Part shown: positions 1 to 64,000 of the stretch, piece after piece
Layout of the letters: each line of letters opens with the position of its first letter
How positions within the stretch are numbered: position 1 is the stretch's first letter
Assembly: GCF_019599505.1 (NCBI RefSeq)
Contig: NZ_RKLT01000002.1
Location: 558,001-622,000 of the forward strand
Reading direction: 5' to 3'
DNA: 64,000 nucleotides
From: Haloarcula nitratireducens
GTDB lineage: Archaea > Halobacteriota > Halobacteria > Halobacteriales > Haloarculaceae
Translations under genes and position numbers: made by a program
Notes under the pieces: model-generated
What the model was told of the DNA's origin: nothing
Database searches by the model: none
The model's input: only the letters and a program-made list of their open reading frames with translations

Positions 1-1
1 G

Positions 2-559
2 ACACAGCGCGAGTGGTTCACCGGCAGGCTGGCCGAGAGCGGCGCGACGTGGACGGCGTGGGCGAACGAGGTACTGGCGATGGAGTTCGACCTCGACCTC
101 GGTGGGGCGGCGCTGCAGAACGCCGACGCGTGGGACGCCTTCGCGGCCGAGCGCGACCTGCTTCTGGAGCGAGCGGCCGCGGGCGACGGCTCGTTCGTGG
201 CGCTCACCGGCGACATGCACACGGCGCTCGCGGGCTACATCGAGGGCGCGGACCGCCGCTACGGCGTCGAGTTCATGACGCCCGCCGTGACCAGCGTGAA
301 TCTGCGGGAGTTGCTGGAACTGCCCGACGAGGAGGGGGTTCGAGAGTTGCTGCAGGCTTACGTCCGGCAGTTCAACCCCCACGTCGAGTTCTTCGACAGC
401 CACGACTGGGGGTACGCCACGGTCGAGTTCACGCCCGAGGACTGCACCTACAGCGCCTACGCCGTCGACAAGACCGACGACTCGGCGGACGCCGACCGCC
501 GCCTGCTCGCTCGCTACCGCTGTCCGGCCGACGAGTACGCGCTGCAGCGGCAGGAGTAG
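2..559 (+). CDS. PhoD-like alkaline phosphatase/phosphodiesterase, C-terminal part
   Basis: The reading frame is open from the window edge, so the N-terminus lies outside. The first visible residues (TQREWFTGRL, then TAWANEV) are typical of the PhoD family, where a Gln-Arg-Glu-Trp stretch precedes the last metal-site segments. SFVALTGDMHTALAGYI contains the Gly-Asp-x-His motif that in PhoD enzymes ligands the active-site metals. PhoD proteins are usually exported phosphomonoesterases or phosphodiesterases that scavenge phosphate; the export signal cannot be seen here. The C-terminal TPAVTSVNLREL segment is also family-like. Subtype and substrate cannot be assigned. Confidence 0.8.
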   Translation, partial: TQREWFTGRLAESGATWTAWANEVLAMEFDLDLGGAALQNADAWDAFAAERDLLLERAAAGDGSFVALTGDMHTALAGYIEGADRRYGVEFMTPAVTSVNLRELLELPDEEGVRELLQAYVRQFNPHVEFFDSHDWGYATVEFTPEDCTYSAYAVDKTDDSADADRRLLARYRCPADEYALQRQE

Positions 560-607
560 CTGTATCCACAGCATCGTATCGGAATCGTGCGAACGTGAAC
601 AGCCGGA

Positions 608-637
608 AAGCCCCGAACCGTTCGAGTCGGGGGGCTT
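608..637 (+). terminator. hairpin downstream of the phosphatase gene
   Basis: AAGCCCCGA at 608-616 pairs with TCGGGG(GG)CTT at 627-637 with a two-base bulge. It lies about 50 bp after the stop codon. Without a long T tract it is only a possible terminator or mRNA 3'-end structure. Confidence 0.35.
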
Positions 638-748
638 ACTTCGCTCCTTGGCCCCCGGCCTGCGGTGCTTGCTGCGCCCGCCTTCCCCGAACGGCTCGCC
701 CCTTTCATTCCCACCCGGTTCGGGAAGCCGACCATCCAATGCGAGTGA

Positions 749-809
749 ACTGAGCGGAATCTCCGATTCCACCGAGGGTCGGAAGACGCTCCGCGTCTTC
801 CGGGACTGA
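749..809. repeat. dispersed double-hairpin intergenic repeat, copy 1
   Basis: The unit begins ACTGAGCGGAATC, closes a first hairpin with GATTCC, continues CGAGGGTCGGAAG, and closes a second hairpin with CTTCC before ACTGA. The same arrangement recurs twice in tandem at 4699-4808. Sequence differences between copies sit mostly in the loops or as compensating arm changes. Confidence 0.6.
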
Positions 810-1062
810 AAGGGGCCGTCATCGGGCGACGAGCCGCCCGCTTGCTCGGGAGACCTTCGGTCTCCCGGTGTCCGAGCGCGTTTACGTGGTCGTCTGCGCG
901 ACCCCTATTCGAGCGAGCGCCGCGAGCGAGAATATATCACACAGCGACCGTGCTCGGTCGGGGGCTTTCTGGCTGTTTCGTCGCTTACTTCTCACAGAGA
1001 AGTGCGAATCAGCGACGCTGGGCAAGAGCAACTGTTAGGACCCCGGCCCGCTACCGCCCTGT

Positions 1063-2280
1063 ATGACCGGCACCGACGCCGAGGCGCTCGCCGAGCGGGT
1101 CCGCGACGGCGAGTTGCGCCTCTACGAACTCGAAGAGCACGCCGACGCCGAGACCGCCGCCGCCGCCCGGCGACATCTCCTGGCCGAGGAGACGGGCGTC
1201 GATCTGGACGTGGTCGGCGAGTACGCCTTCGACGCCGCCGACGCCGAGCCGAACATCGAGAACATGGTCGGGGCCGCCCAGATCCCGATGGGCGTCGTCG
1301 GCCCGCTCCCCGTCGACGGCGGGGCCGCCGAGGGCGAGCACTACCTGCCGATGGCGACGACGGAGGGCGCGCTGCTGGCCTCCGTCAACCGCGGCGTCTC
1401 GACCATCCGTACGGCCGGCGGGGCGACCGCTCGCGTCCTCAAGTCGGGGATGACCCGCGCGCCGGTTTTCCGCGTCGAGGACGTGGCCGCGGCCGGCGAG
1501 GTGTCGGCGTGGGTCCGCGAACACGTCGGCGACCTCGCCGAGGCCGCCGAATCCACGACCGGCCACGGCGAACTGCAGGACGTGACGCCCTACGTCGTCG
1601 GCGACAACGTCTTTCTCAGGTTCTCCTACGACACGAAGGACGCGATGGGGATGAACATGGCCACCATCGCCACCGAGGCCGCCTGCGAGGTCGTCGAGCG
1701 CGAGACGCCCGCGGACCTCGTCGCGCTCTCGGGCAACCTCTGTTCCGATAAGAAGCCCGCGGCCATCAACTCCATCGAGGGGCGGGGCCGCACCGTCGCC
1801 GCCGACGTACTGATCCCCCACGAACAGGTCGAGGAGCGCCTCGATACGACCACGGAGGCCATCGTCGAGGCCAACACCCGAAAGAACCTCGTCGGGTCGG
1901 CGAAGGCCGGCGCGCTGGGGTTCAACGCCCACGCCGCCAACGTCGTCGCCGCGGCCTTCCTCGCGCTGGGACAGGACGCCGCGCAGGTCGTCGAGGGGAG
2001 CAACGCCATCACGACCGTCGACGCCCGGGAAGACGGCCTCTACGCCTCGGTCACCATCGCGTCGCTGGAGGTCGGCACCGTCGGCGGCGGGACGGGCCTG
2101 CCCACGCAGGCCGAAGCGCTCGACGTGCTGGGATACGCGGGCGGCGGCGACCCCGCCGGGATCAACGCCGACGCGCTGGCGGAGGTCATCGCCACGGGCG
2201 CGCTGGCGGGCGAGCTCTCGCTGCTGGCGGCGCTGTCCTCGCGGCATCTCTCGTCCGCGCACGCCGAGCTCGGGCGGTAA
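1063..2280 (+). CDS. hmgA: 3-hydroxy-3-methylglutaryl-CoA reductase
   Basis: Converts HMG-CoA to mevalonate with NADPH, the committing step of isoprenoid synthesis, which supplies archaeal ether lipids, carotenoids and quinones. At 405 residues it has the length of soluble haloarchaeal class I enzymes, without a membrane anchor. Family motifs are in order: ENMVGAAQIPMGVVGPL (substrate binding), DAMGMNM (nucleotide-binding segment), SDKKPAA (catalytic Lys) and GGGTGLPTQ near the C-terminus, with the catalytic His expected in SSRHLSSAHAELGR. The ATG at 1063 is preceded by non-coding sequence. This is the statin target whose mutant alleles are used as haloarchaeal genetic markers. It appears to be monocistronic. 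Confidence 0.96.
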   Translation: MTGTDAEALAERVRDGELRLYELEEHADAETAAAARRHLLAEETGVDLDVVGEYAFDAADAEPNIENMVGAAQIPMGVVGPLPVDGGAAEGEHYLPMATTEGALLASVNRGVSTIRTAGGATARVLKSGMTRAPVFRVEDVAAAGEVSAWVREHVGDLAEAAESTTGHGELQDVTPYVVGDNVFLRFSYDTKDAMGMNMATIATEAACEVVERETPADLVALSGNLCSDKKPAAINSIEGRGRTVAADVLIPHEQVEERLDTTTEAIVEANTRKNLVGSAKAGALGFNAHAANVVAAAFLALGQDAAQVVEGSNAITTVDAREDGLYASVTIASLEVGTVGGGTGLPTQAEALDVLGYAGGGDPAGINADALAEVIATGALAGELSLLAALSSRHLSSAHAELGR

Positions 2281-2400
2281 CGCGCTCGGCCGCTCGCTCC
2301 ACTTTCACTTCCACCGCGGGGTTGGCTGCGATTTATTCCCAACCGCCCGCAATCTACGCGTAGCGTCCGACGGGCGGCCCCCGCGGGCGCTGCCACCACC

Positions 2401-2535
2401 ATGTTCCCCGAACAGCGACAGCACGGCACCGAGTCGACGGTATCGCGCGCACATTTGCTCTTGCACCTGCTGAAGTTGGCGGTGACGACGCTCGCCGCGC
2501 TGGTCGGCGTCGGGAAGACGCTCGGATGGGTGTGA
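2401..2535 (+). CDS. 44-residue hypothetical protein
   Basis: A short frame (MFPEQRQHGT... ending KTLGWV) with one hydrophobic stretch, roughly residues 19-38 (LLLHLLKLAVTTLAALVGVG), suggesting a single membrane helix. It lies between hmgA and the convergent YihY-type gene with no competing frame. I do not recognise the family. Third positions are G/C-rich like neighbouring genes, which gives modest support. It could equally be a chance frame in the spacer. Confidence 0.4.
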   Translation: MFPEQRQHGTESTVSRAHLLLHLLKLAVTTLAALVGVGKTLGWV

Positions 2536-2587
2536 GGGCGTCGGCGGTTTCCCGGCAGTGGTCAGTCTCCCGTAGTCGATCCGACGG

Positions 2588-3706
2588 TTAGTCGCTCGTC
2601 GTCGGCGTCGACTGTCGGTCGGGGGAGTCCGTGCTCGTCGAACCGTGTCCGTCGCTCTCGGCATCGTCGTCGGGGTGCCACCGCAATACGACGGTTCGCG
2701 TCTTCTGACCGCCCTCGACGGAGGAGGACTCGGTCAGTTCCACGTCGTCGCGCGGCCACGGGTGGGACGGCGACGTGTCGGTCCCGGGACCGTCGCGGCT
2801 CGGCTCGTACCCGCCGGCGAGTTCGGTCTGGAAGTCGGCCAGATACTGCCGGAGTTCGCCGCGGGTCAAGGTCGTCTCGCGCTCGGTCGTGTACTTCGAG
2901 GCCCCCGCGCCGACGCCGCCGGGATCGCCCGTCGCGTGACCGCTGATGACGGCGTTGATGACCGTCCCGATGAGCAGGACGATGCTGGAGAAGTAGAGCC
3001 ACGTCACGATCAGCAGGACGCCGCCGAAGAGGCTCGTCGTACCGCCGCCCTTGACGCTCAGGTAGATCTGGAACAGCGACTGGAAGACCGCCCACCCGAC
3101 CGCGGCGACGACGGTGCCCGGGAGGACCTGCCGCCACGAGAGGTCCGCGTCAGGGAAGACGTAGTACATCGGGAAGAACGCGGCGACAAGTCCCCCGAGG
3201 AGGACCAGGGGCATCACGTAGCCGCCCAGCGGGAGGCGATCGGCGAGCCCGGCGAAGGCGGCGCTCGCCGCGACCGTGCCCAGCACGCCGACGACCAGCG
3301 AGACGAAGACGACCAGACCGTCCTGCAGACTATCGACGATCGAGCTGTCGGCGGTGCTCTCGTAGATCTCCGAGAAGGCCGTGTCGAGGCCGCGGAACAC
3401 CTTCAGCGACCCCCACAGCAGGACGACGAGGCTGATGGCCGAGGTCCCCGCCGACGACGCGCCGCCGCTGAACACCTGCTCGACGAGGTCGGCGATCGGC
3501 GCGGGCAGCGAGGACTGCGCGACGCTGACGATGCGGTCTTCGAGGCCGGTCCCGAACGTCGTGGTCACGATGAGGAGCAAGACCAACAGCGGGGCCAGCG
3601 AGACGAAGGCGTTGTAGGCGATGCCGGCGGCCATGAACGGGACGTTCTTCTCCGTGAACTCGCTCACGACCTGTTTACCGGTCGCTTTGACGCCGGACAG
3701 TTCCAT
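2588..3706 (-). CDS. YihY/UPF0761 family membrane protein
   Basis: 372 residues, with the N-terminal signature of the YihY (BrkB-like) family: FTEKNVPFMAAGIAYNAFVSLAPLLVLLL. About six membrane segments follow, including LPLGGYVMPLVLLGG and the conserved VLPGTVVAAVGWAVFQSLFQIYL, ending with LFGGVLLIVTWLYFSSIVLLIGTVINAV. The last 90 or so residues are a hydrophilic, acidic and Ser/Thr-rich tail presumably in the cytoplasm. The family was once called RNase BN, but that assignment was wrong and its role is unsettled (envelope or transport roles are proposed). The gene converges on the small ORF at 2401-2535. Confidence 0.88.
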   Translation of the reverse strand: MELSGVKATGKQVVSEFTEKNVPFMAAGIAYNAFVSLAPLLVLLLIVTTTFGTGLEDRIVSVAQSSLPAPIADLVEQVFSGGASSAGTSAISLVVLLWGSLKVFRGLDTAFSEIYESTADSSIVDSLQDGLVVFVSLVVGVLGTVAASAAFAGLADRLPLGGYVMPLVLLGGLVAAFFPMYYVFPDADLSWRQVLPGTVVAAVGWAVFQSLFQIYLSVKGGGTTSLFGGVLLIVTWLYFSSIVLLIGTVINAVISGHATGDPGGVGAGASKYTTERETTLTRGELRQYLADFQTELAGGYEPSRDGPGTDTSPSHPWPRDDVELTESSSVEGGQKTRTVVLRWHPDDDAESDGHGSTSTDSPDRQSTPTTSD

Positions 3707-3759
3707 TTATCGGCCCTACGCTCTCCGGACGGAAGCCGTGTCTGCTTGCACTTCCCACC

Positions 3760-4284
3760 TCAGAGCAGTCGATACGTGCCGCGGGACTCGCTGACCTCGC
3801 CGGCCCGGACGAGTTTCGCCAGCGCGTCGCGGGTGTAGTCCGCTGGCACGTCGCGTTCCGCGGCGTAGGCCACCACCTCGTCCTCGGTCGGCGAGTCCAG
3901 TTCGCGCAGCGCCGACAGCACCGTGTCTTTGCGGCTGGACCCGCTCGTGGCCCCCTGTTCGGCCCGCTCGCCCGCCGCCGCGACGCGCTCGCTGTCGACC
4001 CCCGACGCTTCGAGGTACGTCTCGTCGTCGACGCCCGACTCCTCGGCCCGTCGTCCCATCTCGGCGTAGGAGTCCAGTTCCGCGAAGTCGTCGCCGTGGC
4101 CCTGCCGGTTGGCGAGCATCGAGGCGCGCACCTCGCGGGCGTGGGCCTCGTCGTCCGTCTCCACGAACTTCCGGCGCTTGGCGTGCTGGCGACGCTTGCC
4201 ACAGCGCGGACACTGGGTCGTCTCCGGGCGGCCCTCCACGACCCAGAGCGCGCTGCACTCGCTGCACCCGACGACCGCGTACAT
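3760..4284 (-). CDS. DUF5817-type zinc-ribbon protein
   Basis: 174 residues. The N-terminus has a four-Cys zinc ribbon: CSEC around residue 8 and CPRC around residue 25, separated by a short beta-rich stretch (ALWVVEGRPETTQ). The C-terminal half resembles a winged helix (DTVLSALREL, DEVVAYAAERDVPADYTRDALAKLVRAGEV), so a nucleic-acid-binding role is plausible. It matches a haloarchaeal family annotated DUF5817. It lies head-to-tail downstream of nothing obvious and diverges from the cupin gene, with about 80 bp between the starts. Function unknown. Confidence 0.75.
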   Translation of the reverse strand: MYAVVGCSECSALWVVEGRPETTQCPRCGKRRQHAKRRKFVETDDEAHAREVRASMLANRQGHGDDFAELDSYAEMGRRAEESGVDDETYLEASGVDSERVAAAGERAEQGATSGSSRKDTVLSALRELDSPTEDEVVAYAAERDVPADYTRDALAKLVRAGEVSESRGTYRLL

Positions 4285-4364
4285 GGACTCGGGTTGGCCC
4301 GCTCCGGGGTTGAACGTTCGGGTCGGCCTGTGGCTTTAGGCCCCCCGGTGTCGATAGCCCGGGC

Positions 4365-4703
4365 ATGCAGGAAGTCCCGCAAGCCGCGAGCGAGACGGTC
4401 GAGGCCGTCGACGGCGTCCACCTCACGCGGCTGGCCGTCGGCGAGGCGATGAGCGTCCAGCACTTCCACATCGAAGGCGGCGCGGTCGTCCCCGAACACG
4501 ACCACCCCCACGAGCAGGTCGGGTTCGTGGTTCACGGAACCGCCACCTTCGAGGTCGACGGCGAGGAGTACGTCATCGGTCCCGGCGACTCCTACGTGAT
4601 CCCCGGCGACGAACCCCACCGCGTCGAGAACCGCACGGACGAGCCGGTCAGCGGTATCGACGTGTTCAGCCCGCCCCGTACCGACGCCGACTGGCGGGAC
4701 TGA
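4365..4703 (+). CDS. small single-domain cupin protein
   Basis: 112 residues forming one cupin barrel. Motif 1 is visible as VPEHDHPHEQVGFVVHGTATFEVDGEEY, supplying His-His-Glu metal ligands, and motif 2 as GDSYVIPGDEPHRVENRTDEPV, supplying the last His. All four expected metal ligands appear to be present, so the protein should bind a metal ion. Such stand-alone cupins include isomerases, dioxygenases and sensor-like proteins; nothing in the context decides the substrate. It is followed immediately by two tandem hairpin repeats. Confidence 0.85.
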   Translation: MQEVPQAASETVEAVDGVHLTRLAVGEAMSVQHFHIEGGAVVPEHDHPHEQVGFVVHGTATFEVDGEEYVIGPGDSYVIPGDEPHRVENRTDEPVSGIDVFSPPRTDADWRD

Positions 4704-4808
4704 GCGGAATCACAGATTCCGCGAGGGTCGGAAGGCGCTCTGCGGTTTCCGGAACTGAGCGGAATCCGTGATTCCGCGAGGGTCGGAAGGAGGGTGCGAC
4801 TTCCGGAA
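4699..4808. repeat. dispersed double-hairpin repeat, two tandem copies
   Basis: Two units, 4699-4752 and 4754-4808, share ACTGAGCGGAATC, a short loop, GATTCCGCGAGGGTCGGAAGG and a closing TTCCGGAAC with the copy at 749-809. The first unit starts at the stop codon of the cupin gene, so its hairpin may shape the 3' end of that transcript. Confidence 0.65.
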
Positions 4809-4849
4809 CCGACCCAAGACACTTCTCCTCACCGTACCGAGTCACGGGT

Positions 4850-5644
4850 GTGTTCCGGCCGCTCGCCGCCCTCCTCGTCGCTCTCCTCGCCGTGACCGCC
4901 GGGTGCCAGGGACTCACCGCCGGAGAGAGCATCCCCGAGCCCGTGACGCCCGCGCCGGTCCCCTCGGCGACGGCGACCGCGCCGACCGGCCCGTTCGACG
5001 CCCAGCGACTCGCCGACCGCCACAGGGGGTCTCTCTCGAACCGCTCGTACGCGATACTGGTCCGGTTCACCGTCCGGTACGAGAACGGGACGGTCGGCGC
5101 GATGCGCGACCGCATCGCCGTCGGCGACGATGGGACGTACCGCTGGGAACGGCGGACGACGTCGGCCTATCCCGGCCGAAGCCGCAATCGATCGGTCTGG
5201 TACGACGGGGCCCGGAGCGCCGTCCGGCGAGCGACCGACGACGGCGACCTGACCGTCTCGACGGTCGACGGGAGTTACCTCGGTGATCCGACGCTATCGG
5301 GGTTCCTCGGACGCCTCCTCGGCGGATTCGACGTCTCGGTCGAGCGGACGGCTACCGGGCAGCAGTTGTCGAGTACGCGCGGCGAAACCGGCGCGGTGCC
5401 GCACCCGCCCAACGTCAGGGATATCACCGATAGCTCCCTGCGGGCCAGCGTCGACGGCGGCGTGGTCAGTTCGCTTCGCATTCGAGGCGAGGGGACGAAC
5501 AGGCGGACCGGCGAGCCCGTGACCGTCTGGTTCGAACTCCGGACCACGGCCGTCGGCGAGACGGACCCGGCGGAACCGGCGTGGGCGACAAAAGCCCTCG
5601 CGAACGAGACGGAAACCGTCGTTCCCCGGAGCGAGGAGAGCTAA
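4850..5644 (+). CDS. putative lipoprotein, paralogue of the next gene
   Basis: 264 residues from a GTG start chosen because it is followed at once by a signal peptide (FRPLAALLVALLAVTAGC). The Cys near residue 19 fits a haloarchaeal lipobox, so the mature protein is probably lipid-anchored outside the cell. A Pro/Thr/Ala-rich linker (ITPEPVTPAPVPSAT-like) precedes a domain beginning ADRHRGSLSNRSYAILVRFTVRYENGTV. The following gene has the same design: signal, P-V-x-T-PAPVP linker, A-x-x-H-x-GSLS-x-x-SY-x-L. Many such haloarchaeal lipoproteins are known, but I cannot name a function. An ATG start further downstream would remove the signal. Confidence 0.7.
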   Translation: MFRPLAALLVALLAVTAGCQGLTAGESIPEPVTPAPVPSATATAPTGPFDAQRLADRHRGSLSNRSYAILVRFTVRYENGTVGAMRDRIAVGDDGTYRWERRTTSAYPGRSRNRSVWYDGARSAVRRATDDGDLTVSTVDGSYLGDPTLSGFLGRLLGGFDVSVERTATGQQLSSTRGETGAVPHPPNVRDITDSSLRASVDGGVVSSLRIRGEGTNRRTGEPVTVWFELRTTAVGETDPAEPAWATKALANETETVVPRSEES

Positions 5645-5724
5645 TTCTCACGTGGGTAGTAATCATCGCCTTCGTCGGCGGTAGCCGCGACATTCGTTTG
5701 AGTGCCGAGCGCGTCGGTTCGGTG

Positions 5725-6522
5725 ATGGACGCCCGGACGCTCGTCGTCGCGTGTGCGATCTTCCTCGCGGGATGCGGTGGCTTCCCCGTGAGCGACGGTC
5801 CGGAAGTGATAACGCCCGCTCCCGTCCCCACCGACGGCGTCCAGTACCCGCCGGGCGCGACCGCCGACGGCGTCGTCCCGTCCGTCCTCGCCAACGCCCA
5901 CGCGGGGTCGCTCTCGACGACCAGTTACACGCTGTCTGCCAGACAGGAGATCCGCGACGCCGACGGCGACGTCGTCCGCCGGACCGAGCGGACCCACTGG
6001 GTCGCGCCGAACGCCTCGACCTATCGCGGCCGGTTCGAGCAGAACGTGAGCGAGTACCGCACCGGCCCGGCGACGACGCGGGTGGACTACTGGGCCAACC
6101 GCACCATCGTCGCGACCCGTTACGTGAACGAACGCGGCGAGGTGACGCTTCTGCGGTGGCCCGCCGGCAACGGCGACCTGCTCGCCGACCTCTCGGACGA
6201 ACAGCGGCTGGCGGGCGAGCTCGCGGCCGTCGAAACGCGGGTCGCCGGCCGGACCGACGACGGCGGCGTCGTCCTCGTCAGTACCCGAGCGCGGGAGACC
6301 GAGGAACTGACTACGCCGCTGTTCGTCAGCGACGTAGAGAACGTCACGGTCCGGATGCGCGTCCGCTACGACGGCGTCGTCGTCGCCCGCCGGTTAGCGT
6401 ACGACGCGACCCTCGGCAGCCGCTCGGTCCACGTCGTCCGCACGGTCCGGGTGACGAACCTGGGCGTCACGACCGTCGAGCGGCCGGTCTGGGTCGACGA
6501 GACGACGATGTCGGAGCGGTAG
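5725..6522 (+). CDS. putative lipoprotein, paralogue of the preceding gene
   Basis: 265 residues from the ATG at 5725. An open frame extends further upstream, but this ATG places the signal peptide (MDARTLVVACAIFLAGCGG) at the N-terminus with a lipobox Cys at residue 17. The linker VITPAPVPTDG and the start of the domain (LANAHAGSLSTTSYTLSARQEI) parallel the upstream gene, indicating tandem duplication and divergence. The rest is beta-rich with many Arg and Thr (TRVDYWANRTIVATRYVNERGEV), resembling LolA/LppX-like outer-surface folds; that comparison is inference. The function is unknown. Confidence 0.7.
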   Translation: MDARTLVVACAIFLAGCGGFPVSDGPEVITPAPVPTDGVQYPPGATADGVVPSVLANAHAGSLSTTSYTLSARQEIRDADGDVVRRTERTHWVAPNASTYRGRFEQNVSEYRTGPATTRVDYWANRTIVATRYVNERGEVTLLRWPAGNGDLLADLSDEQRLAGELAAVETRVAGRTDDGGVVLVSTRARETEELTTPLFVSDVENVTVRMRVRYDGVVVARRLAYDATLGSRSVHVVRTVRVTNLGVTTVERPVWVDETTMSER

Positions 6523-6593
6523 CCGCGTCCGTGCGATGGCGGGAAGAAAATGCGAGGGGGCGTGAGAGCCGTTTTCCGCGAGTTCCGCTACGT

Positions 6594-6687
6594 TCCGACG
6601 GCGAAGCCGTCGGAGTCCGAGCGGCCCTCTAAGAGAGTTTCTCTATATTCCCGGAAATCGGAGATTTCCGGGCGCACGAAAAGTTGG

Positions 6688-6703
<16 letters not shown>
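6594..6703. terminator. three consecutive perfect hairpins in a convergent spacer
   Basis: Inverted repeats lie at 6594-6614 (arms TCCGACGGC/GCCGTCGGA), 6650-6672 (CCCGGAAATC/GATTTCCGGG) and 6677-6703 (CGAAAAGTTGGC/GCCAACTTTTCG). They separate the lipoprotein gene from icd, which converge here. The last one covers the final codons and stop codon of icd. Bidirectional transcription termination or mRNA 3'-end protection is the likely role. Confidence 0.55.
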
Positions 6704-7950
<1,247 letters not shown>

Positions 7951-8062
7951 ATCGGGCAGTCGCCAGTCGGGCCTAAAGGACTGCCGTTTTACCCACAGAC
8001 ATGGTAACGAGGGGCACGTTCAGAGGCGGACACGAACGGGCACGAACGGAAACCGAATTCGC

Positions 8063-8752
8063 TCATCGCAGCGCGTCGAGCATCGCTTTCAGTTCCGTCG
8101 GCCCGTTGGTGAGCAGTGCACGGGGGAACCGACGGCGGGCCCCCTCGATCGCGTCGTCGAGCGCCGCCCCAGCCTCGGCGAAGACGCCCTCGCCGTGGCC
8201 CAGTAGAATCCGGTCAGGGTCTAGGTCGGCGAACGTCTCTCGCGGCGGGGAAAGGCGGCTGAACACCCGCATCGAGAGCCGTTCGCCGCCGACGGCGTAG
8301 GTCCCGGCGGCCAGGAAGTCGGGGACGTACAGCGTCCCGTCCCGTTCGCGGTAGGCGACGGTTTCGCACCACGCGCGCAGGGGGTTGAGCCGCCGGAGTT
8401 CGAAGCCCGCGAGCGGGTCCGCACGCTCGACGGGCGCATCGACTACGTCGGCCGCTCTGTCGACGCCCGCTGGGACGGTCACCGGTACGTCGTGACGTGC
8501 CGCGAACGCCGCCGCGTCGCGGGCGTGGTAGTCCGAGAGGACGGCGACGCCCGCGACCGGTCCGAGGTCGGCGTACAGGTCCGAGACGCCGGGCGCGTCC
8601 AGCGGGTCGAACAGCCAGACGCCGCCGTCGGTCCGAACCGCGTGGCTCGTGCGGCGGCCGCCCTCCTGCGGGAACGCCTGCCAGCCGACGCCCTCGTCCC
8701 AGCGATCGACGACGCGGAAGTCCTCGGCGTCGTCGCGGTCGTACATGGGCAT
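8063..8752 (-). CDS. metallo-beta-lactamase-fold-like protein
   Basis: 229 residues. The layout resembles MBL-fold proteins: an N-terminal strand region (SHAVRTDGGVWLFDPLDAPG), a helix-strand repeat, and a late LLGHGEGVF motif like the family's Gly-His-Gly metal site. The hallmark HxHxDH motif is absent; at that position the sequence reads LSDYHARDAAAFAARH, keeping only YH-A-RD. Metal binding may therefore be altered or lost. It is divergent from the asparaginase-like gene with about 60 bp between starts. Substrate unknown. Confidence 0.6.
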   Translation of the reverse strand: MPMYDRDDAEDFRVVDRWDEGVGWQAFPQEGGRRTSHAVRTDGGVWLFDPLDAPGVSDLYADLGPVAGVAVLSDYHARDAAAFAARHDVPVTVPAGVDRAADVVDAPVERADPLAGFELRRLNPLRAWCETVAYRERDGTLYVPDFLAAGTYAVGGERLSMRVFSRLSPPRETFADLDPDRILLGHGEGVFAEAGAALDDAIEGARRRFPRALLTNGPTELKAMLDALR

Positions 8753-8811
8753 ACGAGAACGGGCGGCGGACGGGGCGAGACGTTTTCGGTCTGGCGGACG
8801 CGGGAGACAGT

Positions 8812-9663
8812 ATGCACGTCGTCGTCCACGGCGGAGCGGGAACCCCGCCCGACGAACCGGCAGCGCGGCAGACGACCCTCGCGGACGCCGCCGAGCGCGC
8901 GAGCGAGGCGGAGACGCCCCTCGAAGCCGTCGGGGAGGCCATCAGGCCGCTGGAGCGCGACCCGGCGTTCAACGCCGGCGTCGGCGGGGCCGTCCAGAGC
9001 GACGGCGTCGTCCGGACCGACGCAGGGCTGATGACCGGCGACGGGATGACCGGCGCGGCGTGTGCGATGACCGGGGTCTGTCACGCCGCCGCCGTCGCCC
9101 GCGTCGTCACCACCGAGACACCCCACGTCCTCCTCGCCGGCGACCCGGCGGTCGAACTGGCCGCCGCGAGCGACATCGAGACCGACGAGGACCTCCTGAC
9201 CGAGGAGACGCGGGACCGCTACGAGCGGGCGGACCCGCCCGGCGATGACGTGGGAGACCACCTCGCGTGGGTGCGCGAGCACTTCGCCGGCACCGACACC
9301 GTCGGGGCCGTCGCCACCGACGGGGACCGGCTGGCGGCGGCCACCTCGACGGCGGGTCGCTGGTTCGCGCTGGCCGGTCGGGTCGGCGACGTCCCGCAGG
9401 TCGGGTCGGGTTTCTTCGCCGACGACCGTGGTGGTGCGAGCGCGACGGGGGAAGGTGAGGCCATCGCCCGCTTCGGACTCGCTCGACGGGCCGTCGAGTT
9501 GCTGGAGACGTTCGGCCCGCGACAGGCCGCCGAGGAGGCCATCGCGGAGTTCGAGGCGTCGACGGGGGGTCGGGCGGGTCTCGTCGTCCTCGACCACGCG
9601 GGCCGCGTCGGCAGCGAGTACAACACCGATTCGATGCAGACCGCGCGGACGCCGCGGGGGTGA
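8812..9663 (+). CDS. isoaspartyl peptidase/L-asparaginase family (Ntn hydrolase)
   Basis: 283 residues. It starts with the family N-terminus MHVVVHGGAGTP and contains NAGVGGAVQSDGVVRTDAGLMTGD in the alpha part. The nucleophile is the Thr at about residue 163 in GTDTVGAVATDGDRLAAATSTAG, where autoproteolysis normally creates the beta subunit with N-terminal Thr. The late SGFFADDRGGASATGEGEAI matches the substrate-binding Gly-rich region. Members hydrolyse isoaspartyl peptides or L-asparagine. An alternative upstream start exists, but the ATG at 8812 gives the canonical N-terminus. Confidence 0.88.
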   Translation: MHVVVHGGAGTPPDEPAARQTTLADAAERASEAETPLEAVGEAIRPLERDPAFNAGVGGAVQSDGVVRTDAGLMTGDGMTGAACAMTGVCHAAAVARVVTTETPHVLLAGDPAVELAAASDIETDEDLLTEETRDRYERADPPGDDVGDHLAWVREHFAGTDTVGAVATDGDRLAAATSTAGRWFALAGRVGDVPQVGSGFFADDRGGASATGEGEAIARFGLARRAVELLETFGPRQAAEEAIAEFEASTGGRAGLVVLDHAGRVGSEYNTDSMQTARTPRG

Positions 9664-9696
9664 ACGCTTTTCGCGGCGGCCGTCGAACGCTCGAAT

Positions 9697-10011
9697 ATGG
9701 AGCCCCTCTCATTGGTCCTCTCCGTCGCGTTCGCGCTCCTCGCCGCCGTCGTCGCCGGATTCGACGCCGCCCGCCGCGGGCAGTCGTGGGCCGGAGCGGC
9801 CCTCGCGGTCGGCAGCGCGACGCTGCTGGCGTGTTCCGGCGTCGCGCTCGCGGCCGACGCGCTCCTCTCGGTCTACGCCGCCGCGGTCGGTCCGGTCGTC
9901 GTGACGACGCCGCGTGCGTACCTCGGACTCCTGGTGACCGTCGCCGCCGCGGTCACCGCCGCCGTCCTCTCGGGCTACGGCGTCCTCGCTCGATTCCGCT
10001 CGACCGCCTGA
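9697..10011 (+). CDS. small integral membrane protein
   Basis: 104 residues with three hydrophobic segments: about 5-24 (SLVLSVAFALLAAVVAGF), 32-55 (AGAALAVGSATLLACSGVALAADA) and 74-95 (AYLGLLVTVAAAVTAAVLSGYG). No charged catalytic motif is visible. It lies 33 bp after the asparaginase-like gene on the same strand and may be cotranscribed. The last base of its stop codon is the first base of an 82-bp palindromic element. Family not recognised. Confidence 0.65.
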   Translation: MEPLSLVLSVAFALLAAVVAGFDAARRGQSWAGAALAVGSATLLACSGVALAADALLSVYAAAVGPVVVTTPRAYLGLLVTVAAAVTAAVLSGYGVLARFRSTA

Positions 10012-10092
10012 TACGGATTGTTGTAGCGATTTCCCGATACGCGCCGACCCCGGGGACGGCGCTATCCGAAAATAATCTACAATAATCCGTAT
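10011..10092. repeat. 82-bp palindromic element (MITE-like)
   Basis: The ends ATACGGATTGTTGTAG (10011-10026) and CTACAATAATCCGTAT (10077-10092) are inverted repeats with one mismatch. Complementarity continues imperfectly inward (CGATTTCCCGATACGCGCC against GGCGCTATCCGAAAATAATC), so nearly the whole element can fold. It has lower G+C than its surroundings. It starts exactly at the preceding stop codon and ends 47 bp before map. No coding capacity. Confidence 0.6.
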
Positions 10093-10139
10093 GACCCACA
10101 ACGACAAACGCTTTCACGCACAGCGCCGAACGCCGGGAC

Positions 10140-11036
10140 ATGAGCGACGTGGACTTCGAGTCCGAGCAGTACGAGAAGTGCCGCGAGGCCGGCGAAATCC
10201 TCGCGCAGGTGCGCGACGAGGCCGCAGAGCGAGTCGAAGTGGGCGCGTCCCACCTCGAAGTCGCCGAGTGGGCCGAGGAGGAGATCCGTGAGCTGGGCGG
10301 CGAGCCCGCCTTCCCGGTCAACATCTCCATCGACGAGGAGGCCGCCCACGCGACGCCCGAGCGCGACGACGAGACCACCTTCGGCGAGGAGATGGTCAAT
10401 CTCGACATCGGCGTCCACGTCGACGGCTGGCTGGCCGACACCGCGATCACGGTCGACCTCTCGGGTCACGACGAACTGGCCGCGGCCTCCGAAGAGGCGC
10501 TCGACGCCGCCCTCGACGTGGCCGGTCCCGGCGTCGACGTCGGCGACATCGGCGCGGCCGTCGAGGAGGTCATCGAGGGGTACGGCTTCAACCCCGTCGT
10601 CAACCTCACCGGGCACGGACTCGGCCACTGGGAGCAACACACCGCGCCGAACATCCCGAACCGCTCGGTGTCACAGGGCGCGGAACTCCAGCCCGGCGAC
10701 GTCGTCGCGATCGAGCCGTTCGCCACGGACGGTCGCGGGAAAGTCCAAGAGGGAAGCTCGGAGGAGATCTTCGCGCTCGAGCGCGAGGGGTCCGTCCGCG
10801 ACCGAAACGCCCGACAGGTCCTCGAGCAGATCGCGGAGGAGTTCAAGACGCTGCCCTTCGCCGCCCGGTGGCTGGACTCCCCGCGGGCGAAGATGGCGCT
10901 CCGTCGCCTGAAACAGCAGAACATCGTCCACGGCTACCCCGTCCTCAAAGAGGAGGCGGGGAAATTCGTCAGCCAGAAAGAGCACACCGTCATCGTGACT
11001 GACGACGGCATCGAAGTGACGACGCGGTCTCGATAG
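10140..11036 (+). CDS. map: type II methionine aminopeptidase
   Basis: Removes the initiator Met from nascent proteins. 298 residues, the archaeal type II length. The pita-bread metal ligands are visible: NLDIGVHVDGWLADTAITVDL (the Asp pair), GHGLGHWEQHTAPNIPN (the His of motif HGxGH), and IEPFATDGRGKVQEG (Glu). The insertion typical of type II enzymes is present between the His and the second Glu, and the C-terminus HTVIVTDDGIEVTTRSR carries the usual TDDG-E-V-T ending that includes a metal-site region. It is followed by a strong hairpin and the convergent small zinc-ribbon gene. Confidence 0.95.
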   Translation: MSDVDFESEQYEKCREAGEILAQVRDEAAERVEVGASHLEVAEWAEEEIRELGGEPAFPVNISIDEEAAHATPERDDETTFGEEMVNLDIGVHVDGWLADTAITVDLSGHDELAAASEEALDAALDVAGPGVDVGDIGAAVEEVIEGYGFNPVVNLTGHGLGHWEQHTAPNIPNRSVSQGAELQPGDVVAIEPFATDGRGKVQEGSSEEIFALEREGSVRDRNARQVLEQIAEEFKTLPFAARWLDSPRAKMALRRLKQQNIVHGYPVLKEEAGKFVSQKEHTVIVTDDGIEVTTRSR

Positions 11037-11067
11037 GACGGCCGCGAAGCGAAGCCGCGAGGCGAAG

Positions 11068-11101
11068 CGAGCGGCCGGGTCACGTTTCAGCCGGCCGCTC
11101 G
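11068..11101 (+). terminator. hairpin downstream of map
   Basis: CGAGCGGCCGG at 11068-11078 pairs perfectly with CCGGCCGCTCG at 11091-11101 across a 12-base loop, about 30 bp after the map stop codon. A T tract is not evident, so termination is an inference. Confidence 0.45.
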
Positions 11102-11267
11102 GACAGTCCTGTCCGCGGGAAGCGCGGCTACGAACGGAACGGTTGGGAGAGTAAGGAACGGCTACGGACGGAGAGCGGCGCTCACAAGCGCGTTCTGCGC
11201 GGCGAGGACGACGCCACACGGCCCGCACCGTGGGCGTCGAGACGTGTGTCAGTTCTCGATGGGATGG

Positions 11268-11465
11268 CTATGCGTTGTTCATCCGCGTGTGCGTGGTGGT
11301 GCCACAGACCTGGCACTCGCTGACCCGATACGGTTCTCGGGAGAACTCCGCGTTCTCGCGTTTGGAGCTCTCGGTCTGTATCTGGACACGCACGTCGTGT
11401 GGTGTCTCGCGGTCGCATGACGAGCATGCCTCTGACATATCGACGCCGTCGTTTGTAGCTGCCAT
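11268..11465 (-). CDS. 65-residue zinc-ribbon protein (DUF7835-like)
   Basis: Small protein with two CxxC knuckles: CSSC around residue 15 and CQVC around residue 54, separated by a beta-rich stretch (PHDVRVQIQTESSKRENAEFSREPYRVSE). This is a haloarchaeal family of single treble-clef/zinc-ribbon proteins ending in TTTHTRMNNA. The start MAATNDGV was chosen because a TATA-like TTTTTATA on the same strand (11493-11500) lies about 31 bp upstream, which fits a leaderless transcript; longer upstream frames would cross that promoter. Function unknown. Confidence 0.75.
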   Translation of the reverse strand: MAATNDGVDMSEACSSCDRETPHDVRVQIQTESSKRENAEFSREPYRVSECQVCGTTTHTRMNNA

Positions 11466-11492
11466 CCCACTCAGGTCTACCGGCGAGAGGAG

Positions 11493-11500
11493 TATAAAAA
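11493..11500 (-). promoter_or_regulatory. TATA box of the 65-residue zinc-ribbon gene
   Basis: Reads TTTTTATA on the minus strand within a G/C-rich context. Its distance to the ATG at 11465 predicts transcription starting at or just before the start codon. Confidence 0.55.
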
Positions 11501-11642
11501 CCCCCCACCGTTGGATCCGTTTAGCACCGTTTTTCGCCAGACGGCAACGGAATCTGTGAGTTATCGACTCTGACGGTTGCATACGGTTTAAAACAGTCCC
11601 TGAAACTGTCTCGCGGGGTATGGAACAGAAACGGCCGGTATA

Positions 11643-11650
11643 TTTAAATA
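11643..11650 (+). promoter_or_regulatory. TATA box upstream of the HIT gene
   Basis: TTTAAATA lies in a short A/T-rich island (GGTATATTTAAATACTCG) about 55 bp before the HIT start, giving a predicted leader of roughly 25-30 nt. Confidence 0.5.
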
Positions 11651-11703
11651 CTCGTTTGGGGCGGTCGAAGTCGTTTTAGGCGAATCGGCCACACGATGGC
11701 CGT

Positions 11704-12261
11704 ATGGACCAAGTGTTCGCGCCGTGGCGCATCGAGTGGGTCGAACGAGAGGACGAGACGGAGGGCGACGAGTGCGTCTTCTGTGCGTTCCGCGACGGCG
11801 ACGCCGACCGCGAGCACAGGGTGGTCGCGCGGGGCGACCGCGCGTTCGTCCTGCTGAACAACTACCCCTACAACCCCGGTCACGTCATGGTCATTCCGCA
11901 CGACCACACCGGCGAGTACCGCGCGCTCGACGACGAGACGCTCTTGGAGCACGCGCAACTGAAACAGCGGGCGTTCGACGCGCTGGAGTCGGCGCTCTCT
12001 CCCGACGCGTTCAACGCCGGGCTGAACCTCGGCGGGTCGGCGGCCGGCGGATCCATCGACGACCACCTCCATACCCACGTCGTCCCGCGCTGGGACGGCG
12101 ACACGAACTTCATGCCGGTCGTCAGCGACACGCAGGTCATCGTCGAGGCGGTCGAAGATACCTACGACCGATTACACGAGGCCTTCGCCGAACAGGACGG
12201 GGCCAGCGTTCCGGACACGGACCGGGCCGTTCGCGTCGAAGCGCCTCCGAAGGGGCTTTAA
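11704..12261 (+). CDS. HIT family nucleotide hydrolase/transferase
   Basis: 185 residues of the histidine-triad superfamily. The catalytic triad motif HxHxH is seen as SIDDHLHTHVVPRW (about residues 117-130). CVFCAFRDGD near residue 25 is the zinc-associated Cys pair common in longer HIT proteins, and the NYPYNPGHVMVIPHDHTGEY segment forms the nucleotide pocket. It resembles archaeal AP4A-type hydrolases/phosphorylases acting on dinucleoside polyphosphates or AMP esters; the exact substrate is not determined. The CDF transporter starts 25 bp later on the same strand, suggesting an operon. Confidence 0.88.
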   Translation: MDQVFAPWRIEWVEREDETEGDECVFCAFRDGDADREHRVVARGDRAFVLLNNYPYNPGHVMVIPHDHTGEYRALDDETLLEHAQLKQRAFDALESALSPDAFNAGLNLGGSAAGGSIDDHLHTHVVPRWDGDTNFMPVVSDTQVIVEAVEDTYDRLHEAFAEQDGASVPDTDRAVRVEAPPKGL

Positions 12262-12285
12262 TCGCCCCTGTCTACGTCCAGGCAG

Positions 12286-13206
12286 ATGTCGCGCTCGCGC
12301 CGCGCTACCCTCCGGCGGGTCGGTCTGCTCGTTCTGGGCGTCAACGTCGTGTTGGCCCTCCTGAAGGGCGGCGTCTGGCTCACGACCGGCAGTCTGGCGG
12401 TCCAGTCGGAGGCGGTCAACAGCGTCGCCGACACCGCCTACTCGCTGGTCGTCGTCGCCGGGCTCTACCTGACGACCCGACCGCCGGACTTCGAACACCC
12501 CCACGGCCACGAGCGCATCGAGCCGTTCGTCTCGCTGTTCGTCGCCGCCGGCATCTTCGCCGCCGGCGGCGTCGTCCTCTGGCAGGCCGCGAGCGCGCTT
12601 TTGAGCGGTGACGTCACCGTCACGCGCGGCCCGACGGCCGTGGGCGTCCTCGCGCTCACGGCGCTCGTCAAGTACGCCCTCTATCGGTACTGCCTGCGCG
12701 CGGGCCGGGAGCGCAACTCCCCGGCGCTGGTGGCGACCGCGAAGGACAACCGCAACGACATCCTGACCGCGGGGGCCGCGCTGGTCGGCGTCGTGGGCGC
12801 GACCGCCGGCTACCCGATGGCCGACCCGCTCGCGGCCATCGTCGTCTCCGTCGGCATCGTCTACACTGGCGTCGAGGTGGTCCGGGACAACGTCGCCTAT
12901 CTGGTCGGGGCCGCGCCGCCCGAGGACCTCCGCCGCGAGATTCTGAAGCGGGCGCTGGACCACCCGCAGGTGCGGGGCGCACACGACGTCATCGCCCACT
13001 ACGTCGGCCCGGAGATCGACGTGAGCCTCCACATCGAGGTCGAGGGCGACCTGACGCTCCGGGAGGCCCACGACATCGAGACGGCGGTCATCGAGGCGAT
13101 ACGGGACCTGCCCGAAGTGGACGACGTCTTCGTCCACGTCGACCCGAAGGAACTCGGCGAGTGGAAGGACGACGACGAGGTCGAGCGGTTGGCTGATTTG
13201 GAGTGA
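12286..13206 (+). CDS. cation diffusion facilitator (CDF) metal transporter
   Basis: 306 residues. The membrane part has about six helices starting VGLLVLGVNVVLALLKGGVWL, with the TM2 site SEAVNSVADTAYSLVVV (usually His/Asp; the second ligand here is Asp after Val-Ala) and the TM5 site KDNRNDILTAGAALVGVV. The C-terminal domain from about residue 210 (LKRALDHPQVRGAHDVIAHYVGPEIDVSLHIEVEGDL) is the cytoplasmic metal-sensing dimer domain. CDF proteins export Zn2+, Mn2+, Fe2+ or related ions by proton exchange. The first-site Ser/Asn instead of the Zn-type His suggests a non-zinc preference; that is inference. Confidence 0.9.
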   Translation: MSRSRRATLRRVGLLVLGVNVVLALLKGGVWLTTGSLAVQSEAVNSVADTAYSLVVVAGLYLTTRPPDFEHPHGHERIEPFVSLFVAAGIFAAGGVVLWQAASALLSGDVTVTRGPTAVGVLALTALVKYALYRYCLRAGRERNSPALVATAKDNRNDILTAGAALVGVVGATAGYPMADPLAAIVVSVGIVYTGVEVVRDNVAYLVGAAPPEDLRREILKRALDHPQVRGAHDVIAHYVGPEIDVSLHIEVEGDLTLREAHDIETAVIEAIRDLPEVDDVFVHVDPKELGEWKDDDEVERLADLE

Positions 13207-13306
13207 GTGCGCGCGTTTCAGCGCTTCCGAACCGTCGGACAGCCGGCTCGCCGCCGCGATCGGCACCCGTGCCGGTTTCCCTCCCCGGCCCGTAGTGCCT
13301 GATAGC

Positions 13307-13477
13307 ATGGCACACATGACAGCAGAGCTCAGCGACGGAACCGAGATAACGGAAGTCCTCGAAGTCGTCGAGGGATCCAACGGCGTACACCTGAAGAAGG
13401 AAGTCCAGGGGGGCGACATCGAGCGCGTGGCCTACATCCCCTATCCGAACCTCACCTACGTGTATTACGACCAGTAA
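13307..13477 (+). CDS. 56-residue conserved-looking hypothetical protein
   Basis: Reads MAHMTAELSDGTEITEVLEVVEGSNGVHLKKEVQGG and ends IPYPNLTYVYYDQ. It is acidic, strand-rich and typical of haloarchaeal small cytosolic proteins; the ending PYPNLTYV resembles RNA-binding Sm-like or DUF-type small beta proteins, but I cannot name the family. Starts at GTG 13295, ATG 13307 or ATG 13316 are all in frame; 13307 is a compromise and uncertain. The methylthiotransferase gene converges on it 50 bp away. Confidence 0.6.
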   Translation: MAHMTAELSDGTEITEVLEVVEGSNGVHLKKEVQGGDIERVAYIPYPNLTYVYYDQ

Positions 13478-13528
13478 TCATCGCGCCACTTCGTAAACTC
13501 AGGCGACCCGGCCCACCGACGGGTCGTC

Positions 13529-14812
13529 TCAGTCCGCCAACTGCGCTCGCTCGACCGGCACGCCGAAGGCGTACACCGTGTTGTGACTCGTGATCTCCAC
13601 GTCGACGAAGTCGCCGGTCTCCAGTCCGCGCTCCTCGGCGTCGGCGACGACGACCTGTCGATAGGCCTCGTCGTAGCCCACCAGCGACTCGTCGGTGCCG
13701 TCCTCGACCAGTAGCACCTCGGACTCGCAGCCGACCATGTCCTCGTAGGCGTCGCCCGTCACGTCCATCTTCAACTCGGTCATGGCCTTCGAGCGGTCCT
13801 TCTTGGTCTGGCCGCCCAGTCCCTTCATGTCGGCGGCGTCGGTGCCGGGCCGCTTCGAGAAGCGCGTGACGTTGATCTTCTCGGGACGGGTCTCCCGCAG
13901 GAGGGCCATCGACCGCTCGTGGTCCTCGGGGTCCTCGGTCGGGAAGCCGACGATGAAGTCCGTCGAGAGCGTCCAGTAGTCGAGGGCGTCGTCGAACGCC
14001 TCGACGACCTCCAGATACTCGTCCACGGCGTGTTGGCGGCGCATATCGGCCAGCACGTCGTCGCTGCCCGACTGCACCGGCGCGTGGATGAAGTTGTACA
14101 GTTCGTCGTGTTCGGCGAAGACCTGCGCGAGTTCCTCGCGGACGCCGTGCAGTCCCTTCGGGTTCGCCATCCCCACGCGAACGCGGAACTCGCCGTCGAT
14201 CTCGGTGCAGATACGTTCTAAGAGTTCGGGAAGCAAACTCGTCCCCCGATTCCGGTCCCAGCCGTAGACGCCGGTGTCCTGTCCGGTGATACGTATCTCC
14301 TTCGCGCCCGCGTGGACGAGCGCTCGGGCCTTCTCGACGTTCTCGGAGACTGGCGGCGACTCGATGCGGCCGGTCGCCTGCTTGGTGATGCAGTACGAGC
14401 AGTCGGACATGCAACCCCGGGCGACGGGGAGGATGCCGACGACGCCGTTCAGGACGGTCTCGGTGTCGGGCGTCACGGTGGGACACTCGCCGTTGAGGAC
14501 GTGCTGGGGCACGTCGTCCCAGTGGAGCACCTCGGCGTCGACGTCGGCGTCGCGGAACTGCTCGCCCTGTGCGAGCGCCATACAGCCCGTGACGACGAGG
14601 TCCGCGGGAGTTTCGTCGTCCAGCTCTCTGGCCCGCGCGAGCATGTTGCGCTCGGTCTTCTCCAGTACCGTGCAGGTGTTGAGGATGGCCACGTCCGCCG
14701 ACTCCGGCCCGTCGGCCGGGTGGTGGCCGCCCTCGCGGAGCGCCTGCTCTATCTGCTGGGTCTCACCCCTGTTGGAGGTGCACCCGTACGTCTCGATGTG
14801 ATAGCGGGCCAT
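13529..14812 (-). CDS. tRNA N6-threonylcarbamoyladenosine methylthiotransferase (archaeal MtaB/CDKAL1 type)
   Basis: Radical SAM enzyme that inserts a methylthio group at C2 of t6A37 in tRNA. 427 residues from MARYHIETYGCTSNRGE, the correct N-terminus for the UPF0004 domain; upstream extensions are not needed. UPF0004 Cys residues are at YGCTSN, NTCTVL and TGCMAL. The radical SAM CxxxCxxC is ARGCMSDCSYCITKQATG. A TRAM domain occupies the C-terminus (CESEVLLVEDG... FVDVEITSHNTVYAFG). The archaeal e-MtaB/CDKAL1 branch is inferred from overall pattern. It is divergent from the Bat-like regulator, and the two share a 111-bp spacer. Confidence 0.92.
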   Translation of the reverse strand: MARYHIETYGCTSNRGETQQIEQALREGGHHPADGPESADVAILNTCTVLEKTERNMLARARELDDETPADLVVTGCMALAQGEQFRDADVDAEVLHWDDVPQHVLNGECPTVTPDTETVLNGVVGILPVARGCMSDCSYCITKQATGRIESPPVSENVEKARALVHAGAKEIRITGQDTGVYGWDRNRGTSLLPELLERICTEIDGEFRVRVGMANPKGLHGVREELAQVFAEHDELYNFIHAPVQSGSDDVLADMRRQHAVDEYLEVVEAFDDALDYWTLSTDFIVGFPTEDPEDHERSMALLRETRPEKINVTRFSKRPGTDAADMKGLGGQTKKDRSKAMTELKMDVTGDAYEDMVGCESEVLLVEDGTDESLVGYDEAYRQVVVADAEERGLETGDFVDVEITSHNTVYAFGVPVERAQLAD

Positions 14813-14881
14813 TCGTCCGAAGGATACCGCCTCGTCGGCAAAAGGGCGACGGATTTGGCCGACCGATACCGCGCCGGCAGG

Positions 14882-14922
14882 CACGTGTTACTATGTGTGA
14901 TTGTAGTCAATACTAACACGTG
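14882..14922. promoter_or_regulatory. inverted repeat in a divergent promoter region
   Basis: CACGTGTTA (14882-14890) and TAACACGTG (14914-14922) form perfect 9-bp arms separated by 23 bp, roughly two helical turns. The right arm ends one base before the ATG of the Bat-like gene, so a bound dimer could block its start or auto-regulate it. The local sequence is unusually A/T-rich for this genome. Confidence 0.5.
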
Positions 14923-14923
14923 T

Positions 14924-17900
14924 ATGCGAGTCCGGCATCTCAGGAACGAGAAATCACCGAGCGCCGCATCAAACTGTGGGGAAACTCCGTGCACGGGCGG
15001 AAACCGAGCGGCCTCGATACGGACGGGCGGGGGCGGGGACGGTCGATTCCGAACCACGTCGGCTTCCGTCCGCACCGACGGCGGGGGGAGTTTCGGCGAG
15101 GATCGCGACCGATACCGGCTGCTCTGCGAGCAGGTCCGTCGCCACGGCGTGTTCGTCCTCGACTGCGACGGGCGGGTCGCCGAGTGGGGCGACGGTGCCC
15201 GGCGGCTGCTCGGCCACGACGCTGACGCGGCGGTCGGCGAACCGCTCGCGGCGTTCTACACCGAGGAGGACGCCGCCGACGGACTTCCACGGCGGATGCT
15301 CGAACGGGCCGAAGCGGACGGTGAAGTCGTCGACGAAGGGTGGCGAGTCCGGACCGACGGCTCTCGGTTCTGGGGGCGGTTCGTCGTCACGGCGCTCCGG
15401 ACGGACGAGTCGCTGACGGGCTACGGGGTCGTCGCGACGGACCTCACGGAGGCACCCGACAAGCTCCGGTCGTACGACACGCTGGTCGAAGCGCCGGTCC
15501 AGCTGGTCGGACTGGCCGAACCGGACGGCACGCTCGTGGAGGCGAACAAGACGGCGCTCGAGTTCGCCGGCGTCGAGCGGGCGGACGCCGTCGGCGCGCC
15601 GCTCTGGGAGACGCCCTGGTGGTCTCACTCCGAGGCCGACCGCGAGCGGCTCCGCGACGCCGTCGAGACGGCGTCGACGGGCGAGTTCGTCCGCTACGAG
15701 ACGACCGTCGCCGGGACCGACGGCGAGGTGCTCACCGTCGACTTCTCGCTGACGCCGGTCACGGACGAGGACGGCGATGTCGCGGCGCTCGTCCCCGAGG
15801 GCCGGGACGTGACCGAGCGAAAGCGGACCGAGGCGGAACTGCGCGAGCGCAACCGGATGTTCTCGACGCTCGTCGACAACCTGCCGGGCATCGCCTACCG
15901 CTGTGAGAACGAGCGCGACTGGCCGATGTCGTTCGTCAGCGCGGGGTGTTCGGACCTCACGGGGTACGACCCCGCCGAGATAGAGGCCGGACACGTGAGC
16001 TGGGGCGAGGACGTCATCCACCCCGACGACCGAGAGCGGGTCTGGGAGGACGTGCAGGCGGCCATCGACGACCGGGAACCGTTCACGCTCACGTACCAGA
16101 TACGACGCGCCGACGGCACCGAGCGGTGGGTCTGGGAGCAGGGCGAGGGAGTCTTCGAGGGGGACGAGCTGGTCGCCATCGAGGGGTTCATCACCGACGT
16201 CACCGAGCGCAGGCAGCGCCAGCGCCGCCTCGAAGCCGTCTTCGACCAGACGTACCAGTTCACCGGGCTGCTGGAGCCTGACGGCACCGTCCTCGAGGCC
16301 AACGAGACGGCGCTGGCGTTCGGCGGCCTGGACCGGGCAGAGGTCGTCGGCGAACCGTTCTGGGAGGCCGCGTGGTTCCAGATGGGCCCCGAGACCCGGG
16401 AGCGGGTCAGAGAGGACGTTCGGCGGGCGGCCGAGGGGGAGTTCGTCCGCCACGAACTGGACGTGCGGGGGAGCGAGCGCGTCGCGACGATCGACTTCTC
16501 CATCCGTCCCGTCACGGACGAGCGGGGCGAGGTGGAACTGCTCGTCCCGGAGGGACGCGACATCACCGAGCGCACGCGCCGGGAGTCCCAGTTGGAGACG
16601 CTCAACGAGGTGTCGCGGGAGCTGACCGAGGCCGAGTCGACGCAGACCGTCTGCGACACCGCCGTCTCGGCCGCCGGGGAGACGCTCGGACTCGCGCTCG
16701 CGGCCGTCGAGCTGTACGACTCCGAGCGGAACCGGCTCGTGCCCCGCGCCCGGAGCGACGCCGTCGCCGAACTGGTCGGCGACGAGTCGCTGTTCGCCCC
16801 GGAGAACGGCGAGTCCTGGCAGGTGTTCGTCGAGAGCGAGGGGTCCGTCTACGAGGACATCGAGTTCCGGGCCGACGTCTCGGGCTCGGGGACGCCGCTG
16901 GACAGCGCCATCGTCCTCCCGCTCGGTCAGCACGGGGTGTTCATCGCCGGCGAGACGACCGCCGAGTCGTTCTCCGAGGCGGACGTCGACCTCGCGCGGG
17001 TGCTCGCGGCCCACGTCGAGACCGCGCTGGACCGGGTCGACCGCGAGGCGTCGCTCCGGGAGCGCACGACGACGCTCGAAGCGAAGACCGAGCGCCTGGA
17101 GCGCATGGACAGGGTCAACGAGGTGGTTCGCGACGTCACGAAGGCGCTCGTCAGCGCCGGCTCCCGGGCGGAGATCGAGTCGACCGTCTGCGAGCGGCTC
17201 GCGGGGGCCGGTCCCTATCAGTTCGCGTGGTTCGGGACTCGTGACCCCGTCAGCGACGAGGTGCGGCCGACGGCGCGGGCGGGCGACGAAGCGGAATACC
17301 TGGACGCCGTCACGGCCGTCGCCGGGGGACCGGAGCCGGCCGGTCGCGCCGCCGACGAACACGCCACACAGGTCGCGTCGCCCGCCCGCACCGACCCGCC
17401 GCTGGACCAGTGGGAGCAGGCGGCGCTGGAGCGCGACTACCGCACCGTCGTCTCGGTGCCGGTGCGCTACGAGGAGGCCCTGTACGGCGTGCTGACCGTC
17501 TACGGCAGTGACCCCGACCACCTCGGCGAGGCCGAGCAAGCGGTCCTCTCGGACCTGGGCGAGATGGTGGGCTACGCGATAACCGCCGTCGAGCGCAAGA
17601 CGGCCCTGACGAGCGACCGGCGGGTGGAACTGGAGTTCGGAATCGAGGAGCCCGACACGCCGCTGTTCCGGTGCGTGCGGGCCGTCGGCGGCGAGTTCGA
17701 ACTGGAGGGCGTCGTCTCGGGGGGGAGCGACCCGCTCCGGGCGTTCTTCACCCTTCGGGACGCGGACCCGGACGCGGTCCGCGAGTTCGCGGCCGAGTCG
17801 CCGGGCCTCGGCGAGATCAGACACGTCGCCGGCGAGGGGTCCGAGAGCCTCTTCGAGTGTCCGGTCGTCGGCGGGAGCATCGTCGGGACCGTCTTCGACC

Positions 17901-18274
17901 ACGGCGGCGTCCCGCAGTCGCTCACCGGCGACGGGACGACCGTGCGCCTCGTCGCCGAGCTGTCCGCCGACCGCGACGTCAGAGAGTTCGCTCGGATGTT
18001 CGAGACGGCCTTCGAGGGCGCGACGCTGCTCGCTCGGCGCGAGCGCGACCGGCCGATACAGACGGCGACGGAGTTCCGGTCCGAGCTCCTCGATCGCTTC
18101 ACCGACAAGCAGCGAGAGGCGATCGAGACGGCCTACCTGAGCGGGTTCTTCGAGTGGCCCCGCGAGAGCACCGGCGAGGAAGTGGCGGAAGCGCTCGACG
18201 TCTCACAGCCGACGTTCAACCGTCACCTGCGGGCGAGTCAGCGGAAGCTACTGGACCTGTTGCTGGACGAGTGA
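14924..18274 (+). CDS. Bat-like sensor regulator with PAS, GAF and HTH_10 domains
   Basis: 1116 residues. After a poor N-terminal stretch there are four PAS-like domains: about 60-180 (VFVLDCDGRVAEWGDGARRLLGHD), 185-305 (LVGLAEPDGTLVEANKTALEF), 310-430 (FVSAGCSDLTGYDPAEIEAG) and 430-555 (FTGLLEPDGTVLEANETALAFGG). Two GAF-like domains follow (about 565-720 and 735-890). The C-terminal output has a bacterio-opsin-activator domain and an HTH_10 motif (FTDKQREAIETAYLSGFFEWPRESTGEEVAEALDVSQPTFNRHLRASQRKL). PAS domains 2 and 4 are clearly related by duplication. It presumably binds DNA in response to redox, light or metabolite cues. The ATG at 14924 is the first in-frame ATG after the divergent gene; the N-terminal 55 residues are low-complexity, so a later start is possible. 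Confidence 0.88.
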   Translation: MRVRHLRNEKSPSAASNCGETPCTGGNRAASIRTGGGGDGRFRTTSASVRTDGGGSFGEDRDRYRLLCEQVRRHGVFVLDCDGRVAEWGDGARRLLGHDADAAVGEPLAAFYTEEDAADGLPRRMLERAEADGEVVDEGWRVRTDGSRFWGRFVVTALRTDESLTGYGVVATDLTEAPDKLRSYDTLVEAPVQLVGLAEPDGTLVEANKTALEFAGVERADAVGAPLWETPWWSHSEADRERLRDAVETASTGEFVRYETTVAGTDGEVLTVDFSLTPVTDEDGDVAALVPEGRDVTERKRTEAELRERNRMFSTLVDNLPGIAYRCENERDWPMSFVSAGCSDLTGYDPAEIEAGHVSWGEDVIHPDDRERVWEDVQAAIDDREPFTLTYQIRRADGTERWVWEQGEGVFEGDELVAIEGFITDVTERRQRQRRLEAVFDQTYQFTGLLEPDGTVLEANETALAFGGLDRAEVVGEPFWEAAWFQMGPETRERVREDVRRAAEGEFVRHELDVRGSERVATIDFSIRPVTDERGEVELLVPEGRDITERTRRESQLETLNEVSRELTEAESTQTVCDTAVSAAGETLGLALAAVELYDSERNRLVPRARSDAVAELVGDESLFAPENGESWQVFVESEGSVYEDIEFRADVSGSGTPLDSAIVLPLGQHGVFIAGETTAESFSEADVDLARVLAAHVETALDRVDREASLRERTTTLEAKTERLERMDRVNEVVRDVTKALVSAGSRAEIESTVCERLAGAGPYQFAWFGTRDPVSDEVRPTARAGDEAEYLDAVTAVAGGPEPAGRAADEHATQVASPARTDPPLDQWEQAALERDYRTVVSVPVRYEEALYGVLTVYGSDPDHLGEAEQAVLSDLGEMVGYAITAVERKTALTSDRRVELEFGIEEPDTPLFRCVRAVGGEFELEGVVSGGSDPLRAFFTLRDADPDAVREFAAESPGLGEIRHVAGEGSESLFECPVVGGSIVGTVFDHGGVPQSLTGDGTTVRLVAELSADRDVREFARMFETAFEGATLLARRERDRPIQTATEFRSELLDRFTDKQREAIETAYLSGFFEWPRESTGEEVAEALDVSQPTFNRHLRASQRKLLDLLLDE

Positions 18275-18286
18275 GCGCGATTTCAG

Positions 18287-18333
18287 TGTATAGTGGTCGC
18301 TGCCGCGGCGACGCTAGCCACGTAGCGACGCTC
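18287..18333 (+). repeat. 47-bp upstream repeat, copy 1
   Basis: Begins TGTATAGTGGTCGCTGCCGC and continues GACGCTAGCCACGTAGCGAC. It aligns along its length with 18678-18724. Each copy precedes a small signalling-type gene, which suggests a shared promoter or operator element. Confidence 0.5.
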
Positions 18334-18414
18334 GTTTTCCCCCTGCGGCTCCGAGTGTGTGCATCGTCGGCAGTCGAACCGCGCGGTAGTTTCGGTCCGA
18401 GTTATCACCGACGT

Positions 18415-18603
18415 ATGTCTAACGAATGCTCAGAGGACACGACGACGCCGGAGGGTCAGCCTCGTCGCTGCACCAGTTGCGGCGCCGCGATCGACACGAG
18501 AGAGTGGTACCCGGTCGTCGCCGTCCCGGGAGACGGATACCGCATCTACGCGTTCTGCGACGAGGCCTGCCGCGGGCGTTGGCAGCGGGAGCGGGGTAAG
18601 TGA
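18415..18603 (+). CDS. 62-residue zinc-finger protein (DUF7576-like)
   Basis: Reads MSNECSEDTTTPEGQPRRCTSCG with a C-terminal YAFCDEACRGRWQRERGK. The CTSC and CDEAC clusters form a four-Cys zinc site in a treble-clef-like arrangement, as in small haloarchaeal proteins often encoded next to Bat or HalOD1 genes. It follows the Bat-like regulator by 140 bp, and copy 1 of the upstream repeat lies between them. It may act as a partner or modulator of transcription, but no function is known to me. Confidence 0.72.
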   Translation: MSNECSEDTTTPEGQPRRCTSCGAAIDTREWYPVVAVPGDGYRIYAFCDEACRGRWQRERGK

Positions 18604-18677
18604 CGACGACTGTCGCCTGCCGCCTCTCGCCTCTCGTCGATCTCGGCGGTGAAACGGCGGGACACGGCGCGTCTAAA

Positions 18678-18724
18678 TGTATAGTGGTGGCCGGTCCGCG
18701 ACGCTTCGCCATGTAGCGGTCACC
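18678..18724 (+). repeat. 47-bp upstream repeat, copy 2
   Basis: Begins TGTATAGTGGTGGCCGGTCC and continues GCGACGCTTCGCCATGTAGC, aligning with copy 1 at 18287. It runs into TAGCGGTCACCGCTA (18714-18728), a near-perfect palindrome about 28 bp before the HalOD1 start codon. Confidence 0.5.
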
Positions 18725-18755
18725 GCTATCATCGTACGGCGCATACGTCCACTCG

Positions 18756-19082
18756 ATGAGCGACCGTGAGACACGACAACGGCACGTCGAACGCACCGTG
18801 GGCGACGTCTCCTCGACCGAGGAGCTGACACGCGACATCGTCGCGGCCGTCGCCGACGCGACCGACACCCCGGTCTCGGACTTCGAGACGTCGCTGTACG
18901 ACGCGGTGGAACCGGACAAACTCTCGGCGGTCCTCGCGTCGTCGGCGAGCAGTCGGGTCTCGTTCACGTACAGAGACTGCATGGTCTCAGTCGCCGGCAG
19001 CGGCACGGTCTGCGTCGACCCGGACCCCGCGATCGACGGTCGCGCCGACCGAGCGTCGACCGACGTCACCCAACGCCCATGA
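18756..19082 (+). CDS. HalOD1 output-domain protein
   Basis: 108 residues. The HalOD1 domain (haloarchaeal output domain 1) covers about 20-90: ELTRDIVAAVADATDTPVSDFETSLYDAVEPDKLSAVLAS and VSFTYRDCMVSVAGSGTVCVDPD. This domain often follows receiver or PAS modules in haloarchaeal signal transduction and also occurs alone; its biochemical role is unknown. The stop overlaps the next start as ATGA (19079-19082), so the two proteins are translationally coupled. Confidence 0.88.
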   Translation: MSDRETRQRHVERTVGDVSSTEELTRDIVAAVADATDTPVSDFETSLYDAVEPDKLSAVLASSASSRVSFTYRDCMVSVAGSGTVCVDPDPAIDGRADRASTDVTQRP

Positions 19083-19234
19083 CCGGCGAATTCGAGTCGA
19101 AGCGGGAGCGCGCCGCGGCCCCGGTCGACGACCGGTACGCTGCGCTCCGAGTCGACGGCGACCTCCTCGTCTACGACCGCGAGGACGACGGCGCGTGGAT
19201 ACAGTCGTCGACGACCCGCGAACTGCGGGCGTGA
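19079..19234 (+). CDS. 51-residue DUF7331-like protein
   Basis: Reads MTGEFESKRERAAAPVDDRYAALRVDGDLLVYDRED, ending DGAWIQSSTTRELRA. The DRYAAL...LLVYDRE...AWIQS pattern is characteristic of a small haloarchaeal family usually found beside HalOD1 genes. Its ATG overlaps the HalOD1 stop codon (ATGA), and the deoC gene converges immediately after it. The length and coupled start support a real gene. Function unknown. Confidence 0.75.
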   Translation: MTGEFESKRERAAAPVDDRYAALRVDGDLLVYDREDDGAWIQSSTTRELRA

Positions 19235-19239
19235 GCGCC

Positions 19240-19878
19240 CTACTCGGCACGCCGCTCGCGCCACTCTCGGACGATGACGTCGCCGCTCGACGCGCCGATG
19301 CGCTCGGCTCCGGCGTCGAACATCGCCCCCGCCTCGTCCCACGACCCGACGCCGCCGCTGGCTTTCACCGGGAGGTACTGGCTCAGAATCTCCACGTCGT
19401 CGACCGTCGCCCCGCCCTCGGAGAATCCCGTCGCGGTCTTGAGATACGCGGCGTCGGCGTCGGCGGCGAGGCGGCCGATACGGTGGAGCTCCGCGTCGCT
19501 CAGCAGCGGCGCTTCGACGATGACCTTCACCGGGACCGGGACGGCCGCGACGACTTCGGTGAGGTGCTCGCCCAGCGCGTCGTCCTCGCCGGCCTTCAGC
19601 AGGCCGACGTTCGAGACGAGGTCCAGTTCGTCGGCCCCGCGATCCCACGCGTCTCTGGCGGCCGCACAGACGGCGTCGGTGCTCCCCTGTCCGTGCGGGA
19701 AGTCGATCACCGTCGCCAGCGGGACGTCGGCGTAGTCGGCCGCGAGCGGGAGGTAACACGGGGGGATACAGGCCCGCATCCCGTACTCCAGCGCGTCGTC
19801 TAAACACGACCGCACGTCGGCCGGCGTGGTCGTCGGCCCGAGCACGGTGTGCTCGACCCGGTCGGGAACGTCGTCCAT
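19240..19878 (-). CDS. deoC: deoxyribose-phosphate aldolase
   Basis: Class I aldolase that cleaves 2-deoxyribose-5-phosphate to acetaldehyde and glyceraldehyde-3-phosphate in nucleoside catabolism. 212 residues. The Schiff-base Lys is at about residue 147 in [12 protein letters not shown], and the second conserved Lys lies in [26 protein letters not shown] and [14 protein letters not shown] are the usual barrel strands. The start [15 protein letters not shown] fits the family; a longer upstream frame has poor codon usage. The nucleoside phosphorylase at 21185-21958 supplies an upstream step of the same pathway. Confidence 0.93.
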
Positions 19879-20026
19879 GCCCGGTCCAACAGCGGGCGAG
19901 CACCTAAACGTCTCGGCACGGGAACGCAGGTAGCTGGCGTTCAGCCGAAAATCAGTCGGACGGACCGGCGTACCATCCGAGACGAGGTCGGAAGCTTTTC
20001 GGCGTCCGACGTTAGCGTGAAGGTAT

Positions 20027-20863
20027 ATGGTACTGCCTTCGGGGTTCGCGCTGCCGCCGCTGCCGTATCTGGTGGCGCTGACGGCCGGGACGCTGCTGGT
20101 GACGGCCCTGCTGGTGGCGTTCGAACCGCCCATCGACCAGCGGACCGTCGTCGCGCTGGCCCCGTGGATGGTCATCGGCGGCGCGCTCCACGCGCTGAAT
20201 CAGCCGCCGATCGAACTGTACGACGCCGCGATTCGCCCCCTCTTCGGCACGCCCGCGGTCTACTTCACCACCTACGTCACGCTCGGGACCGTCTGGGTCG
20301 TCCTCTCGCTGTTCGGCGTCCGTCGGGGTCACGACGAGAACGTCTCCCGCAATCTCGGTCTCGTGGGGACCGGCGTCATGACGGTCCTGCTCGTCCTGGC
20401 GGCGATCACGGCGCTCCGGTCGGGGCTGCTCTCGCTCGTCTGGCCCACCGTCGCCGTCGTCGGCGGACTCGTCGTCGCCGGTCTCACGCTCCTCGCGGCC
20501 GCGCTCTGGCGGACGCCGGTCATCGTCCGGACGCGCTACGCCGCGCCCGTGGTCATCTTCGCCCACGCGTTAGACGGCGTCTCGACGGCCATCGGCGCGG
20601 ACGTCATCGGCATCGGCGAACGGTCGCCCCTTCCGCGCGCGATCATGGAGTTCGCCGGGACGCTGCCTACCGCCTCCATTATCGGCGTCGGCTGGCTGTT
20701 CGTCCTCGTGAAGCTCGTCGTCGCGGTGGGCGTCGTCTTCCTCATGCACGAGTACCTGGAGGACGAGCCCGTCGAGGGGAGCCTCCTGCTCGCGTTCGTC
20801 GCCGCCGTCGGTCTCGGTCCGGCGGCGAACAACGTGGTGCTGTTCCTGTTCATCCCGACCTGA
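20027..20863 (+). CDS. DUF63 family membrane protein
   Basis: 278 residues with about seven to eight hydrophobic helices (for example [84 protein letters not shown]). The conserved polar pattern [15 protein letters not shown] and [18 protein letters not shown] matches archaeal DUF63, a family restricted largely to Euryarchaeota. The buried His/Asp/Asn residues resemble those of intramembrane enzymes, but no activity is established. It is divergent from deoC. Confidence 0.85.
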
Positions 20864-20891
20864 GAAGCCGCCGTCGAACGGTCGCCGCGTC

Positions 20892-21104
20892 TCACTCCGC
20901 CCGCGCCGAGAGGTTGCGGTACATCACGCCGTAGAGGAACAGCGCCGCGACGCCGCCGAAGGGGAGCGCAAGCGTCCACGGCACCGGTTCGCCGCCGACG
21001 GTCCGGGGGACGAAGACGGCGAGCGCACCCAGCCCGAAGCCGACGACCAGCGCGGCGACCGTCGGCCATCGCATCCGCCTGTCGAGCGGCGAGAGGTCGC
21101 TCAT
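20892..21104 (-). CDS. 70-residue membrane protein
   Basis: Two hydrophobic helices, about residues 15-35 (TVAALVVGFGLGALAVFVP) and 43-62 (WTLALPFGGVAALFLYGVM), with a short charged N-terminus MSDLSPLDRRMRW and ending MYRNLSARAE. It resembles small DUF-type haloarchaeal membrane proteins. It converges with the DUF63 gene and is divergent from the nucleoside phosphorylase gene. Function unknown. Confidence 0.65.
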   Translation of the reverse strand: MSDLSPLDRRMRWPTVAALVVGFGLGALAVFVPRTVGGEPVPWTLALPFGGVAALFLYGVMYRNLSARAE

Positions 21105-21184
21105 ACGGCTACCGTCGCGGCGCGGCCACCTGACTGTTCGGGCGAACCCCCGCCGTTATTGTGCCGACCCGTCGAACGCCCGCC

Positions 21185-21958
21185 ATGGCGAAACAGCCCC
21201 ACCTGCTTGTCGAATCGGGGGACGTGAACGACGTGGCGCTGCTGCCGGGCGACCCCGGACGGGTCGACCGCATCGCCGGCCACTGCGAGGAGAGCGAGAC
21301 GATAGCCGAGAACCGCGAGTACAAGGTCGTCAACGCGACCTACGAGGGGACCGACCTGACGATCTGCTCGACCGGTATCGGGTCGCCGTCGGCGGCCATC
21401 GCGGTCGAGGAACTGGCCGCGGTGGGCGTCGAGACGTTCGTCCGCGTCGGGACGACCGGCGCGCTCCAGTCGGGCATCGAGATCGGTGACATGGTGGTCG
21501 CCACCGGCGCGGCCAAGGACGAGGGCACCAGCGAACGCTACGAGGACACCACGGTTCCAGCGGTGCCGGACTACGAGACGCTCTCGGCGCTGGTCGACGC
21601 CGCGGAGGAGAACGAGGAGCGCGCGGCCGGGACCGGCGCGAAGGGGGCGAGCGGCGAAGCCGCGAGCCGAGTGCACGTCGGCGCGATCGCGACGGACGAC
21701 GCCTTCTACGCGGAGACCGAAGCGTACGTCGAGGACTGGGAGGCCGCCGGGTTGCTGGCCGTCGAGATGGAGGCCGCCGCCATCTTCACGCTGGCCCGCC
21801 GGAAGGGCCTGTCCGCGGGCGCGATCTGCACCGTCGACGGCAACCTCGTCGAGGGGACCCAGAAGGGCGAGACGGACGACGAGGAACTGCCCGAGAAGGC
21901 CAAGGACAACGTCGAACGAGCCATCGACATCGCGCTGACCGCCGCGACCGCGCTCTGA
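21185..21958 (+). CDS. nucleoside phosphorylase (uridine/purine phosphorylase type)
   Basis: 257 residues of the trimeric/hexameric NP-I family. Motifs: LLPGDPGRVDRIAGH at the N-terminus (phosphate binding), TGIGSPSAAIAVEELAAVGVETFVRVGTTGALQ, and LLAVEMEAAAIFTLARRKGL, the nucleoside-binding motif. It cleaves nucleosides with phosphate to free base and (deoxy)ribose-1-phosphate; uridine is a likely substrate by resemblance to Udp. ATG 21185 is preferred over the GTG at 21161 because it starts the family N-terminus. With deoC nearby it suggests nucleoside salvage. Confidence 0.9.
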   Translation: MAKQPHLLVESGDVNDVALLPGDPGRVDRIAGHCEESETIAENREYKVVNATYEGTDLTICSTGIGSPSAAIAVEELAAVGVETFVRVGTTGALQSGIEIGDMVVATGAAKDEGTSERYEDTTVPAVPDYETLSALVDAAEENEERAAGTGAKGASGEAASRVHVGAIATDDAFYAETEAYVEDWEAAGLLAVEMEAAAIFTLARRKGLSAGAICTVDGNLVEGTQKGETDDEELPEKAKDNVERAIDIALTAATAL

Positions 21959-22007
21959 GACGCTCTGGGCCGGTGGGCTTAGGGGTCCGACGGCCCTCAC
22001 GGGACCT

Positions 22008-23465
22008 ATGCTCGAACAGTTGACCCGGCAGTTCCGCGCGGCGTTGGCGCGAGCGCGGCGGGTCGAACGGCGCGAACTCCGCGAGTTCCGGAGTTGGGCG
22101 GAGACGACCGACCACATCGTCCACCTCTCCGTGCTGGTGTTCGTCCCGTTGCTCATCGGGCTGGTGACGGCCGTCTCGAACGTCGTCCCGACGCTGTCGT
22201 TCCTGCTCTTCCCGCCGCTGGCGTCGGGCACCTACACGCTGTTCGTCGACCCGCGGGGGAAGTACTCCGAGCCGGGACGGTTCGTCGGCGGGTTGACCAT
22301 CGGCGCGATGTGCGGGCTCGGCGCGCTGTGGGTGTCGAACACGGTACTCAACGGGCCGCAGGGCCAGTTTCAGGTGGCGGCCGGGGCGGCGGCGTTGGCG
22401 GCGTTGGCGACGGGACTGATAACGTGGCCGCTCGACATCGAGGAACCGTCGGCGTACTCGACGGCGCTGCTGACGCTGCTGGTGCAACCGTCTCAGCGGT
22501 TGCCCTTCGTCGGTAGCATCTTCCTCGCCAGCTCGCTCGTCGCGATGGTCTTCGTCGTCTGGCGCGACCGCTTTTACGACCGACGGGCGACCGTCCTCTA
22601 TAAGTCTACCACCGGCGACGACCACGTCCTCGTCCCGATGCGCGGGGATGACGCGGGGGCGACGGCGATGCTCGCGGCACGGCTGGCGGCGGCCCACGAC
22701 GCCGGCAAAGTCGTCCTCCTCGACATCGTCGACGACGTCGAGGCCGCCGAGACCGAGCGCGCGCTGTTGAGCGGTCCCCGCGGGCAGCGAGACGTGCCGA
22801 ACGCGGCCGAAGTCGCCAGCGAAGACGTGAGCGAGGCGGTTCGAGACGAGGTCGATCGACTCGAAACGCAGGCGTGGGAGGTGAAGACGCGGGTCGGCGT
22901 CCCCTGTCAAGTGGTCGTCGCCGCGGGCGACGAACCGGCCGCCGCGACGACGCTCCGGGCGGCCGACGACGCGAACTGCGACCTCATCGCCGCCCCCTAC
23001 GAGAGCGAACACGGCGCGCTGACGCCGTACCTGCGGCAGTTGTTTCGCGGCGATACGGACGTGTTGGTCCACCGCTCGCGGAACGGCCGCACCCGGTGGA
23101 AACGCGTGCTGGTGCCGGTTCGGCGGGCCAGCGACGTCGCGCACAACATGGTCGATTTCGCCATCCGACTCGCCGGGGCGAGCGGCCGAGTCGCGGTGGC
23201 GACCTGTATCGGAGACAACGGCGACCGCCGCCGCGCCGAGTCGATGCTGATGAACCTCGTCGAGCCGTTCGACGCCCCCATCGAGACGCGCGGGGCGCGG
23301 ACCGACATCCAGTCGTTCCTCGTCGACACCGGCTCGGAGTACGACCTCGTCATCATCGGGGCCAGCCAGGACCGGAGCGCCGCCTCGCGGTTCATCGCGC
23401 CGCCGACGTTCGAACGACTACAGGACGTCGACACCGACGTCGCCATCATGGACCGGAGCCACTAG
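22008..23465 (+). CDS. HPP-domain membrane protein fused to universal stress domains
   Basis: 485 residues. The N-terminal 200 residues form an HPP-family membrane domain (HLSVLVFVPLLIGLVTAVS, SFLLFPPLASGTYTLFVDPRGKYSEPGRFVGG), whose name comes from an HPP motif; here the equivalent is FPPLASG. Two Usp-like domains follow (about 215-330 and 345-485; second: WKRVLVPVRRASDVAHNMVDFAIRLAGASGRVAV and LVIIGASQDRSAASRF). HPP proteins in cyanobacteria and chloroplasts have been linked to nitrite transport; whether that applies here is unknown. The Usp part may couple transport to ATP or stress. It overlaps the convergent channel gene by 4 bp. Confidence 0.85.
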   Translation: MLEQLTRQFRAALARARRVERRELREFRSWAETTDHIVHLSVLVFVPLLIGLVTAVSNVVPTLSFLLFPPLASGTYTLFVDPRGKYSEPGRFVGGLTIGAMCGLGALWVSNTVLNGPQGQFQVAAGAAALAALATGLITWPLDIEEPSAYSTALLTLLVQPSQRLPFVGSIFLASSLVAMVFVVWRDRFYDRRATVLYKSTTGDDHVLVPMRGDDAGATAMLAARLAAAHDAGKVVLLDIVDDVEAAETERALLSGPRGQRDVPNAAEVASEDVSEAVRDEVDRLETQAWEVKTRVGVPCQVVVAAGDEPAAATTLRAADDANCDLIAAPYESEHGALTPYLRQLFRGDTDVLVHRSRNGRTRWKRVLVPVRRASDVAHNMVDFAIRLAGASGRVAVATCIGDNGDRRRAESMLMNLVEPFDAPIETRGARTDIQSFLVDTGSEYDLVIIGASQDRSAASRFIAPPTFERLQDVDTDVAIMDRSH

Positions 23466-24625
23466 AGGTCGTCTTCGCGTTCGACGTCCAAGAGGTGGTC
23501 GGCGATGTTCTCCATCCCCTGTCGACCCATCGCCGACTGGACGAGTAAGTGCCCGCCGATGAGCGCGGGGCTGATGACCGTGCTCGCGCCCGCTCGCCGC
23601 AACTTCTCGACGTTCTCGCGGTCGGTCGCGGCGGCGACGATGTTCAGGTCGGGATTGAGGTTGTGCGCCGTCAGGATCGAGAGGGCGTCCTCCGCGTCGT
23701 CGTCGGTGGCGACGACCGCGGCTCGCGCGTCCCCGATCGCCGCTCGCCGGAGCGGTTCCTCGTCGCTCGGGTTCGCGGTCAGCACCGCGATGTCCCGTTT
23801 CTGTAACCGCGCGGCCGTCTCCGAATCCGGCGTGATGACGACGAATTCGGCGTTCTTCGCGAGTTCGTCCAGGATCGGTTCCGTCAGGTCGCCGTAGCCG
23901 AGGACCAGCACGTGGCCCTCGAGCAAGTCGAGTTGTGCGTCTGTCATGTTTCCGAGTGCCTCCGAGAGGCGTTTCTCGATAGCGGGTCCCAGCAGCGTCC
24001 CCAGCGCGATGGCGAAACTGGCCGTCCCGATGACGACCACCGAGAGGGCAAACAGCGTCGCCTGCTCGCTCTCCGGCGTCACGTCCCCGTAGCCGACGGT
24101 GCTGGCGGTGACGAGCGTGTAGTAGAAGGCGTCCGTGAGCGTCGAGACGTTGTTGAACTCCTCGCGCAGCGCGTAGGTGCCGACGGTGCCGTACACCTGT
24201 GCGCCCAGCAGCGCGGCCCCGGCGGCCAGTTGCGCCGCCGAGAGGTCGATCGATCGGTCGAAGCGCTTTCGGTTCAGCAACAGCGTCGGCAGCGACACCA
24301 GCGAGAGGACGACGAGCGGCAGGGAGACCGGCGACGTCTGGACGACGCCCTGTAGCGCCGAGACGGGCAACAGGACGAGGGTGACGAACCAGGCGATTCG
24401 CAACCGGCGGCGCAGGCCGAAGGCGGCGAGGAGCAGCGAGAACCCGGTGAGCGCCCCGGTGAAGCCGGCCGCCCGCTGAACGCTCTGCGGGACGAAGTCG
24501 AACATCGGCTCGGTGATGGCCACCTGGCTGATGTTGACGACGCCCGTCGCGAACGAGAGCAGCGCCACTACCGCCGGCAACAGCACCGCCGCGCGCGCGC
24601 CCAACCAGTCCCGCCGTCTGTCCAT
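23462..24625 (-). CDS. Kch-type potassium channel with RCK (TrkA-N) domain
   Basis: 387 residues. After several N-terminal helices, the pore region reads LTDAFYYTLVTASTVGYGDVTPESEQA, with the selectivity filter TVGYGD at about residue 173. The cytoplasmic part begins EGHVLVLGYGDLTEPILDELAK, the Rossmann-type nucleotide-binding RCK domain (GYGxxx instead of the full GxGxxG), followed by EPLRRAAIGDARAAVVATDDDAEDALSILTAHNLNP. A C-terminal RCK_C is not clear. The channel has more membrane helices before the pore than simple Kch proteins. The neighbouring RCK_C-type pair may belong to the same ion-regulation cluster. Confidence 0.92.
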   Translation of the reverse strand: MDRRRDWLGARAAVLLPAVVALLSFATGVVNISQVAITEPMFDFVPQSVQRAAGFTGALTGFSLLLAAFGLRRRLRIAWFVTLVLLPVSALQGVVQTSPVSLPLVVLSLVSLPTLLLNRKRFDRSIDLSAAQLAAGAALLGAQVYGTVGTYALREEFNNVSTLTDAFYYTLVTASTVGYGDVTPESEQATLFALSVVVIGTASFAIALGTLLGPAIEKRLSEALGNMTDAQLDLLEGHVLVLGYGDLTEPILDELAKNAEFVVITPDSETAARLQKRDIAVLTANPSDEEPLRRAAIGDARAAVVATDDDAEDALSILTAHNLNPDLNIVAAATDRENVEKLRRAGASTVISPALIGGHLLVQSAMGRQGMENIADHLLDVEREDDL

Positions 24626-24732
24626 ACGGCTTCGTAGCCATCGGACGGTGTAAATGTGCTGTCATCGGGCGGTCGGTAGGTCCGGCGTACCGCGTCGGAA
24701 GCGATATATCATCCGACGCGCACGTAGGGGAC

Positions 24733-25956
24733 ATGGCTTCGCTCCCGATCGAGATTCTCCTCGGCATCTATCTCGGGTTGCTGGTCGGCGTCATCCCGGC
24801 GCTCGCCTCGTGGACGCTGGGGTTCGGGTTCAAGTACCTGACCGGCGTGACGCTACCGGGATTCGGTGTCGCCGTCCTCGCCATCGCGCTGGCGGGGGTC
24901 AGCGGCGGCCTGCTGGCGCTGGCCGACGAGTCGATCACGCAGGCCCCGAACGCCGAACGGATCATCACCGCCATCCTGCTGGTCGGGATGGTGTCGATGT
25001 ACGCCCACAGCAAGGGTGATCAGATGGGTGCGACGTTCCCGAAACGCCTCTCGCTGCAGAGCCTCCGGAACAGGCGCATCTCGACCGACGTCGTCGAGTT
25101 GGTGGGCGGCGGCGACGAGGTACGCATCGGCGTCGTCGGACAGGTGGCCGACATGGAGGGATACCCACCGCTGCCGGAACCGCTTCGAGTCGAGATCCGG
25201 AGCGTCGAGTACACGTTCCCCGTCGACCTCCGCATCGGCGAACTGGAATCGCGCATGGCCGAGCGACTGAAGACGGAGTTCGACCTCGGCGACGTCGAGG
25301 TGAGCATCGACGAGCGCGGCCAAGCCACCGTCGTCGCCGCCCCGCCTTTCTCGGGGCTCTCGAAGCGGGTGGGCGACGGCCGTCACGCCGTCTCGGTGGA
25401 CGCCGTCCTGCCGACCGGACTGGCCCGAAACGACGAGGTGACGGTGCTCGCGCCGGACGCACAGGTTCGCGGGACGGTCGTGAGCGCGCGCTGTGACGGC
25501 GCGGAGGACGTGCCCGTGGAGACGCCCGACGAACCGGAGCTGGCCGACGCCGAGAAACCGCCGACGCAGGTGATGGCACCGACGACCGACGGCGGGGAGG
25601 GACGACTGACCGTGGCGGTCAACCGCACCGACGTCAAACCGTTACTCCGAAGCGCCGACGCGAAAGTGGTCGTCGAGCCGCGGGGCACCCGTCGGGAGTA
25701 CGAGCTCGTCTCGCTGTTGCGCCGGGCCGGCAACCGGTTCCGGCGCGTCGCGGTTCGCTCGGAGGGACCCCTCGACGACACCACGCTGGGCGAGGCGCGC
25801 GTCCGAGAGACCTACAGCGTGGCCGTCTTCGCCGTCCGTACACAGGACGGCTGGCAGCTCGCGCCGCGCGGCGACATCGACGTCGAAGAGGGGAACGAAC
25901 TGTACGTCGCCGGGACCCGCGACAGCCTCGACGCCTTCGAGGAGGCGGTCGCGTGA
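24733..25956 (+). CDS. membrane protein with C-terminal RCK_C-like domain (first of a pair)
   Basis: 407 residues. Three N-terminal helices (IEILLGIYLGLLVGVIPALASW, LPGFGVAVLAIALAGVSGGLLALA, ERIITAILLVGMVSMYAHS) are followed by a long cytoplasmic region with beta-rich segments. The last 80 residues (LVSLLRRAGNRFRRVAVRSEGPLDDTTLGEARVRETYSVAVFAVR... DIDVEEGNELYVAGTRDSLDAFEE) have the RCK_C/TrkA-C pattern that binds ligands in K+ systems. No K+ selectivity filter is visible, so this is not itself a channel. It overlaps the next gene by 4 bp (GTGA), indicating coupled translation. Probably a regulator of K+ flux; inference. Confidence 0.75.
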   Translation: MASLPIEILLGIYLGLLVGVIPALASWTLGFGFKYLTGVTLPGFGVAVLAIALAGVSGGLLALADESITQAPNAERIITAILLVGMVSMYAHSKGDQMGATFPKRLSLQSLRNRRISTDVVELVGGGDEVRIGVVGQVADMEGYPPLPEPLRVEIRSVEYTFPVDLRIGELESRMAERLKTEFDLGDVEVSIDERGQATVVAAPPFSGLSKRVGDGRHAVSVDAVLPTGLARNDEVTVLAPDAQVRGTVVSARCDGAEDVPVETPDEPELADAEKPPTQVMAPTTDGGEGRLTVAVNRTDVKPLLRSADAKVVVEPRGTRREYELVSLLRRAGNRFRRVAVRSEGPLDDTTLGEARVRETYSVAVFAVRTQDGWQLAPRGDIDVEEGNELYVAGTRDSLDAFEEAVA

Positions 25957-27461
25957 GCGCCGCATTGCTACAGACCGGCCTGGCCCTCCAGGGCGGGTCG
26001 ATAACGGAGATACTCCTCCGCTTTGCCGCGTGGTTGGTGGGTCTCGGCATCGCAGCCGCGAGCGCCGCTGCCCTAGTCGGGATGGGGTATCGGTGGTACG
26101 TCCGCGAACGCGTCCCGACCGGGCTCGGCGTCCTCTTCGGACTGAGCGTCGTCGCGGTGTACCTCGGAACGAGGGGCGCGCTCGGCGACGTCATCCTCGG
26201 GCAGGAGGAAGTCCTCGAATCGACCCAAGTCCTGCGGAATCTGGCGTCTCTCGCTGTCGGCGGGTTCGCCGCGCTGACGGGGACGAAGGTCGGCGACCAC
26301 CTCGGGACGGACCTCTTCGCCGCGACGGGCGGCCGCGACGTGAACGCCGACGTGAGCGAGATCGTCCAGACGGTCGGTCGGGTGACGACGGTGAAACTGC
26401 CCGACGACATCGACCACATCGTCGGATACGACGCGGTTCCAGACGCGACACAGGAGAAACTGGCCGGGCGGCGCTTCCTCTTTCCCCGGCGGCTGACGAA
26501 GGCAGAATTGCGCGACCGGCTGGTCACGCGGCTCAAGACCGACTACGGCGTCGGCCACGTCGACCTCGAGCTCGACGACGACGGGAGCGTCTCGTACCTC
26601 GCCATCGGGTCGCGGGCGGCCGGCATCGGCCCGACGCTGCCGCCGGCGACCAACGCCATCGCCGTCCGCGCGGACCCCGCGCACGCCGCCAGCGCCGGCG
26701 ATCTGGTGCAGGTCTGGGAGACCGAGCCGCTCCGGCGGGTGCTCACGGGCGAACTCCGCGGCGTCGCCGGCGAGGTGGTGACCGTCGCCATCGACGCCGC
26801 CGACACGCAGAAACTCGACCCGAGCGAGCGGTACAAGCTCGTCACGCTGCCGGTCCAGAGCCGCCCCGACCGGGAGTTCGCCTCCCTCCTGCGGGCCGCC
26901 GACGAGACGATGGGGACGGTCCACGTCGAGGCGGGCAGCGAACTCGTCGGGCAGACCGTCGGTGGCCTCGGCGCCATCGTCGCCGCGATCACCCGGGAGG
27001 GCGCCGCGCCGGAGACGATCCCCTCCCGCGAGCGAGTCCTCGCCGCCGACGACCACGTCTACGCCATCGCCACGCCCGACGCCCTCCGCCGACTGGAGGC
27101 CGCCGCGGCCGGCACCGACGAACCACCGAGCCCGGTCGCCGCCGACGAAGACGACCGAAGCGACGAGTCCGAGGGCGACGAGCAGTCGTCCGCGGCCGAG
27201 GGAGACCGCCCGGAGACCGACGCGGTGGCGATCCCCGACGCCGAGTCACCCGATCCGGACGAATCGGCCGACACCGACGACGAGCCGGTCGAAGTGTGGG
27301 ATCCGGACGAACGCGTCGGCGCGGTGACCGAGGAGTCGGACGAAACCGACGAGACGAGCGCCGACGGCTCTGAAAGCGCGGCCGACGGCGCGTCCGTGGC
27401 TGATTCGGAACGGACCAATGGTGACACGGAGCGCGACGACGCGGAACGCGACGGTACGTGA
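25953..27461 (+). CDS. membrane protein with RCK_C-like domain and acidic tail (second of a pair)
   Basis: 502 residues from a GTG overlapping the preceding stop. Two or three N-terminal helices (FAAWLVGLGIAAASAAALVGMGY, LGVLFGLSVVAVYLG) lead into a cytoplasmic region whose architecture parallels the preceding protein: strand-rich segment, then FASLLRAADETMGTVHVEAGSELVGQTVGGLGAIVAAITR (RCK_C-like). The last 110 residues are a Glu/Asp/Ser-rich disordered tail (DEDDRSDESEGDEQ, DESADTDDEPVEVWDPDERVG). Again no pore filter is seen. The pair could form a hetero-oligomeric membrane ring sensing nucleotide or K+; that is inference. Confidence 0.7.
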   Translation: MSAALLQTGLALQGGSITEILLRFAAWLVGLGIAAASAAALVGMGYRWYVRERVPTGLGVLFGLSVVAVYLGTRGALGDVILGQEEVLESTQVLRNLASLAVGGFAALTGTKVGDHLGTDLFAATGGRDVNADVSEIVQTVGRVTTVKLPDDIDHIVGYDAVPDATQEKLAGRRFLFPRRLTKAELRDRLVTRLKTDYGVGHVDLELDDDGSVSYLAIGSRAAGIGPTLPPATNAIAVRADPAHAASAGDLVQVWETEPLRRVLTGELRGVAGEVVTVAIDAADTQKLDPSERYKLVTLPVQSRPDREFASLLRAADETMGTVHVEAGSELVGQTVGGLGAIVAAITREGAAPETIPSRERVLAADDHVYAIATPDALRRLEAAAAGTDEPPSPVAADEDDRSDESEGDEQSSAAEGDRPETDAVAIPDAESPDPDESADTDDEPVEVWDPDERVGAVTEESDETDETSADGSESAADGASVADSERTNGDTERDDAERDGT

Positions 27462-27504
27462 GCGGGTCGCAACCCTCTTTGTTCCCGCCCTCTCGCCTTC
27501 ACCT

Positions 27505-27780
27505 ATGGAGTGGAAACTGTTCGCGCACCTCAGAGACGCCGCCGACGGCCGAACCGTCAGCGTCGACATCGACGAGGGAGCGACGGTCGAGACGGCGCTC
27601 GACGAACTGCTGGCCGCTCGGCCGGCCCTGCGAGAGGAGGTCACGACGGACGGCGAGCTGGCCGACCACGTCCGCGTGCTCGTCGACGGCGAGGACCCCT
27701 TCGCCGCCGGCGACGGCCTCGCGACGACGGTCGATTCGGACACCGAACTGGCGCTGTTCCCGCCGGTCAGCGGCGGGTGA
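27505..27780 (+). CDS. samp1: ubiquitin-like small archaeal modifier protein (SAMP1/MoaD type)
   Basis: 91 residues, beta-grasp fold, ending FPPVSGG with the free C-terminal di-glycine needed for adenylation by UbaA. The start MEWKLFAHLRDAADGRTVSVDID and the ending DTELALFPPVSGG closely resemble Haloferax SAMP1. SAMP1 forms isopeptide bonds to protein lysines and also serves as MoaD-like sulfur carrier for molybdopterin. ATG 27505 gives the family N-terminus; a longer in-frame extension is out of character. No E1 or JAMM protease gene is in the window. Confidence 0.9.
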   Translation: MEWKLFAHLRDAADGRTVSVDIDEGATVETALDELLAARPALREEVTTDGELADHVRVLVDGEDPFAAGDGLATTVDSDTELALFPPVSGG

Positions 27781-27804
27781 CGGCGCGGGTGGGAGACGGC
27801 TCTC

Positions 27805-28707
27805 TCAGGTGAGGTCCGCCGACAGCACGAAATCGGGCCAGTCGGCGAGGCTCGCGCGGACGGCCGCCGCCTCGGCGGCGTGGCGCGGCGTCTCCGGAAG
27901 CAGGACGCGGGTGCCGTCGACGCCGAGGTCGGCGGCGTCGGCTCGAACCGCCTCGAACAGCGCCGCCGCGGCGTCGAGGTCCGTCCACGTCCCGACGGCG
28001 TACTCCGCGAGCGTCTCGTCTGCCGTCGGGTCGACCGTCTCCCGGACCCGCGCGGCCATCCCCCGCGTCCCGTCGCCCTTGACGGTGAAGACGGCCTGTT
28101 CGTCGGCCAGCGCGTGCAGGCGCTCGCGGGTCAACTCGGAGAGCGCCCACGTCTGCTCGGGGTCGAGCGCCAGCCCCGAGAGCGCGGTCCGGGCGTCGCT
28201 GTCGGTCCAGTAGCTCCACGCGGCCGCCGGGTCGCTCTCGACGACGAGGTCCGCAGGCGGCGTCTCGCCGCTCCCGCCGGGTTCGGGATGGGCCCACCGG
28301 AACTCGGCGAGGGGGTCGAACCCGGCGGCGATGGACTGGCCCAGGCCGGCGTCGTTCCACGAGAACACCATGTTGCGACCGACGGTCGCTCCCCGCTCGC
28401 TCGCCCAGTCCATCAACCGGTCGACCATCCGCAGGCCGAACCCCTCGCCGCGGTGGGCCGGGTCCACGCGGATACCCTGGAACCACGCCTCGCTCTCGGT
28501 CAGCAGGACGGCCTGACAGACCCCCGCCGCCGCACCGTCGGCCTCGACGACGACGGTGCGCTGGGCCGACCCGTCGCTCTCGACCCACTCGCGGAACACG
28601 TCGGGGATGTAATCGGCGGTCTCCGGTCGGTCGGCCCAGACCTTCTCGGCGAAGGCGACCACGTCCTCGTAGTCGTCGGCCCGCGCCTGCCGGACGGTCG
28701 GTTGCAT
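27805..28707 (-). CDS. GNAT-family N-acetyltransferase
   Basis: 300 residues. An N-terminal GNAT domain has VRQARADDYEDVVAFAEKVWADRPE and the acetyl-CoA-binding motif A region WFQGIRVDPAHRGEGFGLRMVDRLMDWASERGATVGRNMVFSWNDA (R-G-x-G-x-G/A-like: HRGEGFGLR). The C-terminal half (about 150-300) resembles a second, degenerate GNAT-like domain, as in two-domain haloarchaeal members. The substrate is unknown. The gene converges with samp1 and is head-to-tail with gatD upstream. Confidence 0.85.
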   Translation of the reverse strand: MQPTVRQARADDYEDVVAFAEKVWADRPETADYIPDVFREWVESDGSAQRTVVVEADGAAAGVCQAVLLTESEAWFQGIRVDPAHRGEGFGLRMVDRLMDWASERGATVGRNMVFSWNDAGLGQSIAAGFDPLAEFRWAHPEPGGSGETPPADLVVESDPAAAWSYWTDSDARTALSGLALDPEQTWALSELTRERLHALADEQAVFTVKGDGTRGMAARVRETVDPTADETLAEYAVGTWTDLDAAAALFEAVRADAADLGVDGTRVLLPETPRHAAEAAAVRASLADWPDFVLSADLT

Positions 28708-28798
28708 ACCCGATCGGTCGCGGCCCGCCGTGAAAAAGAATGGAGTCGTCCGGCGGTTTCCCGCGCTCGGCGTCAGCGATGTCGGGAGCGCGACCGTC

Positions 28799-30049
28799 TC
28801 AGAGCCACGGCGTCGAGCGGTCCTGAATCTCGCCGGCCAGCGATTCGTCCATCGCGTCGGCCACGTCGTCGGCGTTTTCGAGCGCCCACATGAGCTTCAC
28901 CTTCGCGGTGCCGGGCAGCATGTCCTCGCCCTCGACGACGCCGGCATCGAGTAAGTCGCGGCCGGTGTCGTAGACGCGGTCACAGACCCGTCCTTCGAGA
29001 CACTGGCTGGTCATCACGACCGGGATATCGAGGTCCTCGATGGTGTCTATCCACTCGGTGTTGACGTGGCCGAGCCCGGTGCCTTCGAGGACGAGACCCT
29101 CGGACCCCTCGGCGGCCGCCTCTAGTAGCGAGACGTCCATACCGGGCGTGAACTTCACGAGTTCCACGGCCGTCGAGATGTCGTCGTGAAGCGCCAGTTC
29201 GGCCGCGCCGCGCTCGGCGTACTCGCGGCGGAACGTGACCTCGTTGCCCTCGCTGGCCGCGCCGTAATCGACTTCGCCCAGCGGTTTCGCGCCGACCGTC
29301 TCGAAGGCATCCCGACGGGAGGTGTGGTTCTTCCGGACGCGGGTCCCGCGGTGGAGCGCACAGCGGTCGTCCGATTCGTCGGCGTGCATGCAGACCAGCA
29401 CCTCCGCGCAGTCACTTTTGGCGGCCTCGACGGCGCAGACGGCGTTCATCACGTTGTCCGAGGACGGGCGGTCCGCCGAGCGCTGACTGCCGGTGAAGAC
29501 GACGGGCACCGGCGTATCGAGCATGAAGGCGAGCGCGGAGGCGGTGAACTGCATCGTGTCGGTGCCGTGCATGACGACGACGCCGTCCGCGCCGGCCTCG
29601 ATCTCCTCCTCGACGGCCTGTGCCAACTCCCGCCAGACGGCGGGCGTCATGTTCTCCGAGAGGATGTTGGCGACGACGCGACCGCGGTAGTTCGCCATCC
29701 CCGCGAGGTCCGGCACCGCGCGAAGGACGTCCTCGGCGTCGAACTGGGCCGTCACCGCGCCGGTGCGGTAGTCGACGGTCGAGGCGATGGTCCCGCCGGT
29801 CGAGATGAGCGACACCGTCGGAAGGTCCTCGTCGAACTCGATCTCCGAGGTGCCCTGCTCGTCCTGCGCGCTCTCGACGTCGTAGACGTCCGATTCGAGG
29901 ACGTCCACGTCGGCCTCGTCGCGGTCGATCCCGACGTTGTACCCGCCGTCTAGCTTGACGACGACGTGGTCGGGCGTCGAAGAGGGGAGCAAGACGCCCT
30001 CGTAGCTCTGGTCCGCGCGTTCGACGCGGACCCGGTCGCCTGCGTTCAT
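28799..30049 (-). CDS. gatD: Glu-tRNA(Gln) amidotransferase subunit D
   Basis: 416 residues. Archaeal GatDE converts Glu-tRNA(Gln) to Gln-tRNA(Gln); GatD is the asparaginase-like glutaminase that supplies ammonia. The N-terminal GatD-specific SH3-like part reads MNAGDRVRVERADQSYEGVLLPSSTPDHVVVKLDGGYNVGI. The active-site Thr motifs are VSLISTGGTIASTVDY (first Thr) and GVVVMHGTDTMQFTA (second Thr, Asp), with the Lys-containing region later. ATG 30049 begins the known N-terminus, and an upstream frame is not supported. GatE is not in the window, as is usual when subunits are separate. Confidence 0.95.
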   Translation of the reverse strand: MNAGDRVRVERADQSYEGVLLPSSTPDHVVVKLDGGYNVGIDRDEADVDVLESDVYDVESAQDEQGTSEIEFDEDLPTVSLISTGGTIASTVDYRTGAVTAQFDAEDVLRAVPDLAGMANYRGRVVANILSENMTPAVWRELAQAVEEEIEAGADGVVVMHGTDTMQFTASALAFMLDTPVPVVFTGSQRSADRPSSDNVMNAVCAVEAAKSDCAEVLVCMHADESDDRCALHRGTRVRKNHTSRRDAFETVGAKPLGEVDYGAASEGNEVTFRREYAERGAAELALHDDISTAVELVKFTPGMDVSLLEAAAEGSEGLVLEGTGLGHVNTEWIDTIEDLDIPVVMTSQCLEGRVCDRVYDTGRDLLDAGVVEGEDMLPGTAKVKLMWALENADDVADAMDESLAGEIQDRSTPWL

Positions 30050-30421
30050 GCGCGGGGCTTCCCGCCGGCGTGACTTGAACCCATTCGTTTGGCCCGGTCG
30101 GCGATCGGTAGTCAACCCGGGCGTTCCGTTATCGAGCGGACCCGCGCCTCGGTACAGGCCCATCCCGTCGAGATGGCGGAAAATTTTATACTGGATAGAG
30201 AGAACCATTCGGTGATGTTCGCTTAGGAGAGAGCCGTCACACGAGAGCGCGGAGCCATACCGCTCTCGTGTCGGCGGGCGTCGAAGACGACGGTCGGTTT
30301 TCGAAGGCGGCCAGTAGCGTACCGTAGCGGTATCAGATCGGCGAAACAGCCGAGAGACCGTTACAGCCGCCCGTATCGCTCGCGAGACGTTTCGTGAGAT
30401 AGCGACCGCTATAGAGGATAC
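30050..30421. other. 370-bp spacer with TATA box, hairpin and motif copy
   Basis: A strong TATA-like TTTTATA at 30184-30190 (plus strand) is followed by an inverted repeat at 30240-30272 (arms ACACGAGAGCG/CGCTCTCGTGT). The promoter lies 230 bp before the first small ORF, so a long leader or a separate short RNA may be made. AGCGACCGCTATA at 30401-30413 is nearly the reverse complement of TATAGTGGTCGCT at 18289, one substitution apart. Confidence 0.45.
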
Positions 30422-30544
30422 ATGAGCGTGATTACCGCGAACCGACGACACCGCTCGAAGGATCCAGCAGTACAGGCGATCGAACAGCGAATCGACGAGA
30501 GAAGAGCGAATGCCGCTCGCACGTCGATGGAGGGAATCGCATGA
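30422..30544 (+). CDS. 40-codon ORF coupled to a methyltransferase gene
   Basis: Reads MSVITANRRHRSKDPAVQAIEQRIDERRANAARTSMEGIA. It overlaps the methyltransferase start as ATGA (30541-30544) and is preceded by the repeated AGCGACCGCTATA motif just before its ATG. The peptide is basic, unusual in a proteome of acidic proteins. It may be a short translated leader controlling downstream translation or a real small protein. Family not recognised. Confidence 0.45.
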   Translation: MSVITANRRHRSKDPAVQAIEQRIDERRANAARTSMEGIA

Positions 30545-31347
30545 CGCAACGTCCGACAGAAAACGATATAGGCGACGTCGGAGCCGCGAACCAGCGGCTC
30601 TGGGACGCCTGGAGCGACGGGTTCCAGGCGATGTGGAACGCCGACACGGCGGAGGGAGATCTCCCGCCGGCCCCGTTCCCGCTTCCCGACGCCGGTGCCC
30701 CGGAGTGGTCAGCGAATTGGTGTCCCGAGCTCGACGGCGCGGACTTCGTCGAACTGGGCTGTGGCGGCGGGCAGGCCGCGGTCGGTGCCGCCCGCGAGGG
30801 GGTCGAGACCGCGGTGGGGCTCGATTTCTCGACGGAGCAGCTCCGTCACGCGACGCATCTGCGGGACCTGTACGGGGTCGACGCCGAGTTCGTCGCGGGC
30901 GACGTGACGGACGCGCCGTTCGCCGACGACGCCTTCGATATCGTGTACTCCGGCTGGGTGTACTTCATGGTCGAAGACGTCGAGGCGGCCTTCCGGGAGG
31001 CCCGACGGGTGCTGCGAGACGGCGGTCTGTTCGTCTTCGACGTCCCCCATCCGTTCTACGAGTTGTTCGACCCGGAGACCAACGAACTCGAGCGGAGCTA
31101 TCACTCGTCCGGTCCCAGACGCAACAACGTCGACCACGACTTGGAGGAGGACATGATCGTCTTCGACCGAACGGTCGGCGAACTCCACAACGCGCTCGTC
31201 GAGACCGGGTTCACCGTCGAGCGTCTCCTCGAACAGCCGGATATGGACGACCCGGAGGAGTACGAGGACAACCCCGTCGATAGCTTCCAGCCGGAGCTGG
31301 TGTCGATGGTCCCCCGGTCGCTGCAGTTCTGGGCGCGCGTAGCGTAG
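30541..31347 (+). CDS. class I SAM-dependent methyltransferase
   Basis: 268 residues. Motif I is DFVELGCGGGQAAVGAAREGVETAVGLDFS with Gly-rich loop and acidic strand end; motif II/III regions are FVAGDVTDAPFADDAFDIVYSGWVYFMVEDVEAAFREARRVLRDGG. This is the Methyltransf_11/UbiE-like organisation. The N-terminus (NQRLWDAWSDGFQAMWN) is typical of small-molecule methyltransferases in haloarchaea. Substrate unknown. It is translationally coupled to the 40-codon ORF. Confidence 0.85.
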   Translation: MTQRPTENDIGDVGAANQRLWDAWSDGFQAMWNADTAEGDLPPAPFPLPDAGAPEWSANWCPELDGADFVELGCGGGQAAVGAAREGVETAVGLDFSTEQLRHATHLRDLYGVDAEFVAGDVTDAPFADDAFDIVYSGWVYFMVEDVEAAFREARRVLRDGGLFVFDVPHPFYELFDPETNELERSYHSSGPRRNNVDHDLEEDMIVFDRTVGELHNALVETGFTVERLLEQPDMDDPEEYEDNPVDSFQPELVSMVPRSLQFWARVA

Positions 31348-31436
31348 CCTGCAGCAGACGGTGGTTTCCGCCGTGAACAACGCTTACAGGGAAACTCTCC
31401 ACAAAGGACATACGTCACGCGTACCGAGTCACTGCT

Positions 31437-31946
31437 ATGGCAGAGCGAACGGAGGAGCGAACCCGCGAGACCGAGGCGACCGCCGACAGCGCCGCGACCG
31501 AGGTCGATACGGGCGTCGACGTCGGCCGCCTCGACGGGTTTCAGACCGACACCGCCGAGGCGGAACCCGAAAGCGGCGGGAGTTACTTCTCCCTGCGGGC
31601 GCTGCTGGTCGCGTTCGTCGCGGTCGGCGGCGGGATCGCCGTCGGGAGCCTCGTTCCGATACTTCCGTTCGTGGCGCTCCTCGGCATCCCCGCGGGCGCG
31701 TTCGTCCACGGATTGATCGCCGGCGAGCGCCGCTACGTCGAGTCGGCGCTCGCCGGCGGCGTCTCCGCCGGCCTCGTCGCGGTCTCGTCCTTTCTCTCGC
31801 AGTTCGTGCTGCGAGGGGTGGCCGGCGGCGACCTCGGGATGGGCCCGCTGTTCGCCGTCGCGGCCGCCGTCGGTCTCGTCCTCGCGCTGGTGGGACACTA
31901 CTTCGGCCGCGACCTCAGAGACGGCCTGACCCGCGATATCGAGTAG
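31437..31946 (+). CDS. membrane protein of unknown function
   Basis: 169 residues. The first 50 residues are acidic and polar (TEERTRETEATADSAATEVDTG), followed by three to four helices: LRALLVAFVAVGGGIAVGSLVPILPFVALLGIPAGAFVHGLI, then ALAGGVSAGLVAVSSFLSQFVL and PLFAVAAAVGLVLALVGHYFG. The alternating Gly-rich helices resemble DUF456-like haloarchaeal proteins; the assignment is uncertain. Its stop codon abuts that of the convergent regulator gene with no gap. Confidence 0.6.
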   Translation: MAERTEERTRETEATADSAATEVDTGVDVGRLDGFQTDTAEAEPESGGSYFSLRALLVAFVAVGGGIAVGSLVPILPFVALLGIPAGAFVHGLIAGERRYVESALAGGVSAGLVAVSSFLSQFVLRGVAGGDLGMGPLFAVAAAVGLVLALVGHYFGRDLRDGLTRDIE

Positions 31947-32594
31947 CTACCGGAGCCGCCAGCCGTCGGCCGTCTCCTCGACGACGCCCTCGCCGTCGAG
32001 GCGACCGAGCGCCTCCTCGACGAGTTCCGGCGGGGCCTCGATCTCCCGCGAGAGCCGCGGGATCGAACGCTCGCCGCGAGCGAGCGCGCTCACCAGTTCG
32101 GCGTACAGGCGGCCGTTGTCGTCCTCGACGCTCTCGTCGAACTGATCGCGTATCTTGGTCACGCGCCCCTGTACCCACCGCTGGGCCAGCGAAAGCTCGT
32201 TTTCGAGCTGTTCGAGGCGTTCGAGTTCGTGGGCGAGGTCGCGGAGGTCGCTGCCGTCCTCGTCGCTGACGTCGATCGAGAGGTGGCGGCAAGTCGATAT
32301 ATCGAGACCGGGATTCGCGGGATAGGCGCTCTTGGTCCCGAACTCGTAGGGCGAGACGCGCACTTCGAGGCGGAGGTTCCGCGCGATGGAGAAGTACTTC
32401 CGCCGCTGGTCGTCGGTGCGTGACTCGACGAGGCCGGCGTCTTCGAGTTTCTGGAGGTGGTCGATGACTGCCTTCGGGCTGACGCCGATGTACTCGCTTA
32501 TCTCGGTCACGTAACAGGGTTTGTGTGCGAGCAAGCGGAGGATGCGCCGCCGGTTGGCGTTCCCCAGCAAGTCGAGCAACTCGGCGGAGTCCAT
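31947..32594 (-). CDS. ArsR-type winged-helix regulator with C-terminal second wing
   Basis: 215 residues. The N-terminal HTH reads LLDLLGNANRRRILRLLAHKPCYVTEISEYIGVSPKAVIDHLQKLEDAGLVESRTDDQRRKYFSIA, an ArsR/HTH_20 pattern. The middle contains a coiled-coil-like stretch (DLRDLAHELERLEQLENELSLAQRWVQGRV), probably for dimerisation. The C-terminus (LVSALARGERSIPRLSREIEAPPELVEEALGRLDGEGVVEETADGWRL) looks like a second winged helix. Two DNA-binding wings would permit bridging. No metal-binding Cys cluster is visible except CYV and CRH, so the ligand is unknown. Confidence 0.8.
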   Translation of the reverse strand: MDSAELLDLLGNANRRRILRLLAHKPCYVTEISEYIGVSPKAVIDHLQKLEDAGLVESRTDDQRRKYFSIARNLRLEVRVSPYEFGTKSAYPANPGLDISTCRHLSIDVSDEDGSDLRDLAHELERLEQLENELSLAQRWVQGRVTKIRDQFDESVEDDNGRLYAELVSALARGERSIPRLSREIEAPPELVEEALGRLDGEGVVEETADGWRLR

Positions 32595-32644
32595 TCACCT
32601 GAGGATAGCGTGTCGCGGTAGAAAAGGGTGACTCTCAGCGGCCG

Positions 32645-34057
32645 TCAGTTCCCGCGGCCCTCGGGTGGTCCCGCCCCGCCGCCGTCGCTCGTCTCGTCGC
32701 CGTCGTCGCTCGTCTCGTCGCTGCCCTGCCCGTTACCGCGTTGGCCATTTCCCGAACCACCGGCGTCCCCATCGCCGCTCTCAATAGTCTTTGTCGAGCC
32801 GTCACTACTGCCCTCTGAATCCGTACTATCCCCTTCGGTCGCTGATTCGGTCACGGTCGCCGTTTCGGTATCGGTCGTCGCCGTTTCGTTCTCAACCGTG
32901 TCAGTCGCCGTCGTTTCGGTTTCCTCGGTATCGGTCGCCGTATCGGTTCCGCTCACGTCTGCCGGTGATCGCTGTCCGCTAGGCGCGCTCTCGACGTCGG
33001 TCGGCGTTCGATCGCCGTTCGACTGGTCCGAGGCGTTCGAAGCCCGCGCGCTTCCGTTCGTTCGGTTTCGGACGGCCGTCGGGGAACTACCGGCGTTCGA
33101 TGGGTTTCGAATACTTGAGGGAGAAGCGCTTCCGTTCGTCCGGTTCTGGGCGTTTGAGGGCGGTCCGCTGTCGTTCGTCCGACTCCGGACGTCTGTCGGA
33201 GGGCCGGTGACGTTCGTCCGGTTCTGAGCGTTTGAGGGCGGTTCACTGGCGTTCGTCTGACTCTGAGTCTCCGTCGGAGGGCCGGTAACGTTCGTCCGGT
33301 TTCGAACGTCTGTTGAGGGGCCAGTGACGTTCGTCCGATTCCGAACCGCTGTCGGTGGTCCACTGGCGTTCGACCGATTCTGAGCGTTTGAGGGCGGTCC
33401 ACTGGCGTTCGGCCGGTTTCGAACGTCCGCCGACGGGCCGCTGCGCGTCTCGTTCTCGGTTCGCGGTCCGGCGTTCGTCGATGGACCCGCGTCCGTCGGC
33501 GGTCCCGCGTTCTCCGGCGGGCCGTTCCCGATCTCGCGGGCGATGACGGCGATCTCGGGTCCCGATATCTCACTGGCGTTCTCTCTGAGACGCTGTATCC
33601 GTTCGGTGTCGACGTTCGCCTCGGCCGCCGCCTCGTCGGTGTCGTTGACCGCGGTCCGCAGCGCCTTGATACGGGCGTCGAGTTGGCTCTTCTGTGCGAT
33701 GTAGGCGGTAGGGGGCACCGAGTCGTTCTCGTAGCGCGCTTCCAACCGCTGGTTCCGCTCCCGTAGCCGGTCGAGGCGATCTTCGAGCGTGCCGGTTCGG
33801 TTCGTCACGAGGTCGGTCCGCTGGCTCTCGTTGGCCCGCTGGAAGTTGGCCTTCCACATCTCGTTCTCGACCGTCCCGTCGGCGGCGGCCGAACTGGACT
33901 GCAGGAAGACCGTCAACTGCGTCCCGAGACCGGGACCGCTCCCGTTGGTCGCGGCGGCGTCCGGCGTCACCGTCTCCTGCGCCGAGACGGCCGGCAGCCC
34001 GACGAGGGCGACGGCGACGACACAGGTCACCAGTACCACACCGTGGCGGCGAGTCAT
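32645..34057 (-). CDS. secreted repeat protein rich in N-glycosylation sequons
   Basis: 470 residues. A Sec-like signal (MTRRHGVVLVTCVVAVALVGLPAVSAQE) with an AxA-type end is followed by a conserved-looking domain (about 30-175) with a helical coil (LEDRLDRLRERNQRLEARYEND) found in other haloarchaeal secreted proteins. Residues 206-349 contain about 11 copies of a 13-residue unit like TGPPTDVRNRTNV, each giving one or two N-x-S/T sequons. The tail (350-470) is Thr/Glu/Ser/Asp/Gly low-complexity. No C-terminal anchor or PGF motif is visible, so it is probably released or bound by charge. It is likely heavily N-glycosylated; function unknown. Confidence 0.75.
   Translation of the reverse strand: MTRRHGVVLVTCVVAVALVGLPAVSAQETVTPDAAATNGSGPGLGTQLTVFLQSSSAAADGTVENEMWKANFQRANESQRTDLVTNRTGTLEDRLDRLRERNQRLEARYENDSVPPTAYIAQKSQLDARIKALRTAVNDTDEAAAEANVDTERIQRLRENASEISGPEIAVIAREIGNGPPENAGPPTDAGPSTNAGPRTENETRSGPSADVRNRPNASGPPSNAQNRSNASGPPTAVRNRTNVTGPSTDVRNRTNVTGPPTETQSQTNASEPPSNAQNRTNVTGPPTDVRSRTNDSGPPSNAQNRTNGSASPSSIRNPSNAGSSPTAVRNRTNGSARASNASDQSNGDRTPTDVESAPSGQRSPADVSGTDTATDTEETETTATDTVENETATTDTETATVTESATEGDSTDSEGSSDGSTKTIESGDGDAGGSGNGQRGNGQGSDETSDDGDETSDGGGAGPPEGRGN
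33011..33442 (-). repeat. tandem 39-bp repeats encoding sequon-rich 13-residue units
   Basis: About 11 degenerate units lie in frame within the secreted protein gene. Codons differ between units while the Gly-Pro-Pro and Asn-Arg-Thr positions are kept, which suggests old expansion with selection on the protein. Confidence 0.7.
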
Positions 34058-34152
34058 CTATACGTGTCAATTACCGACTGTACATAAAAACCGACAGCTT
34101 CGTTCGCTTCGTTCAACCCTCACCGAAACGACCGCAGATAGTCCAACAGCGT

Positions 34153-34788
34153 TTAAGCCGCCTGCTCCGCCGGTGGCATGATACTCCATGCAATAACGAC
34201 CGAGAGGACCGACAGCGCGACGGTGGCCCCGACGAGCGCGGGGCCGGGTTCGTAGCGCAGGGGCGGATAGTACCCGAAGCCGTAGTCGAGGACGTCGTTC
34301 ACCAGGGCCAGCGCGAGCGCGGTGAGGAGCGCCCCGCGGGTCGTCCGGCCGTAGTGAGGGACGAGGAGCCCCTCGGCGACGAAGCCGACGTGCGTGACGA
34401 TGATACCGAAGTACGCCCACGGCGCGGGGAAGTAGACGTCGAACCCGAGATTGAGCGCGACGACGGTCCAGACGCCCATCTTCACCAGCCAGACGAGCGC
34501 GATGGTGTGGAGGTACGCGAGCGGCAGGTTCGTCGGCACGTCGTCGAGCGACCGGCCGAGAAAGGGCAGGAGGGTCACCAGCGACAGCGTCAGCAGGAAC
34601 AGCGCGGCGGGCGAATCGGCGTACAGCGGCCAGAGAAACGTCGATACCTCCGGCATCGTCTCCACGTAGTAGCGGACGCCGACCAGGATCGCCACGACGT
34701 TGATCAGTACCAGCCACACCAGACTCGGCGCGTTCTCCAGATAGTACCGCGCGTAGCGTCGCGGTAACGGCCCCCGCTCGTTGCTCAT
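34153..34788 (-). CDS. DUF1405 family membrane protein
   Basis: 211 residues with about six helices (PSLVWLVLINVVAILVGVRYYVET, SPAALFLLTLSLVTLLPFLG, LAYLHTIALVWLVKMGVWTVVALN, AYFGIIVTHVGFVAEGLLVPHYG, RGALLTALALALVNDVLDYGFGYYP). The pattern FLWPLYADSPAALFLL and the conserved late Asp-Tyr-Gly are as in the archaeal/bacillar DUF1405 family. The function is unknown. A DUF5802-like gene diverges from it about 140 bp away. Confidence 0.82.
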   Translation of the reverse strand: MSNERGPLPRRYARYYLENAPSLVWLVLINVVAILVGVRYYVETMPEVSTFLWPLYADSPAALFLLTLSLVTLLPFLGRSLDDVPTNLPLAYLHTIALVWLVKMGVWTVVALNLGFDVYFPAPWAYFGIIVTHVGFVAEGLLVPHYGRTTRGALLTALALALVNDVLDYGFGYYPPLRYEPGPALVGATVALSVLSVVIAWSIMPPAEQAA

Positions 34789-34928
34789 ACGCCCCGTCTC
34801 ACCCCGGCGGGCGGAAACCCTGTCGGTCCCGTGGCAGATCCCGCGCGATAGTTCGGTGAGATTGCACGACGGGAAAAGGATGGCGGCGAAAGCTTATGTG
34901 TGTGAATAACAAACAGTAGGGCGTACGG

Positions 34929-35294
34929 ATGTTCGAACAGTTCTCCCGCGGCTACTACCTCGGTCGCCTGTACGTCGAGCCGCGCGCCGACGGCGCGGCC
35001 GCGATGTGTCGGGACCAGCACGAGCGCGTCAACGAGCAGTTATACGCCACGGGCGAGGGCGTCACGCGCACAGACCTCCCGCTCGTGATGAAGCTCGGTT
35101 CGCGGCACTTCGCGGTTCACGGCGACGAACGGGTCCCGGCGGATACCCTCGCGGTTCCCGAGACCGTCCTCGATTCGGCGAATATCCGGAACCCGCCCAG
35201 TCTGAGCGAAGTGTTCCTCGCCAAGGCCGACCACGCGGCCCAACTGCTGTCGGTGACCGACGCCACGTCGGCGCTGCCCGATAGCGCCGTGTAG
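34929..35294 (+). CDS. DUF5802-like protein
   Basis: 121 residues beginning MFEQFSRGYYLGRLYVEP, a conserved haloarchaeal N-terminus, with RADGAAAMCRDQHERVNEQLYATGEGVTRTDLPLVMKLGSRHF following. It is soluble, without membrane segments or metal clusters. The strand-rich middle and the LPLVMKLGSRHFAVHGDERVPADTLAVP segment suggest a small ligand-binding or structural domain; function unknown. An A/T-rich stretch (AAAGCTTATGTGTGTGAATAA, shown partly) just upstream is a likely promoter. Confidence 0.78.
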   Translation: MFEQFSRGYYLGRLYVEPRADGAAAMCRDQHERVNEQLYATGEGVTRTDLPLVMKLGSRHFAVHGDERVPADTLAVPETVLDSANIRNPPSLSEVFLAKADHAAQLLSVTDATSALPDSAV

Positions 35295-35339
35295 TCCCGG
35301 CAGCCACTTTTAAGCCGGTTCCCCGTGGCTGTCCAGTCG

Positions 35340-36233
35340 ATGCTGGACCGGTTGTTGGGGCGCGCGTCGCTGAAGGCGCGTATCGACGAGCTAGAGGAGG
35401 AGAAGCGCCACCTCCAGCGGCAGCTCGACGCCGAAGAGGAGCGCCGCGCCGAGGCGTCGACGGAACGGCAGCGGGCCGAAGAAGAGGTCAATCGGCTGGA
35501 GGACCGCGTCACGGAACTCGAAGACAGAGTCGAGCGCCTGCGGGCCGACGCGGGCGACCGAGCCTTCCGGATCGAGGAGCAGTTGCGCGGCGACCGTCTC
35601 GGCGAGGTACTGGACCGCCTCGAATCGCTCGAAACGGAGCGCGAGGGCGTCTTCACCGCCTACGTCGCCGACGAGCACGACCTGCCCGAACCGGTTCGGG
35701 AGGCGTTCGGCGACCGCGCCGACCTCGTCGCCCGCGCCGCTCCCTGCCTCGCGGTGACCGACGACGCGGGCCTGCTGTCGGCCTGTCTCTCCGTGCCGGT
35801 CCCGCCGGAACCGTTCGCCGCGTGGGACGACCGCGTCGAACTGGACCGAGGGTGGTTTGAGCCCGCCGGAAACCACACCGTCGCGCTGGTGCGTTCGGAT
35901 CTGTTCGCACTGGGCGAGTACGACGATCGCGAACGGGTCGCCTTCCACGGCTTCGACGCCGACCTCAAGAGCCAGCACTCGAAGGGCGGCTTCTCTCAGT
36001 CCCGTTTCGAGCGCCTGCGCGACCAGCAGATAGCGAGCCACGTCGAGCGCTGTCGCGCCGCCATCGACGAGGCCGATCCCGAGCGGCTGTACGTCGTCGG
36101 CGAGGGCTCGGTCATCCACGAGTTCGCCGACGCCGCCGACGTGACCCGCGCCGTCGACGCCACCGGCGACCCCGAGGACGCCCTCGCCGCCGCCGTTCGC
36201 TCGCTGTGGACCGTGCGGTTGCGAGTGCCCTGA
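35340..36233 (+). CDS. Vms1/ANKZF1-type peptidyl-tRNA hydrolase-like protein
   Basis: 297 residues. An N-terminal coiled coil (about 10-75: LKARIDELEEEKRHLQRQLDAEEERRAEAS... RLEDRVTELEDRVERL) precedes a release-factor-like domain with DADLKSQHSKGGFSQSRFERLRDQQIASHVERC, matching the KGG-x-SQ-x-RF signature of VLRF1/Vms1 proteins. In eukaryotes Vms1 frees nascent chains from stalled 60S subunits. The Gln in the KGGFSQ loop is the expected catalytic element. Start ATG 35340 was chosen over a GTG five codons upstream. It suggests archaeal ribosome-associated quality control. Confidence 0.82.
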   Translation: MLDRLLGRASLKARIDELEEEKRHLQRQLDAEEERRAEASTERQRAEEEVNRLEDRVTELEDRVERLRADAGDRAFRIEEQLRGDRLGEVLDRLESLETEREGVFTAYVADEHDLPEPVREAFGDRADLVARAAPCLAVTDDAGLLSACLSVPVPPEPFAAWDDRVELDRGWFEPAGNHTVALVRSDLFALGEYDDRERVAFHGFDADLKSQHSKGGFSQSRFERLRDQQIASHVERCRAAIDEADPERLYVVGEGSVIHEFADAADVTRAVDATGDPEDALAAAVRSLWTVRLRVP

Positions 36234-36254
36234 AACCGAACCGATCGGCCGCCC

Positions 36255-36566
36255 TCAACGCTTTTCGACGCGAACGCGGAGGACGTGCCCGCCACAGCCA
36301 CACCGGTCGACGTAGGTCCAGTCGACGCTGTCGCCGAACCTCGCGTGGAGCACCGGTCCGAGGTACGACTCCGGACGGCCGTGCGCGCCGTGGGTGACGA
36401 GGTTGACGTGGTAGCCCGGCGCGGTGTGTTCGACCGCCTGGATGGCCCCGGTGACGACCGCATCGCATCGTTTCTCGTGGACGGGTCGCTCTAGGTTCGC
36501 CGACCACGAGTTGTGGTGAACGCGGTCGGTCACGGGCTCGACCGCGGGGAGGGAGTGTTCGCTCAT
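36255..36566 (-). CDS. CGCGG-type putative radical-SAM-modified RiPP protein
   Basis: 103 residues. Near the C-terminus it carries Cys-Gly-Cys-Gly-Gly (residues 89-93, in VDRCGCGGHVLRVRV), the defining motif of a haloarchaeal family annotated as putative rSAM-modified RiPPs. Another Cys (about 34) and many His residues are present (HEKRCDAV, HTAPGYHVNLVTHGAHG). Translation is coupled to nirK: its ATG overlaps the nirK stop (ATGA at 36563-36566). No radical SAM enzyme gene lies in the window. The family role is unproven; it could instead be a stand-alone metal-binding partner of NirK. Confidence 0.72.
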   Translation of the reverse strand: MSEHSLPAVEPVTDRVHHNSWSANLERPVHEKRCDAVVTGAIQAVEHTAPGYHVNLVTHGAHGRPESYLGPVLHARFGDSVDWTYVDRCGCGGHVLRVRVEKR

Positions 36567-37654
36567 CGCTCCTCCGGGGCGAACACCGCGTCGTTGGCCG
36601 GGCCGTCCGCGCGGATGACCGCCAACGCGCCCTTCCGCGCGACCCGCGAGAGCGCGTGGTCGACGAGTTTGTAGTCGCCGGGCACGGGGAAGTGCGCCGT
36701 GACGACGGCGGCGCTGCCGGGCAGGACCGGCGTGGTCTGGACGTAGCGATCCGGTTCAGAGGCCAGCGCCCCCTGCGGGTACACCTCGTCCCAGACGCTC
36801 CCGATGGCGTGGAAGCTGCTGAAGAGGTTCGGGCCGCCGACGGCGTAGTAGATGCGAACCGTCTCGTCGGTCCCGACGCGCATCTCGTCGTACCCCTGCG
36901 GACCGATGGCGTACTTCTCGCCGTTGACGAGGACGTAGGTCGGGTTCTCGGTGGCCATCCCGGCGTGGTCGAACTCGTGGTGGCCCTCTTGGCCCGTCTT
37001 CCCGTTGGTGTAGGCCTCCATCTGGCCGAGGTAGAACTCGCGGTCGACGGCCGGAAGCCCGCCCTCGGGTTCGACGAGGATGAGACCGAACATCCCGCTG
37101 GAGATGTGGTAGTCGACGTTCGCCACGGCGCAGTGGTAGACGAACGCGCCGGGGTAGGTCACTTTGAACCGGAGCCGTTTTTCCTCACCGGGGTTGACCA
37201 TCGTCGCCTCCGCACCGCCGCCCGGGCCGCGACAGGCGTGGAAGTCGACGTTGTGAGCCATCGCACTGCTCTCGTGGTTCCTGATGGTCAGGTCGACGGT
37301 ATCGCCCACGCGGGTCCGGATGAACGGTCCGGGGATCCGCCCGTCGAAGGTCATGTACGTGAACGTGACGCCGGGTTCGATCTCGGCGACCACTTCCCGG
37401 GTCTCCAGTTCGACGGGGACGGTGGCCGGTTTCGACCGCGCGATGGGTTTCGGAACGTCCCGCGGGTCGGCGGCGACGCGGTCGGCGTCGACGGGTTTCG
37501 CGGTGTCCAGGTTCGCTTCCTCGGCGCCGAGGTCGAGCGGCTGGGACACCCGTACGTCGTTCGTGGGCGAGCCGACCGTACAGCCGGCGAGCGCCCCGGC
37601 GCTGCCGACGGCCAGGCCGTGCAGTACGCGTCGTCGAGTGGGAGTGTACGTCAT
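36563..37654 (-). CDS. nirK: copper-containing nitrite reductase
   Basis: Reduces nitrite to NO outside the cytoplasm in denitrification. 363 residues. A twin-Arg signal (TPTRRRVLHGLAVG) with lipobox Cys25 (ALAGC) indicates a Tat-exported lipoprotein. Type 1 copper ligands: His134, Cys175, His183, Met188. Type 2 ligands: His139, His174, His333; catalytic Asp137 and His282. All are present (AHNVDFHA, VYHCAVANVDYHISSGM, FHAIG, VDHALS). The start ATG 37654 is supported by TTTATAT at 37695-37701 on the same strand. It is first in an operon with the CGCGG gene and divergent from the halocyanin. Confidence 0.94.
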   Translation of the reverse strand: MTYTPTRRRVLHGLAVGSAGALAGCTVGSPTNDVRVSQPLDLGAEEANLDTAKPVDADRVAADPRDVPKPIARSKPATVPVELETREVVAEIEPGVTFTYMTFDGRIPGPFIRTRVGDTVDLTIRNHESSAMAHNVDFHACRGPGGGAEATMVNPGEEKRLRFKVTYPGAFVYHCAVANVDYHISSGMFGLILVEPEGGLPAVDREFYLGQMEAYTNGKTGQEGHHEFDHAGMATENPTYVLVNGEKYAIGPQGYDEMRVGTDETVRIYYAVGGPNLFSSFHAIGSVWDEVYPQGALASEPDRYVQTTPVLPGSAAVVTAHFPVPGDYKLVDHALSRVARKGALAVIRADGPANDAVFAPEER

Positions 37655-37722
37655 CTTGGTCTCTCCGATAACCCGAGATTCCCCGCGAGAGGCGATATAA
37701 ACGGACGCGCGTCCCCGCCCGG

Positions 37723-37737
37723 TGGGAACTGTTCCCA
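37723..37737. promoter_or_regulatory. 15-nt palindrome between nirK and halocyanin promoters
   Basis: TGGGAACTGTTCCCA is a perfect inverted repeat with a central T. It lies about 30 bp from the nirK TATA-like box (37695-37701) and about 30 bp from a TTAACTAA box at 37762-37769 of the halocyanin gene. A half-site ACTGTTC recurs at 37780-37786. This location fits a shared activator site. Confidence 0.6.
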
Positions 37738-37790
37738 TCCGGAGAGAATCGTGTTTCTGAGTTAACTAATCGAGGCGGTACTGTTCACGT

Positions 37791-38762
37791 ATGCCCACGA
37801 GTACACCCACTCAAGCCACCGATTTCAGCCGGCGAGACGTGCTTCGCGCCGGGGCCGGCGCGGCGCTCGGGGCCGCCGCGCTCGGGTCGGGCGTGCGGCC
37901 GGCGCTGGCCGCGTCCGACCCGGACGCGTTCGAGGCGTGGCTCGCCGACGTCGACAACTACGAGGGGATCGCCGACGAACGCGGCGCGGCCGAGGTGACC
38001 GTCGCCGTCGGCGCGCCGGGTAACGACGGCGACTTCGCGTTCGAGCCGGCGGCGGTGCGAATCGACCCCGGGACCGCCGTCGTCTGGGAGTGGACCGGGA
38101 AGGGCGGCGTCCACAACGTCCTCGACGCAGACGACGCCTACGAGAGCGAGATGCTCACCGACGCGGGCGAGACGTTCGAGCACACCTTCGAGAGCGAGGG
38201 CGTCAGCCGCTACTCCTGTCTCCCCCACGAGTCGATGGGGATGAAGGGCGCGGTCCTCGTCGGCGGCGTCGCCGCCGGGGACGCCCCGCCGGAGGTCGAC
38301 TACGGCGACTGGTTCGACGGGGTGGAGAACTTCACCGGAACCGTCGACCGGACCGGACAGAGGCTGGTCCGGATCGCCGTCGGCGCGGCGGGCAACGGCG
38401 GACCGTTCGCGTTCGAACCGGCGGCAGTGCGCGTCGACCCCGGCACCACCGTCGTCTGGGAGTGGACCGGCGACGGCGACGCTCACAGCATCGCGGCGGC
38501 CGACGGGAGCTACGACGCCGACCTGACAGACAGCGAGGGGGCGACCCACGCCCTGCGGTTCGACGGCGTCGGCGTCAGCAAGTACACCTGCCCCTCGCAC
38601 GCGGCCCAGGCCATGCGCGGGGCGGTCGTCGTCGGCGACCCGATGGAAAGCGTCGTCGACGTTCCGCTCTCGGTCACGATCGTCGGCGGCGGCCTCCTCG
38701 CGGCCGCCCTCTCGCCGCTCGGTCTCGCCGCCCTGCTCAAACTGCGGGGGACCGAGAACTAG
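37791..38762 (+). CDS. membrane-anchored two-domain halocyanin
   Basis: 323 residues. A Tat signal (DFSRRDVLRAGAGAAL) exports two small blue-copper domains. Domain 1 has His108, Cys143, His146, Met151 (YSCLPHESMGMKG); domain 2 has His232, Cys267, His270, Met275 (YTCPSHAAQAMRG). A C-terminal helix (291-316, SVTIVGGGLLAAALSPLGLAALL) anchors it to the membrane. Both domains share the ...NDG/NGG-x-FAFEPAAVR-x-DPGT-VVWEWTG core, so they arose by duplication. It is a likely electron donor to the divergently encoded NirK. Confidence 0.92.
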   Translation: MPTSTPTQATDFSRRDVLRAGAGAALGAAALGSGVRPALAASDPDAFEAWLADVDNYEGIADERGAAEVTVAVGAPGNDGDFAFEPAAVRIDPGTAVVWEWTGKGGVHNVLDADDAYESEMLTDAGETFEHTFESEGVSRYSCLPHESMGMKGAVLVGGVAAGDAPPEVDYGDWFDGVENFTGTVDRTGQRLVRIAVGAAGNGGPFAFEPAAVRVDPGTTVVWEWTGDGDAHSIAAADGSYDADLTDSEGATHALRFDGVGVSKYTCPSHAAQAMRGAVVVGDPMESVVDVPLSVTIVGGGLLAAALSPLGLAALLKLRGTEN

Positions 38763-39107
38763 CCGACCGAGACCCCGGCGTCGTGTCGATGGGCCGCGCG
38801 AGGCGACGGGTGGGGGCTTAAATGCGGCCCAACCGAACTGCTCGCTCCGATCGATATTTAGCATGCTTTTTCAGAGTGGTTCGAGCGTTCGCTCATCTCG
38901 TGAACAAATTTGTTCACTCCGCATCGCCTGTGCCGCCTCGATGTGAGGGCTGTGTCGACAGTATCGGCGCGAAATAATCCACGGTATAAGCAGTATGGAT
39001 ACGATTTTACCAAGGATAGTAGACGATAGTAGAAATACTACACTACGATTACATACGAACAAATATCCAAATGATTTATTAACCATGCACATCTCGTGAG
39101 CGTTTGT
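38763..39107. other. 345-bp A/T-rich spacer upstream of the sugar ABC operon
   Basis: Non-coding. It contains an 18-bp perfect palindrome (38900-38917), a TAGTA/TACTA inverted repeat at 39027-39040, and a TATA-like TTTATTA around 39075-39081 about 27-33 bp before the binding-protein ATG, consistent with a leaderless transcript. The segment is markedly richer in A+T than its neighbours, as expected for a regulated promoter. Confidence 0.55.
38900..38917. promoter_or_regulatory. 18-bp perfect palindrome upstream of ABC operon
   Basis: GTGAACAAATTTGTTCAC is an uninterrupted palindrome. It lies about 165 bp before the predicted TATA box of the binding-protein gene. The DeoR/GlpR regulator downstream of the operon is one possible binder. 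Confidence 0.5.
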
Positions 39108-40442
39108 ATGCAGAACAACCACAGTCGAACTCGCCGAACGTTCATCAAGAGCGCAGGAGCCATCGGAACCGTCGCCCTCGCAGGCTGTAGCGGTGGAGAC
39201 GGCGGAGACGGCGGAGACGGCAGCGGAAACGGATCGGACGGCTCGGGAACGAGCACCGGAACCGGCTCTGAGTCGGTGGCCGAGAAACTCGTCTTCTACA
39301 ACGCCGGGAGCCTCAAGTACGACCCCGGTACCGAGAAGAACATCGAGCGCTTCGAGGAGGAGACCGGTATCACGGTCGAGGTCAACGAGGTCCCGTGGAA
39401 CAACCTCAAGACCAGCCTCACCACAATCTGGAAGAACGAGAGCGCGAAGGTCGACGCGTTCAACGGCCCGACGTGGTGGCTGGCCGACTTCGTCGCCTCG
39501 GATTGGATCGAACCGCTCGGCCTCGGCGACAGTCACATGTCGAACTACCCGAAGAACCTCCAGAACCTCGTCACCCTCGACGGGAAGACGTACATGGCCC
39601 CCGAGTTCGGCAAGTGGGGGACCTACCTCTACGACCAGCAGCACTTCGAGAAACAGGGCGTCAGCGAACCGCCGAGCACGTGGGACGAAGTCGTCTCGAC
39701 GGGGCAACAGCTCAAGACCGGGGACACGTCGCCGTTCGCCTTCACGTGGGCGAACAAGGACGTGTTCACGTTCAAGCAGTTCCTCTATCAGGCCGGCGGC
39801 CAGCTGTTCAACGACAGCAACGAGCCGGTGTTCGTCGAGGGCGGGACGAAGGTCATGGACTTCTTCACGCGACTGCGCGAGAACGACCTGATTCCCGACG
39901 GCATCTCCAGCATGGGTGAAGGCGGTGCCGGCGACACGTTCATCGCGGGCCAACTCGCTTCGGTCGAATCGTGGACGCCGCTGGCCGCTCGTGCCTTCGA
40001 AGCCGACGGCTGGAGCAAGGAACGCGTCGGCAGCGCGAAACCGCCAAAGGGTCCCGAGTCCCGCGCGACGTTCCAAGACACGAACGGCATCAGCGTCTCG
40101 GCGTTCTCGGAACGCAAGGGCGCGGCCAAGAAGTTCGCCAAGTTCATGACGACGACCGAGTCCTCGAAGACGAACATGAAAGTCGAGGGGAACCCCGCGG
40201 TCATCCCTGCGGTGTACGACGAACCGGAGATCAAAGAGCAGTACCCGTCGTGGCTGCTCGAAGACATGAAGTTCAACCTCAAACACGCGAAGAGCGAGAC
40301 CTATCTCGCACAGCCGCAGGTCGACGACTACCTCTCCGAGCAGATCACGCCCGCGCTACTGGGCGATAAGGACCCCCAGAAAGCGCTCGAAACCGCCCAG
40401 AGCAACATCAAACGGCTCTATCAGGACATTGGCCTACTCTGA
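39108..40442 (+). CDS. ABC transporter substrate-binding lipoprotein (sugar type)
   Basis: 444 residues. The ATG at 39108 (rather than the GTG at 39096) starts a Tat-like signal with twin Arg (RTRRTFIKSAGAIGTVALAGC) and a lipobox Cys, followed by a Gly/Ser/Asp linker. The body (EKLVFYNAGSLKYDPGTEKNIERFEEETGITVEVNEVPW) is the family-1 extracellular solute-binding fold, of the MalE-like sugar class. It is the first gene of an operon with two permeases and an ATPase. The transported substrate cannot be identified from sequence. Confidence 0.9.
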   Translation: MQNNHSRTRRTFIKSAGAIGTVALAGCSGGDGGDGGDGSGNGSDGSGTSTGTGSESVAEKLVFYNAGSLKYDPGTEKNIERFEEETGITVEVNEVPWNNLKTSLTTIWKNESAKVDAFNGPTWWLADFVASDWIEPLGLGDSHMSNYPKNLQNLVTLDGKTYMAPEFGKWGTYLYDQQHFEKQGVSEPPSTWDEVVSTGQQLKTGDTSPFAFTWANKDVFTFKQFLYQAGGQLFNDSNEPVFVEGGTKVMDFFTRLRENDLIPDGISSMGEGGAGDTFIAGQLASVESWTPLAARAFEADGWSKERVGSAKPPKGPESRATFQDTNGISVSAFSERKGAAKKFAKFMTTTESSKTNMKVEGNPAVIPAVYDEPEIKEQYPSWLLEDMKFNLKHAKSETYLAQPQVDDYLSEQITPALLGDKDPQKALETAQSNIKRLYQDIGLL

Positions 40443-40496
40443 GCGGGGACCGAACTCGACGAGCATCGCTAGTCAACCGTAACGAGTACACAGTAC

Positions 40497-41426
40497 ATGT
40501 CGACACAGAAACAATCGCTGCGACGCATACTCGACCGACTGTTCGTTCCCCTAACGGTCGGCCCGACGATGCTCTGGATAGCCGCTATCATCGTTTACCC
40601 GACCCTGAAGCTGTTCTGGAGCAGTTTCTTCTGGACGAACCCTATCAACAGCGAGCGGGAGTTCGTCGGCCTCCGGAACTTCAAGCGTCTCATCTTCGCC
40701 GACGGGGGAAGCGGGACCGTTTTCGGACTGGCCCCGGATTTCGTTTCAATCACATGGCACACGTTCGTCTACGTGGGACTGAGCGTCAGCATCTCGTTCG
40801 TCCTCGGGTTGGGAATCGCGCTCCTCCTCGATAAGGACCTCAAGGGCCGGGGTTGGTTCCGTACCGCCGTCATCGTCCCGTGGATTCTCCCCTACGTAAT
40901 GAGCGGCCTGATGTGGCGCTGGATGTTCCAGTCCGAGTACGGCGCTATCAACGGTCTCCTCACCCAATCGGGTCTCCTCTCCAGTAAGATCGCGTTCTTC
41001 TCGGACGGGACTCTCTCGATGATGGCGCTGATCATCGCCGACATCTGGGTGTTCACCCCGTTCATCATCATCATCCTGCTCGCTGGACTCCAAAACGTCC
41101 CCGAGCAGCTGTACGACGCGGCCGAAGTCGACGGCGCGGGGAAAGTCTCGCGGTTCGTGAACGTCACGTACCCGTTCCTGAAGCCGTCGATTCTGGTCGC
41201 GCTGACCATCCGCATCATCTTCGACATCCGCGCGCTCGACCTCGTCTGGGTCATGACCCAGGGCGGTCCCGGGAAATCGACCGAGGTCTGGGCGTCGTGG
41301 CTCTATCGAACGGCACAGGTATTCAACCGCCCCGGAGAGGGCGCAGCACTCGGTGTGGTTCTGCTCGCGGTGACGTTCGTCATCGTGGCGGTGCTGTACA
41401 GAGTCTTCGGCGAATCACCCTACTAA
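40497..41426 (+). CDS. ABC sugar transporter permease (MalF/UgpA type)
   Basis: 309 residues with about six helices. The EAA motif is ENVPEQLYDAAEVDGAGKVSRFVNVTYPFLKPS (EAA---G-x(9)-I-x-LP variant), which docks the ATPase. The N-terminal LTVGPTMLWIAAIIVYPTLKLFWSSFF is the canonical start of MalF-like permeases. It forms the membrane channel with the next protein. It sits 54 bp after the binding protein gene. Confidence 0.92.
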   Translation: MSTQKQSLRRILDRLFVPLTVGPTMLWIAAIIVYPTLKLFWSSFFWTNPINSEREFVGLRNFKRLIFADGGSGTVFGLAPDFVSITWHTFVYVGLSVSISFVLGLGIALLLDKDLKGRGWFRTAVIVPWILPYVMSGLMWRWMFQSEYGAINGLLTQSGLLSSKIAFFSDGTLSMMALIIADIWVFTPFIIIILLAGLQNVPEQLYDAAEVDGAGKVSRFVNVTYPFLKPSILVALTIRIIFDIRALDLVWVMTQGGPGKSTEVWASWLYRTAQVFNRPGEGAALGVVLLAVTFVIVAVLYRVFGESPY

Positions 41427-41428
41427 CA

Positions 41429-42349
41429 ATGAGCACGAAACAATCACCCCTCGACCAACTGGTCGCTAGTCTCGGACTCGATACCGAGGACGAGTGGTCC
41501 CACATCGTCCGCGAACGCCTCGTCGCCTACGGACTGCTGGGACTGTACGTCGTCATCATCTGGTTCCCGATCTACTTCATCTTCATCACCAGCATCAAAC
41601 CGGCGGGAGCGGTGCTGAACGTTCCCATATCTTTCTTCCCATCGGAGCCAACGGTCAGCAACTACGTCGAGATCTTCCAGAACCGGCCGTTCGAACTGTA
41701 CACGCTGAACAGCATCATCGTCGCCAGCACGACGACGCTCATCTGCGTGACGCTGGGGACGGTCACCGGCTATTCGTTCTCCCGATACGACTTTATCGGC
41801 AACAAGGCGCTGTTGCTCTCTATCGTGGGCGCACGGATGATTCCGCCCATCGCGCTCATCGTGCCGTTCTTCAGCATCATGTCGGCACCGCCGCTCATCG
41901 GCGGCATCACCGGGAGCCTGTACGACACCCGTATCGCGCTCATCCTGACGTACACCTTCTTCAATCTCCCCTTCGCCGTCTGGATAATGAAGAACTACTT
42001 CGACGGCGTGCCCGAATCGCTCGACGAACAGGCCCGCATCGACGGCTGTTCGCGCTGGGAGGGGTTCTTCAAGATAATTCTCCCGATGGCGAAACCGGGC
42101 ATCGCCGCGACTGCGATTCTCGCCTTCATCTTCTCGTGGAACGAGTTCGTCTTCGCGCTCGTTCTCACCTCTTCGGAACAGGCCCAGACCCTCCCTATCG
42201 CCGTCTCGCTGTTCGTCGCGGACGACTTCGTGGACTGGGCGCATCTGGCCGCCGGCGGCATGATCGCCGCGCTGCCCGGCATCCTGTTCGGCCTGTTCTT
42301 CCAGCAGTACATCGTGAGCGGACTGACGCAAGGAGCTGTCAAGGAGTAA
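41429..42349 (+). CDS. ABC sugar transporter permease (MalG/UgpE type)
   Basis: 306 residues from ATG 41429, which starts just 3 bp after the previous stop; upstream in-frame sequence is overlap with the previous permease. Helices include VAYGLLGLYVVIIWFPIYFIFITSIKPAGAV. The EAA motif is VPESLDEQARIDGCSRWEGFFKIILPMAKPG, matching the MalG type. It ends with GAVKE after LFFQQYIVSGLTQ, the typical MalG C-terminus. Confidence 0.93.
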   Translation: MSTKQSPLDQLVASLGLDTEDEWSHIVRERLVAYGLLGLYVVIIWFPIYFIFITSIKPAGAVLNVPISFFPSEPTVSNYVEIFQNRPFELYTLNSIIVASTTTLICVTLGTVTGYSFSRYDFIGNKALLLSIVGARMIPPIALIVPFFSIMSAPPLIGGITGSLYDTRIALILTYTFFNLPFAVWIMKNYFDGVPESLDEQARIDGCSRWEGFFKIILPMAKPGIAATAILAFIFSWNEFVFALVLTSSEQAQTLPIAVSLFVADDFVDWAHLAAGGMIAALPGILFGLFFQQYIVSGLTQGAVKE

Positions 42350-42355
42350 TACACA

Positions 42356-43483
42356 ATGGCACACGTAGAACTCAACGACCTCGTAAAGGAATTCGACGAC
42401 GTCACCGCCGTCGACGGCGTCTCACTGGACATCCCCGACGAGAGTTTCACCGTCTTGGTCGGCCCGTCGGGCTGTGGGAAGACGACGACGCTCCGCCTCA
42501 TCGCGGGACTGGAACGCGCGACCGACGGCGAGATTCGCATCGGCGACGAAGTCGTCAACGACCAGCGCGCCTACGAGCGGGACATCGCCATGGTGTTCCA
42601 GAACTACGCGCTGTACCCGCACAAGACCGTCCGCGAGAACATGCGCTTCGGGCTCGAACAGCACGACACGCCCGAGGACACGATTACCCAGCGCGTCACG
42701 GAGGCCGCGGAACTGCTGCAGATAAACGACCTGCTGGACCGACGACCGTCCGAACTCTCGGGCGGCCAGCAACAGCGCGTGGCGCTCGGCCGCGCCATCG
42801 TTCGTGACCCAGCGGTGTTCCTGATGGACGAGCCGCTGTCGAACCTGGACGCGAAGCTCCGCGTGCAGATGCGCGCTGAACTGAACAAACTCCACGAGGA
42901 GCTCTCGACGACGACGGTGTACGTCACCCACGACCAGGTCGAAGCGATGACGCTGGCCGACCAGATCGCCGTCATGGACGACGGTCAGATACAGCAGGTC
43001 GGCGCGCCCACGCACGTCTATACGAACCCGCGTAACATGTTCGTCGCCGGGTTCCTCGGGTCGCCCTCGATGAACTTCATCGAAGGAACCCTCGAAGAGT
43101 CCGGCGGGAAGTTCGAACTCGACCTCGGAAGCGACACGCACGACGTCCCCGACGAGTTCGTCGACCAGTTGGAGGGGTATCTCGGCGAACGGGTCGTGCT
43201 CGGCATCCGCCCGGAGAACATCGCCCTCAATCAGGACGGCGTCCCCTCGAACGTCCACCCGGCGACCGTGCAGGTCGTCGAACCGCAGGGAGAGAAGACC
43301 GTCCTCGAACTCGACCTCGACACCGGCGAGACCATCAAGGCCGCCGTCGACCCCGATACGACCGTCGAGATGGGCGACAGCGTGAACCTCCGGTTCGACC
43401 GCGACTCGCTGCAGTACTTCGACCCCAAGACCGGTCGTTCGCTGACCCACGAGTCGAAACCCGAGCGGAAAGCGGCGGCCTGA
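42356..43483 (+). CDS. sugar ABC transporter ATP-binding protein (UgpC/MsmX type)
   Basis: 375 residues. Walker A GPSGCGKTT (around residue 38), Q-loop VFQNYALYPH, signature LSGGQQQRVALGRAI, Walker B FLMDEPLSNLD and switch VTHDQ are all intact. The C-terminal 130 residues form an OB/TOBE domain (VLGIRPENIALNQDG), typical of sugar importers that can be shared between systems. It starts 6 bp after the permease. Confidence 0.94.
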   Translation: MAHVELNDLVKEFDDVTAVDGVSLDIPDESFTVLVGPSGCGKTTTLRLIAGLERATDGEIRIGDEVVNDQRAYERDIAMVFQNYALYPHKTVRENMRFGLEQHDTPEDTITQRVTEAAELLQINDLLDRRPSELSGGQQQRVALGRAIVRDPAVFLMDEPLSNLDAKLRVQMRAELNKLHEELSTTTVYVTHDQVEAMTLADQIAVMDDGQIQQVGAPTHVYTNPRNMFVAGFLGSPSMNFIEGTLEESGGKFELDLGSDTHDVPDEFVDQLEGYLGERVVLGIRPENIALNQDGVPSNVHPATVQVVEPQGEKTVLELDLDTGETIKAAVDPDTTVEMGDSVNLRFDRDSLQYFDPKTGRSLTHESKPERKAAA

Positions 43484-43485
43484 CG

Positions 43486-43659
43486 ATGGGATTGAACACC
43501 GTACAGGACCTCCCGCCGGCCGTGCTCGCCTCGTTCGGTATCGCCGTCGTACTGGCGGGCCTCGCCGTGTACAACTACGCCACCGGCGTCTACGGCGGCG
43601 CAATCGTCAGCAGCATCGGGACAGTGATCGCGGCGCTGTTCGGTGTGCTGGCTGATTGA
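43486..43659 (+). CDS. 57-residue membrane protein in the ABC operon
   Basis: Reads MGLNTVQDLPPAVLASFGIAVVLAGLAVYNYATGVYGGAIVSSIGTVIAALFGVLAD. Two hydrophobic helices (about 11-32 and 36-55) with a short polar loop. It starts 2 bp after the ATPase gene, so cotranscription is almost certain. It is not one of the standard subunits; a small accessory or regulatory subunit is possible. Confidence 0.7.
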   Translation: MGLNTVQDLPPAVLASFGIAVVLAGLAVYNYATGVYGGAIVSSIGTVIAALFGVLAD

Positions 43660-43891
43660 TACAGGAGAGGTAGTGTTTATGAATATGGTTGTAGGATATC
43701 GTACAATCGACGACTACATCGAAGAATGTCTCTGATACCTGTATGCAGCACACTATCCAATTGAACCGAAAGTCGGTGACGACACAGTCTCTGTGCGGGT
43801 CGACAATGGCGATCATAGATAAAAATATACACGTCGTGACCGTACGTCGTCGTACGACAGTGAACCGCCGACTTCGGGGCGATAACTGATA

Positions 43892-44665
43892 ATGTTGCCT
43901 GAAGAACGACGGGACCGGATAGTCGAGAAAGTAAACAATTCCGACCGGGTGACCGTCGAAGAGCTCACCGAGGCGTTCGGCGTCTCGGGGGCCACGATTC
44001 GGCGCGACCTGGCTACACTTGCCGAAGACGGGCGTATCGAACGATTCCACGGCGGTGCTCTTCCGGTGTCCAACGAAGACACCGGCGGCACCCGACGGCG
44101 AGACAGCATCAAAAACCCCAACGGCAAGCGCGCGATCGCCCAGCGAGCGGTCGAAGAGTTGAGCGACGGCGACGCCGTCTTCTTCGATACGGGCGCGACG
44201 ACGATGGAAGTCGCTCGCGTGATTCCGGATTCGGTCTCGCTCCTGGTCGCTACGAACTCGCCCGAGAACGCGTTCGAACTTCGGAAGACCTGCGGCGAAG
44301 TGAAAGTCGTCGGCGACTCGCTCCGGCGAACGTCCGACGCCTTGGTCGGACGCAGCGGCGAATCCTACCTTCGGAAGACGAACTTCGACATCGTCTTCCT
44401 CGAAGCGGACGGCATCCAAGAGGACGGCGGCCTCTCCGTATCCAACGAGGACGAAGCGCGAATCAAGTCGCTCCTCTGTGAAGGCGGCCGCCGGGTCATC
44501 CTCGTAGCGGACGGAAACAAACTCGAAACACAGAGCTTCCGGGAGTTCGCCACCGTCGAAGACATCGACATGCTGATCACGGACGTCGCGCTGAGCGACG
44601 AGATGCGAGACGTGTTCGATCGCGCCGACGTCCGAGTGATAGAGAACTTGCTCGCGGTCACGTGA
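43892..44665 (+). CDS. DeoR/GlpR family transcriptional regulator
   Basis: 257 residues. The HTH is at the N-terminus: LPEERRDRIVEKVNNSDRVTVEELTEAFGVSGATIRRDLATLAEDGRIERFHGGALPV. The C-terminal sugar-phosphate-binding domain follows (GDAVFFDTGATTMEVARVIPDSVSLLVATNSPENAFELRK; VFLEADGIQEDGGLSVSNEDEARIKSLLC; VILVADGNKLETQSF). In Haloferax GlpR represses sugar-catabolism genes; here the gene directly follows a sugar ABC operon, which suggests local control. A TATA-like ATAAAAATATA lies about 65 bp upstream. Confidence 0.92.
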   Translation: MLPEERRDRIVEKVNNSDRVTVEELTEAFGVSGATIRRDLATLAEDGRIERFHGGALPVSNEDTGGTRRRDSIKNPNGKRAIAQRAVEELSDGDAVFFDTGATTMEVARVIPDSVSLLVATNSPENAFELRKTCGEVKVVGDSLRRTSDALVGRSGESYLRKTNFDIVFLEADGIQEDGGLSVSNEDEARIKSLLCEGGRRVILVADGNKLETQSFREFATVEDIDMLITDVALSDEMRDVFDRADVRVIENLLAVT

Positions 44666-44710
44666 CCGCCGTTCGCCGTCGGGTGGACTTCGAAGACGTC
44701 ACCGAGGCCG

Positions 44711-45682
44711 TCACGCGAGGTTCAGGTCGGCGACCACGTCGTCTAAAACGCCCGCGCAGTTGTCGGCGCTGTCGTAGTCCCCGTGGGCCTCGACCGACCC
44801 CGTGACGTCCCGATCGACGTAGTTGTTCGGGGCCTTCTCCGGTTCGGCGATACCGGCGTAGCCGAGGAACGAGTTGCCTGCAAGCACCTCGTCGCTCCGC
44901 GAGAAGTAGTTGTAGAGCTCGCCGGTAGCGAACCGGATGGCCGTCCCCCACCGTTCGTTCAGTTGGACGTTCTCGTTGCCAATGGCGGCCCCGAGCAGCG
45001 CCACGGAGTCGACCGCCCCGCGGGCTGTCTCGGCGCATCTGGGCTCCTGTCCCGAGCGTCCGCCGGGATAGAACGAATCCCGTCCGGGGTGTAACGCCTC
45101 CAAGAGAGACGCGACGACCCGAGCGCCGAGAGAGTGAGAGACGATTCGAACCGGTCGATCGGTCGCGGCCCGGAGGTCGCGGACCCACTGCGCGAACTTG
45201 AGCGCGTTCCGCTCGGCGATCTCGTTCGCTTCGACCCAGCCGACGTTCGAGTCCCAGTTGAACGCGAGGTTGAAGACGTCTGTATACGCCGCGGCTGCCA
45301 ATCCCTCGCTGGCCTGTTTCGCGAGATAGCGCGCCCAGAGCGGCGGGACGTTGCTGACGAACCCGTGAACGTATATCTGAATCTCCGACGCCTCGGAGAA
45401 CCCGTTCCAGTCGCCCTCCAAGTCGTACCCCGTCCGGGTCTTCCCCTCGGCGAGCGACGCATCAGCGCCGAAGTGCCCGTACGTCGAGAGGGTCGGGAAC
45501 GACTCCGGGACCGTCGGCGGACCGTTCGGTCCGGGTTCGGGAAGCGCGGGCGACCGTTCGACCGCCGGGAATCCGCCGGGAAGGTCCGACGAATCTCCGT
45601 TCGCACCCGCGGCCGTGCCGATGCCACCCAGGGCCGCGACTGTTCCCCCAACGCGTCCGACGAACTGCCTTCGCGAAACCAT
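44711..45682 (-). CDS. Tat-exported alpha/beta hydrolase-like protein
   Basis: 323 residues. A Tat signal (VSRRQFVGRVGGTVAALGG) leads to a hydrolase fold with IYVHGFVSN (oxyanion loop) and the nucleophile elbow VSHSLGARVVASLLEALH (Ser at GxSxG variant HSLGA). The acid and catalytic His cannot be placed with certainty, but EAHGDYDSADNCAGVLDD near the C-terminus may supply the His. Family resembles DUF726/lipase-like haloarchaeal proteins. It is convergent with the DeoR-type gene. Confidence 0.78.
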   Translation of the reverse strand: MVSRRQFVGRVGGTVAALGGIGTAAGANGDSSDLPGGFPAVERSPALPEPGPNGPPTVPESFPTLSTYGHFGADASLAEGKTRTGYDLEGDWNGFSEASEIQIYVHGFVSNVPPLWARYLAKQASEGLAAAAYTDVFNLAFNWDSNVGWVEANEIAERNALKFAQWVRDLRAATDRPVRIVSHSLGARVVASLLEALHPGRDSFYPGGRSGQEPRCAETARGAVDSVALLGAAIGNENVQLNERWGTAIRFATGELYNYFSRSDEVLAGNSFLGYAGIAEPEKAPNNYVDRDVTGSVEAHGDYDSADNCAGVLDDVVADLNLA

Positions 45683-45768
45683 ACCACACTCGTTGCGGCG
45701 AGTATCGTATAAGAAACGTTATATTTTAATGAACAAGTTTCCGTTAATTGAACGAGATATAGGATGTG

Positions 45769-47112
45769 CTACACGAGCACGCGCCACATGATTCCGGGTC
45801 GAAACAGCGAACTGGGCGGCCGCTCCATCATCATCACGCGCACGAACGCGTTCCGGAGGACGCCGTCGGTCTGCGCTTTCCGGTTCAACCGGGCGACGTA
45901 GCGGTTGAGCAGCCCCGTTCCACGCGGCCTGGGACCCGTCGTTTCGGGGAACTGGAAGTCCGCGCCGACGGCCATTCCCCACGCCACGTCGACGACCTCC
46001 TCGCCGCGTTCGAAGAAGCGCGGCGCGAGGGTCTCGATGCCGTCCGCGGCGAGCGCGTCGTGGAGCAGGAGCGCTTCGAGCGCGGCGACCGACATCCCCT
46101 GGCCGTACAGCGGGTTGAAACTGGCGACGCCGTCGCCGACGACGAGCAGTCCCTCGGGGAAGCGGTCGAGGGCCTCGTAGCGGTACCTGCGGTTCGCCGG
46201 GAACGGGTAGTGCGCGATGTCCTCGCTGACCCACGCGTGGTCGTCGAGCAGCGTCGCCACGTCGGGAACCGGCAGGCTCGCCGCGAACGCCGCGAAGCCC
46301 TCGGCGTCCGTCGGTGGGTGCTCCCCGTGCATCCCGCCCAGCGTCACCACCCACCGGCCGTCTTCGACCGGGAGGACCCCCGCAGCGCGGGGCTGTGAGG
46401 CGGCGGGCGTCACGATGAGCGCGCGCTCGTCGCCCGGCGGTCGTTCGACGAAGGTGGTACTGTACGCCAGATCGATGTGGACCTCGTCCGTGACCGGCGG
46501 CGCGTACCCGTGTGCGTCCAGCCACGCGGGCGTCCGACTCGGCCGACCGGTGGCGTCGACGACCAGCGTCGCGTCGAGTTCCTCCGTCGCTCGCCGCTCG
46601 TTCCGGACCACGATACCCGTCACGTTCCGCGCCCGTTCGTCCGTGAGATAGCCGGCGAACTGACAGTCGTCGCGGAGGGCGACGCCGTCGAACTCGGCGA
46701 GGCGGCGGCGCACCAGCCACTCGTAGAGCGGCCGCGTCGCGGCGTAGTGCGGGAGCGATTCCGGGCCGTCCGCGAGGAAGCCCCCCTCGGCGTAGAAACT
46801 GACGTCCCGCGCGCCGTCGATCTCCAGCCCGCCGGCCGAGAGCAGGTCCGCGCGGTAGCCCGGAAACAGATCTTCGAGCGTGGCTCGCCCGGCTTCCAGC
46901 ATGACGTGGACGTGGCGGGCCTGCGGGACGCCGTCGCGGACGCGCGGCCCGTCGGGGAGCGAATCGCGCTCGATCACGGTCACCGTCTCGAACGCGTCGG
47001 CGAGCACTCGCGCCGCGAGCAACCCGGCCATACCGGCCCCGACGACCACGGCGCGGTCCCCGACCACGGTACTCCGGTCACCGTCGTACTGCGGAACCGT
47101 TGCGAGCGTCAT
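45769..47112 (-). CDS. FAD-dependent oxidoreductase/monooxygenase-like protein
   Basis: 447 residues. The N-terminal dinucleotide-binding motif is AVVVGAGMAGLLAARVLADAFETVTVIERD (GxGxxG and terminal Glu). PQARHVHVMLEAGRATLEDLFPGYRADLLSAGG is a pattern seen in tryptophan-halogenase-like/FAD-binding monooxygenases, and the late GDGVASFNPLYGQGMSVAALEALLL matches the FAD-pyrophosphate site GD-x-x-x-x-x-P. The hydroxylase or dehydrogenase reaction is unknown. It is monocistronic. Confidence 0.87.
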   Translation of the reverse strand: MTLATVPQYDGDRSTVVGDRAVVVGAGMAGLLAARVLADAFETVTVIERDSLPDGPRVRDGVPQARHVHVMLEAGRATLEDLFPGYRADLLSAGGLEIDGARDVSFYAEGGFLADGPESLPHYAATRPLYEWLVRRRLAEFDGVALRDDCQFAGYLTDERARNVTGIVVRNERRATEELDATLVVDATGRPSRTPAWLDAHGYAPPVTDEVHIDLAYSTTFVERPPGDERALIVTPAASQPRAAGVLPVEDGRWVVTLGGMHGEHPPTDAEGFAAFAASLPVPDVATLLDDHAWVSEDIAHYPFPANRRYRYEALDRFPEGLLVVGDGVASFNPLYGQGMSVAALEALLLHDALAADGIETLAPRFFERGEEVVDVAWGMAVGADFQFPETTGPRPRGTGLLNRYVARLNRKAQTDGVLRNAFVRVMMMERPPSSLFRPGIMWRVLV

Positions 47113-47245
47113 GTGGGTACGCCTCTCTTAGTCTTCGCCGAGGGTAGCGATAAGTGTTGACACGCGGCACGTTCGGTCGTCGGACGTGTACAGTCACGGT
47201 CGACGACCGCGACGTTATTTCACGGTGGACCCGATACGTTCGGCG

Positions 47246-47838
<593 letters not shown>

Positions 47839-47976
47839 ACTCCCGGTCTGACGACGAACCGTCGTAGGCGGTATCTCTGTGAACGGCGCTCGCTCGATAC
47901 AATCGCTCGAAGCGGTCTCGACTATCAGAGCGCACCTATCACGGCCGTTAAACTGCTCGACCGCCTAGCCCGGTCT

Positions 47977-48525
47977 ATGGAACGGTCCCCGTCCGTCGTC
48001 GCGATCTGCGGCAGTCGCCGCGAACCGAGCACGACCTATCGCGCCCTCGAACACGCGCTGGACGCCGCCGAGGAGGCGGGCGCGGAGACCGAACTGGTCG
48101 ACCTCCGGCGGTGGGACCTGCCGCTTTTCGATCCCGACGCGCGCGACCGGGGCGACGCCGACGCGTTGCGGACGCTGGTCGGCGACGCCGACGCGGTGCT
48201 CATGGGGACGCCCGTCTACCACGGGATGGTCTCCTCGGCGCTGAAAAACGCCTTCGACTACCTCGGCCGGGACGAGTTCGAGAACACGACCGTCGGCCTG
48301 CTGGCGACCGCCGGCGGGGGCTCGTACGCGCAGACGCTCGAACACTTACGAACGGGGGTTCGAACCGTCCACGGCTGGACGCTCCCCCACGAGGTCGGCA
48401 TCCGCGGTGCGGCCGACGCCTTCGACGCGGACGGGGAGTTCGTCGACCCCGCGCTCGACGCTCGCGTGAGAAAGCTCGGTCGAATGGCCGCGGAGAACGC
48501 CTTCACCGAACCGAAGCCGACGTGA
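47977..48525 (+). CDS. NADPH-dependent FMN reductase (flavodoxin-like)
   Basis: 182 residues. VVAICGSRREPSTTYRALEHALDAAEE is the FMN phosphate loop, and LMGTPVYHGMVSSALKNAFDYL is the family signature around the flavin ring. GLLATAGGGSYAQTLEHLRTGVRTVHGWTLPH is also typical. It reduces FMN or azo/quinone substrates with NAD(P)H. The partner is unknown. About 158 bp separate it from the acetyltransferase. Confidence 0.9.
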   Translation: MERSPSVVAICGSRREPSTTYRALEHALDAAEEAGAETELVDLRRWDLPLFDPDARDRGDADALRTLVGDADAVLMGTPVYHGMVSSALKNAFDYLGRDEFENTTVGLLATAGGGSYAQTLEHLRTGVRTVHGWTLPHEVGIRGAADAFDADGEFVDPALDARVRKLGRMAAENAFTEPKPT

Positions 48526-48841
48526 ACGCCACAGACGCGACGACTCCGGTTCTCTTCGGTCACGGACGTGAACCAGCGGACCCCCGTCGTCTCTCGTGAT
48601 ACGCTTGTACCGAGATGCAGTACCCGGTAGACCGTTTCAGCCGTCGGTTCCATCGCGTCGGCTCCAAATGAGCGGCGGCAGCCACGAGGAATGGAGCGCC
48701 CCGTCGCTGTTTGCGGTAGCGGCCATCGTGGACGACGGGGGCGACGGATAGCTCGTTCTCCGTTATGCAGCGGTTCCGAGAACGGTTTTTTGTATCGCCA
48801 ACCCCGTAGACGAACCTAATGGATACAGTGAGGGAACATCG
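48526..48841. other. 316-bp spacer upstream of trkA
   Basis: No convincing gene; a run of short frames is present near 48614-48750. GGTTTTTTGTATCGC at about 48784 is a T-rich element 50 bp before trkA and is the best promoter candidate. Confidence 0.45.
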
Positions 48842-50179
48842 GTGCGGGTGATCATCGTCGGGGCCGGTGAGGTCGGTTCCAACATCGCGGCCAGTCTGGC
48901 CGATAGTCACGACGTCGTCGTCGTCGACGTGGACCCGGAGACGGTCGAGGAACTCACCTATTCCAGCGACGTGTTGGCGATCGAGGGGGACGGCGCGTCG
49001 CTTTCGGTGCTCAGAGACGCCGGTATCGGCGAGGCGGACATGCTCATCGCCAGTACCGACAACGACGAGACGAACCTGGCCGTCTGCGGGACGGCGAAGA
49101 CGACGGGCGACGTCTTCACCATCGCGCGGGTCCGCGACGCGAACTTCCTCGATACCTGGCAGCAGTCGGCGGGCGCGTTCGGCGTCGACTTCATGGTGTC
49201 GACGAACCTGCTCACGGCGCAAGATATCGTGCGCGTCGTCGGACTGCCCGCCGCCGTCGACGTCGACCCGTTCGTCGGCGGACTCGTCCAGATGGCCGAG
49301 TTCGAGGTGACCGAGGAGAGCGAAATCGCGGGACAGACCGTCGAAGACGCGGACAAGTTCGAGGCGCTGACGTTCGCCGCACTGGTTCGAAACGGCGACG
49401 TCGCGATCGCCCGCGGACAGACGGTGATCGAAGCCGGGGACAAGGCCATCGTCATCGGCACCCCGGAGAGCGTCCAGGCGTTTTCGAGGACCGTCGCACC
49501 GGTGGCGACGCCGGACGAGGCCCGCGATATCGTGATCATCGGCGGGAGCGACATCGGCTATCACACCGCGAAGTTGCTCGAAGAGCGAGAGATCGGGGCT
49601 CGCCTCATCGAACGGGACCCGGAGCGCGGTCGAGAGCTCGCAGAGAGCCTTCCGGGGACGCTCGTGATGGAACACGACGGGACTGACGTGGAGTTCCTCA
49701 CCGGGGAGCAGGTCGACCGCGCGGACGCGGTGATCGCAGCGATGGGGAGCGACGAGAAAAACCTCCTCGTCGCCTTACTCGCGAAGAACATCGGTGTCCG
49801 ACGAACGGTCGCCGTCGTCGAGGACGGGCAGTACGCGAACCTCTTCGAGACGGTCGGAATCGACGTCGCCGTCAATCCTCGCGAGGCCACGGCGGAGGAA
49901 ATCGTCCGATTCACACAGGAGGGGAAGATCGAGAACCTCTCGCTCATCGAGGGCAGGCAGGCGGAGGTACTGGAGATCGAAGTCGACGAAGGAAGCGTCC
50001 TCACCGGTCGACCGATTCGAGAGAGCATGGCCGAACTCCCCCCGGCGGTCGTCGTCGGGGCGATCACTCGCGGGCAGTCGTTCGTCGTCCCTCGCGGTGA
50101 CACCGTGATCGAGCCCGGCGACCACGTCGTCCTCTTCGTCGCCGCGGACGTCCTCTCGACGGTCATGAGCGCCGTATGA
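48842..50179 (+). CDS. trkA: Trk potassium uptake regulator TrkA
   Basis: 445 residues from a GTG start, giving MRVIIVGAGEVGSNIAASLADSHDVVVVDVD. Two tandem RCK modules: the first nucleotide motif is GAGEVG, the second DIVIIGGSDIGYHTAKLLEER. Each is followed by an RCK_C domain (QMAEFEVTEESEIAGQTVEDADKF; EVLEIEVDEGSVLTGRPIRESM). It binds NAD(H)/ATP and gates TrkH. It overlaps trkH by 4 bp (ATGA), so they are co-translated. Confidence 0.95.
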   Translation: MRVIIVGAGEVGSNIAASLADSHDVVVVDVDPETVEELTYSSDVLAIEGDGASLSVLRDAGIGEADMLIASTDNDETNLAVCGTAKTTGDVFTIARVRDANFLDTWQQSAGAFGVDFMVSTNLLTAQDIVRVVGLPAAVDVDPFVGGLVQMAEFEVTEESEIAGQTVEDADKFEALTFAALVRNGDVAIARGQTVIEAGDKAIVIGTPESVQAFSRTVAPVATPDEARDIVIIGGSDIGYHTAKLLEEREIGARLIERDPERGRELAESLPGTLVMEHDGTDVEFLTGEQVDRADAVIAAMGSDEKNLLVALLAKNIGVRRTVAVVEDGQYANLFETVGIDVAVNPREATAEEIVRFTQEGKIENLSLIEGRQAEVLEIEVDEGSVLTGRPIRESMAELPPAVVVGAITRGQSFVVPRGDTVIEPGDHVVLFVAADVLSTVMSAV

Positions 50180-51672
50180 GTCTTCGCGTCGATTGGCGGG
50201 TGAGTTGCCGACTGGTCGGGACGGTCCTCAAGTGGCTGTGGGTCCCGCTTCTCTTACCGCTCGGACTCGCGCTCTACGACGGGACGCGACTGCTGCCGTT
50301 CCTCGCTCCGATGGTCGGCACGGTCGCGGTCGGGTTCGGACTCGAACAGCTGACCGAGGAGCGCGACCTGCGGACGCGAGAGGCGTTCCTGATGGTCGCG
50401 CTGACGTGGCTGAGTATCGCACTCGTCGGCGCGACGCCGTTCGTGCTCGCCGGCGAAGGGGTACTCGCAGAGCCCGTCAACGCGCTCTTCGAGAGTATGA
50501 GCGGCGTCACGACCACCGGAGCCACCATCATCGTCGACTTCGGCAGCCACTCGCGCGCCGTGCTCATGTGGCGCGCGGTCCTACAGTGGATGGGCGGGCT
50601 CGGCATCCTCGTCCTGGCGACGGCGATCCTCTCTCAGCTCTCGGTCGGCGGGGCACAGCTCATGGAGACCGAGACCCAGACCCAGGACGTCAACAAGCTC
50701 ACGCCCCGGATCTCGGAGACCGCCGCGCTCCTCTGGAAACTCTACATCGGCCTGACCGGTCTTCAGGTGGCGGTACTGTACGGGCTGCATCTGGTCGGTT
50801 TCGCCCCCGAGATGACGCTGTACGACGCCGTGGCCCACGCCTTCACGACCATTTCGACGGCCGGCTTCTCGCCGCGCGGGGAGAGCATCGTCGCCTTCTC
50901 GCCCGCCGTCCAGTGGGCGATCGTCCCGTTCATGGCGACCGGCGCGACGAGCTTCGTCCTCATTTACTTCGCCCTGCAGGGAAACCTCGACCGCGTCCGA
51001 AACAGCGACGAGTTCCGCTTCTACGTGGGGATCCTGGCGTCGTTCTCGCTCGCCGTCGGCGGCGTGTTGCTCGTCGACGGCGGCCCGTACGCGAGTCTGG
51101 AGGAGATCGCGCGCCACTCGCTGTTTCAGGTCGTCTCCATCGTGACGACCACCGGTTACGCGAGCACGGATTTCAACACCTGGTCGTCGGGGGCGAAACA
51201 CCTCCTGTTCGTCTGTATGTTCATCGGCGGGATGGCCGGGAGCACGACCTGTTCGATCAAGACGCTCCGCTGGCTGGTCGTCACGAAGGCGTTCCGACGC
51301 GACCTCTTTACGGCCGCCAGCCCGAGCGCGATTCGGCCGGTCCGTCTGAGCGGCACCGTCGTCGACGAAGAGACGATTCGAGACATCTACGCCTACACGC
51401 TCGTGAGCCTGATCTTCTTCATCGCCGCCACTATCTTCGTCGTCGTCGACGCCTCCCGAGTGGGGCTGGCGGTCACCGAGTTCGAGGCGATGGGGGCGGC
51501 GGCGGCGACCTTCTTCAACGTCGGCCCGGCTTTCGGCATCGCCGGTCCGCTGGAGAGTTACGACCCGTTCCCGCGGTCGACGAAGCTCGCGATGACGTTT
51601 CTCATGTGGATCGGCCGCATCGAGATCATCCCGGTACTCGTGTTGCTGACGCCGTCCTACTGGCGGTCGTGA
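50176..51672 (+). CDS. trkH: Trk potassium transporter membrane subunit TrkH
   Basis: 498 residues, about ten to twelve helices with four P-loops. Selectivity-filter equivalents are SGVTTTGATIIV, TISTAGFSPRG, VSIVTTTGYASTDF and NVGPAFGIAG, each with the key Gly. This is the K+ translocating subunit; TrkA upstream regulates it. K+ import is essential for osmotic balance in haloarchaea. Confidence 0.95.
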   Translation: MSLRVDWRVSCRLVGTVLKWLWVPLLLPLGLALYDGTRLLPFLAPMVGTVAVGFGLEQLTEERDLRTREAFLMVALTWLSIALVGATPFVLAGEGVLAEPVNALFESMSGVTTTGATIIVDFGSHSRAVLMWRAVLQWMGGLGILVLATAILSQLSVGGAQLMETETQTQDVNKLTPRISETAALLWKLYIGLTGLQVAVLYGLHLVGFAPEMTLYDAVAHAFTTISTAGFSPRGESIVAFSPAVQWAIVPFMATGATSFVLIYFALQGNLDRVRNSDEFRFYVGILASFSLAVGGVLLVDGGPYASLEEIARHSLFQVVSIVTTTGYASTDFNTWSSGAKHLLFVCMFIGGMAGSTTCSIKTLRWLVVTKAFRRDLFTAASPSAIRPVRLSGTVVDEETIRDIYAYTLVSLIFFIAATIFVVVDASRVGLAVTEFEAMGAAAATFFNVGPAFGIAGPLESYDPFPRSTKLAMTFLMWIGRIEIIPVLVLLTPSYWRS

Positions 51673-51711
51673 TCGTCGAGAGAACCGAACCGAGAACCGC
51701 GCGGTCAGCGG

Positions 51712-51921
51712 TCACCGCTCGCTGGACCGAACGATGTGGTCGTTCGCCGCCCACTCCTCGACGTGCGCGCTACAGAACGCCACTTCGCGGCGCACGTTCG
51801 TATCGAAACACGGCACAGTCGCGTGCTCACAGCAGTACGGATCGAAACACGGCACCGGCGTCTTCCCGTCGCCGAGCGTGATCGGGTCCCCACCCCGAGC
51901 GTCGTCTGAATCGCCACTCAT
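51712..51921 (-). CDS. 69-residue Cys-rich hypothetical protein
   Basis: Has two nearly identical short repeats: PVPCFDPYCCEHATVPCFDTN, then FCSAHVEEW. The Cys/His spacing suggests a zinc finger. It converges on trkH. Family not recognised; its mid-GC composition and Cys/His pattern make it a plausible gene rather than a chance frame. Confidence 0.5.
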   Translation of the reverse strand: MSGDSDDARGGDPITLGDGKTPVPCFDPYCCEHATVPCFDTNVRREVAFCSAHVEEWAANDHIVRSSER

Positions 51922-52099
51922 GTTGTATACTTGCTCTTTGACGGCTTTGTTGGAGTATCAATACATGCCTTCTTTCTGCAAGCCATTTATAAGGGAACGG
52001 GGCGGAGGAAGTGTCTATTAATTCATCCATGTACCTGTTCTGGGCCTCTGTCACGATATCGAGGTGACCGGGCGGCGGGGGGTAACTGAAGAACATCGA

Positions 52100-52470
52100 A
52101 GCGGTACTTGACTATGCGACCGACGAAGGGACGCGCGAGGACGGGACGTTCATCTAGAAGGACGCCCGACCGGGCATCCGCGAGCGCCGAACTCCGCCGC
52201 CGCTGCTTCGATAATGGAGAGCATCGACTGCCCGACTGAGAGTTTCCTCTATTTGTGTCACCAGACGTTCTTCGTCGACGCCGTCGTACACTACTACGCT
52301 GCCGGCGGCGAGTGCGATTACGACCGCGGCCTCGGCGAGGCGATCATATGACTAGAAGAAGCGAACGACCCCAGCGCCGACCTCACGGACCGGAGCGAGC
52401 TCGGCGTCCCGATGCGATTCACGAGGTCGGGTCGCTCGTCATGGGACTGACGAACCGACAGTGATGCATC
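52100..52470 (+). pseudogene. degraded coding remnant, family unknown
   Basis: Pieces of coding-like sequence occur in two frames separated by stops: LDYATDEGTREDGTFI then stop, and SFLYLCHQTFFVDAVVHYYA... EANDPSADLTDRSELGVPM with an internal stop. The composition is gene-like, but the frame is broken, and no family is recognised. It lies next to transposon-like element A and may be a casualty of insertion or decay. Confidence 0.3.
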
Positions 52471-52578
52471 CGGCTGCATAGAGCAGGGACTTCCGTGTCG
52501 AGACGGCATATTCCTCTGCAGATGTATCTTTTCCCAACCTTGGGCCGACGTGCCGCTAAACAGCTTGTGAAGACGGGT

Positions 52579-52900
52579 GACTTCCTCCCACGAGTAAAGT
52601 CGTGGGCTTCCCGAGGTTCTTATGTTGCTCCCGTCAATTCGGATGGTTGGGAATTTACGGTTTGTTGGACAGTCAGCCACTGGGAAAGCCACGTCCCCGT
52701 TACTCCTCTCCCGCGAAGGACTTGGAGATATCTGATTGTTTAACGACTGTCGGAGTGGTCGGCTTACGTTTTGATTTCGGCTACGAACCGTGGCAAACAC
52801 CGAGTCAACTGCCAGTTCTCCACTCACACCACTCAATACGGTGGTTTGTGACTTACTAGGTCGGATTCATCCCACGACTGCAGTCGTGGGTTTTCTCCTT
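52579..52900 (-). mobile_element. PATE/MITE-like non-autonomous IS200/IS605-type element, copy A
   Basis: About 322 bp in minus orientation. The left end is the perfect palindrome CCCACGACTGCAGTCGTGGG (52871-52890); the right end is a hairpin CCCACGA/TCGTGGG followed by GGAAGTCAC (52578-52610). It has no transposase gene. It shares internal blocks with copy B at 55277-55631: 52797-52817 matches 55415-55435 exactly (21 nt), and 52689-52725 matches 55498-55532 with few changes. The right-end sequence matches TnpB-element ends (compare 63481-63515), so mobilisation by related proteins is likely. Confidence 0.7.
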
Positions 52901-52911
52901 GACTCTCGATA

Positions 52912-53628
52912 ATGACCGCGCCGGTCGACAAAGCGATCCTGTTTCGGCGGCTCTCGAACCTCCTCGTTCGCCGGGCCAATACGCGAACGCTCATCGAGAA
53001 CGCGAACCGCCTCGACCGCTTCGCCAGCATGCTCGCCCACGAACTCCGCAATCCGGTCACCATCGGCCAGATATACAGTCAGCAGCTCTCGACGGACGAA
53101 AACGCCGAGGCGGTCGAGTACATCGGCGAGGCGTTCGACCATCTCGAAGCCATGATCGACATCCTGTTGGTGCTGGCGCGGGGCCGCGAGGCCGTCTCCG
53201 AGCCGACGACGATGCGGCTGGCGGACACGGCGCGAGCGGCGTGGGACGTCATCGATACCGGGGACGCGACGTTGGTGGTCGAGGTCGACGGGGAGATACA
53301 GGCCGACGAGACGTACATCCGCCATTTCTTCCGGAACCTGTTCGAGAACGCGGTCGAACACGGCGGGCCGGACGTGACCGTCACGGTCGGTGGGCTGCCG
53401 ACGGGCTTCTACGTGGCCGACGACGGAGTCGGAATCCCGCCCGCCGAACGCGAGAGCGTCTTCGAGGTCGGCTACACCACTGCGAGCGAACACGGTGGGA
53501 CCGGCCTGGGACTGGCGTTCGTTCACGAGCTGGCCGACATATACGACTGGGAGTGTGCGGTCACAGAGAGCGAAGCGGGCGGCGCGCGCTTCGAAGTCAC
53601 CGGCGTAGACGTGGCGCTCAGCGACTGA
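52912..53628 (+). CDS. sensor histidine kinase core lacking a sensor domain
   Basis: 238 residues. HisKA: RLDRFASMLAHELRNPVTIGQIYSQQLS with phospho-acceptor His in AHELRNP. HATPase: FRNLFENAVEHGG (N box), YVADDGVGIPPAERESVF (G1), GGTGLGLAFVHELAD (G2). No PAS, GAF or membrane domain is present, so the signal input is missing. The start codon is 12 bp from element A, so the original sensor part may have been removed by that insertion. The partner regulator is not evident. Confidence 0.85.
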   Translation: MTAPVDKAILFRRLSNLLVRRANTRTLIENANRLDRFASMLAHELRNPVTIGQIYSQQLSTDENAEAVEYIGEAFDHLEAMIDILLVLARGREAVSEPTTMRLADTARAAWDVIDTGDATLVVEVDGEIQADETYIRHFFRNLFENAVEHGGPDVTVTVGGLPTGFYVADDGVGIPPAERESVFEVGYTTASEHGGTGLGLAFVHELADIYDWECAVTESEAGGARFEVTGVDVALSD

Positions 53629-53705
53629 AACGTCTATTATCGCGTGATGGATCGTTCAGTACGTCGACTCCGGTTGCGAGTCCGACGTCGCTCGGTGAGA
53701 TATAC

Positions 53706-53721
53706 GCGCCGTATTCGGCGC
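53706..53721. terminator. short perfect hairpin downstream of the kinase gene
   Basis: GCGCCG-TATT-CGGCGC lies about 80 bp after the kinase stop and 150 bp before the next gene. It may end transcription or be an operator. Confidence 0.35.
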
Positions 53722-53868
53722 AATACTGGGTATATCGGCGGTTTCCGACAGCGGATCGGCCGGTCAGTTTCCGGGCCCACTGAGTCGTCGTTACTGGACG
53801 GTAGGCGTTTCGAGTTTCTCCGCGCTCAGCGCGAGTTTTTGTGGGTGTGTTCGTCTCTCAGTGGTAGG

Positions 53869-54486
53869 ATGTATCTGCTCGGTCATCTCGGAGTCGGACT
53901 GCTCGCGTTCGCGCCGCTGGCCTACCACCTCTGTCGGACCGGCCGCGACCGACTGGCATGCATCGGGACGGCCACGGTACTACTCCTGGCGTCGTCTCCC
54001 GACGTTGACATGTACGTTCCGGGCATCGCCCACCGGGGGATCACCCACACTGTGTGGGCGGCGCTCCTGGTCGGCGCACTGCTCGCGTTCCTCGGTTGGC
54101 GGCTCCACACCGACGATTCCGGCCAGGAGAGAGCCGCCGGGTTCGCCTCCCTGCTCGGGATCACGAGCGTCGGTTCACACCTACTCGGTGACGTACTGAC
54201 GCCGATGGGTATCCGGCCGTTCGCGCCGCTCGTCGAGACCGAGTACACGCTGTCGCTCGTCGCCGCCCGCAACCCCGAGGCGAACCTCCTGCTACTCGTC
54301 GCGGGCGTCCTCTCGGTTTCTCCCTCCTTCGGGCGCGTCTGGGCCCGGGCCGGATATCCGCTCCCATCGTGGCCGGTTCGACTGCCGGGCGGCCGGGCAG
54401 ACGTCGCGTCGTCCGGCCCCGACCCGGTCAGCGAGGATCGAGCGCCGTCGACTCGGCAGCGCTTGCGTGACGACGACTCGCCGTGA
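53869..54486 (+). CDS. DUF457/YdjM-type membrane-bound metal-dependent hydrolase
   Basis: 205 residues from ATG 53869, starting MYLLGHLGVGLLAFAPLAYHLC. The family His/Asp pattern is present: LGHLGVG, SSPDVDMYVPGIAHRGITHTVWAALLVG, and GSHLLGDVLTPMGIRPFAPL. These form a metal-binding intramembrane site. Four or five helices are predicted. The C-terminus is Arg/Pro/Ser-rich. An upstream in-frame extension has poor codon usage. Confidence 0.82.
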   Translation: MYLLGHLGVGLLAFAPLAYHLCRTGRDRLACIGTATVLLLASSPDVDMYVPGIAHRGITHTVWAALLVGALLAFLGWRLHTDDSGQERAAGFASLLGITSVGSHLLGDVLTPMGIRPFAPLVETEYTLSLVAARNPEANLLLLVAGVLSVSPSFGRVWARAGYPLPSWPVRLPGGRADVASSGPDPVSEDRAPSTRQRLRDDDSP

Positions 54487-54543
54487 CGCTCGGGCGACCG
54501 TATCCGAGAGACATACAGGGGGTCCGAACATAGACCGGTCACA

Positions 54544-54606
54544 ATGGCCTATCAGATGCTCACGCACAACCGAGAGACGATGCAAATTCGACGAGGCGTC
54601 CGATGA
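54544..54606 (+). CDS. 20-codon ORF coupled to the next gene
   Basis: Reads MAYQMLTHNRETMQIRRGVR and overlaps the following start as ATGA (54603-54606). It has no recognised family and is probably a leader peptide or a chance frame. Confidence 0.3.
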   Translation: MAYQMLTHNRETMQIRRGVR

Positions 54607-54851
54607 GTCTCTTGGCAGCGATGGTCGTCCTCGTAGTGGGGTTCGTCTCCGGAGTCGTCGTGAGATGGGTCGCCGGTCTCGCCGCGATCATCGCCCTCCT
54701 ATTGGTGATACTCGGGATAGCAGCGCCGGATATCGGACTCGTCGAGTACGTCATCCAGCGGTACTACACCGGCAACGAGCTGTTGTTCCTCGCTGGATTG
54801 CTGTTCGGCATCGACGCCAAACGGACGAAGAAAGTCGTGGTCGAGCGCTGA
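54603..54851 (+). CDS. 82-residue membrane protein
   Basis: Two or three hydrophobic segments: SLLAAMVVLVVGFVSGVVVRWVAGLAAIIALLLVILGIAAPDIG, then GNELLFLAGLLFGIDAKRTKKVVVER. The C-terminal positive cluster suggests a cytoplasmic end. It is coupled to a 20-codon ORF and lies between a DUF457-type and a DUF5783-like gene on the same strand. Function unknown. Confidence 0.6.
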   Translation: MSLLAAMVVLVVGFVSGVVVRWVAGLAAIIALLLVILGIAAPDIGLVEYVIQRYYTGNELLFLAGLLFGIDAKRTKKVVVER

Positions 54852-54915
54852 AACCCCTATATTCGCGCCATCAGCAGTCGCAGCATCTTTTCGTCCGCGC
54901 GGTCTCTCTCCGGTG

Positions 54916-55236
54916 ATGACCGAGTTCGACCCGGAGAAGTTCGAGGACAAGTACGTCCACTACTTCGAGGAACTGGAGACGGCGTATTCGAACGCCTATC
55001 AGAACCTCCACGGCCGGTACGACTCCGAGGTGCTTCGCGGGATCGACCGGCAAATCCTCAGTGAGAGCGAGCCCGTATACGAGGGGGACGGCGAGTTCCG
55101 CGTCGTACTGCCCGATGATGCGTCGGAGCGGGCCGAATCGCTGCCCGGCGACGAGGAGACGTTCGACGCCGTCCTTACCGCCTTTACGGACAACATCGAG
55201 GCCGAGCTTCGCCGTCTCTTCGGGTTCGACTCGTAG
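54916..55236 (+). CDS. DUF5783-like protein
   Basis: 106 residues beginning MTEFDPEKFEDKYVHYFEELETAYSNAYQNLHGRYDSEVL, a conserved haloarchaeal N-terminus. Mostly helical and strongly acidic. ATG 54916 is preferred over the GTG one codon upstream. The rest (LVDRQILSESEPVYEGDGEFRVVLPDD-like) is family-typical. Function unknown. Confidence 0.78.
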   Translation: MTEFDPEKFEDKYVHYFEELETAYSNAYQNLHGRYDSEVLRGIDRQILSESEPVYEGDGEFRVVLPDDASERAESLPGDEETFDAVLTAFTDNIEAELRRLFGFDS

Positions 55237-55276
55237 CCGTGATCGTCCGGCGTTTTGAACCGGATTATAGAGATTA

Positions 55277-55631
55277 GGCGAGAAAACCCACGACTTGTCG
55301 TGGGATGGATCGCCGCACGGTTCGCAACCACTGAAGCTCCAACGTATGAGTGCCCACACTGCGCATCTGTGGAAGTCGGGACGATGGACTCCCATCGAAT
55401 CTCGGCAGTCCACAAACTGGCAGTTGACTCGGTGTCTGCCGCATCAAAAAGTAAGCCTGTGGACAGCGGAACCGACACAAAACAATCAGGTAACTCCGAG
55501 TCTTTCGCAGGATAGGAGTAACGGGGGCGTGGCACTCCCATCGGCACGTCGGGTCGTCAACCCTAAGAGAACAACGAACCGCCCGTTGGTGGGCGTGGGA
55601 AGCCCGCAAGTTTGCTTGTGGGAGGATGTCA
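55277..55631 (+). mobile_element. PATE/MITE-like non-autonomous IS200/IS605-type element, copy B
   Basis: About 355 bp. Left end GAGAAAACCCACGACTTGTC, with hairpin CCCACGAC-TT-GTCGTGGG at 55287-55304. Right end: GGGAAGCCC..., hairpin CCCGCAAG/CTTGTGGG (55603-55622) and GGAGGATGTCACC. No transposase gene. Internal blocks match copy A, which lies inverted at 52579-52900. A short open frame inside it is probably not translated. Confidence 0.7.
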
Positions 55632-55924
55632 CCCCGTCGATGGCGCCAAAGTCGTCGCCGGATCGGTTCCGTTCCGCGCGAACTCGATTCGACAGTCACC
55701 CGGATGCGAGACGAGCGATTGCCTCGCGACCTCGCAGCGAGGAATCACAGTACCGGCGATCGGGGGAAACCCTCGAGCTAAGCCGGATTTCCCGTCGTAA
55801 TATACAGTTGAAACGCACATAATCGGTAAATAATAGACGGTCGGTTCGGACTGTTTCGAGTCGGTTTACCTGCTATCTAAGCGGTATTTAGCCACCACAA
55901 TATAAAGAAATGAGAGGATGAACG
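55632..55924. other. spacer between element B and the deacetylase gene
   Basis: No convincing gene. The last 100 bp are A/T-rich (for example GGTAAATAATAGACGG and CCACAATATAAAG), with TATA-like sequences before the deacetylase start. Confidence 0.4.
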
Positions 55925-57241
55925 ATGGGGCAGATGAAGCGAAACACCAATCGCCGGATGTTCCTCACTGCGGCTACATCGAGTGCTGCCATGTTCGCAG
56001 GTTGTGGCGCACTTGGTGATACCGACCCACAGACCGACAACGCGCCCGCGGGCAACGAGACAGCGACGCCCGCTTCGACGACGGAGAACGGGACCGGAAC
56101 GCCCGAGGAGACGGGCACCCCCACCCAGCAGTTCGATTACACGAACCGGGGAGAGGTCCTCGACGACTTCGAGGACCTCGAGTACTGGGGGACGATCCAG
56201 GGCGACGTCTCCGCGGAGACCGAGGACGTCTTCCGCGGCAGTCAGTCCGTCCGCATCCAGAACCCCTCCGGCGGTGGCGCGGGGATGTATAAGGCCTATC
56301 CCGACGGCCTCGACCTCACGAAGAACAACCTCTCGATCGCCGTGAAGATGGAGAAACCGAGCCCGGGCAAGCTCGCGATGGAGGTCATCGCGCCCGCCCG
56401 GAGCGACCACCTCGTCTGCCGGCGCTACATCCCCGACGCGATGGACGGCTGGATGCGCGTCGATCTGGGCTACACCGGCCTCCGCGGCGACCCGATGATG
56501 GAGAGCGTCCAGGAGCTGCGCATCGTCGTCCTCTCGGACGGCGAACCCATCAACTTCGTCGTCGACGACCTCCGCAAACACCCCAAGCCGACCGATAAGG
56601 GCCGCGTCGTCCTCTCCTTTAGCGACAGTCACGCCTCTCAGTACGACGTGGCGTTCCAGGAGCTCCAGAAGCGCGACATGCCCGCGATGGTCGCCGCGGT
56701 CCCCGACCAGATCAACAGCGACGGCGCGCTCACGACCGGACAGCTCCGCGAGATGCAGGACGCCGGCTGGGACGTCATCTCCTCGCCCCACATCGGCACG
56801 CCCCTGCCGGAACTCTCAGAGGACGAACAGCGCCGCACCATCAAACAGACGAAGGAGTACCTCCGCCTGAAAGGGTTCCGCGAGGGGATGCGGTTCGTGG
56901 CCCTCCCCTACGGGAGCTTCGACAGGACGACGCTCGACCTCGTCGACGAGTTCCACGAGTACGGCTTCGCCTACGGCGCGTGTCCCAACATCGTCCCACC
57001 GGTCGGGAAAGAGGCCGTCTCGACGGTCGGCGGCTCGGACCTGAACGGCGCGGCCCGGATGATCAACCTCGCGGCGAAGTACAACCAGCTCACCGTCGTC
57101 AACTTCGCCGACATCGGCGAGGGTCAGGACGTCGACAAGGAGCACCTCAACCACCTCCTGGACATCATCGAGGACTGGCAGCGCCAGGACAAGCTCGAAG
57201 TCACCACGCCCTCCGGCCTCCTCAAGCTACAGCAGTCCTGA
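55925..57241 (+). CDS. polysaccharide-deacetylase-like lipoprotein
   Basis: 438 residues. Signal MKRNTNRRMFLTAATSSAAMFAGCGALGD with twin Arg and lipobox Cys, then a Thr/Glu linker. About residues 75-220 look like a carbohydrate-binding jelly roll (LDDFEDLEYWGTIQGDVSAETEDVFRGSQSVRI). The NodB-like part starts GRVVLSFSDSHASQYDVAFQELQKRDMPAMVAAVPDQI, but the usual first motif TFDDG is degenerate (FSDSH) and the HxxxH motif is reduced to SSPHIGTPL. Activity may therefore be lost. Many haloarchaea encode similar paralogues. Confidence 0.82.
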   Translation: MGQMKRNTNRRMFLTAATSSAAMFAGCGALGDTDPQTDNAPAGNETATPASTTENGTGTPEETGTPTQQFDYTNRGEVLDDFEDLEYWGTIQGDVSAETEDVFRGSQSVRIQNPSGGGAGMYKAYPDGLDLTKNNLSIAVKMEKPSPGKLAMEVIAPARSDHLVCRRYIPDAMDGWMRVDLGYTGLRGDPMMESVQELRIVVLSDGEPINFVVDDLRKHPKPTDKGRVVLSFSDSHASQYDVAFQELQKRDMPAMVAAVPDQINSDGALTTGQLREMQDAGWDVISSPHIGTPLPELSEDEQRRTIKQTKEYLRLKGFREGMRFVALPYGSFDRTTLDLVDEFHEYGFAYGACPNIVPPVGKEAVSTVGGSDLNGAARMINLAAKYNQLTVVNFADIGEGQDVDKEHLNHLLDIIEDWQRQDKLEVTTPSGLLKLQQS

Positions 57242-57260
57242 GACGCCGGTTGTGAAGTAC

Positions 57261-57300
57261 CTCGGGGACAAGCCCCGAGGCACTCGCCTCGCTTATCTGT
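57261..57300 (+). repeat. 40-nt end-type hairpin, copy 1
   Basis: CTCGGGGACAAGCCCCGAGG, then CACTCGCCTCGCTTAT. An almost identical copy is in inverted orientation at 60528-60567. The hairpin looks like a transposon end, and the pair brackets a DUF5995/Usp/APC gene block. Confidence 0.55.
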
Positions 57301-57339
57301 CGACAGAAGCGACCCCTCAGCGAGTCGCTCGCAGCGAGA

Positions 57340-58278
57340 TCAATCGACGCTATCGAGACGCGTCCGTAGCGCCTCGATCGAGTCGGTGACGTCCATCCCC
57401 TCTCGTTCGAAGCGTTCGAGCCGCTCTAGGAGTTCTGAGTCGGCACCCGGACCGCGAAGAAACGCCGCCCAGCCGGTAGCAGTCGTCCGTAGCATCCAGT
57501 GTGTGACCGGCCACAGCGGCGACCATCTGGTGGCGGACAATACGACAGCGACTCGCCACGCGTGTTCGCGCCCCTCTGTGAGGCCGAGCAGCGAGAGTCG
57601 CTCGTCCAGCCGTCCGAGCGTGGTGTCGATGTCTTCGATTCCCGGCGCGTACATCGCTGCCAGGGTCGACTGCTGGGTATCGACGAGACGAGCGAGGATC
57701 TCGTTGACGGCGCAGTGATCGGCGTATTTCGATGGTCGATCCGGGTCGATGCCGACGTCTCGGAGCGTCAGCGCGAGGTCGTAGTTGATGTGCGCGTTGA
57801 TGCCCAGAAAGGCGTCCTGTATCACGAGGGCGTCACCGCGGTACGCCGTTCCGAAGGCGATACGCCAGGGACCGGGGACGCTATCGAGATCGCCGGCTTC
57901 GAACGCCAGGAAGGCACGTCGATAGTAGTTCGCGAACGCGACCGTGTAGGCGCGCATCCACGCCGGATTCTCGAAGTCGCCGCGGCCGATGCCCGCTCGG
58001 ATCTGTCGGGTCATGCGACTGTAGACGGTGAGAAATACCGACCGCCGGTCGCCGCGAGCGACGAGGAGCGCTTCGAGGTGACGGAGGCCTTCGAAGGCGT
58101 CGTCGACCGATGTATAGGGAGCCGCGACGGCCGAGACGAGTTCGTCGTCCGGTATGTCGGGAGGTTCGCACCGGCTGTAGTCGTGGCGAATCACGCCCAG
58201 TAGCCCCCGAACCTGCTTGAGAACCACGAGGTCCGTGAGTCCGCCGAACGGCCGCCGAGCGGTACCGGAGACGCTCAT
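57340..58278 (-). CDS. DUF5995-like protein
   Basis: 312 residues. Has LVVLKQVRGLLGVIRHDY and an internal motif FLGINAHINYDLALTL characteristic of DUF5995, where the His and Asn residues are conserved. All-helical prediction. It may be an enzyme but no reaction is known. It lies just inside the 57261/60528 inverted repeat pair and is transcribed leftward like the following genes. Confidence 0.8.
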   Translation of the reverse strand: MSVSGTARRPFGGLTDLVVLKQVRGLLGVIRHDYSRCEPPDIPDDELVSAVAAPYTSVDDAFEGLRHLEALLVARGDRRSVFLTVYSRMTRQIRAGIGRGDFENPAWMRAYTVAFANYYRRAFLAFEAGDLDSVPGPWRIAFGTAYRGDALVIQDAFLGINAHINYDLALTLRDVGIDPDRPSKYADHCAVNEILARLVDTQQSTLAAMYAPGIEDIDTTLGRLDERLSLLGLTEGREHAWRVAVVLSATRWSPLWPVTHWMLRTTATGWAAFLRGPGADSELLERLERFEREGMDVTDSIEALRTRLDSVD

Positions 58279-58363
58279 GCTACTCTATCTACTCGCCAGA
58301 TAATAGCTACTTCGTATAGAGTTGTCTGCCGTCTGCTCTCTTTTCGATACTGAGAGCGGACAC

Positions 58364-59062
58364 CTACTCGGCAGGTGCCTCGGCGTATCGAACGACGAGA
58401 ACGGGGCCGACCGATTCCGAGGCGACGCGCTCGGACTCCTCTCCGAAAACGAGTGACCGGAACGACGGTGCTCGTTCACCCATGACGATCACGTCGTGTC
58501 CCGGAACCTCGTCGATAAGGGCCGCAAATGGGGATCTTCCGACGGCAGCCGTCGTCCGCACGCTGATTCCACTGCTCCGGAGGGCCTCCGCTGCGGTATC
58601 GAGGCGTTCCGTGGCCGCGTCCCCGTTCTTGGTGGCGAGGAACAACGTCACACCGATGTCACGGTCACCGACGAGAGCCTCCACGAACGAGAGGATGCGC
58701 TCGACGGCGACATCGCCCGACAGCGGAACAAGGATCTGGTCGACGTCGCCGGTCGCTCCCGAGATGGCTAACGCCTGCGCGTCGACCTCGTCGGCGACTC
58801 GGTCGACAGTCTGTTCGCGGTCGTGCGTGAACACGAGTCGGTGGTCGGCAGCGCCGCCGGCCGTCCGAAACTCTTCGGTCAAATCCGCTAACGCAGCGGT
58901 GGCACGGTCCTCGTACTGGAGCCTGGCCTGGTCCGGCGACGTTTGCTCGGGCAGGACGTGATAGCCGAGCACGGTCACGTCGACGGTCCCGAGCAGGTTC
59001 ATCAACCCGGGAGAGACCGCCTCGCCTTCGAGCACAGCGACGGGAACGAGCACGCGAGTCAT
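58364..59062 (-). CDS. universal stress protein (two Usp-like halves)
   Basis: 232 residues from ATG 59062. MTRVLVPVAVLEGEAVSPGLMNLLGTVDVTVLGYHVLP is a Usp beta-1/alpha-1; the second half begins DVDQILVPLSGDVAVERILSFVEALVGDRDIGVTLFLATKNG, and HDVIVMGERAPSFRSLVFGEESERVASESVGPVLVV is the usual nucleotide-binding GX2GX9GS-like end. Its start overlaps the permease stop (TAATG), forming an operon. It may regulate the permease. Confidence 0.85.
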   Translation of the reverse strand: MTRVLVPVAVLEGEAVSPGLMNLLGTVDVTVLGYHVLPEQTSPDQARLQYEDRATAALADLTEEFRTAGGAADHRLVFTHDREQTVDRVADEVDAQALAISGATGDVDQILVPLSGDVAVERILSFVEALVGDRDIGVTLFLATKNGDAATERLDTAAEALRSSGISVRTTAAVGRSPFAALIDEVPGHDVIVMGERAPSFRSLVFGEESERVASESVGPVLVVRYAEAPAE

Positions 59063-60486
59063 TACAAGGCCCCTTTGAGAGTCACGTCCCGAGCGTAATA
59101 GAAGTACCACCCGGTGGTCGCCAGAATGACGAACACGCCGACGAGGATGGAGGCCGGGTTCATGAACGCGATGAGCGCGAAACTCGCGACTGCGCCGACG
59201 ACGGGAACGATCGGGCCGCCGGGAACGCGGAAGTCAGGATCGTACCACTCGGGTTCGTCACGACGAATCGCCACCAGTGCGACGCAGATCAACCCGTACA
59301 TGATCAAGTGGAGAAACGAGGCGACCTCCGCGAGTAACTGGACCTCTCGGGTCGCAGCCAGCACGATAATCGGCCCACCGGCCATCCCCAGGGCCACGTG
59401 AGGCGTTCCGTAGCGCAGGTTGATCCGGCCGGCCCACCGCGGCAAGAGCGCGTCCTTCGAAACGCCGTAAATCGCCCGAGAGGTGCTCAGAATCGACGCG
59501 TTCGCCGAGGACATCGTCGCGAGCAGTCCGCCGACGATGATGACGAGCGCGCCGCCGAGACCGAGCAGCTCGCGGCCGACTTCGACCATCGCCGTCTCGC
59601 CGAAGGTCCCGAGCTGGGCCCGGTCGAAGATACTCGTCGCGACGAAGATCGTCAGGACGTACATGACTGTGACGATCAGGACGGACCCAATCATCGCCAG
59701 CGGGAGGTTTCGACCCGGTCGCTTGATCTCTCCAGCGACAGTCGCGACCTGCGCGAATCCCAGATACGAGGTGAAAACGAGCGCAGCCGTAGACAGTATC
59801 GGCAACGCCGCCCAGCGGTCGGCCTCGGTCCCTCCGGACGCCTCGGCGCCGACGACGCCCAGCACGTCTAGTAACCCGAACGCCAGGAAGGCCGCGAGCA
59901 TCGACAACAGCAGCGCGACGATTCCGTTTTGGAGCTTCGCCGCGTTCTCCGTTCCGGTAACGTTCAGCACGGTGAATCCGATACCGGACACTACAGCGAG
60001 TACGGAGACGAAGCCGCCCGAGCTTTCCCCGACGGTAATCCCGATCAGGGCGAGCGCGTCGAGCGCGTAAAACCCCAATCCAACCAGATAGAAGGCCGTT
60101 GCGAACACGAGACCGAGCCAGAGCGAGAGTCCGACGACAGTCCCGGCGAGCGTCCCAAGTCCCCGAGAGATGAAGTAGTAGCCACCGCCGCTTTTCGGCA
60201 TCGCGGTGGCCAACTCGGAGGTAGGTAACGCGACGAGCAGCGCTACGACACCGCTAACCGCGAAGGAGGCCGTCGCTGCCGTCCCGACTTCGGCGCCCGC
60301 AAGCCCCGGGAACACGAAGATACCGGCGCCGATCATCGTCCCGATACCGATCGCGAGGCCGCCCACGAGGCCGAGCGTCCGTTCGAGTTCGGCGTCGTCG
60401 GTGATCGTCGCTTCGTCGGTTTCGACGACGGTCTCTGAGACCGGGGCCTCCCCCTCGATGTTAGTCCCGCTCGGTTCGGTGCTCAT
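59062..60486 (-). CDS. APC-family amino acid permease
   Basis: 474 residues with about twelve helices. ERTLGLVGGLAIGIGTMIGAGIFVFPGLAG is the canonical TM1 (GIGTMIGAGIF), and GGGYYFISRGLGTLAGTVVGLSLWLGLVF the TM3 region. The first about 45 residues are polar and acidic. Translation is coupled to the downstream Usp gene. Substrate unknown. ATG 60486 is preferred to an upstream in-frame Met. Confidence 0.92.
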   Translation of the reverse strand: MSTEPSGTNIEGEAPVSETVVETDEATITDDAELERTLGLVGGLAIGIGTMIGAGIFVFPGLAGAEVGTAATASFAVSGVVALLVALPTSELATAMPKSGGGYYFISRGLGTLAGTVVGLSLWLGLVFATAFYLVGLGFYALDALALIGITVGESSGGFVSVLAVVSGIGFTVLNVTGTENAAKLQNGIVALLLSMLAAFLAFGLLDVLGVVGAEASGGTEADRWAALPILSTAALVFTSYLGFAQVATVAGEIKRPGRNLPLAMIGSVLIVTVMYVLTIFVATSIFDRAQLGTFGETAMVEVGRELLGLGGALVIIVGGLLATMSSANASILSTSRAIYGVSKDALLPRWAGRINLRYGTPHVALGMAGGPIIVLAATREVQLLAEVASFLHLIMYGLICVALVAIRRDEPEWYDPDFRVPGGPIVPVVGAVASFALIAFMNPASILVGVFVILATTGWYFYYARDVTLKGAL

Positions 60487-60527
60487 ACAGAGACGTTGCA
60501 CGCTGCTGGCCCTTCAATAGTCTTCTA

Positions 60528-60567
60528 CAAATAAGCGAGGCGAGTGCCTCGGGGCTCGACCCCGAGC
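60528..60567 (-). repeat. 40-nt end-type hairpin, copy 2 (inverted)
   Basis: On the minus strand it reads CTCGGGGTCGAGCCCCGAGG, then CACTCGCCTCGCTTATTTGT, matching 57261-57300 except for the loop and last bases. Confidence 0.55.
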
Positions 60568-60899
60568 CGGTTCACCAATCACGTTCGCACGAGCGGAACG
60601 ACGACAACCTCCTTGCTGGTGGCGGCTCGCTATTCTATGGAAAGGAAGTATCTGACCGGCTCGTGCCCCTTCTTCAGCGCGGGCGCTGAAACCAATCGCC
60701 ACCGGAGCGAGTCAATAAGGTCACGTCTCGGGAGTATCGACGCGATCGAAACCGCCCCGGTACGAAGCACTCGACATCTCGCTGTGTGACGAGGACGGTC
60801 CCGTCCGAAGCGAGCGCGACGACGTCCCGAGAACCACGAATACATCGTCACCGTCGAAGACGGCGGGCCAGTGACCCGCAACTGTCTAGCGGACGGCCG
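60568..60899. other. spacer with no supported gene
   Basis: Frames here are broken and lack start context or family motifs. A short translated-looking stretch (ENHEYIVTVEDGGPVTR) near 60840 may be a remnant of a lost gene, but it is too short to assign. Confidence 0.35.
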
Positions 60900-61193
60900 T
60901 CAGCGAACGGTGCGGTATCCGATACCGGCGACGACGGCGACGGCGTAGCTCCCCAGTAAGAACGGCGCCCAGAACAGCCAGAGGGCGTAGTTCGGGAACA
61001 GGTAGCTCCCAACGGAACTGCCGATCATCATCACGAGGTAGCCAGGATACGCCAACGGCGTCAGTAGTCGGCCGTCCAGACTGCCGACGACGAGTGGGAT
61101 AGTAAGGAGGGAAAATACAGTCACGACGACGCGGCCGGCGAACACCGTCCGGAGATGCCGAAAGTCGAATCCGCCCGAAGTTGCGTCGCTCAT
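60900..61193 (-). CDS. 97-residue membrane protein
   Basis: Three helices: VVVTVFSLLTIPLVVGSLDG, PLAYPGYLVMMIGSSVGSYLF, LWLFWAPFLLGSYAVAVVAGIGY. It starts at ATG 61193 overlapping the desuccinylase-like gene stop by 4 bp. Function unknown, but coupling suggests a shared role. Confidence 0.65.
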   Translation of the reverse strand: MSDATSGGFDFRHLRTVFAGRVVVTVFSLLTIPLVVGSLDGRLLTPLAYPGYLVMMIGSSVGSYLFPNYALWLFWAPFLLGSYAVAVVAGIGYRTVR

Positions 61194-62014
61194 CTGCGCC
61201 CGTCACCCGCCGTACTCTCGACCCGCCCGTCACGCCGCGGGATGCCGTGTTTCGCCAACAGCGTCTCGGCGACGAGGGACGTCCAGCGCGCCGCAGTCGG
61301 CGGGTCGAGGATGAACTTCGTCGACTCGACGATGTACCCCGGGCGGTCGAGGTCACCCGCGACTTTGTCGACGAGGAGCGGCGAGGCCCCGTCGAGGAGG
61401 TTCCCCCGCTCGTAGCGATGATACGGCATGTACCACGGGACGACGGTGTCGTTCGCGGTCTCGATGGCCGCCCGCGCGTACGTCGGTGCCGGGTCGACTA
61501 CCGTCGGGAAGACCGCCTGCCCGACGGCCGATTCGTGGGTTCGATACACGCCTTTCGAGGAGTGTAAATCGAGGACGACGTCGGGGTTGGCACTCTCGAT
61601 CAGTCGCCAGATGGACCGCGCGAGTTTCGTCTCCGCTTCCCGACCCGTGGGGAACTTCCGATTCAGGTCACCGTCGTCGTTGTGCCGGGTCCCTCGCTCG
61701 ATGGCCGGTCGGTTCGCCTCCGGAAGGACGACCAGTTTCCCGGCGTCGAACTGCCAGGAGGCGACGTCGCTCGCCGCCCGATACCCGCTCGGTTCGTCAC
61801 CGTGCATCCCGCCGACGACGACGGCCGCGGGGCCGTCGTTCGGCGCATCGATGGTGACCACGTCCGTCGCGTAGTTCGTCCCCGCAAGGAGCGTCTCCGT
61901 CGTGCGCGTCCCTCCACTTGCCTGCGTCGCCGTCGTAGCCGTCGCCCCGACGGTCCCGAGAAGCGTCGCCCCACCGAGGGCCGCCGAGTGCGCGAGGAAC
62001 GTCCGTCGTTTCAT
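61190..62014 (-). CDS. Tat-exported AspA/AstE-type zinc deacylase-like protein
   Basis: 274 residues. Tat signal MKRRTFLAHSAALGGATLLG. Zinc ligands: His71, Glu74 (GGMHGDEPSG) and His151 (VVLDLHSSKG), with DLNRKF at 116-121 as in succinylglutamate desuccinylase/aspartoacylase proteins. The catalytic Glu is probably in YIVESTKF. It likely hydrolyses an amide or peptide outside the cytoplasm. It is divergent from the TnpB element, whose left end is about 50 bp upstream. Confidence 0.83.
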   Translation of the reverse strand: MKRRTFLAHSAALGGATLLGTVGATATTATQASGGTRTTETLLAGTNYATDVVTIDAPNDGPAAVVVGGMHGDEPSGYRAASDVASWQFDAGKLVVLPEANRPAIERGTRHNDDGDLNRKFPTGREAETKLARSIWRLIESANPDVVLDLHSSKGVYRTHESAVGQAVFPTVVDPAPTYARAAIETANDTVVPWYMPYHRYERGNLLDGASPLLVDKVAGDLDRPGYIVESTKFILDPPTAARWTSLVAETLLAKHGIPRRDGRVESTAGDGRR

Positions 62015-62061
62015 TGTGAGTGCTAGCTTTCACGAGTGGAAAATTATAAAGAGCAAGGAGA

Positions 62062-63515
62062 ATACCCGCGCCTTTAGGCGCCGGATGAATACGACAACTC
62101 TGACGCCTTCTACGTTCGATGGCACTTCCGGAGATTCCACGCTCGGCAGTTGCTTTTAATGGATTGTTTCTCATAAGTGCTTATGAACACAGTCCGATGC
62201 TGGAAACGACCCGCACCTATCGATCGAGAATCGTCAATCACTCTCAAGTGAGTGACGACCTCGATGACTGCGGGCACTCAGCATCCAAACTGTGGAACGT
62301 CGCTCGCTACCACTCCCAACAAGAGTGGGACGAAACCGGAGAGATTCCGTCCGAGGCCGACCTCAAGCGCGAATTAAAAGACCACGAACGCTACAGTGAC
62401 CTCCATTCTCAGTCAAGTCAGCGCGTTCTCGAAGAACTCGCTGAGGCGTTCAACGGCTGGTTCAAAAAACGCAAGAACAGCGACACGGACGCGACTCCTC
62501 CCGGCTACCGGAAGCGAGGCGACAACCATCCACGCTCCACCGTGACGTGGAAGCAGAACGGCATCAAACACGACACCGTGAACGACCGGCTCCGTCTCAG
62601 CAAGGGATTCAACCTGAAGACCCATCGCTCGGATTTCATCCTCTGTGAGTACGAGACGCGACCGGACGTGACCGTGGAGAACATCCAGCAAGTGCGAGCC
62701 GTGTGGAACGGCGACGAGTGGGAACTCCACCTCGTCTGCAAGAAGGAGATTCCCGTCGAGGACGCGCCCGGCGACAACACGGCGGGCATCGACCTCGGCA
62801 TCAGCAATTACCTCGCCATCGCCTACGACGATGGAGACGCCGAGTTGTATCCGGGGAACGTGTTGAAGCAGGACAAGCACTACTTCACCCGCGACGAATA
62901 CGATACCGAAGGCGAGAACGGCCCGTCACGACGTGCGCTCCGTGCCCGTCAGAAACTCTCGCGTCGGAAAGACCACTTCCTGCACGCCCTCGCCAAGCAC
63001 GTCATCGAGCGGTGCATCGACCACGAGGTCGGTCGCATCGCCATCGGTGACTTGAGCGATATTCGTGAAGACGAGAACGACGACTCTCGGAATTGGGGCA
63101 AGCGTGGGAACAAGAAACTTCACGGATGGGAGTTCGACCGCTTCACGACGCTCTTGGAGTACAAGGCGGAGGAACACGGTATCCTCGTAGACCGAACGAG
63201 CGAGCGAGACACGAGCAAGACGTGTTCGTGCTGTGGTCGGAAGCGTGACGCGAATCGCGTGGAACGTGGCTTGTACGTCTGCGAGTCGTGCGGAGCGACG
63301 ATGAACGCGGACGTGAACGGCGCGGTGAACATCCGACGAAAGATAACTCAGAGTCCTCCGACGGAGGATATGAGTAACGGTCGTTTGGCACGGCCAGCAG
63401 TCCACCTGTTCAACCAGACCTCGGGGCGTTTCGCACCGAGCGAACAGGTGGGTTGCAAACCCTAATATCCCAACTGCGGTCGGGATTCCTCCGCCTTCAG
63501 GCGGAGGAGGATGTC
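62062..63515 (+). mobile_element. IS1341-type element (tnpB only) with end hairpins
   Basis: Left end GAATACCCGCGCC, hairpin GCGCC-TTTA-GGCGC at 62068-62081; right end hairpin CCTCCGCC-TTCA-GGCGGAGG at 63488-63507 followed by AGGATGTCAAT. No tnpA is present; movement must use a TnpA elsewhere. The right end probably encodes part of an omega RNA. Confidence 0.75.
62197..63465 (+). CDS. tnpB: TnpB-like RNA-guided nuclease (IS200/IS605, orfB)
   Basis: 422 residues. RuvC-I Asp199 in TAGIDLGISNY; RuvC-III Asp372 in MNADVNGAVNI; zinc finger Cys343/Cys346 and Cys362/Cys365 (CSCCGRKRDANRVERGLYVCESCG). At the RuvC-II position the expected Glu is Gly284 (IAIGDLSDIRE). TnpB normally makes RNA-guided cuts that help transposon retention. 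With the RuvC-II Glu changed, nuclease activity may be lost or a nearby acidic residue may substitute. ATG 62197 begins the usual helical N-terminus. Confidence 0.9.
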   Translation: MLETTRTYRSRIVNHSQVSDDLDDCGHSASKLWNVARYHSQQEWDETGEIPSEADLKRELKDHERYSDLHSQSSQRVLEELAEAFNGWFKKRKNSDTDATPPGYRKRGDNHPRSTVTWKQNGIKHDTVNDRLRLSKGFNLKTHRSDFILCEYETRPDVTVENIQQVRAVWNGDEWELHLVCKKEIPVEDAPGDNTAGIDLGISNYLAIAYDDGDAELYPGNVLKQDKHYFTRDEYDTEGENGPSRRALRARQKLSRRKDHFLHALAKHVIERCIDHEVGRIAIGDLSDIREDENDDSRNWGKRGNKKLHGWEFDRFTTLLEYKAEEHGILVDRTSERDTSKTCSCCGRKRDANRVERGLYVCESCGATMNADVNGAVNIRRKITQSPPTEDMSNGRLARPAVHLFNQTSGRFAPSEQVGCKP

Positions 63516-63643
63516 AATATGGCGATAATATTGGAAATATAGTTCTCTCTATTAGACCGGCAGGTACTGTGAGGCGCGCGATTTGGGTAATAAATAGAAT
63601 AGGCTGGGCGTCTCAGACTACTGGTACGTCGTAAGGCAGATCT

Positions 63644-63694
63644 GTGAACTACCCCACCCTACCACTCGCCTGATGGCTCGCGGTTGAGGGTGGG
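63644..63694 (-). repeat. right-end hairpin remnant of another IS200/IS605 element
   Basis: Inverted CCCACCCT (63653-63660) and AGGGTGGG (63687-63694), with GTGAACTA outside. This resembles haloarchaeal TnpB-element right ends in minus orientation. Upstream sequence to 63856 has no intact TnpB frame, so it is a relic. Confidence 0.5.
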
Positions 63695-63856
63695 TTTCCT
63701 GTTTCGATGACACGACTTGCACTTACCTGTCCACCCGAAGCGCTAAATTCGCCCATGCGCCTGTAGAACGTTCTGCAGATGCTCGCTTTCCGGTTCGGCC
63801 ATTTCCAGTTCAGATTGCCTCTATAGTCGGTTTCGGGAGATGAATGTGGAGTCCAC

Positions 63857-64000
63857 TCGCTACGTCTCACCACACTCTAGGACCACGTCGAAGAGCGGGC
63901 GAAGCGCATCGATCGTCTCTTCGTCGTGGGCCTTCGGATCCATATGGAAGTGCGCTACAGCAGCGGTATCAGCGCATCGCTTGATCACTTCCGTCAGAAA
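63857..64000 (-). CDS. C-terminal part of a KaiC/DUF7504-like protein (partial)
   Basis: Open from the window edge in minus orientation. The last 47 residues read TEVIKRCADTAAVAHFHMDPKAH and DEETIDALRPLFDVVLECGET, resembling the ends of haloarchaeal RecA/KaiC-like (HTR-like, DUF7504) proteins where HxHxDP and LFD-VVE recur. The N-terminal ATPase part is outside the window, so the call is tentative. The IS right-end relic sits just downstream. Confidence 0.45.

Follow-up and report, generated by a model that had tools for sequence, protein, structure and literature searches.

The stretch of Haloarcula nitratireducens DNA analysed here, 64,000 nucleotides in length and called the window throughout, carries a three-gene cassette that sequence comparison finds conserved in relatives. 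It consists of a halocyanin-domain gene, a nirK gene encoding a copper nitrite reductase, and a small gene of the CGCGG family just behind nirK:

36255..36566, minus strand: CGCGG-family gene (TIGR03995), 103 aa, with a tentative TusA-like fold
36563..37654, minus strand: nirK, copper nitrite reductase, 363 aa, with a TIGR02376 match, a TRRRVL Tat motif and a LAGC lipobox
36563..36566, minus strand: ATGA overlap of the CGCGG start and the nirK stop, with a Shine-Dalgarno-like GGAGG inside nirK, just 5' of the ATG
37655..37790, no strand: divergent promoter region of nirK and the halocyanin gene, with a TATA-like TTTATAT upstream of nirK
37791..38762, plus strand: halocyanin-domain protein with two TIGR03102 stretches, divergent from nirK

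NirK scores 404 bits against the TIGR02376 profile, which has a cut-off of 296. Its start was taken to be the ATG common to the relatives, which gives 363 residues (an alternative ATG lies upstream at 37738), and the resulting N-terminus, MTYTPTRRRVLHGLAVGSAGALAGC, combines a Tat motif with a lipobox. The product of the divergent halocyanin gene is a candidate electron donor. The preliminary description of this DNA had reported that the stop of nirK and the start of the 103-residue gene overlap by ATGA, as is indeed the case at 36563–36566. It had also concluded that equal expression is built in, which goes too far, as the overlap yields coupling, not equality. ATGA overlaps are frequent in prokaryotes, and the overlap is therefore weak evidence by itself.

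Published haloarchaeal denitrification operators are absent from the divergent promoter region among the matches listed. CGAA-N4-TTCG occurs three times in the window (2.5 expected) and CGAAYATDKTYG, with up to two mismatches, 57 times (44 expected), and none of those listed for either lies within 37655–37790. A palindrome, TGGGAACTGTTCCCA, is found at 37723–37737, between nirK and the halocyanin gene. It was rejected as a conserved element, as L001 and L002 lack it and Haloarcula amylovorans (L005) has an imperfect version. Elsewhere on the minus strand, a membrane protein encoded at 34153–34788, near the lipobox-bearing NirK, scores 53.8 bits against the lipoprotein N-acetyltransferase LhaT, short of the cut-off of 255, and a secreted-looking protein at 32645–34057 contains many imperfect Asn/Thr/Pro-rich repeats resembling TNVTGPPTDVRNR.

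The 103-residue protein matches TIGR03995 with 126.9 bits, against a cut-off of 70, over positions 2–83 of the 83 in the profile. It contains ten His and three Cys residues and ends in ...DRCGCGGHVLRVRVEKR; the Cys-Gly-Cys-Gly-Gly motif, which had been pointed out earlier together with the many histidines, occupies residues 89–93. The family is large, with 771 clustered proteins found. In 118 of the 120 relatives listed (P0075 and P0083 were left out), C91, H17 and H59 are present without exception, C89 and H53 in 116, H30 in 113 and H94 in 112. Conservation spans most of the length of the protein, residues 1–10 being weakly conserved in the alignment.

The predicted structure has a pLDDT of 89.3 and a pTM of 0.82, from which the protein is probably folded. 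The model tentatively shows a four-stranded, TusA-like fold in which Cys89-Gly-Cys91-Gly-Gly-His94 would sit in the β3–β4 hairpin. No signal peptide, Tat motif or lipobox was seen by eye. At E ≤ 1, the Pfam and NCBIfam profiles returned only TIGR03995 and one sub-threshold HAD match, a PDB sequence search with CGCGG profiles gave chance matches only, and a viral fold library had nothing similar to the model at E ≤ 0.001, most matches being partial and methyltransferase-like.

Occurrence and relatives of the tandem

The distribution of the family was assessed in 242 genomes of unstated completeness from the class Halobacteria, where presence means a match at the stated E-value. TIGR03995 is found in 170 of them (165 above the cut-off), the radical SAM family TIGR04053 in 169 (E ≤ 1e-90), NirK in 128 (E ≤ 1e-60), NorB-like proteins in 133 (one qNor query at E ≤ 1e-60, paralogues and fragments counted) and a MIP18-like family of ~180 aa, here called c2, in 163 (E ≤ 1e-10). 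CGCGG is present in 122 of the 128 nirK genomes, compared with 48 of the 114 that lack nirK, so that the link to NirK proposed in the preliminary description is borne out statistically for the family. It is also present in 152 of the 169 genomes with TIGR04053, 122 of the 133 with NorB-like proteins and 156 of the 163 with c2. Fisher tests, which ignore ancestry, give p = 4e-21 for CGCGG with NirK and 1e-23 for CGCGG with TIGR04053. Partial correlations with CGCGG, likewise ignoring ancestry, are 0.54 for c2, 0.16 for TIGR04053, 0.14 for NirK and 0.12 for NorB-like proteins.

Six genomes (G052, G091, G106, G121, G136 and G221) have nirK and no CGCGG, which is thus not obligatory for nirK; the NirK of G136 belongs to the window's own clade. 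In all of these but G106, the nirK loci align to CGCGG at chance level only. Five CGCGG genomes hold none of TIGR04053, NirK, NorB-like or c2, and two others, G072 and G127, hold NirK and CGCGG only, with AhbD-like, NorB-like and MIP18-like matches below the thresholds used.

The window and Haloarcula amylovorans share a gap of −4 nt between the nirK stop and the CGCGG start. In other relatives, the gap measures −8 nt for Halogeometricum pallidum, +1 nt for a Halomarina BCD28 plasmid and +20 nt for G072 and G127, and larger gaps on the same strand occur in L106 (+127), L107 (+288) and L108 (+271). The window is syntenic with Haloarcula amylovorans LR21 (L005) across about 20 kb compared, in pieces that are 74–91% identical. 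Similarity to Halomarina sp. BCD28 (L001), Halogeometricum pallidum (L006) and Haloprofundus sp. MHR1 (L002) is confined to the halocyanin–nirK–CGCGG cassette, the one exception being 0.6 kb within the gene of an ABC ATPase in L006.

The tandem may have decayed in some lineages. In Haloprofundus (L002) and in G021, the alignment to the window stops 31 nt past the nirK stop, and another CGCGG gene is located 3.6 kb from nirK. What follows nirK at L002:9014–9087 and at L092 near 9968 resembles, by eye, a leftover of the 5' part of a CGCGG gene that has otherwise been lost. In G240 (L102:1200–1812), nirK is cut to its last ~61 codons, adjoining a CGCGG copy, and the genome has no NirK match at E ≤ 1e-60. 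This copy, identical to Halomarina ordinaria P0009, has QCGGHV in place of QCGCGGHV, and of the 110 sequences collected (102 distinct) it alone lacks the motif. The nirK remnant and the defective motif are possibly a single case of paired decay.

A tree of 37 NirK sequences places the window in a nine-row clade (SH-aLRT 100) made up of two subgroups, one with the window, G001, G002, L001, L002 and G021 and the other with G072, G127 and G136; six of the nine rows carry the nirK–CGCGG tandem. In the CGCGG tree (102 rows), which rests on 101 columns and has few firm branches and thin support overall, the window falls into a divergent six-row clade with a long stem (SH-aLRT 100), together with G001, G002, L001, G240 and Halorussus halophilus (L003), in which CGCGG is not coupled to nirK. 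G072 and G127 are placed elsewhere. The CGCGG genes of the two NirK subgroups thus come from separate parts of that tree, which suggests that the tandem arose two or more times next to related NirKs.

Tight pairing is rare. Adjacency was scored at 150 listed places per family (in 139, 149 and 124 genomes), with distances that refer to the HMM matches and not to the ends of the genes. At 39 of the 150 listed places, NirK is no more than 10 kb from CGCGG; it is immediately upstream on the same strand (up to 150 nt) at three, upstream at 150–1000 nt on the same strand at four and upstream on the opposite strand within 1 kb at 13. This rarity, along with the frequency of overlaps, is what one would expect if CGCGG were a neutral hitchhiker and the tandem an accident of gene order without any tie to NirK. 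However, the gene is under purifying selection (dN/dS about 0.16–0.25 against four relatives), nearly all nirK genomes carry the family, and the tandem has apparently formed repeatedly, all of which makes such an accident extremely unlikely.

Radical SAM neighbours and the RiPP annotation

TIGR03995 carries the database name “putative rSAM-modified RiPP”, and the preliminary description accordingly took the protein for a member of such a family whose maturation would depend on a gene elsewhere. Membership holds, as the window protein is above the cut-off and contains the motif, although it differs from the family at large in its divergent clade, its coupling to nirK and the lack of a maturase nearby. 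The statement that no radical SAM gene is visible is correct for the surroundings of the pair, as no maturase gene lies beside CGCGG in the cassette, but not for the whole window, which encodes one housekeeping radical SAM enzyme, a MiaB-like methylthiotransferase, at 13529–14812. This enzyme, about 21 kb away, is the only CxxxCxxC protein of more than 250 aa among the window genes predicted by a simple caller. The proposal had further been tied to how often the pair is found and whether a radical SAM gene comes with it: the rarity of the tight pair counts against it, while a radical SAM gene does accompany 152 of the 170 CGCGG genomes, as part of a denitrification gene set.

Several observations favor the view that CGCGG is a radical-SAM-modified RiPP or thiol-modified peptide. 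In addition to the database name and the Cys-Gly-rich motif, TIGR04053 frequently adjoins CGCGG in the genomes that have both: at 39 of the 150 listed CGCGG places it follows on the same strand no more than 150 nt downstream, and at 87 it lies within 10 kb. Against this, the hallmark of a RiPP, an unstructured leader followed by a variable core, is not seen in the CGCGG protein, which has a predicted folded domain and is conserved along its length. Moreover, CGCGG persists where the enzyme is not detected. Eighteen CGCGG genomes have no TIGR04053 match at E ≤ 1e-90; seven of them have one at E ≤ 1e-20 and eleven do not. The seven weaker matches are all below the cut-off and several are in pieces (e.g., G011 and G204), but they may be real genes. 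None of the eleven negative genomes has a SPASM domain (TIGR04085) at E ≤ 1, at which the positive control, G001, does match, and each has 9–12 other Radical_SAM matches. At least one copy with an intact motif is present in nine of the eleven, those that were read (G017 and G234 were left out). In G240, the motif is intact in all but one of the four copies read, the TIGR03995 search counting six.

The tandem carriers G072 and G127 are among these eleven genomes. A third carrier, Halogeometricum pallidum, has a single TIGR04053 match covering profile positions 283–366 only (L117:4071–5162, minus strand), a remnant in which no radical SAM core is visible and which has a second CGCGG gene close by. 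The eleven genomes thus argue that CGCGG works without SPASM-type modification; modification by a housekeeping radical SAM enzyme is possible.

TIGR04053 itself has been tied to haem synthesis. The Haloferax members in syntenic position score 496–498 bits against TIGR04053 (cut-off 395) and 333–336 against the AhbD haem b synthase model, which requires 500. The gene order at L062 and L069 fits that of HVO_2144 (ahbD), HVO_2145 and HVO_2147 in the available part of PMC5746218. The radical SAM gene usually next to CGCGG is accordingly the counterpart of AhbD, whose part in haem synthesis was shown by genetics; by the same order, we infer that HVO_2148 is the CGCGG gene. According to that text, an ahbD deletion mutant of H. 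volcanii grows normally in air and poorly by denitrification or DMSO respiration. Added haem returns DMSO-respiring growth to a similar level, while denitrifying growth is not rescued by haem alone and only partially by haem with DMSO (PMC5746218, same part). The incomplete rescue is a point in favor of the RiPP and would be compatible with a second role or product of AhbD. Given its haem role, however, the TIGR04053 neighbour need not be a peptide maturase. Nor does it depend on CGCGG, an idea that was rejected on account of 17 genomes that hold TIGR04053 without it. Taken with the predicted fold, the whole-length conservation and the genomes without a TIGR04053 or SPASM match, this means that the CGCGG protein is very probably not a radical-SAM RiPP, and a modified peptide of either kind is very unlikely. 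That the radical SAM gene so often found next to CGCGG acts in haem synthesis also argues that “rSAM-modified RiPP” is a misleading label for so large a family.

Possible roles of the CGCGG protein

The Tat pathway exports folded proteins, so the copper of NirK is presumably loaded inside the cell. A Tat motif and lipobox are reported for all haloarchaeal NirKs analysed but one (PMC8301774, available part). A coupled partner that stays in the cytosol and has invariant Cys and His residues fits a role in maturation. Our best explanation, which is unproven and has somewhat less than an even chance of being correct, is that CGCGG is a folded cytosolic accessory protein that holds or matures newly made NirK. 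In the window's NirK clade, it would be translated just behind nirK by coupling, and a putative metal site formed by Cys89, Cys91, His94, His59, His30 and His17 would offer copper to the new NirK or keep the apo-enzyme competent; the folded NirK would then be exported by the Tat pathway. That CGCGG is a denitrification accessory protein of some kind is probable, whether it acts on NirK in this clade is nearly a toss-up, and that it handles copper in particular is doubtful, a metallochaperone being one possible reading.

Action on NirK is suggested by the tandem in six of the nine clade rows, its two apparent origins, the gene sets of G072 and G127 and the possible paired decay in G240, a single case. 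On the other hand, nirK is absent from 48 of the 170 CGCGG genomes, Haloprofundus-type loci keep nirK with the coupled CGCGG apparently reduced to a scrap, and the protein has no match to the HMA/CopZ, NosL, SCO or PCuAC copper chaperone families in Pfam or NCBIfam.

A precedent for small proteins that affect the activity of an enzyme beyond its amount is found in Thermus, where mutants without DrpA (a DUF2249 protein) and DrpB make nitrate reductase that has little activity (PMC6282519, available part). DrpA is periplasmic, however, whereas CGCGG is presumably cytosolic. DUF2249 proteins, which include DrpA and four denitrification-induced proteins of Haloferax mediterranei, are small and occur in the same gene clusters as CGCGG. 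We do not claim homology between the two: PF10006 does not match the window protein at E ≤ 1, hhalign gives a probability below 1% against two DUF2249 alignments (shallow profiles, Neff about 2), and the CGCGG motif is absent from the DUF2249 sequences compared. One of the four or five CGCGG relatives scanned has a DUF2249 Pfam match at E = 0.09, below the cut-off.

CGCGG could instead be a sensor or regulator of denitrification, with a Cys/His site that senses NO, nitrite or redox state, as proposed for DrpA. It is a small protein in denitrification loci, near DUF2249 genes and HTH_10 regulators, and DrpA/DrpB set an example (PMC6282519, as above). Such a role is improbable, since no DNA-binding or signalling domain in Pfam or NCBIfam matches the protein, the DUF2249 profile comparison is not significant, and a sensor would not be expected to be coupled to the stop codon of the enzyme itself.

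CGCGG is hardly visible in the literature. RNA-seq of Haloferax mediterranei found most genes of the nirK–nor region, as well as the DUF2249 genes, induced under denitrification, and the available main text mentions neither CGCGG nor RiPPs (PMC11218638). Proteomics of the same species makes no mention of CGCGG, DUF2249, chaperone or radical (PMC7754194). A survey of copper proteins in this organism gives its metallochaperones as a P-type ATPase, two SCO proteins and CutA; the part available connects none of them with NirK and makes no mention of CGCGG (PMC9240420). Searches for the CGCGG family, TIGR03995, HVO_2148 and TIGR04053/TIGR04347 found no literature, those for haloarchaeal radical SAM RiPPs nothing related by title, and the bare “CGCGG” matches listed appear unrelated by title and the start of the abstract. 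A small conserved protein coupled to nirK is a direct and testable candidate for NirK copper handling.

The wider surroundings of CGCGG were examined in the best 80 of 156 loci, found with peptide patterns that excluded the CGCGG motif and annotated by a simple codon-score caller. At least one of NirK, NorB, c2, DUF2249 and AhbD-like is present in 53 of these 80, the individual counts being 29 for AhbD-like, 29 for HTH_10, 28 for c2 and 16 for NirK. L062 and L069 share the order DUF2249 – radical SAM – halocyanin – x – NorB – CGCGG. The model of c2 (pLDDT 88) is most similar to CIAO2B, followed by FAM96A and DUF59. As the closest gene neighbour is the AhbD-like TIGR04053 and the top co-occurrence partner is MIP18-like, a wider role is indicated, and CGCGG with its MIP18/DUF59-like companion constitutes a second testable pair.

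One form of such a role is that of a general assembly factor for iron-sulphur, sulphur or haem cofactors, acting with the MIP18/DUF59-like, DUF2249 and AhbD proteins, in which case the coupling to nirK would reflect co-expression only. The tentative fold may be that of TusA/SirA-like sulphur carriers (the YeeE-YeeD chain, DSY4693 and E. coli TusA), which is four-stranded with the order β-α-β-α-β-β. Proteins of this group (PF01206) have their active-site cysteine in a CPxP motif after strand 1. No CPxP occurs in the CGCGG alignment or consensus, and G072 and G127 keep nirK–CGCGG without a detected AhbD-, NorB- or MIP18-like gene, both of which speak against this alternative, a genuine possibility if a minority one. 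Returning to maturation of NirK, its fullest form would make CGCGG a new, dedicated cytosolic factor with a TusA-like fold, tied to NirK by translational coupling, in which the cysteines of the CGCGG hairpin load or guard copper in the folded apo-NirK ahead of Tat export and the same scaffold, with the MIP18-like partner, serves other denitrification metalloenzymes. As a whole, this is rather unlikely to be right in every part, but the wider family and its MIP18-like companion may serve several metalloenzymes.

Finally, the conserved surroundings of CGCGG contain few denitrification genes or none (DUF2249 at most) at the Halorussus loci L009, L013, L016, L032, L038 and L052 and at the Halorubrum loci L018, L029, L035, L049 and L050, and the family thus has at least one other setting.
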